Virus record (IMG/VR): IMGVR_UViG_3300022668_000041
Coordinates: 1 to 21,083 of that record
Length of the DNA stretch: 21,083 nucleotides
Source: a virus
Reading direction: 5' to 3' (one strand)
The translations under genes were made by a program, and so were the position numbers. The notes under the pieces are model-generated. The model saw nothing but the letters and a program-made list of their open reading frames with translations, was not told where the DNA came from and did no database searches. Of this stretch, positions 1 to 21,083 are shown piece after piece (within the stretch, counting starts at the first letter, position 1; each line of letters begins with the position of its first letter).

Positions 1-801
1 AGCTCCACCCTCTACGTCCCGGATTGCCTGGCTTTGAGATAGAGACATATCTTCAACAGCTTCTTCCCCAGCTCTCCTGGATGCTGCTTTCTTTTCTAGT
101 ATTCTTTGGGCTTCTGATTGTCCTTCTGCCACGTCCCTTATTCCCTCAAGGCCCGTTTTTACGGCAGATTCACCGGCGGTTGGAGGTTTGGGTGGAGTTG
201 GTAAAGGTTGGCCCGTTTCTGGGGCCCTAACCGCCGCCCCGATACCTGCGGTTTGCTGTGCTTGATTTTGGGCTTGCTCCCGCCTCTCCCCCACCTGGGT
301 GGCTGCGCCCAAAGCTGAGTTTGAAGCCCTTCCGGCTGCGGCTGCGGCTGCTTTTTGGCTTTCGGGTGTTGAACCTTCTCTCATTTGGAATTTTTGGGTT
401 GTAACAGCCTCTCTTTTGGGGGCGACACTTAGTTTTTCTGTCCCGGGTTTTATGGTTGTGCTCTGTGCTTCTGGTTTTTTATCCAACACAACACCACTTC
501 CGGTTCCTGTCTGGAAACCGGGTATGCGTTGCTGAGCTGCCTCACCGGCCATGGATTCGACGTGATTTCTGATTTTCTCAGGCCCACCCGCAGCCTTTAC
601 CATCGGGGCTTCGATTACTTGTTCTTGTCCATGAACAATTCCGGCTGGTTTGTTTTGGGGTACGTTTCCAGTAAAACCGGTCCTCTGGTCACCCATCGGT
701 AAAAATGGAGGCGGAGAAGGGTTGTTTCCCATAACTTGATTTGGGGTATACTTTGCCTTCATTTCGGCAATAAAATCTTCGCTACCCTCGAACTGCGCCA
801 T
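1..801 (-). CDS. Large Ala/Gln/Pro-rich phage protein, N-terminal 267 codons only (cut by window edge)
   Basis: Reading the minus strand from the ATG at 801 gives 267 codons without a stop up to base 1, so the gene continues outside the window. The start has an excellent ribosome site (AAAGGAGG at 813-806, four bases before ATG) and lies just after the stop of the 101-aa gene. The visible part is low-complexity, rich in Ala, Gln, Pro, Glu and Gly, with an alanine run near residue 150 and no membrane segment. Residues 52-63 read PAGIVHGQEQVI. This resembles a short Gly-x-Val-His-Gly-x-Glu motif that recurs in phage virion proteins such as tape-measure and ejection proteins. Being last in the virion operon, it may be an internal virion or ejection protein, but that is inference. 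It could also be a fibre-associated or lytic protein. Confidence 0.8.
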   Translation of the reverse strand, partial: MAQFEGSEDFIAEMKAKYTPNQVMGNNPSPPPFLPMGDQRTGFTGNVPQNKPAGIVHGQEQVIEAPMVKAAGGPEKIRNHVESMAGEAAQQRIPGFQTGTGSGVVLDKKPEAQSTTIKPGTEKLSVAPKREAVTTQKFQMREGSTPESQKAAAAAAGRASNSALGAATQVGERREQAQNQAQQTAGIGAAVRAPETGQPLPTPPKPPTAGESAVKTGLEGIRDVAEGQSEAQRILEKKAASRRAGEEAVEDMSLSQSQAIRDVEGGA

Positions 802-811
802 GCGGCCTCCT

Positions 812-1117
812 TTATTCTCGCCCGAATACGATAAGGCCATTCACGGTGGTATGGTCTTTATAAATTCTTTCGACAGGCAGCGGGTGAACTTCACCAACCC
901 TCAATGTCAATGCTACCCGATTGTTGTTGCCTTGAAGTTTTACGTTAACCTCGGCCACATCAGAAGTGGGGTCTGAGCTATTTTCGCAAAGCAGTATACC
1001 TGCAACCTGCTTAGGATAGGTCGACCCGGATAACCCACCTTGCACCTTAAGATCAAGGTATTTTGACGAAGCTGCGAGGTCTTTGTCTACCTCTTTTGAA
1101 ACATTGTAGCTGGACAT
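812..1117 (-). CDS. Small beta-rich phage virion-region protein, 101 aa, unknown function
   Basis: I place the start at the internal ATG at 1117 (MSSYNVSKEV), not at the in-frame ATG at 1147, because GGAGG (1126-1122) lies four bases upstream of it. The product has 101 residues, no Cys-rich motif, no signal peptide and no membrane segment. It alternates hydrophobic and polar residues, as expected of a beta-sandwich, and ends VNGLIVFGRE. Such small beta proteins often sit near fibre genes as attachment or decoration proteins, but I do not recognise the family. It follows the 390-aa fibre-like gene after an 80-base spacer, the second longest non-coding stretch in the virion operon. Confidence 0.75.
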   Translation of the reverse strand: MSSYNVSKEVDKDLAASSKYLDLKVQGGLSGSTYPKQVAGILLCENSSDPTSDVAEVNVKLQGNNNRVALTLRVGEVHPLPVERIYKDHTTVNGLIVFGRE

Positions 1118-1121
1118 TTTG

Positions 1122-1126
1122 CCTCC
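1122..1126 (-). promoter_or_regulatory. Ribosome binding site that sets the start of the 101-aa gene
   Basis: GGAGG on the minus strand, four bases before the ATG at 1117. The longer in-frame ATG at 1147 has no comparable site, so the shorter protein is preferred. Confidence 0.7.
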
Positions 1127-1199
1127 GATAATTGACGTTCGAGTCAACTATTTTTTTTTGATTTAGGTTAAATTTAGTAAATGTTGTCAAAACTTTCAA

Positions 1200-2372
1200 T
1201 TAAGATGGTCTTATATCGTAAATTAGGTTAGCCTGCTCAACCGCCTTATTAGCCGATGTTAAAAACTCAAATATCAGACCCTCTCCATCTCCACCAGCTA
1301 TCGCTTGGTTTATGTTATCCCTCTTCCATGCGAAATTTTCCCCATTAAATAACTGTATTTCGGTGTTATGATCGGTGTTCATGTCTGCCAGTTGGGTCGG
1401 AGGAGTTGGTGCTGCTCCGGCGTTATATGTCCACCCGGTCGCCTTATGGTGTCGCAATATAAAGTTAGGTGTTGCATCATTTGCCCCGGCTCTTCCGGTA
1501 ACCTCCACCCCATTTACAAAAAAGTTGTTATTGTTATTATCCCAGTATTTAGCGAGTCCCCAGTTATAATTTACGGTATTATCTCCGGATATGAACGTTA
1601 TCGTAACCTGTCCTACCCATTTTTTTGATGTTTCGTGATAAGTATTAGCTGCATCTGTGGATAAAAATGTCACATCCTCGGTATCCCCTGGGGTTCTGAC
1701 TCCAGCGTCAGTTATGCTGGTTCCAGAAAACCTTATAACAGAATCAGATGCGGGTTGTGCACCGTTTACCAAAAAAACATGGGACGCATGACTTGAATTT
1801 ACGGTACCTATCATCTGCGGTGCCACAAAGGTCGAATTTCCGGAATTAAAAAGGTAAAACCCACCGGTATAAAACGTGCCTGATGTTCCGGAAGGATAGG
1901 TAAAGGAAAATGATACGGTTTTTGATGCGAAATTCCTGGTTATTTCTTCCCACTCTCCGGCGGAAGAGCTATAATATAGGATTAGAACATCTTCGTTCTG
2001 CATTACAGCTTTACTGTGCAGATGAACCCCGTTTCCGTTATTTATCGTAACAGTATTTGTGTCAGAGTCACCCTCTAAAATTAAAATTTGCCCATCCTCC
2101 CCAGCAGCAATCTGCGGGGAGGCTGATATTTCCACGGGACCGCCACTACCTTCGATATGATGAATCATCTTCGATGGGTTTATACCCCCCACTGCGGTTA
2201 CTGTTTCCGATGAAATGCTTGCGTTTATATTACCCTTTAGGGTTGTGTTTGTTAATCCATCAAAACCAAGTGCATTATGGATTCGATCTATTATGTAGTT
2301 GTTCCAATCTTTAACGGTAGGAAATATAGCCCTATCGGAGTATTCGTATGGGATATTATGCCCACTACTCAT
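1200..2372 (-). CDS. Putative tail fibre or appendage protein, 390 aa
   Basis: The start ATG overlaps the stop of the 456-aa beta-helix gene (ATGA), so the two are translationally coupled. The N-terminal 45 residues (YSDRAIFPTVKDWNNYIIDR) look helical. From about residue 55 the sequence is dominated by Ser, Thr, Gly and Asn with beta-strand periodicity. Residues 75-130 read like a lectin or capping module (EISASPQIAAGEDGQILILE then GNGVHLHS), a pattern common in phage fibre proteins next to beta-helices. The C-terminal half has short strands, an Asn run (NNNNNFF) and a Pro-rich linker (AAPTPPTQL). There is no recognisable chaperone or peptidase domain. Position after two beta-helix proteins suggests a receptor-contact or fibre-tip role. 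The exact family is unknown to me. Confidence 0.7.
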   Translation of the reverse strand: MSSGHNIPYEYSDRAIFPTVKDWNNYIIDRIHNALGFDGLTNTTLKGNINASISSETVTAVGGINPSKMIHHIEGSGGPVEISASPQIAAGEDGQILILEGDSDTNTVTINNGNGVHLHSKAVMQNEDVLILYYSSSAGEWEEITRNFASKTVSFSFTYPSGTSGTFYTGGFYLFNSGNSTFVAPQMIGTVNSSHASHVFLVNGAQPASDSVIRFSGTSITDAGVRTPGDTEDVTFLSTDAANTYHETSKKWVGQVTITFISGDNTVNYNWGLAKYWDNNNNNFFVNGVEVTGRAGANDATPNFILRHHKATGWTYNAGAAPTPPTQLADMNTDHNTEIQLFNGENFAWKRDNINQAIAGGDGEGLIFEFLTSANKAVEQANLIYDIRPS

Positions 2373-3739
2373 CGTATCACCAGGTTTGTGTTAATTTGTC
2401 TTTGAATAGCGTTTGGCCCGGAACAAATATTGTTCAGGACGGCTATGTTTGCATCCTCGGTGCCGCAGTTGTCAGCCCTGACGCTACAGTAATAATCAAC
2501 ACCGTGGGCAAGAAAGTCACCAGAACCATCGACATGGATTATAGCCGACGTATCTCCAAATTTAGCATTAAAAACAATTTCTGCCGTCACAAAGGTGGGG
2601 GCTGACCCTGCTTTTATGTAAATATTATACCCGGTTATGGTTCCAGACCCAGCATCCCATTCTACATAGAAATATCCATTTGTTAATGGCTCGAACCGTG
2701 TTATTCCCAAACACGTTGGGGCTGCGGCTGAGGGATATGCGGGTGGCATGCCCATTGTGTAGTATGCTACATTATTTGCTTCATCCGTAAGGCCAACCGG
2801 CTGAGCGTAACCAACACCCTCTCCACCCAATGATAAAGAAAAGTCGTCTGCAGCTCGGTTTGTATACCCGTCTCCGGTTCCAACCACATTTCCACCAAGG
2901 TCTTCTATTCCCGTGGCTCCGGCGGCAGAGAACACATCCGTTCCATTGTTGTAGTAAAAGTTATTGTGGGTAGCAAAAAACCTACCAAGAGAGTCATATA
3001 TACCGTACGAGCTATTGTGGGTTATTCTGTTTCGTGTGTATACCTCTGGAGTATCGATTAAGAATTTATTTATTCCATAGGTGTTTCCGTCAATTGTGCA
3101 CCCGTCTATAACCCTGCATTGGTAAAATCCACTAGGGTTGTTGTGGGTGAGACAATTAATCACGGCCGCCTGGTTTCCACCATGAACACCGTAAACGGAG
3201 TTTCCTATGAACTCTGATAATTTTATATTTACCTTCTGAAATGTTTGTATTCCAGATCCACCATTTCCGACACAGGATACAGAACAGATGGATACGAAAT
3301 TCCTATTTCCGAGATCGATACCATGTGATCCAGCGTTTTGCGCTAGACAGTTAAAAATTAGAACACGTTCTGACCCGCCAGAAAGGTATAATGCAACTCC
3401 GGTTGAGTTTATGTATTCACCATTTTTGATTACATAGTAATCATAAGTTAACATGTCGAGGCACCTGGCTACCGTGCTGTTCGCGTCTATCGTGAATCTG
3501 GAACCGTCGTCAACCCATGTTGGTCCAACACCAACTAATCTTATTGGGTTACCCGCTACTCCAGATACCGCAGCGGTGAGTGTGGCGGCTATCGTATATG
3601 TTCCTTGCTGTATGAATGCAGTATCACCAGCGGCGCGTCCGTTTAGCATCAACTGAAACTGCGTTGCATCATAAGCATTGGCAGCATCAACCCCTGTTTT
3701 TGCCCCCGCTCCAGCTACAGAAATATAAGCATCAGCCAT
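2369..3739 (-). CDS. Right-handed beta-helix tail protein with C-terminal Fn3-like domain, 456 aa
   Basis: Residues about 35-300 carry the repeating short-turn pattern of a single-stranded right-handed beta-helix (pectin-lyase-like): runs such as NCLAQNAGSHGIDLGN, SCVGNGGSGIQ, EFIGNSVYGVHGGN and NRITHNSSYGIYDS, each ending in G-[IV] turns after Asn-rich positions. Residues about 340-435 look like a fibronectin type III domain (FEPLTNGYFYVEWDAGSG, then YNIYIKAG, then YYCSVRADN). Phage tailspikes and depolymerases often use this fold to bind or cut surface glycans. I see no clear catalytic pair, so enzymatic activity is not shown. Its start overlaps the stop of the 73-aa gene by eight bases, and its end overlaps the next gene by four. 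The start is fixed by MADAYISVAG, a typical beginning for such proteins. Confidence 0.82.
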   Translation of the reverse strand: MADAYISVAGAGAKTGVDAANAYDATQFQLMLNGRAAGDTAFIQQGTYTIAATLTAAVSGVAGNPIRLVGVGPTWVDDGSRFTIDANSTVARCLDMLTYDYYVIKNGEYINSTGVALYLSGGSERVLIFNCLAQNAGSHGIDLGNRNFVSICSVSCVGNGGSGIQTFQKVNIKLSEFIGNSVYGVHGGNQAAVINCLTHNNPSGFYQCRVIDGCTIDGNTYGINKFLIDTPEVYTRNRITHNSSYGIYDSLGRFFATHNNFYYNNGTDVFSAAGATGIEDLGGNVVGTGDGYTNRAADDFSLSLGGEGVGYAQPVGLTDEANNVAYYTMGMPPAYPSAAAPTCLGITRFEPLTNGYFYVEWDAGSGTITGYNIYIKAGSAPTFVTAEIVFNAKFGDTSAIIHVDGSGDFLAHGVDYYCSVRADNCGTEDANIAVLNNICSGPNAIQRQINTNLVIR

Positions 3740-3953
3740 TACTTTTTGCCTTTGCTATTTTTTTTGTTTGAATTACGGATAATATCTTTTCATCTTTCGA
3801 TTTCTTCTCTTTTGCTTTTTTTATTTTATCCTTAAATATTTTTTTCACCTTTACATTCACAAACTCGGTGTCCGCAAAAAAATCATCCAAATCACCCTCT
3901 GATATGGGCGTGAAATTCTTTTTTCCTATGTTTGTTGTAAGTCTGTATGGCAT
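3732..3953 (-). CDS. Lys-rich small protein, 73 aa, unknown function
   Basis: A short gene between two virion genes, overlapping the next by eight bases. The first 30 residues contain an acidic patch (EGDLDDFFADTEF). The remainder is strongly basic (KDKIKKAKEKKSKDEK) and probably a single helix. The DNA is more AT-rich than its neighbours because of AAA and ATT codons. A weak GGGA lies about nine bases before the ATG. No domain is recognised. A short adaptor or chaperone for the adjacent beta-helix protein is one possibility, without direct evidence. Confidence 0.65.
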   Translation of the reverse strand: MPYRLTTNIGKKNFTPISEGDLDDFFADTEFVNVKVKKIFKDKIKKAKEKKSKDEKILSVIQTKKIAKAKSNG

Positions 3954-3973
3954 TTGCTAATTCCCATCCAAGG

Positions 3974-4228
3974 TTATGGGGTTGGTTCTTCACCCTCTTC
4001 ATAGAATTCATATATGTTCTCTGACGTGTTGCATTCGTTAATCTCTGAGTCTGCAGGTAGGTTGCAATTTATTAAGTTACATCGAACAAATCGCAATCCA
4101 GAACGGTCTAACAAAACTGGTGTATCGGGAACAGGTTGCCATAGGTTGCAGGCAATTAGAGTGTCTCCATTTTGTATTTCTCCCAGCATTTCCGGGGTTC
4201 TTGAGAAGTTTTCCATTTCCCAAATCAT
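3974..4228 (-). CDS. Small acidic protein, 84 aa, unknown function
   Basis: It starts at an ATG that overlaps the stop of the 186-aa gene (ATGA), with GAGGAGG about ten bases upstream. The middle of the protein, DRSGLRFVRCNLINCNLPAD, has the rhythm of a pentapeptide-like or beta-solenoid turn (C-N-L then C-N-L). This pattern is found in a group of short phage proteins next to tail genes. The C-terminus is very acidic (YEEGEEPTP). Five Cys residues fall within the protein, without an obvious metal site. Gene order suggests a tail-associated role, but function is unknown. Confidence 0.7.
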   Translation of the reverse strand: MIWEMENFSRTPEMLGEIQNGDTLIACNLWQPVPDTPVLLDRSGLRFVRCNLINCNLPADSEINECNTSENIYEFYEEGEEPTP

Positions 4229-4785
4229 GTTATTATAGCCTCCTCTGGAAAACCTGTTGGAAGGTAACTTATTGTCATTGTTTTACCACCTACCGAACTG
4301 GTAATTGTTTCTGGCTGGTCATACGAATTCCATGTTATTGCGACAGATTCTACGATTGCGGCTGCCAGTTTATATGTTACACCGGTAAGAAATCCGCCAG
4401 TAAATGTGAATTCAATTTCATCATATTCACCGGTATCCAGAATTAGATTACTACCGCCAATACCCTCGATAAATGCCGAAGACAATGATAACTGGACGCC
4501 ACCTCTTCCATTGTCTTTTACAACAATTTGATTCTTTTTACCAGAAACGTATTCGGTAAAATCCCTGACGGACCGCAGCTTCCCTTTTCTGTTTGTATCA
4601 ACCAACCTGGACCGGTCTAGGTCAAGCAGATTGGCATTCTGTAGGACCGGGCTCTGCTCTGGGTTGGAGAGTGTTTCGATGAATTGAAATAATGACCTGA
4701 GATTATCGTTAAGTTTGGTAATATTGAACTTTGGATCTGCTTTTGGATCTATGTCCTGCGGTCTTTTTGGTCCGTTCAGTAACAT
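4225..4785 (-). CDS. Virion-region protein, 186 aa, unknown function
   Basis: The start lies inside the end of the upstream tail gene (10-base overlap) and the stop overlaps the next start (ATGA), so it is a true operon member. Residues 1-60 are polar and helical (FNITKLNDNLRSLFQFIETL), resembling the short N-terminal segments by which phage fibre or adaptor proteins trimerise or attach. Residues about 75-186 are beta-rich (YDEIEFTFTGGFLTGVTYKL, then KTMTISYLPTGFPEEA). No signal peptide or membrane span is seen. It might connect the tail hub to fibres. I do not recognise a named family. Confidence 0.72.
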   Translation of the reverse strand: MLLNGPKRPQDIDPKADPKFNITKLNDNLRSLFQFIETLSNPEQSPVLQNANLLDLDRSRLVDTNRKGKLRSVRDFTEYVSGKKNQIVVKDNGRGGVQLSLSSAFIEGIGGSNLILDTGEYDEIEFTFTGGFLTGVTYKLAAAIVESVAITWNSYDQPETITSSVGGKTMTISYLPTGFPEEAIIT

Positions 4786-7196
4786 AAAAATGCGTTTCCA
4801 TTGTTATTGATTACATTGTCCCTGTAGTATGCGAATGCTCCGTCGCTTATTACCTCGTCGTAAATTCTGATATCAAACAGGCTTTTTGAGTTCCCAGTTA
4901 GATATTGGATATTGCCACTTAAAATGTTAACAGAACTTAAAAGCTGAGACGATATCCTGGACCCGTTCTCGGAAAAGTATATTGTCCCGCCACTCCGGGA
5001 TATTTTGATAAAAACCCATTCGTCGCCATCCCAGGTCATAGCTTGAGAATAAATGCCACTAGCGTCTTCATATTCAACGAAGTATTCGTCTCCGACTACT
5101 GTGATTCTGATTATCCCATCGTCTGCGAATCTTACCATCTCTGTGGTGGATAGAATGTTATCGACCGCAAATTGAACCGTAAAGTCACCGTTTATGACGC
5201 TGGAGTTTAGGTATTCAAGGTTGCTAGTGTTTGAGAAAAGCATTGCCGAGTCTTCTTCCGAGTCCGGTCCAGTAATACTTGAAAATATCGATCCGCTGTC
5301 AGGTTTGCTCCCAGATGCTCGATCCAAAGTAAGGTCATACCCGCGAGAAAGCCAGTGTATCGGCTCGCACATTTCAAGCTGATAATCTCCCTCTTCCATG
5401 AACCGTTCGCTCGGGGCTCCTCGCTGATCTTTGAGTTCATACGCGGTTTTTGCTCCGACCATTTTTATTGCTGATTCAGATCCATTTATCTCTATTTGGA
5501 CCCGGTTATCTTCAACATCTTTGTCGAACACGATATCACCTTTATATGGGATATTTTCGGTTTTAGCTGTTTCAGATATTTCTCCATTTTTGTAGGCTTT
5601 CACGGTTATTTCTTGTCCACTCAGGTATCCGTTTTCATCATAACCAGATGCACCCTGATTAGACTCCTCTTCTGGGCGTAGGAAAATATGTGATTCGATA
5701 TGGCGGACGATATTTTCTTCGCTGCTTCCGATATGCTCTTTTAGTCTTACAATCCACGGAATGCTTTCGCCAGGAGCGTATTCGGCACCAACTTTATCTT
5801 TGAATAGTTTCGTTAGGCCCGACCCGGCCGGGCCGCTCCTTGATGCTAGATGATAAAACAACCCAGTTACAGCGTCCATAACTATTACCATTGGTTGATC
5901 TTTATCGGTAAACACCCTCACTCCACTTACTTTTGCCTCCGGCCATATCCACCCTGGGCCGCCATATTCAGACCAGTTTTTCCCCTGTTTCGGGTTCGGG
6001 GAAAATCTGTAGCATTTGTTTGTCTCAAAAACCCTAAGCTCTCCGCCATAAGAGTACAGAAGCGCTCTTATGCCTCCGTTAAATTCGCTGAGAAATCCAG
6101 ATATATACGTCAAATGATCGGTAACATCCGAATATATAGACTCAATTGTTTCGCTACCGGATGGTGGTGGTGCTGGCGGTGTTGAAGGATATTCGAATGC
6201 TCCAATCGTGTTTCCACCAAGTCCGGCGTCAGGATCGCTCCATGGTCTGGCATTTCCGCCTAAGCCTTCTGTGTTGTCTGGGATTGTTACTGTTTGCCCA
6301 CCGGTTGGCATTTGACCGGTTATTAGTGGCACAAAAAAATCAGGGTCAGATGGTGTAATTGACGAAAATTCGTTAGCCCCGACAACGTTTATAAGATTAC
6401 CACTCTGTACAACAGCATCGTCGGCCGTATCATCAGAAGATGCATTATTGTATGATTCTGCGTCGGCCGCAAACCTAAAACACTCTCTGACACTTCCGGT
6501 ATTTATTGACGCGTTATTTCTGAACACAGTGGGAGATAGAACAAGATTACTGATACCGTAACCTTTACCTTCTATAGAATTATTTTCAATGGTTTGTGAA
6601 TCAACACCGAAATTTCCTGTCGATCCCCCAGCAATAGACATTCCGTATCCAGATGCACTGTCCGCTGTGTTTTTTACAATATTATTCCATATTTCCATTT
6701 TTCTGGATGCAAACGTAGATCCTCCGCTCCCAGAACAGGCGATCCCGGTCCCGTCAAGGCCCTTCATGTCTACAACATTGTTTTTTACCATACTTTCTAG
6801 TATGTATGTTGCAAGAACCCTGAACCCGACTGCTGGAGCGGATATCCCGCTGACTGCGGTTAATAATTCCAGCCAAAAATTTGTTACTTCTATTCTTGCG
6901 AAATGGAGCCCGAATAGTGTGCTCCATAAACCAGTGTTTATTTGCAGTTTCCATGCATCAGCTTCGACACCTTTGTGTACCTTATCGCTGGTGTATGTAA
7001 GTTTCGCTCCATAAGAAATGGGAGTCACACCGAGTATTCCGGTGGTTTCCACAATATCGCTTATTTGTATTAAAGTATGGTCACCGTTTGTCTGAAAATA
7101 CAAATTGTCAGCAACATAGGCGTTCCACATGGCAATTTTAGCATCTCCGAACGTGGGATAATCTCCGCCGGACCCGATATACCATGTTACAGCCAT
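4776..7196 (-). CDS. Chimeric tail protein: N-terminal beta-helix, central tail-hub-like part, C-terminal LamG-like domain, 806 aa
   Basis: The start is the ATG at 7196, which overlaps the nozzle stop as TAATG and has GGAGG seven bases upstream. An in-frame ATG ten codons earlier has no such site. Numbering from 7196, residues 1-30 (TWYIGSGGDYPTFGDAKIA) are a typical lead-in to a beta-helix. About 40-310 show Asn/Gly-rich helix turns such as NNIVKNTADSASGYGMSI and NNSIEGKGYGISN. About 337-347 is a proline linker (TPPAPPPSG). About 350-625 resemble tail-hub or propeller sequence (RALLYSYGGELRVFETNKCY, then GPGWIWPEAKVSGVRVF). About 635-780 look like a LamG/concanavalin sugar-binding fold (NGDFTVQFAVDN, then WVFIKISRSGGTIYFSENG, then LFDIRIYDEVISD). 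It is likely a tail-tip or spike component that contacts surface glycan. Confidence 0.8.
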   Translation of the reverse strand: MAVTWYIGSGGDYPTFGDAKIAMWNAYVADNLYFQTNGDHTLIQISDIVETTGILGVTPISYGAKLTYTSDKVHKGVEADAWKLQINTGLWSTLFGLHFARIEVTNFWLELLTAVSGISAPAVGFRVLATYILESMVKNNVVDMKGLDGTGIACSGSGGSTFASRKMEIWNNIVKNTADSASGYGMSIAGGSTGNFGVDSQTIENNSIEGKGYGISNLVLSPTVFRNNASINTGSVRECFRFAADAESYNNASSDDTADDAVVQSGNLINVVGANEFSSITPSDPDFFVPLITGQMPTGGQTVTIPDNTEGLGGNARPWSDPDAGLGGNTIGAFEYPSTPPAPPPSGSETIESIYSDVTDHLTYISGFLSEFNGGIRALLYSYGGELRVFETNKCYRFSPNPKQGKNWSEYGGPGWIWPEAKVSGVRVFTDKDQPMVIVMDAVTGLFYHLASRSGPAGSGLTKLFKDKVGAEYAPGESIPWIVRLKEHIGSSEENIVRHIESHIFLRPEEESNQGASGYDENGYLSGQEITVKAYKNGEISETAKTENIPYKGDIVFDKDVEDNRVQIEINGSESAIKMVGAKTAYELKDQRGAPSERFMEEGDYQLEMCEPIHWLSRGYDLTLDRASGSKPDSGSIFSSITGPDSEEDSAMLFSNTSNLEYLNSSVINGDFTVQFAVDNILSTTEMVRFADDGIIRITVVGDEYFVEYEDASGIYSQAMTWDGDEWVFIKISRSGGTIYFSENGSRISSQLLSSVNILSGNIQYLTGNSKSLFDIRIYDEVISDGAFAYYRDNVINNNGNAFLCY

Positions 7197-9727
7197 TACA
7201 CATCCTCCAGTTGATCGGATCCCCATAAAATATAACCTATATCTGGGTCATAAGCCGATGCTAGAGACATTTGAAGCTTAGATATCATTTTGGAAACAAA
7301 ACCTTTACCCTCCGAGTCAACAGTCAGGTCTTGAGAATACCCGTTACCGTCAAACATTCTTACTGCTGGCTCCGAGGATACAACCATTTGTCTCCCGCCG
7401 CCGATATCCATTACGCCGCCAATATCTTTTATTCCGACATCAGGGTCAACCAGGGATACGCTGGATAACGAAGAAACCACCTCTCCCACTTCAGGAAGAC
7501 GTATCTCGCTGTATATGTTTGTCGCAATTTTCCTGGTAGAGTTTGCGCAATACAAAATAAGCTTATCTTGAAATTCAGCCATGTGCCTTATGGCGTCTTT
7601 TACTGACGCTCTTTGGTATTGTTGATTATGATGTCCACCGAGATATTCCAAATCCGCCGGCAACTGGCTGTAATCTATTTCTTTTCCGTTTATCGGTGAA
7701 CAAAACATCCATCCTGGAGTGATAGCGCCAAGCCCGTAATTCCTAACACCATCCCAGAATCTAGATCTTAGGGGAAATTTTTTTGCCCTGTATAACACCT
7801 CATCGTCAGTTATAATGTCATTGAAATTTCTGGAATCAGGATCAATGGTTCCCGCTGTTTCCGCTTTCTCGTCCCGGTCGTAAGTTTCGACTTTATCTCC
7901 CGATATGTATCTTTTTACAATACTGAAAGTCCCATCGGACCAAAAAAACATTTTATTCACGTCGCTCTGCTGAAATTTGTCGCCGCTGATTCTGATAATA
8001 TCGTTGCTTTGTTGAACAGCTTTGATTACCCGTCCATTTCCAATCGCAGCACCCTTGGCCCCAAAGCTTGGCCCGGTATAAACGGTTCCAGTATATTCCG
8101 CCCTGGCCTCGGTGTTTGATAATACAGCCCGAATAACAACTTTATTTCCGTTCTGGAATTTCAATTCAGATCCGACATCATGTAGACTGAATACTCCCTC
8201 TGTGGCGTTTATTTGACCCCCAGCGTCTATCGAACATACAAAAGCCTTCGCTACCGGAATGTCAGCATTCCAGGCAAACTGATCTGGGTTCGTTGCTACA
8301 TCACTTGTGTTTTGTGTTGTATAAATTGAGCAGTGGGTGTATTGATTGTATCCTGTTGGAATATGGAGTGAGTCCTCTGTATCAGACCCCACAACATGGG
8401 AGGATGGTTTTTGTAGATATTGGCCAGTTCCAGCTTCCATTGCAAGGTAGGCTGCGTTTGAGATGTCGGTTCCGTCTGATCCGGTTGTGGTGTAACTTGC
8501 CTCATTTCCTGCGCTTGTCCCTTCGTTTATGACGAACCTGGTGTTATCTTCCTCATACCTGCATTCGGCTTCCGGGTTTTCGGGGAAAACCGCCCTTAAT
8601 CTGGTTTGGATTGTTGCGGCGATGTCATCCCAGGTTTCGTCGTCTGTGAAATCGCATTCGACATTTCTGGTTCCGATGGTGAATGCTATGTTAAACTGTC
8701 CATCAGCAACAGCAAGCCATTCATCGAGTCTGGCTGTCGGGGTGGCACCGGCCACCTCTTGGTATACATCACCCGTTGTGCTTTTTGGTGCAGATTGCCA
8801 AAAAATTTCTTTGTAGTCATTATAATCGTTGTTTTCATCAACTTTGTTTCCTCCGGTTTCTTTTACGATTTTTCCACCATTTCCCCTGTCCAGCCCTCCT
8901 GTTTCGCTGGTTATCCTGGAGAGGGTGTAAATATATCTTCGGCCTATGGTTCTGATTAGCGTTTCGTCAACAGACCCTATTTTGTTCTCTGGAACCGGGT
9001 CGTTGCATTTGTACATCGCAATAATACTCTCGGTTGGATCTATTTTATAAACCCCGTTATAATTAAAAAGGTAGACGCTACCTTTTGACTCGTCGAATGT
9101 TGATTTTGCGTTGTACGGGATATCTGATAAACACGGTATTTCATTAAATTGGCTCATTGTATAATCGGTCCAATAAGCAGTTTCTCCAATCAGAAAAAAG
9201 CATTTTCTTGATTCATTATGCCAATGCGGTCTGGCGTTCATTGGTCTCTGGAGTTTACCTGGGTCATCCTCGGTTGTCGCAGCATGCGCGGCATCTGACC
9301 TTGTGATAACCCTATCTGCGTCCACAAATTCGGTAATCAGGTCTCTTACTCCATCCGGCCAGAGGAACCAGCTAAGAATATCGTCTTCTGTGAAGTCCTC
9401 TCCGGCTGTTTTTGTTATCGTGCTATCGGTTTTTGATGCTACATAATTATCCCTACCGTTTATGGATGGGAGGGGTGTAATCGGCCGGCCGCCACTTGAG
9501 ATTTCAGCGTCCTGTTCATCTGGACTTGGTATGCCAGTGCCCCATATTCTGGTTCCAGAACGGGCTTCTATATATTCTCCGAAAAGAATTGCATTAAACA
9601 GGTAGGCCACAGAGTTGTTTGGAAGTTCGCTGGCCGGGATGTCGCCGTAAAACGCATCAAACCTGCGTTGCTCCCAATCTATAATTGGGGCTCTGTTGCG
9701 TTTTTTGTAATCCTTTAGTTTACGCAT
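7196..9727 (-). CDS. Large tail nozzle/hub protein with an internal DUF3383-like insertion, 843 aa
   Basis: It follows the connector gene after two bases. The N-terminus (KKRNRAPIIDWEQRRFDAFYG then VAYLFNAILFGEYIEARSGTR) and the C-terminal half fit podoviral nozzle or DNA-stabilisation proteins of the T7 gp12/P22 gp10 type. In the C-terminal half, blocks such as AEFQDKLILYCANSTRKI and GGRQMVVSSEPAVRMFDG look like propeller blades. Residues about 325-440 are different. From LDEWLAVADGQFNIAFTIG through a helix (DDIAATIQTRLRAVF) to FVINEGTSAGNEASYTT they match the pattern of the DUF3383 domain known from sheath-like phage proteins. The protein would form the tube through which DNA leaves the head. 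Family assignment is by pattern and position; HHpred or structure prediction would settle it. Confidence 0.75.
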   Translation of the reverse strand: MRKLKDYKKRNRAPIIDWEQRRFDAFYGDIPASELPNNSVAYLFNAILFGEYIEARSGTRIWGTGIPSPDEQDAEISSGGRPITPLPSINGRDNYVASKTDSTITKTAGEDFTEDDILSWFLWPDGVRDLITEFVDADRVITRSDAAHAATTEDDPGKLQRPMNARPHWHNESRKCFFLIGETAYWTDYTMSQFNEIPCLSDIPYNAKSTFDESKGSVYLFNYNGVYKIDPTESIIAMYKCNDPVPENKIGSVDETLIRTIGRRYIYTLSRITSETGGLDRGNGGKIVKETGGNKVDENNDYNDYKEIFWQSAPKSTTGDVYQEVAGATPTARLDEWLAVADGQFNIAFTIGTRNVECDFTDDETWDDIAATIQTRLRAVFPENPEAECRYEEDNTRFVINEGTSAGNEASYTTTGSDGTDISNAAYLAMEAGTGQYLQKPSSHVVGSDTEDSLHIPTGYNQYTHCSIYTTQNTSDVATNPDQFAWNADIPVAKAFVCSIDAGGQINATEGVFSLHDVGSELKFQNGNKVVIRAVLSNTEARAEYTGTVYTGPSFGAKGAAIGNGRVIKAVQQSNDIIRISGDKFQQSDVNKMFFWSDGTFSIVKRYISGDKVETYDRDEKAETAGTIDPDSRNFNDIITDDEVLYRAKKFPLRSRFWDGVRNYGLGAITPGWMFCSPINGKEIDYSQLPADLEYLGGHHNQQYQRASVKDAIRHMAEFQDKLILYCANSTRKIATNIYSEIRLPEVGEVVSSLSSVSLVDPDVGIKDIGGVMDIGGGRQMVVSSEPAVRMFDGNGYSQDLTVDSEGKGFVSKMISKLQMSLASAYDPDIGYILWGSDQLEDV
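7204..7208 (-). promoter_or_regulatory. Ribosome binding site that sets the start of the 806-aa tail protein
   Basis: GGAGG lies inside the last codons of the nozzle gene, seven bases before the ATG at 7196. It favours that start over the ATG at 7226. Confidence 0.7.
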
Positions 9728-9729
9728 TA

Positions 9730-10413
9730 TCAGAAATACCTTGCGTCGACATGGCCGCTCTGATCCCCTTGATGTCCTCTGTTCATTTCGAGTCTAACAG
9801 GGAGTACGTAATCTTTCATGATTGTTTTTACTGCATACTCCCATCCACCCGCTTGAAATGCTTCGATAAATTTTGTGGTGGCAGGAACAACGTGTGTTAG
9901 ATGATATTTCTCTGGTATGGATAATTGGACCGAAACAGATGTAATTTGAGTTGGCGGCGCATACCCACGATAATAGAAGTACCCGGAAGTATCCCCAGGA
10001 TTGTTTGCAAAAATTATTTTCGCATTCTCTTCTAATGTTTTTTCGATGGTTCGACAGTCTTTTATTGCAATATACCGCTTACTTTGCCAGGTAATCAGCT
10101 CTTGCCTGGTATCGTCGTATGAATAATCACCATACCACGTTCTCAGGTTGTAATCTGCGGAATCTTCGTATTTAATAAGAACTTCGGTTATTCTCCAAAT
10201 ATCTTCAATTTCATAAACGAATTGACCGTCTATCGTGTCGAATGTTGGGAATAGTCCGGTTGACTCATCGTAAGCCACCCTCTGCTCGACCTGCTCTTCG
10301 AGCATTAGGTTTTGGACTACATTCAAAATAGGAAGAATGCCGCGTGGTCCGTCGACATTCCATCCGTTTGCGTTAAGCTTTACCCACTCAACTATCTGTT
10401 TTGTTGTTGGCAC
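9730..10413 (-). CDS. Head-tail connector/adaptor-like protein, 227 aa
   Basis: The start is GTG at 10413, chosen because GGAGG (10423-10419) lies five bases upstream. It overlaps the end of the 202-aa gene by 26 bases. The N-terminal part is helical (VEWVKLNANGWNVDG then NVVQNLMLEEQVEQRVAYDE). The middle is beta-rich (TFDTIDGQFVYEIEDIWRITEVLIKY) and the C-terminal third is helical again (PATTKFIEAFQAGGWEYAVKTIMKDYVLP). Length, fold pattern and position between capsid and nozzle match the ring adaptors of podoviruses such as P22 gp4 or T7 gp11. That role is inferred from synteny rather than from a diagnostic motif. Confidence 0.7.
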   Translation of the reverse strand: MPTTKQIVEWVKLNANGWNVDGPRGILPILNVVQNLMLEEQVEQRVAYDESTGLFPTFDTIDGQFVYEIEDIWRITEVLIKYEDSADYNLRTWYGDYSYDDTRQELITWQSKRYIAIKDCRTIEKTLEENAKIIFANNPGDTSGYFYYRGYAPPTQITSVSVQLSIPEKYHLTHVVPATTKFIEAFQAGGWEYAVKTIMKDYVLPVRLEMNRGHQGDQSGHVDARYF

Positions 10414-10996
10414 CCTGGCCTCCGTTCCCCTCTTCTAATTCGATTTGTTTTTTGATAACATGTTGTTGCTCTTTGAGAGTTTGAAGTCGGATATTTTTAT
10501 CTTCGATGTTTTTTTGGTTTCTTTCGATAACGTGCTCTTTAATAAGCTTTGCCCGAGCAACGATGTCTCGTTTTACCTTGGCGTCCAAGATAATGAACTG
10601 GCCGCTCTCGAAATGACTGGCGAGAAAATCCCGGTTATATCCCTTTTTGTTGGGATCGTAAATCGATGTTTCCTGGTCGTCCAGCATACTGGCATACCAA
10701 CCATCGTTCTCCGGATCTTCGCTGGGAGTAAACCTAAATACAAGTTCACCTCCGCTTACGACGACCTCATAGTTTTGTAGGCCTCCGCGCCCAAGTCCGG
10801 ATGGGTATACTCGAACAGCTTTAACGCCGTTGAATTTAACCTCCGACTGACCTTCGCTAGCCAGAAAGTTTTCATTTAATTTTATTTTAATGAAATTGTG
10901 GCCTTGTTTCCGAGCTTCCCTTAAAGCTGACAATTGCTTTAAATGCTCATCCCTTGTGAGCACCCCGGCTGCCATTGTATTCACTAAATCTGTCAT
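10388..10996 (-). CDS. Head-region protein with C-terminal coiled coil, 202 aa, unknown function
   Basis: It starts 58 bases after the capsid stop, behind a strong hairpin, with AAAGGGA upstream of the ATG. Residues 1-40 are helical and polar. Residues 40-135 are beta-rich (NENFLASEGQSEVKFNGVKA, LQNYEVVVSGGELVFRF) and include a conspicuous aromatic/acidic stretch (SEDPENDGWYASMLDDQETS). Residues 145-190 form a long charged helix, likely a coiled coil (RDIVARAKLIKEHVIERNQK). Small proteins between capsid and connector are often decoration, head-completion or portal-associated proteins. No family is recognised. Confidence 0.68.
   Translation of the reverse strand: MTDLVNTMAAGVLTRDEHLKQLSALREARKQGHNFIKIKLNENFLASEGQSEVKFNGVKAVRVYPSGLGRGGLQNYEVVVSGGELVFRFTPSEDPENDGWYASMLDDQETSIYDPNKKGYNRDFLASHFESGQFIILDAKVKRDIVARAKLIKEHVIERNQKNIEDKNIRLQTLKEQQHVIKKQIELEEGNGGQGANNKTDS
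10419..10423 (-). promoter_or_regulatory. Ribosome binding site supporting the GTG start of the connector gene
   Basis: GGAGG, five bases before GTG at 10413, inside the coding sequence of the upstream gene. Confidence 0.65.
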
Positions 10997-11026
10997 TTTT
11001 GTTTCCCTTTTGTTAAGGTTGTTGAT

Positions 11027-11046
11027 GGGGCGGGTTATCCCACCCC
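11027..11046 (-). terminator. Strong stem-loop after the major capsid gene (no U-tract)
   Basis: On the minus strand GGGGTGGG, loop ATAA, CCCGCCCC forms an 8-bp stem with one G-U pair, starting seven bases after the capsid stop. It is followed by ATCAACAACC, not by a run of U, so it is not a standard rho-independent terminator. It could stabilise the 3' end of the capsid mRNA, act as an RNase processing site, or slow polymerase so that downstream genes are made at lower level. Confidence 0.55.
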
Positions 11047-11053
11047 GTTAAGG

Positions 11054-12307
11054 TTAATTGTAAGTCGGCCGCCCAAAAACGCAGACCATGCCGCCGTAAT
11101 ATTCTGCAGTTGCAGAACTCGGGGTGGCGTTGTCGAAAACAGGCAACTGGATACCACGAACACCCGCGATACCGTGACCCATAATTCGAAAGTAGTCGTC
11201 GTCTTGTTTTACGAAATGCAGTTTTTCCGGTTCCCACTCGATCAATGCGCCTTTACCCAGAAGGTAGCAGGCATCACGAACGTTGGTATTGCTCCGCATG
11301 CGGAGATCCACATCGCCAGGCCACATATAATTGTCGGTCAGGCTGAAGGGTTCTGCAGTACCACCAGGAAGGAGGGTAGGGCACTTGGGGTCAACGGTGA
11401 TATAAATATCAACGCCGATGGGGGATTGGAATTTCCCGAGAATGCCATACCAGTTTTTTACTTTGTCAGGTAGAGAGGCTGCTGCGAGCCAGATCCCGCC
11501 ACCAGACCGCGTGGTTGCGGAAGGGGTGAAGTCTTCATCACTCATGTAAGCTGCCTGCTCGGGACTGATAACCAGCACGAATGCGTTTTGTCCGCCAATT
11601 TCGATAGGTTTGATGAGTTTATCGAGTGCTCTTTGTGCGATCTTATTTAGAGACCGGGGGCTGAGAACTTGATTGTTGGTGGGGGTGAGTGAACCTCCGC
11701 CTGCGTTCACGATGGCCTGGACGATGTCATTGGTGTATGCCGCGTCGTCAGTGTCGTATTCAGGCTGGTCCGCGTCAACGGCGCCTTGCACGTAAAAATG
11801 CGGGTTCCATTGGGGTACGCAAACGGCAGCGGTATCTCCGGCAAGGAGATTGTAGGAATACCGGCGTAAAAATGCCATCCGAATATCAAGACCATGGTTT
11901 TGGGCGGCCCAAACAGACAGGTCGTCGATATGCTGTTTGTAAAGCCCGTAATCCTGCTGGTCGAGTTTTCGGGTGTTGTACGTTTCAACCGAAACAGCTT
12001 TTTTGTAGTTGTTCCGATAAACGGTAACAGACTTGGTGTTCGGTTGCTCCTCAGTACCCGTCAGGCGAGTGTTACCTCGAACAACGGAACCCGTGAGGGG
12101 GAGTTTCATGGTGATGGTGATGTTGTTTGTGCCCGTGGACACGTCGGATACCTTCATGTAGATATCCTTCGGAATCACCTGTTCGGTTCGTTTGTAAAGA
12201 CCCATGTGGTTAACATAGATGTCTTTAAGGGTAGCCCGAGCCTGTAGAGTCTTATCATAACCGGCGATAAGCGACTGGGCGTTTAATTGGCTAAGCGCAG
12301 TAATCAT
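11054..12307 (-). CDS. Major capsid protein, N4-gp56 type (DUF4043-like), 417 aa
   Basis: It forms the icosahedral head shell. The sequence has the order expected of N4-gp56-family capsid proteins with an HK97 fold. A helical N-terminus (DKTLQARATLKDIYVNHMGL) is followed by a strand region rich in Thr and Val (TNNITITMKLPLTGSVVRG), a spine helix (DDLSVWAAQNHGLDIRMAFL), an acidic insertion and a C-terminal beta region (GALIEWEPEKLHFVKQDDD, then AGVRGIQLPVFDN). The length fits that family. It follows the scaffold gene after a 71-base spacer, as in most tailed phages. A hairpin follows the stop. The ATG at 12307 has an AAGGG site about eight bases upstream. Membership is by recognition of pattern; a profile search would confirm it. 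Confidence 0.85.
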   Translation of the reverse strand: MITALSQLNAQSLIAGYDKTLQARATLKDIYVNHMGLYKRTEQVIPKDIYMKVSDVSTGTNNITITMKLPLTGSVVRGNTRLTGTEEQPNTKSVTVYRNNYKKAVSVETYNTRKLDQQDYGLYKQHIDDLSVWAAQNHGLDIRMAFLRRYSYNLLAGDTAAVCVPQWNPHFYVQGAVDADQPEYDTDDAAYTNDIVQAIVNAGGGSLTPTNNQVLSPRSLNKIAQRALDKLIKPIEIGGQNAFVLVISPEQAAYMSDEDFTPSATTRSGGGIWLAAASLPDKVKNWYGILGKFQSPIGVDIYITVDPKCPTLLPGGTAEPFSLTDNYMWPGDVDLRMRSNTNVRDACYLLGKGALIEWEPEKLHFVKQDDDYFRIMGHGIAGVRGIQLPVFDNATPSSATAEYYGGMVCVFGRPTYN

Positions 12308-12378
12308 CGATTACCCTTTCTGTTGATGTTGTTTTCTACGCTTGTGTGCGTTTTGCCATTCGGCCCAGTAAAAAAATA

Positions 12379-13902
12379 TTATTCGGCTGTGACAGGCGGT
12401 AATCCAACCGCCTTCATCGCTTTGTTGAATTCTCCTAGTGCGAGTTTTTCTCTGTCTGTTGCTAATTCGCCTTTTCTGGCTATCATTTTCATTTCCTGTG
12501 CGTCGTAAGATTCGTTGTCGTTTAATATCTCGGCTGCCCGTTTTTCAGACATCTGATCGACGGTTCCTTGCTGGTATGCATTATCCAGCTCGACTGGGTT
12601 AGATCTGGTGTCGGATGCTTTTCGAAAGTTTTCAACCGCGCTCCTGGCGACGTTCACCAGTTCCTCTTCCTTTTTGCCGGTTTTGCGCAAATAGTGGTCG
12701 TATGCTGCAGAAACATCCGGGAACCCGATTTGAATTCCCTGTGCGTTTGTGAGTTTATTCCACTGGCCGGTTGCCTGGTCGAACTCGAACCCACGGTACA
12801 TTGTACCGATTTCACTTAAAACAGCGTAGGTGTCGAGCGTTTCCGGAGCAACAACTCCCTGTGATTTTACTCTTTCGATGAGTTCCGGAAGACCGTTTTT
12901 GTATTTAGCGAAGGCAACTTCGCGCTCATCCGCAGTTATTTCTTCTGGAAGTTTTCCGGAATAGATGCTCGCAACTTTGGTGGTAAAATCCACGTATTCC
13001 GTCTGCATTTGTTCGTAGGATTTCTTGACTCCTTTGAAAGCTGGACTTGCTTCTTTGAATTTGTCCATCAGAGAATAATAATCATCCCATTCTTTTTTCT
13101 GTTTAGCGGTCTCAGCATCTTGAGCTTCTCTTTCTTTCCTGGCTGTAGCTTCCGCTTCGTTTTCGCTTTTTATCTGTTCAGCGAGTTTGTGGGCTTGTTG
13201 GGCTTTTTCTAAGGCGACTTTTTTGAAATGCTCAGTTTTAGTATGGGTTAGTTCCATGGTCTCGGCAGATAGGGCGGATTGCTCCCGTAAAAGTGCCTGG
13301 GCCCTATCACCATATAAATCGTCTTCTGATTTTAGTTCAAGGGCTATTTGTTTTGCGCGAGAAATATTGTTTTTTAGCTGTGACTCAATACCAGGCTCAA
13401 ATGTTGATTCTTCTTGTGTTGTTTCTTTTGGTTTAAGTGCGTCGAGCTTTTCCTGCATCTCTTCTCTGAGTTTGGAAATTTCGTCATCTTTGGTTTTAAG
13501 TTTGCCAGCATACTCGTCGTGAATGTTATTCAACCTGCGTTCGACGATAGTCTGATCGAAAGATGGTACGGCTGGTTCCGGCTGCTGCTGTTGTTGAGGT
13601 TCTTGGTTTTGGGTGGGAACCTGCGGTTCGACATTCGGCTGGATGGAAGGTTCCGGTGCTGCTGCGGGTGCCTCCGGGCTAACAAGCTCATCAAAAGACT
13701 TGCCGGCAGTCTCGTCCACTTCCAGACCCATGGCCAGCTCTGCGGTCTGTGCGATTTTTGAGGTGAAGTCCTCTAATGTCATACCGGTGGGAAGATCTTT
13801 CAGAACTGTGGGATCGGTTACATCCGGAATGGAATCAATAAATTTGATCCGTTCCTCTTCTGATTTAAATTTTTCTGTTCCATTTAAATTAATTAGAGGC
13901 AT
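12379..13902 (-). CDS. Capsid scaffolding protein, 507 aa
   Basis: It would guide assembly of the capsid and leave or be degraded later. The start has AAGGAG five bases before ATG. Residues 1-70 are acidic. About 70-115 form a disordered Pro/Gln/Ala linker containing a five-Gln run. About 118-275 are a long charged coiled coil (YAGKLKTKDDEISKLREEM then HKLAEQIKSENEAEATARK). About 275-425 are helical and less repetitive, and about 430-507 are a charged helical tail. This composition, and the location between portal and capsid, are the classic signature of scaffolds, which are poorly conserved in sequence. No protease domain is visible. Confidence 0.82.
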   Translation of the reverse strand: MPLINLNGTEKFKSEEERIKFIDSIPDVTDPTVLKDLPTGMTLEDFTSKIAQTAELAMGLEVDETAGKSFDELVSPEAPAAAPEPSIQPNVEPQVPTQNQEPQQQQQPEPAVPSFDQTIVERRLNNIHDEYAGKLKTKDDEISKLREEMQEKLDALKPKETTQEESTFEPGIESQLKNNISRAKQIALELKSEDDLYGDRAQALLREQSALSAETMELTHTKTEHFKKVALEKAQQAHKLAEQIKSENEAEATARKEREAQDAETAKQKKEWDDYYSLMDKFKEASPAFKGVKKSYEQMQTEYVDFTTKVASIYSGKLPEEITADEREVAFAKYKNGLPELIERVKSQGVVAPETLDTYAVLSEIGTMYRGFEFDQATGQWNKLTNAQGIQIGFPDVSAAYDHYLRKTGKKEEELVNVARSAVENFRKASDTRSNPVELDNAYQQGTVDQMSEKRAAEILNDNESYDAQEMKMIARKGELATDREKLALGEFNKAMKAVGLPPVTAE

Positions 13903-13911
13903 CTTTTCTCC

Positions 13912-15990
13912 TTATGGGCTTGCTGGCCCTGGTTGTGGAATTGTTGATTGCTCTGCTTCTGGAATTGGTTCGGCATCAGGCTGGATTGGCATTTCTGATT
14001 GTGGAACCTCTGATACCGGTAATTCTTCCTGTCCGCCACCGCCACCTTTTAGTGACTCCGCCTCCATTAGAGATTGGAGTTCGACCAGTGCCGACTGGGC
14101 GCTTGTGGCATTAAGATTATCTATTTCTGTCTCGACTCGGCTGAGGTCGAGTTTGTTTTGGAGTTTCTTGATTAAGTCAAATTCAACTTTGTCGCTCTCC
14201 GTCATTTCCATGGTGTCCAGAATCTTAGCGAACAAATATGAGACATAGATGCTGTTCGGGTTGTTTTGGACTGCAAAATTGTAAAGATCTTGGTAAAAGG
14301 CTCTGTCTTGAAGTCTTTTTGTTGGGTTGTTTTTTGATTCTGTTATAACAACCGTTGACCGGGGAAGATCCTGTGGCCTGTTTCTGACCCACATTTCACC
14401 ATTTTTGGTAACCATTTCATTCAGGATAACGAAATTTTTCCCATCGCTGGTGGACATTTCCCTTTCCCAACTGTTATAGCCAGGATCGAGTTGCCATTGA
14501 ACCATATAGGCCTCGGCCATGTCTTTTTCCCATTTTTTGACCGAATTGTTGATAGTGATTAGCCCGAGCTGGGCAACCTGAAGTTTTCTATCAAACAGGA
14601 TGCCAGATTCGTTGGCTGACTCGGACATCGCCTCCATTGCAGCGGGAACCTTTGAAACCCGGTCCACAATGTCGTACATGCGATTAATCTGGTCGATTAT
14701 GGTGCTGGGATATTGATTCATATTCAGGTAATGAATCGGGTTATCCTTTAATGCATCTCCATCGACAACCCCAACGTATCTCGGGTCATTGGCTCCGGCT
14801 TTAAATTTCCTCAGCTCTTCTGGAGTTCTGAATAAATCTCTGGATACCAGTTTTCCGCCACCGGTTGCCGTCCCGATTAATTCTGTGGTTTTCATTTCCC
14901 GCTTGTTGATTGTCATCTGGATATCAGCGATATCATCAACAACACCCTTATCTACACCACCACTTCTGTTTGAGGTAAGGTGAAAATAAGGTAGTCTTTT
15001 GCATTGAATACTGGCGGTGCCTTCGGTTAAAACACCTTTAGGCATAAGAGTGGGGCAAATTGCCACAACTTTATGAACAGAATCCCGGTATGGAAGGTCG
15101 GCCATAGTGTTAGGGTCGACTTTGTTCTGGATCATGAACTGTTCTAATTTTACTCTGTCTTTTGTAATAGGGAATACAACCCATCGAGTCGAGTTTAACA
15201 CCTGACCCTGCAGCCTGGTGGTTTGTATGTCCTCCATGTAATGGTATTCAACTACACGGTGCATGTGGCCTTTTTGGGATCTTTGGACTGATTGTGTAAA
15301 ATCGGCGTGTATGCTGATATCCCGGTATTCCCCGCCCATGCGCTGGGTCATTCTTATCTGGTTATCAATAATCTCATTGTAAACGTTGTATTTTTGGGCA
15401 ATGTCGCCGGCAGAAAGATGGAAAACCTCCCATAATTTCTTACAATCGTTGTCATCCTTGGAAATCCAGTGTGGATCTCGGATAACAAATCCAGGCATGC
15501 ACCGAACGAAACAGATATTGCCCATCGAATTATCGAACTTGAATGTCTTTGTCATTTTGATTTCACCGGAGTGAATCATGCCATCAAGGATTACATCGTT
15601 CTTGTGGGATTGGTAATCACAAAGTTCTTTGTCTGCGGCAAAGGAGTCTCGCTCGGCTTCATGGACGGAGTTTCTTGGGCCGGCAATAGGTTTTAAATCG
15701 ACATCAAAACCATTGGCAGCGATTGACCCAGCAAGTGTGTCAATTTTTGGGCCAACAATGTTGTAGGTATCTGCGTGGCGTTGTTCTCTCTTAAGCTGGT
15801 CGAGTTCTGCCCCAGTGTATTGACCACCTTCAATGCCAAAATACATTTTATGGTTATCAAGCATACGCTGGAATGAACGGTCCTGTGCCATTCTGGCGTT
15901 GTCAAATTCGGAATTTACGAGAATGAATTTCTCAAAATCGGATGACATTCTTTCTCCGAAACTGCGTTTTTGCGGAGCAAATTCAATCAT
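13912..15990 (-). CDS. Portal protein, P22-like, 692 aa
   Basis: The portal is the dodecameric ring through which DNA is packaged and ejected. The N-terminal region (DRSFQRMLDNHKMYFGIEG then YNIVGPKIDTLAGSIAANG) and the following helix-rich clip and wing region match large podoviral portals of the P22 type, and the size is right. Near residues 360-480 a long helical stem follows the turn VDKGVVDDIADIQMTINKRE. The last 60 residues are a Gly/Pro/Glu-rich tail. The ATG at 15990 overlaps the stop of the 86-aa gene (ATGA). A second in-frame ATG at 15948 (MSSDFEKF) has a better site, GGAG five bases before it. The true protein may therefore be 678 aa. Confidence 0.85.
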   Translation of the reverse strand: MIEFAPQKRSFGERMSSDFEKFILVNSEFDNARMAQDRSFQRMLDNHKMYFGIEGGQYTGAELDQLKREQRHADTYNIVGPKIDTLAGSIAANGFDVDLKPIAGPRNSVHEAERDSFAADKELCDYQSHKNDVILDGMIHSGEIKMTKTFKFDNSMGNICFVRCMPGFVIRDPHWISKDDNDCKKLWEVFHLSAGDIAQKYNVYNEIIDNQIRMTQRMGGEYRDISIHADFTQSVQRSQKGHMHRVVEYHYMEDIQTTRLQGQVLNSTRWVVFPITKDRVKLEQFMIQNKVDPNTMADLPYRDSVHKVVAICPTLMPKGVLTEGTASIQCKRLPYFHLTSNRSGGVDKGVVDDIADIQMTINKREMKTTELIGTATGGGKLVSRDLFRTPEELRKFKAGANDPRYVGVVDGDALKDNPIHYLNMNQYPSTIIDQINRMYDIVDRVSKVPAAMEAMSESANESGILFDRKLQVAQLGLITINNSVKKWEKDMAEAYMVQWQLDPGYNSWEREMSTSDGKNFVILNEMVTKNGEMWVRNRPQDLPRSTVVITESKNNPTKRLQDRAFYQDLYNFAVQNNPNSIYVSYLFAKILDTMEMTESDKVEFDLIKKLQNKLDLSRVETEIDNLNATSAQSALVELQSLMEAESLKGGGGGQEELPVSEVPQSEMPIQPDAEPIPEAEQSTIPQPGPASP

Positions 15991-16247
15991 TTGTCTCGAC
16001 TTTTTTTGTTAAAACCTCCGACCGATACCGTGGGAACCGGAACAGAATCGATAAATTCCCATTTTGCTTTTTCTATCTTGACGCCGCAACCAGCAAAGGA
16101 TACTGGTTTTCCAGCCTTTATGAACTGAACGTTAATCCACCCATGGGTTTTACAATTGACGTAGATTTTATCACCAGACATGAAAAGGAGTGTCTTTTTG
16201 TGGTCTCTATGCTCTGGCCCTGGGCACAGTACGGCTTGTTTTTTCAT
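15987..16247 (-). CDS. Small Cys/His protein next to the portal, 86 aa
   Basis: This is the first gene of the virion operon, ending in an ATGA overlap with the portal. The N-terminal half contains C8, H13, C32 and H35 (CPGPEH then CKTHGW), which fits a single zinc-binding site, and has the pattern of a small ribbon fold with an aromatic strand between the knuckles. The C-terminal half is basic and ends in a flexible tail. The ATG at 16247 has no Shine-Dalgarno sequence, and the predicted promoter ends only ten bases upstream, so the message would be nearly leaderless. Function is unknown. Possible roles are regulation of virion genes or a nucleic-acid-binding packaging accessory. Confidence 0.72.
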   Translation of the reverse strand: MKKQAVLCPGPEHRDHKKTLLFMSGDKIYVNCKTHGWINVQFIKAGKPVSFAGCGVKIEKAKWEFIDSVPVPTVSVGGFNKKSRDK

Positions 16248-16257
16248 TCGAAGTGAA

Positions 16258-16286
16258 ATAATAGAAAAAAATAACTAAAACGTCAA
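16258..16286 (-). promoter_or_regulatory. Sigma70-type promoter of the virion operon
   Basis: On the minus strand TTGACG (16286-16281), a 17-base spacer and TATTAT (16263-16258). Each box matches consensus at five of six positions and the spacing is optimal. The predicted start of transcription is near 16251, about four bases before the ATG of the 86-aa gene. Confidence 0.7.
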
Positions 16287-16443
16287 ATATGTGCAGTGCA
16301 CGAATGAACAGTAACAAATAACTAAATTGTAGGCGTAAAAAAATAATATTAAAAATAATTGCAAGGGAGCGAAGTGGACGCAGCGGTGCCCTACCTGTCT
16401 CCAGTCTATATATCGAAATTAGCCTAAAAAAAGGGTTTTCGAC
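16287..16443. other. Non-coding spacer between two operons
   Basis: This AT-rich stretch lies between the putative 120-aa ORF and the virion promoter. It contains a GC-richer patch around 16365-16392 (GGGAGCGAAGTGGACGCAGC) that can form only weak short stems, runs of A or T around 16338-16360, and the stem-loop at 16413-16442. If the 120-aa ORF is not real, the gene-free region extends from 16287 to 16805 and would be the longest in the window. Confidence 0.6.
16413..16442 (-). terminator. Stem-loop just after the 120-aa ORF (weak terminator candidate)
   Basis: TCGAAA and TTTCGA form a perfect 6-bp outer stem with an inner CCT/AGG stem around a T-rich loop, starting two bases after the stop codon. 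No U-run follows the outer stem on the minus strand, so it may protect the 3' end rather than terminate. Confidence 0.35.
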
Positions 16444-16806
16444 TTAAGCCTGGACAAAATAGGGAGGAACCAAGGTCAATTGATCCTCAAACAAACTACC
16501 CATATTAGGACGCGAAACGCACCCAATGGTCCGGGGGCCGGTTACTCTGTGCCCCGTCTCGTTTGTCCCTACTCCCGCACCCGCACCAGATTTATACTGT
16601 TTTGAGCAGTACGTGGAACTACAATAGTTCGGATTGGGAAGTAACGGTCCAACACGGCGACTAACCCGTGTGGGTTCGCTTTTGACACGAACATATCGGC
16701 TATCGACTGGCCCGGTTTCTACACCTATCCCAGCCTTGAGCGGTCTTTTAAACCTCCGCCCCGGAGCATGCCTTTTCGGTGAACCGCAAACGACTTTCAC
16801 GGTCAC
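16444..16806 (-). CDS. Doubtful small basic ORF, 120 aa
   Basis: A GTG start overlaps the stop of the 81-aa gene as TAGTG, and AGGA lies about four bases upstream, which argues for a real coupled gene. The product is unusually rich in Arg, Gly, Pro, Val and Thr (KRHAPGRRFKRPLKAGIGVE, then SGAGAGVGTNETG). It has four Cys residues and no hydrophobic core that I can recognise. Its codon use and higher GC differ from both neighbours. It could be a small basic nucleic-acid-binding protein, recently acquired DNA, or a structured RNA or spacer that happens to be open. No homologue is recognised. Confidence 0.4.
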   Translation of the reverse strand: MTVKVVCGSPKRHAPGRRFKRPLKAGIGVETGPVDSRYVRVKSEPTRVSRRVGPLLPNPNYCSSTYCSKQYKSGAGAGVGTNETGHRVTGPRTIGCVSRPNMGSLFEDQLTLVPPYFVQA

Positions 16807-17051
16807 TACGTCCTACTCCGTCGCTTCTTGGCTTTTCTGAGTATCCTTTCTTTTACGGCGAGTTCCCGTAAAAGCCCATGAATCTCAGCTTCCATATCAG
16901 CTCTTGTTAATTTTCTGAATCTTGAAATCTGTGCTTCTAACTTCCTTATAACTGGTTGAGGTCTTTTTGGTTTTGGCATTTGATCGTGCAAGCGCCTAGC
17001 TTGGGCCGCAAGATCACCGACATCATTTGAAGATTTGTATAAGGTGTTCAT
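16806..17051 (-). CDS. Small basic helical protein, 81 aa, unknown function
   Basis: The gene sits directly behind a strong promoter; the ATG at 17051 lies 13 bases after the -10 box and has no Shine-Dalgarno site. The product is mostly helical. A region of Lys/Pro residues (QMPKPKRPQPVIRK) is followed by a probable coiled coil (SRFRKLTRADMEAEIHGLLR) and a very basic tail (KAKKRRSRT). Such a tail suggests nucleic-acid binding, but nothing identifies a target. It ends in TAGTG, shared with the next ORF. Confidence 0.62.
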   Translation of the reverse strand: MNTLYKSSNDVGDLAAQARRLHDQMPKPKRPQPVIRKLEAQISRFRKLTRADMEAEIHGLLRELAVKERILRKAKKRRSRT

Positions 17052-17064
17052 TTATTGGATTTGA

Positions 17065-17092
17065 ATAATAATAAAATTAAAAGTAATGTCAA
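17065..17092 (-). promoter_or_regulatory. Sigma70-type promoter upstream of the 81-aa gene
   Basis: On the minus strand a perfect TTGACA (17092-17087), a 16-base spacer and TATTAT (17070-17065), directly after the stop of the nucleotidyltransferase gene. The expected transcription start near 17058 leaves only about six bases before the ATG. Confidence 0.7.
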
Positions 17093-17094
17093 CC

Positions 17095-17481
17095 CTATGG
17101 GTCTGGATATTTTGATGCCGAGAAATCGTACGCCCTTTCGAAATAAGCAGTCTTGAAGCCAAGATTCTCGATATGCTTTAAAACTTTGTGGTTTCCACCA
17201 CAGTAAACGTCGAATTCGTATTTCCCAAGCTCCTCTTTTGTTATTTCTCCGAAATGGATTTTGTTTGTAATCAGTTGAATTTTTGGGAAAAAACTATGGA
17301 GTATTTCAAAAAGAATGACAAAACAATAGCTTATTGGGTATCTGCGTTTATCGCTTTCGAGTATTACCACCTTCAGGGTGTCAACTCCTGGGCTGTGGAA
17401 AATACGCAGAATATTGCACAGGTGCCCAAGGTGTGGCGGGTCGTATCGTCCAGATGTTAGGGCAATCAAGTTATTCTCCAT
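17095..17481 (-). CDS. HxGH-type nucleotidyltransferase (cytidylyltransferase-like), 128 aa
   Basis: Residues 10-22 read SGRYDPPHLGHLC, the nucleotide-binding HxGH signature (H17-L-G-H20) of the nucleotidylyltransferase superfamily, followed by the usual helix. The length is that of small cytidylyltransferases of the TagD type, which activate glycerol-phosphate or choline-phosphate-like alcohols as CDP derivatives. The GRYDPPHLGH version also resembles NMN or pantetheine-phosphate adenylyltransferases, so the nucleotide and substrate are open. The C-terminal ISSTxxR-type motif is replaced by YDFSASKYPDP and the protein stops soon after. It overlaps the LicD gene by 16 bases, which supports a shared pathway: one enzyme makes an activated phospho-alcohol and the other transfers it. 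Confidence 0.8.
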   Translation of the reverse strand: MENNLIALTSGRYDPPHLGHLCNILRIFHSPGVDTLKVVILESDKRRYPISYCFVILFEILHSFFPKIQLITNKIHFGEITKEELGKYEFDVYCGGNHKVLKHIENLGFKTAYFERAYDFSASKYPDP

Positions 17482-18146
17482 GTTTTAGGTTTATCCCAGT
17501 CTTTGACGATGCAAACAACTTTTTTCCGGGACGCTCCGCCTTTTTTTGGTACACCCCAGCCGCCGTACCACTCGTCGAGAAGTGATCCGGCTTTTGTGGG
17601 TATTGGGGCGCGAAAACCTTCGAAATCAATCTCGGTGAAATCCTCGTAATATTTTGCCGGTGTACCCTTCAGGATAGCTTGGTGTTTGTCGTCAAAATTA
17701 TACCTGTCCTTATTGAACTTTCCAAGCCACCTTTTGCCTTTTGTGTGCCACATCCAGCCCTGGTGCTCAAAACAAAACCACTGACAGCATCTAGCTCTCT
17801 GTTTCGGCTCCACCAATGAAAACCATAGTATCTCTCCATCCGGTTTGCGTGATATCCGCTCTTGCGGTGTATGGGGTGGTCCCCATTTAAATAACCCTGC
17901 CTTTTTGCATTCTGAGAAATATAACTCTTTTTCCTCTGGCTTCAAACCCAAAAAACACAAATCTGAATCCTTATCCCAAGGTATTATACCCCTTCTGTAT
18001 TTGGGCGGCCTGATTGTTGTGTCCAAAGAAGGCCTAACAGCACCCAATGCAGATCCGAACCCAAGGCACATTTTATCATAGACTCCGGATGTTTTTGCGC
18101 ACTCGAATATTGCTTTCAGAAGTTTAATTCCAGAATCTCTTTTCAA
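17466..18146 (-). CDS. LicD-family phosphotransferase, 226 aa
   Basis: LicD proteins are nucleotidyltransferase-fold enzymes that move a phospho-alcohol (choline, ribitol or glycerol phosphate) from a CDP carrier to a sugar. The key features are visible: GSALGAVR at 31-38, followed by IIPWDKDSDL at 54-63 with the metal-binding Asp58, Asp60 and Asp62. A C-terminal DEWYGGWGVPKK at 191-202 matches the Tyr-Gly-x-W/P block near the end of this family. The start is TTG at 18146, overlapping the stop of the HNH gene by one codon's bases, with GAGG seven bases upstream. Cys and Trp are frequent around residues 108-140. The adjacent nucleotidyltransferase and glycosyltransferase genes suggest decoration of a glycan; the acceptor is unknown. 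Confidence 0.85.
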   Translation of the reverse strand: MKRDSGIKLLKAIFECAKTSGVYDKMCLGFGSALGAVRPSLDTTIRPPKYRRGIIPWDKDSDLCFLGLKPEEKELYFSECKKAGLFKWGPPHTPQERISRKPDGEILWFSLVEPKQRARCCQWFCFEHQGWMWHTKGKRWLGKFNKDRYNFDDKHQAILKGTPAKYYEDFTEIDFEGFRAPIPTKAGSLLDEWYGGWGVPKKGGASRKKVVCIVKDWDKPKTWRIT

Positions 18147-18640
18147 AACAAAACCTCGTTAGTTTTTGCAAATTTTCCAAAATATTTTTCAGCAGCCTTG
18201 TTATATGCTAATGCGGCTTCGGTTTTGTTAATAAAATAACCCAGATGTATTTGACTTCCGCCCACAGCTATATATGCCCTCCATTTTTTATCGCGCCTGA
18301 ACCAGCTGACACCCTTAAAACCTGATTTATTATTTTTTGATATCTTTGCATTATACGAATTTTGTCTTGGTGTACACACCCTTAGGTTTGATTTTCTGTT
18401 ATCCAACCCATTACCATTGATATGGTCAACAAACATACCCTCAATGTGGGTGTTATGGTGTTTTGTAATCTGAATGTGCATTTTTAGATGCGGAGTTTTT
18501 GTTTTAGCTCTCCTACCGTAAACGGCATAACACGTTCCATCTGGTTTTCTGTTTGTGTTCCATTTTAATTTGCTTAGAAAATCATAATCCTCGTCATCTA
18601 CGAGCGCAAACTTACCCTGTGTTAATGGTATCCTTTTCAT
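18143..18640 (-). CDS. HNH endonuclease with C-terminal AP2 domain, 165 aa
   Basis: Freestanding HNH-AP2 proteins are phage homing endonucleases that cut a DNA site and spread their own gene. Residues about 52-97 carry the HNH core (VDHINGNGLDNRKSNLRV, with Asp72-His73, Asn75 and Asn81) following an upstream His-rich strand. Residues about 105-155 are an AP2 DNA-binding domain (SGFKGVSWFRRDKKWRAYIA then LGYFINKTEAALAYNKAA). The N-terminal region (MKRIPLTQGKFALVDDED) is also typical. The gene overlaps both neighbours by four bases (ATGA at its start, TTGA at its end), so its insertion leaves no spacer. It has no clear ribosome site of its own. It is complete and has no visible frameshift. Confidence 0.92.
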   Translation of the reverse strand: MKRIPLTQGKFALVDDEDYDFLSKLKWNTNRKPDGTCYAVYGRRAKTKTPHLKMHIQITKHHNTHIEGMFVDHINGNGLDNRKSNLRVCTPRQNSYNAKISKNNKSGFKGVSWFRRDKKWRAYIAVGGSQIHLGYFINKTEAALAYNKAAEKYFGKFAKTNEVLF

Positions 18641-19560
18641 ATTTTCACATGAGATAATATGTAGTTGGCTGCTATTTCCACCAAAAATGGCACATTATCA
18701 AGCCTAACCCCATATCTTAAGGCATCTGTATATTCGGACCATAGTTTACCTAAAGGTAATTTCCAAGCCCCGAACCTGTTTCCATTATGAAAATTAACCT
18801 CATCACATACGAGAAGCGGTAAACCACAGGCCAGCATTTCGTAGAGTGCGCGGGGTGCTGAATCGATGCTTTTGTAGGGTACAACCCCCACCCTACACTT
18901 AGAAATCCACTCTGGCATCTCACCTCTCTGCACTCGCAAGCGGGTAACATTTTTGGGCGGCTTGTATTTTGATTTGATTCCGAGGTGGAGGATTTTTAAA
19001 TCGCTCGGCGCCGTCTTGTAAACCCATGGTATTCTTTTAATGTCAGCCTGACCACCATTGGCGATGTAACAAACATCAAACTCTTTTTTTACATCCCTGG
19101 GATAGAATTGAGGTGGAACCGGTTTAGTCCAAAGGATATGTTTTATCCCAGGGAACTTCTTTTTCGCCCTACGTAGCTGTTTATCCGAGTCCTGTAGGGT
19201 AAGTTGATAATCTGAAAAGCCTTTTATTGGCAGGTGTCTTTTACCTGCTCCGTAGTAAATCTTGAAAGCATTGGGATATCTTCGCAAAAGGCCATGATAC
19301 TCAGGAAAACCACCCCGAGCGAAAATGATATCAGGATCAAAAGCCGGAGCAAAGTCAGAAATTTTTCTGGTCCAGATAACGTGTTTTTTTTCTCCATATG
19401 ATACAACCCTTTCTCCGCCCCAATAAAGAACCTGAACCTCATCCCCCATGGCCATAGCAAGATGCGTCCAAACATCACTCTCTTTATCAAGAGAGTTGAA
19501 CATTATCTCTCTTGGGTCTCGGTCTTGAGGAACTTGGCCTCTTAGGAATAAAACTTTCAA
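18637..19560 (-). CDS. GT-B glycosyltransferase (GT4-like), 307 aa
   Basis: It probably transfers a sugar from a nucleotide donor to a growing glycan or other acceptor. The N-terminal half (MKVLFLRGQVPQ, then FDPDIIFARGG) and the C-terminal half with ECGVVPY-like strand KCRVGVVPYK and helix SAPRALYEMLACGLPLLV (234-251) are the two Rossmann-like halves of GT-B enzymes. The Glu at 241 fits the donor-binding ExxxxxG position. There is no signal peptide or membrane segment, so it acts in the cytoplasm. The start is TTG at 19560, chosen because AAGGAG lies six bases upstream. The length is at the lower end for GT4, and the C-terminus ends abruptly at the HNH junction. Confidence 0.83.
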   Translation of the reverse strand: MKVLFLRGQVPQDRDPREIMFNSLDKESDVWTHLAMAMGDEVQVLYWGGERVVSYGEKKHVIWTRKISDFAPAFDPDIIFARGGFPEYHGLLRRYPNAFKIYYGAGKRHLPIKGFSDYQLTLQDSDKQLRRAKKKFPGIKHILWTKPVPPQFYPRDVKKEFDVCYIANGGQADIKRIPWVYKTAPSDLKILHLGIKSKYKPPKNVTRLRVQRGEMPEWISKCRVGVVPYKSIDSAPRALYEMLACGLPLLVCDEVNFHNGNRFGAWKLPLGKLWSEYTDALRYGVRLDNVPFLVEIAANYILSHVKI

Positions 19561-19566
19561 AATCCT

Positions 19567-19572
19567 CTCCTT
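19567..19572 (-). promoter_or_regulatory. Ribosome binding site supporting the TTG start of the GT-B gene
   Basis: AAGGAG, six bases before TTG at 19560. The next in-frame ATG is 19 codons downstream and would remove the first beta strand of the fold. Confidence 0.75.
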
Positions 19573-19584
19573 GTGGAGTTGTTG

Positions 19585-19716
19585 TGGTTGGGCTGGCAGG
19601 ATTCGAACCTGCAGGCCTCTATGTGTTCTGACTGCCGCCAGCTTCGATAGAGTTTATTCTCGGATATGCTTGCATACTCTCCGGTCCTAGCGTATAACCA
19701 ATTCCGCCACAGCCCC
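19585..19716 (-). tRNA. tRNA-like element, Leu-type D arm, about 40-55 nt longer than normal
   Basis: From 19716 leftward the RNA begins GGGGCTG, then TG and GCGGAATTGGTTATACGC, a typical tRNA-Leu D arm. It ends with a perfect T arm (GCAGG, loop TTCGAAT, CCTGC), CAGCCCA and an encoded ACCA. Acceptor pairs 2-71 to 7-66 form, but pair 1-72 would be G-A. Between D and T arms lie 77 bases where a normal tRNA has 23-35. I could find no 5-bp anticodon stem with a 7-base loop there. Instead the segment can fold as CGGA..TCCG enclosing TATG-CAAG-CATA, plus a 6-bp CTCTAT/ATAGAG helix. It may be a broken tRNA, an intron- or insertion-bearing tRNA, or a tRNA mimic. Confidence 0.6.
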
Positions 19717-19734
19717 GTGTTTTATTTTTTCTTT

Positions 19735-19757
19735 CCACCTTTTGGGTGGTTTTTCTT
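19735..19757 (+). terminator. Hairpin with T-run, readable as a plus-strand terminator
   Basis: CCACC, loop TTTTG, GGTGG, then TTTTTCTT on the plus strand. No plus-strand gene is evident, so it may only be a hairpin in the minus-strand transcript ahead of the tRNA-like element, or it may block antisense transcription. Confidence 0.35.
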
Positions 19758-19768
19758 GCATCCCATAT

Positions 19769-19993
19769 TTACGCCTTCTTTTCGAGTTTTGCTTCGACCT
19801 TTGTGGCCATTTTTAGTATTTCTTGAGCTTCGATAACCTGAATGCTGACCCATTTTTTTGCCGCCTTGAAACGCTTCTCGTCGTCCATGATAGCTGCGGC
19901 CTGGGTGAGTGTATAGGCGTCATCTTTCGCCTGCCAATCCGTGTCGGTTTTTGGCATTGGGGCAGCTTTAACTTTACCGTATGTTCTTGTCAT
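19769..19993 (-). CDS. Small helical protein, 74 aa, unknown function
   Basis: The ATG at 19993 follows the methyltransferase stop; its AGGAGG site is formed by the last two Gly codons of that gene, ten bases upstream. The protein is Ala/Lys-rich and mainly helical (YTLTQAAAIMDDEKRFKAAK, then EAQEILKMATKVEAKLEKK), without Cys or membrane segments. It is the last protein gene before the tRNA-like element. No family or role is recognised. Confidence 0.65.
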   Translation of the reverse strand: MTRTYGKVKAAPMPKTDTDWQAKDDAYTLTQAAAIMDDEKRFKAAKKWVSIQVIEAQEILKMATKVEAKLEKKA

Positions 19994-19999
19994 ACTTGT

Positions 20000-20548
20000 T
20001 TATCCTCCTGGTTTGATTACTCTCCACATGCTTCTTGCTGGATTTTCGATATTGAATTCAGTTCCAGCAAAAAACTCATTTACAGCTTCCGTGACCCCGT
20101 ATTTTTTTCGCCCGTAATCATGGCCACAAATTATACCACCTGGACAAACTTTAGGATACCACGCCTTTATATCAGCCAAACAACCTTCTCGAGTGTGATC
20201 CCCATCGACAAAAACCATATCAAGACTTCCAGCAAGGAATCTTTTTGAGGCATTCACAGAGCTGTCTTGGATTGCTTTGTATTTACCTCTAAACGGAGAT
20301 AGTTTTTTTGTGAACTCCTCAAAGATATTTCGGCCTTCAGCCATATCTTCGAGTTCTTTTTCTACCGCTCCGGGTGAATAATCCCATGGGTCGATGAAGA
20401 AGAATTTTATCGGATTACCAGTTCTTTTTGCTGTAGAAAGCATGACGTATGCTGATCCACCTTTCCAGGATCCAACCTCAACAACAGATGAATTTCTGCC
20501 AAGACGCTTGATGCATTTTTTTAAAAATGACTTCTCTTCACCGTTCAC
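20000..20548 (-). CDS. Class I SAM-dependent methyltransferase (Methyltransf_24-like), 182 aa
   Basis: The Rossmann methyltransferase core is clear: motif I VEVGSWKGGSA (23-33) binds SAM, FFFIDPW (49-55) carries the acidic end of strand 2, and DMVFVDGDHTREGCLADI (110-127) followed by PGGIICGHDYG (136-146) is the typical block of the CmcI/Methyltransf_24 group. This group often methylates sugars or small metabolites. The start is GTG at 20548, with AAGGAG seven bases upstream and an 11-base overlap with the preceding glycosyltransferase. The likely role is O-methylation of a sugar made by its neighbours; DNA or protein methylation is less likely because no matching target-recognition motif is seen. 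Confidence 0.85.
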   Translation of the reverse strand: MNGEEKSFLKKCIKRLGRNSSVVEVGSWKGGSAYVMLSTAKRTGNPIKFFFIDPWDYSPGAVEKELEDMAEGRNIFEEFTKKLSPFRGKYKAIQDSSVNASKRFLAGSLDMVFVDGDHTREGCLADIKAWYPKVCPGGIICGHDYGRKKYGVTEAVNEFFAGTEFNIENPARSMWRVIKPGG

Positions 20549-21083
20549 CGATAATCTCCTTGCCGAGCTTTAAGTATTTTCTGAATTCAAGTTGGTATTT
20601 TATATCTGACCTTCGGCTTGTTTTTGCATGCCAAATTTTGCTGTCATATTTAAATATACTATCGTTGTACGATTCTGGCAAGGCGATGCGCTTTAAACCT
20701 GATTTTTTTATTTGTTTCAGGCAAAGAAGCTGCGGAAGCATCCAGTCGTCGGTTCCCTGTAATTCTTTGAATATTTCGTCACAGTATTCTTTTGTTTCCC
20801 GGGAGGCACCGAGAACATAAACCCCACCCTGAAACTGGTGTTTTGGTTTTTTACCGTGCTTGTGCCAGTATTTTATGTTGTGCGGATTTACTCCATTGAA
20901 CAAATCGTAAATAGGTTTCCTGATCAGACAATCCGGGTCTATCCAGGCGACATGGCTTAGTTCACGGGTAACAGTGGTTTTGGATATATAGCTCGACAAC
21001 CAGCTATGCCTTAGATAATTTTTTTGAAATGTGGATCCTTCGTGTCTCCAAAAATCCACTTCCCCGACACATTTGAATTTAGT
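20538..21083 (-). CDS. GT-A-like glycosyltransferase, C-terminal part (start lies outside window)
   Basis: The frame is open to the right edge: FKCVGEVDFWRHEGSTFQKN continues into the first in-window GTG, so the true start is beyond 21083. About 182 residues are visible. HVAWIDPDCLIRKPIYDLF contains a D-x-D motif of the kind that binds the metal and nucleotide sugar in GT-A enzymes. FQGGVYVLGASRETKEYCDE and DDWMLPQLLC match the acceptor-side segment that follows in GT8-like and related families. It ends 11 bases inside the methyltransferase gene. Together they suggest sugar addition followed by methylation. The exact GT family is not certain. Confidence 0.75.
   Translation of the reverse strand, partial: TKFKCVGEVDFWRHEGSTFQKNYLRHSWLSSYISKTTVTRELSHVAWIDPDCLIRKPIYDLFNGVNPHNIKYWHKHGKKPKHQFQGGVYVLGASRETKEYCDEIFKELQGTDDWMLPQLLCLKQIKKSGLKRIALPESYNDSIFKYDSKIWHAKTSRRSDIKYQLEFRKYLKLGKEIIGER
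20556..20561 (-). promoter_or_regulatory. Ribosome binding site supporting the GTG start of the methyltransferase
   Basis: AAGGAG, seven bases before GTG at 20548, inside the end of the upstream glycosyltransferase gene. Confidence 0.72.

Follow-up and report, generated by a model that had tools for sequence, protein, structure and literature searches.

The window analysed here is the whole of IMG/VR record IMGVR_UViG_3300022668_000041 (21,083 bases; the record ends at 21083), and its features are collected in Table 1 together with those of related contigs. On the minus strand it carries a gene for a LicD-like transferase (type A) and, downstream of it, a gene for a small HxGH nucleotidyltransferase-like protein (NT). 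A sequence-only reading of this DNA had described a 16-base overlap of the two genes, which was confirmed, and an HLGH signature in the small protein, which was found within SGRYDPPHLGH; the LicD-like reading frame carries IIPWDKDSDL. A GAGG stands 7 nt ahead of the TTG start of the latter, and this start shares bases with the stop of the HNH reading frame before it, an HNH/AP2 gene that is a bystander and stands outside the pair. Relatives of each reading frame are present in independent viral contigs at about 31-46% amino-acid identity, and HxGH and D-x-D-x-D are retained in every relative copy covering these motifs, so neither is a chance reading frame. As to start sites elsewhere, the LicD reading frame of contig L008 has no ATG, GTG or TTG where one would be expected, and an ATA follows a plausible ribosome-binding site there (L008:5345). 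An AP2-repeat-looking reading frame similar to the HNH/AP2 gene of the window adjoins NT in contig L021 (9072-9740, minus strand).

Table 1. Features of the window and of related viral contigs (positions without a contig name refer to the window).
Feature	Position	Strand	Remarks
P22-like portal protein	13912..15990	-	PF16510 E=2.9e-26
Small protein upstream of portal	15987..16247	-	86 aa; similar-looking proteins at this position in relatives, by eye
HxGH nucleotidyltransferase-like protein (NT)	17095..17481	-	128 aa, ATG start
NT catalytic motif SGRYDPPHLGH (HLGH)	17422..17454	-	coordinates derived from translation
LicD end / NT start overlap	17466..17481	-	16 bases
LicD-like transferase (type A)	17466..18146	-	226 aa, TTG start
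LicD metal-binding motif D58-K-D60-S-D62	17961..17975	-	coordinates derived from translation
HNH/AP2 homing-type endonuclease	18143..18640	-	HNH_3 E=1.1e-9; AP2 E=4e-5; PHROG HNH E=9e-46
Probable GT4-type glycosyltransferase	18637..19560	-	Glyco_trans_1_4 E=0.005, below cut-off
Methyltransferase (Methyltransf_24/TylF-like)	20000..20548	-	PF13578 E=1.4e-19
Cassette ORF open at window edge	20538..21083	-	glycosyltransferase-like by eye; no meaningful Pfam match
Type B LicD-like gene	L006:1622-2227		near terminase, D-x-D
Type B LicD-like gene	G001 (L027:14333-14950)	-	near terminase, D-x-D
Type B LicD-like gene	G004 (L036:16817-17440)		near terminase, D-x-D
NeuB	G002, L031:17973-18839		3e-57
NeuA-type CMP-sugar synthetase	G002, L032:876-1625		9e-22

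Scans of 2.9 million viral contigs showed the adjacent pair in 10 further viral contigs, as the sequence-only reading had proposed to check: the NT query retrieved eight contigs and the LicD query two more (L018 and L021), which together with the window makes 11. NT and LicD are neighbours in 11/11 contigs, and three gene orders occur. LicD precedes NT in eight of them (window, L002/L007, L004, L005, L006, L008, L009 and L018), with an overlapping layout akin to that of the window in L002, L004, L005, L006, L008 and L009, while the overlap in L018 hinges on the start codon chosen. NT precedes LicD, directly abutting, in L010 and L011, which are near-identical contigs from the same sample, and in L021 the two converge. 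In L002, L004 and L005 the contig ends within LicD, of which L005 retains just the final residues; each of six long contigs tested holds a single NT. Since the gene order changes, and since L018 and L021, retrieved by LicD alone, both carry a divergent NT next door, the adjacency goes beyond one inherited synteny block, and functional coupling of NT and LicD is well supported. Outside these contigs, the LicD scan of the GTDB genome collection yielded zero confirmed cellular homologues at the sensitivity used, and 50,697 phage records held no close relative of NT, LicD or the portal protein, the matches there being only weak ones to faecal or wastewater scaffolds that lack annotation. Neither NT nor LicD received a useful assignment from PHROGs. 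One GTDB match to the NT alignment was discarded, being a single 16-residue HxGH patch in a protein of a Rubrobacter MAG that is HldE-like by eye.

The pair usually lies inside or beside a cassette of glycosyltransferase and methyltransferase genes, and across the contigs these cassettes contain GT2, GT4-like, methyltransferase, sulfotransferase-like and radical SAM genes; gene content of this kind, here borne by phages, is of the surface-glycan type. Portal, scaffold-like and major-capsid-like genes are found downstream of the pair in the window, L002, L005, L006, L008 and L009, the portal being assigned by PF16510 in the window and the structural genes of the other contigs by likeness. Lying next to capsid genes, as most copies do, agrees with expression while virions are assembled, and the one copy beside an integrase, where the pair ends a long cassette between terminase and integrase (G002, contig L018), fits lysogenic conversion. 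The two-step path that had been suggested for the pair gains from this glycan-modification setting (glycosyltransferases, methyltransferases, sulfotransferase-like genes and NeuA/NeuB) and from the coupling implied by adjacency in 11/11 contigs. Further observations were made in the same genomes. The NeuB and NeuA-type genes of G002 may constitute a phage-borne route of nonulosonic-acid activation within the same cassette as the pair. Phage contig G001 holds a sulfotransferase-like gene (L027:12711-13274, minus strand, PF03567 E=4.7e-7) and a second one, recognised by eye, within the structural region (L026:6462-7016, minus strand). Large structural-region reading frames are found at L026:10850-15238 and in the window at 4776-7226 (minus strand).

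The earlier assignment of the two proteins to the nucleotidyltransferases and to LicD holds at superfamily level by Pfam family matches and Foldseek. As a single sequence, the NT of the window matches PF01467 at E=0.0066, below the gathering score, whereas the same model matches 11/11 members of the NT family, the best at 1e-7. Residues H17, G19 and H20 are invariant across the 11 copies, and the HxGH motif lies in the N-terminal Rossmann-like half. An AlphaFold (AF2) model built from the family alignment (mean pLDDT 91.6) retrieved PPAT and NMNAT enzymes with Foldseek (E from 3e-6, TM about 0.7). Membership of NT in the HxGH nucleotidyltransferase superfamily is thereby supported, with the fold as predicted by the model. 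No cytidylyltransferase was among the PDB top 50 Foldseek matches of this model, though PPAT entries dominate the PDB. Another candidate, Anti-DarT factor A (AdfA), gave a weak Pfam match to the NT of the window (E=0.0079), but it matched 1/11 family members only and was rejected, as was a 345-aa HxGH protein of Vibrio phage 1.081.O with a Nudix-like C-terminal part, a distant match outside the NT family.

The nucleotide that NT would use is a matter of graded judgement. In a profile search of PDB chains, the archaeal NMNAT MJ0541 gave a near full-length match to NT (3.8e-4), and in profile-profile comparisons PPAT reached a probability of 94 over the N-terminal half only (87 columns), TagD 66 over 115 columns spanning the whole protein, and HldE 46. 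Adenylyltransferase models rank first among NCBIfam families for the NT of the window, well under cut-off: it scores about 13 bits where the curated PPAT and NMNAT cut-offs are 103-127 bits. The glycerol-3-phosphate cytidylyltransferase model TIGR01518 gave no match to it at E<=0.001, although the same model matches in the control genomes described below, and is absent among the 25 of 29 NCBIfam families listed for it; NT falls in no named enzyme family among those tested. By sequence comparison and modelled fold, NT ranks nearest to the ATP-using adenylyltransferases PPAT and NMNAT. The CDP-alcohol product suggested earlier finds partial support, in that the C-terminal motif aligns with TagD: the invariant R116 of NT pairs with the Arg of TagD RTxGISTT, the remainder (A-Y-D-F-S-A-S) being no more than similar. 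Because the tested relatives of the LicD partner, FKRP (PMC6965139) and mf1 (PMC11982090), take CDP-linked donors, our judgement tips towards CTP, with ATP as a less probable though substantial candidate.

The LicD-like protein of the window is marginally over the cut-off of Pfam PF04991 (E=1.2e-4, 22.7 vs 22.6 bits), a model that matches 8/10 LicD family members at E<=1, the best at 1.6e-7. The phage LicD profile aligned with 12 cellular LicDs at a probability of 98.5 across the C-terminal 44 columns and with a 27-residue stretch of FKRP at E=0.013. In the AF2 model from the family alignment (mean pLDDT 88.9), the 13 best PDB matches with Foldseek were all FKRP (E from 3.5e-6, TM 0.47). These comparisons support a placement of type A in the LicD family at superfamily level, with a predicted fold. 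As regards the active site, the activity of FKRP requires aspartates 360, 362, 364 and 416 (PMC6965139). The metal triad claimed earlier (WDKDSD) stands insofar as G-x-x-LGA-x-R ... D-x-D-x-D (FKRP Asp360/362/364) is present, with D-x-D-x-D in 9/9 copies covering the motif; the equivalent of FKRP Asp416, on the other hand, is apparently a Cys. For the placement of this fourth Asp we used what we take to be the FKRP strand sequence bearing Asp416. The corresponding strand of cellular LicDs, IDIFPLD, lines up best with phage CC[NQK]W[FI], and by alignment and predicted strands the Asp416 position appears to fall on the invariant Cys121 (or N/Q/K122) of type A, in the middle part of the protein where the automatic LicD profile alignment is uncertain. 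The only later invariant acid in type A is D191, near the C-terminus. Because the Asp416 equivalent appears to be missing from type A, classical two-metal catalysis is doubtful in this protein; residues W108, F109, S110, C121, W123, H134 and K136 are invariant around the presumed site.

A second LicD-like gene (type B) lies upstream in three relatives, L006, G001 and G004, and the aligned copies (L006 and G001) also retain the later Asp that type A is without. Moreover, the type A proteins of L010, L011, L018 and L021 have an extra N-terminal domain that, by eye, resembles a degenerate type B. Two LicDs thus seem to be the usual arrangement in these phages, and the window ends short of where a type B gene would be visible.

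On balance, we lean towards the reading that the pair is a conserved two-step activation and transfer module acting on a glycan. NT would couple a small phosphorylated compound, most likely a polyol or amino-alcohol phosphate, to a nucleotide, and its product would be the LicD donor. The LicD-like protein would then attach the compound activated by NT, as a phosphodiester substituent, to a glycan, which is probably built by the neighbouring phage glycosyltransferases and may belong either to the host surface or to the virion; the pair probably decorates a surface sugar. Since no kinase or dehydrogenase making the alcohol phosphate could be recognised, this compound would have to come from the host. 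A variant in which NT makes an ADP-linked donor that is transferred by the altered-site LicD, perhaps together with the second LicD-like protein, would be unlike described LicD chemistry, and we consider it distinctly unlikely.

Three other explanations bear on this reading. Type A might be an altered or dead subunit that works with type B, either as the separate gene or as the fused degenerate N-terminal domain, while NT supplies a nucleotide-linked compound. The Cys121 in place of Asp416 would agree with this, as would the type B copies of L006, G001 and G004 that retain D-x-D (those of L006 and G001 also the third Asp) and the type B-like N-terminal domains seen by eye in four type A proteins; but D58, D60 and D62 are strictly kept and the residues of the site region are invariant, as would be expected of an active site under selection and not of one in decay, so that we hold this explanation to be unlikely, though the one among the three that deserves most weight. 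That PPAT and NMNAT are the best profile and fold neighbours of NT could also mean that it serves NAD/CoA salvage as an NMN or pantetheine-phosphate adenylyltransferase and sits in the cassette by chance, and phage NMNAT-like proteins do exist, an example being the distant match in Vibrio phage 1.081.O. The score of about 13 bits against salvage-enzyme cut-offs of 103-127, the LicD adjacency persisting through three gene orders, which salvage would not need, and the failure to recognise any further NAD or CoA gene near NT all make this improbable. The sequence-only reading had itself pointed to a salvage-enzyme match with no link to LicD as what would speak against it; NT does lie nearest to PPAT and NMNAT, but its link to LicD is real.

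Finally, the strong variation of cassette content between contigs and the occurrence of HxGH + LicD neighbourhoods in cells might indicate that the phages acquired a host surface-polysaccharide gene block which has no selected role in them. The pair, however, is constant while the rest of the cassette varies, it is strongly diverged from any cellular copy recovered (at the sensitivity used, the GTDB genome collection gave no confirmed relative apart from one 16-residue HxGH patch), and it stays open in all copies, which renders such passive carriage very improbable. The two-step module on a glycan remains the reading that we prefer.

LicD enzymes attach zwitterionic or polyol phosphates to glycans, and failure of their human relatives FKRP and fukutin leads to muscular dystrophy. 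To our knowledge, only a small number of LicDs have been assayed in vitro. If the preferred reading is true, the small phage pair would offer a compact system in which to test LicD chemistry, and phages of a lineage distinct from Flandersviridae would be shown to add phosphodiesters to surface or virion glycans. Moreover, with an Asp apparently missing from a conserved LicD clade, a question about the LicD/FKRP metal site becomes directly testable.

The closest phage parallel is the adjacent ispD + licD found in some Flandersviridae (Benler et al. 2021, PMC8008677), whose authors proposed that LicD might alter the surface against superinfection. In both systems, a phage gene for nucleotide activation adjoins one for a LicD family transferase. 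The Flandersviridae partner, however, belongs to the IspD family, whereas NT belongs to the HxGH superfamily; furthermore, the Flandersviridae insert occurs in some members only and in the replication module of phages that infect Bacteroides/Parabacteroides, whereas the pair described here is present in every contig found, mostly beside late genes. Thus the earlier statement that no phage system of this exact form is described stands for HxGH + LicD, of which no report was found in the open-access literature searched (coverage incomplete), but activation and LicD genes had already been paired in phages as ispD + licD. A phage-borne glycerol-3-phosphate cytidylyltransferase is reportedly mentioned as an auxiliary metabolic gene in a cyanophage paper; it shares the HxGH superfamily with NT but is of a different enzyme family.

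With respect to the enzymes individually, PPAT (CoaD) and archaeal NMN adenylyltransferase (NadM) are the best fold and profile neighbours of NT, but the main NT clade has S-A-S-K as its last motif where these have S-G-T-x-I-R, and NT, unlike them, is tied to LicD and lies far below the cut-offs of their families. Human FKRP and fukutin, which are ribitol-phosphate transferases, share G-x-x-LGA-x-R...D-x-D-x-D with the phage LicD, which is about 20% identical to FKRP (TM 0.47), is without the stem domain and has no obvious acidic counterpart of Asp416. In cells, a control set of 100 genomes, all belonging to the same phylum as a Rubrobacter MAG, contained LicD in 7/100, TIGR01518 (at E<=1e-20) in 5/100 and both in 3/100, and in these three genomes the TIGR01518-like cytidylyltransferase lies 1.2-1.9 kb from LicD. 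Like the phage pair, this cellular TagD + LicD arrangement places an HxGH nucleotidyltransferase close to LicD. It differs in that the cellular proteins match TIGR01518 (in 2/3 genomes over the curated cut-off, in G015 below it), which the phage NT does not, in that one cytidylyltransferase apparently carries a fused glycerol-3-phosphate dehydrogenase-like domain and two copies carry one that is Gfo/Idh-like (both by eye), and in that the cellular LicDs are canonical, unlike phage type A. As HxGH + LicD is an existing cellular logic, it supports the functional reading of the phage pair. Taken together, phage ispD + licD and cellular HxGH + LicD are precedents for the HxGH-type activation and transfer pair described here, which probably acts on a glycan.
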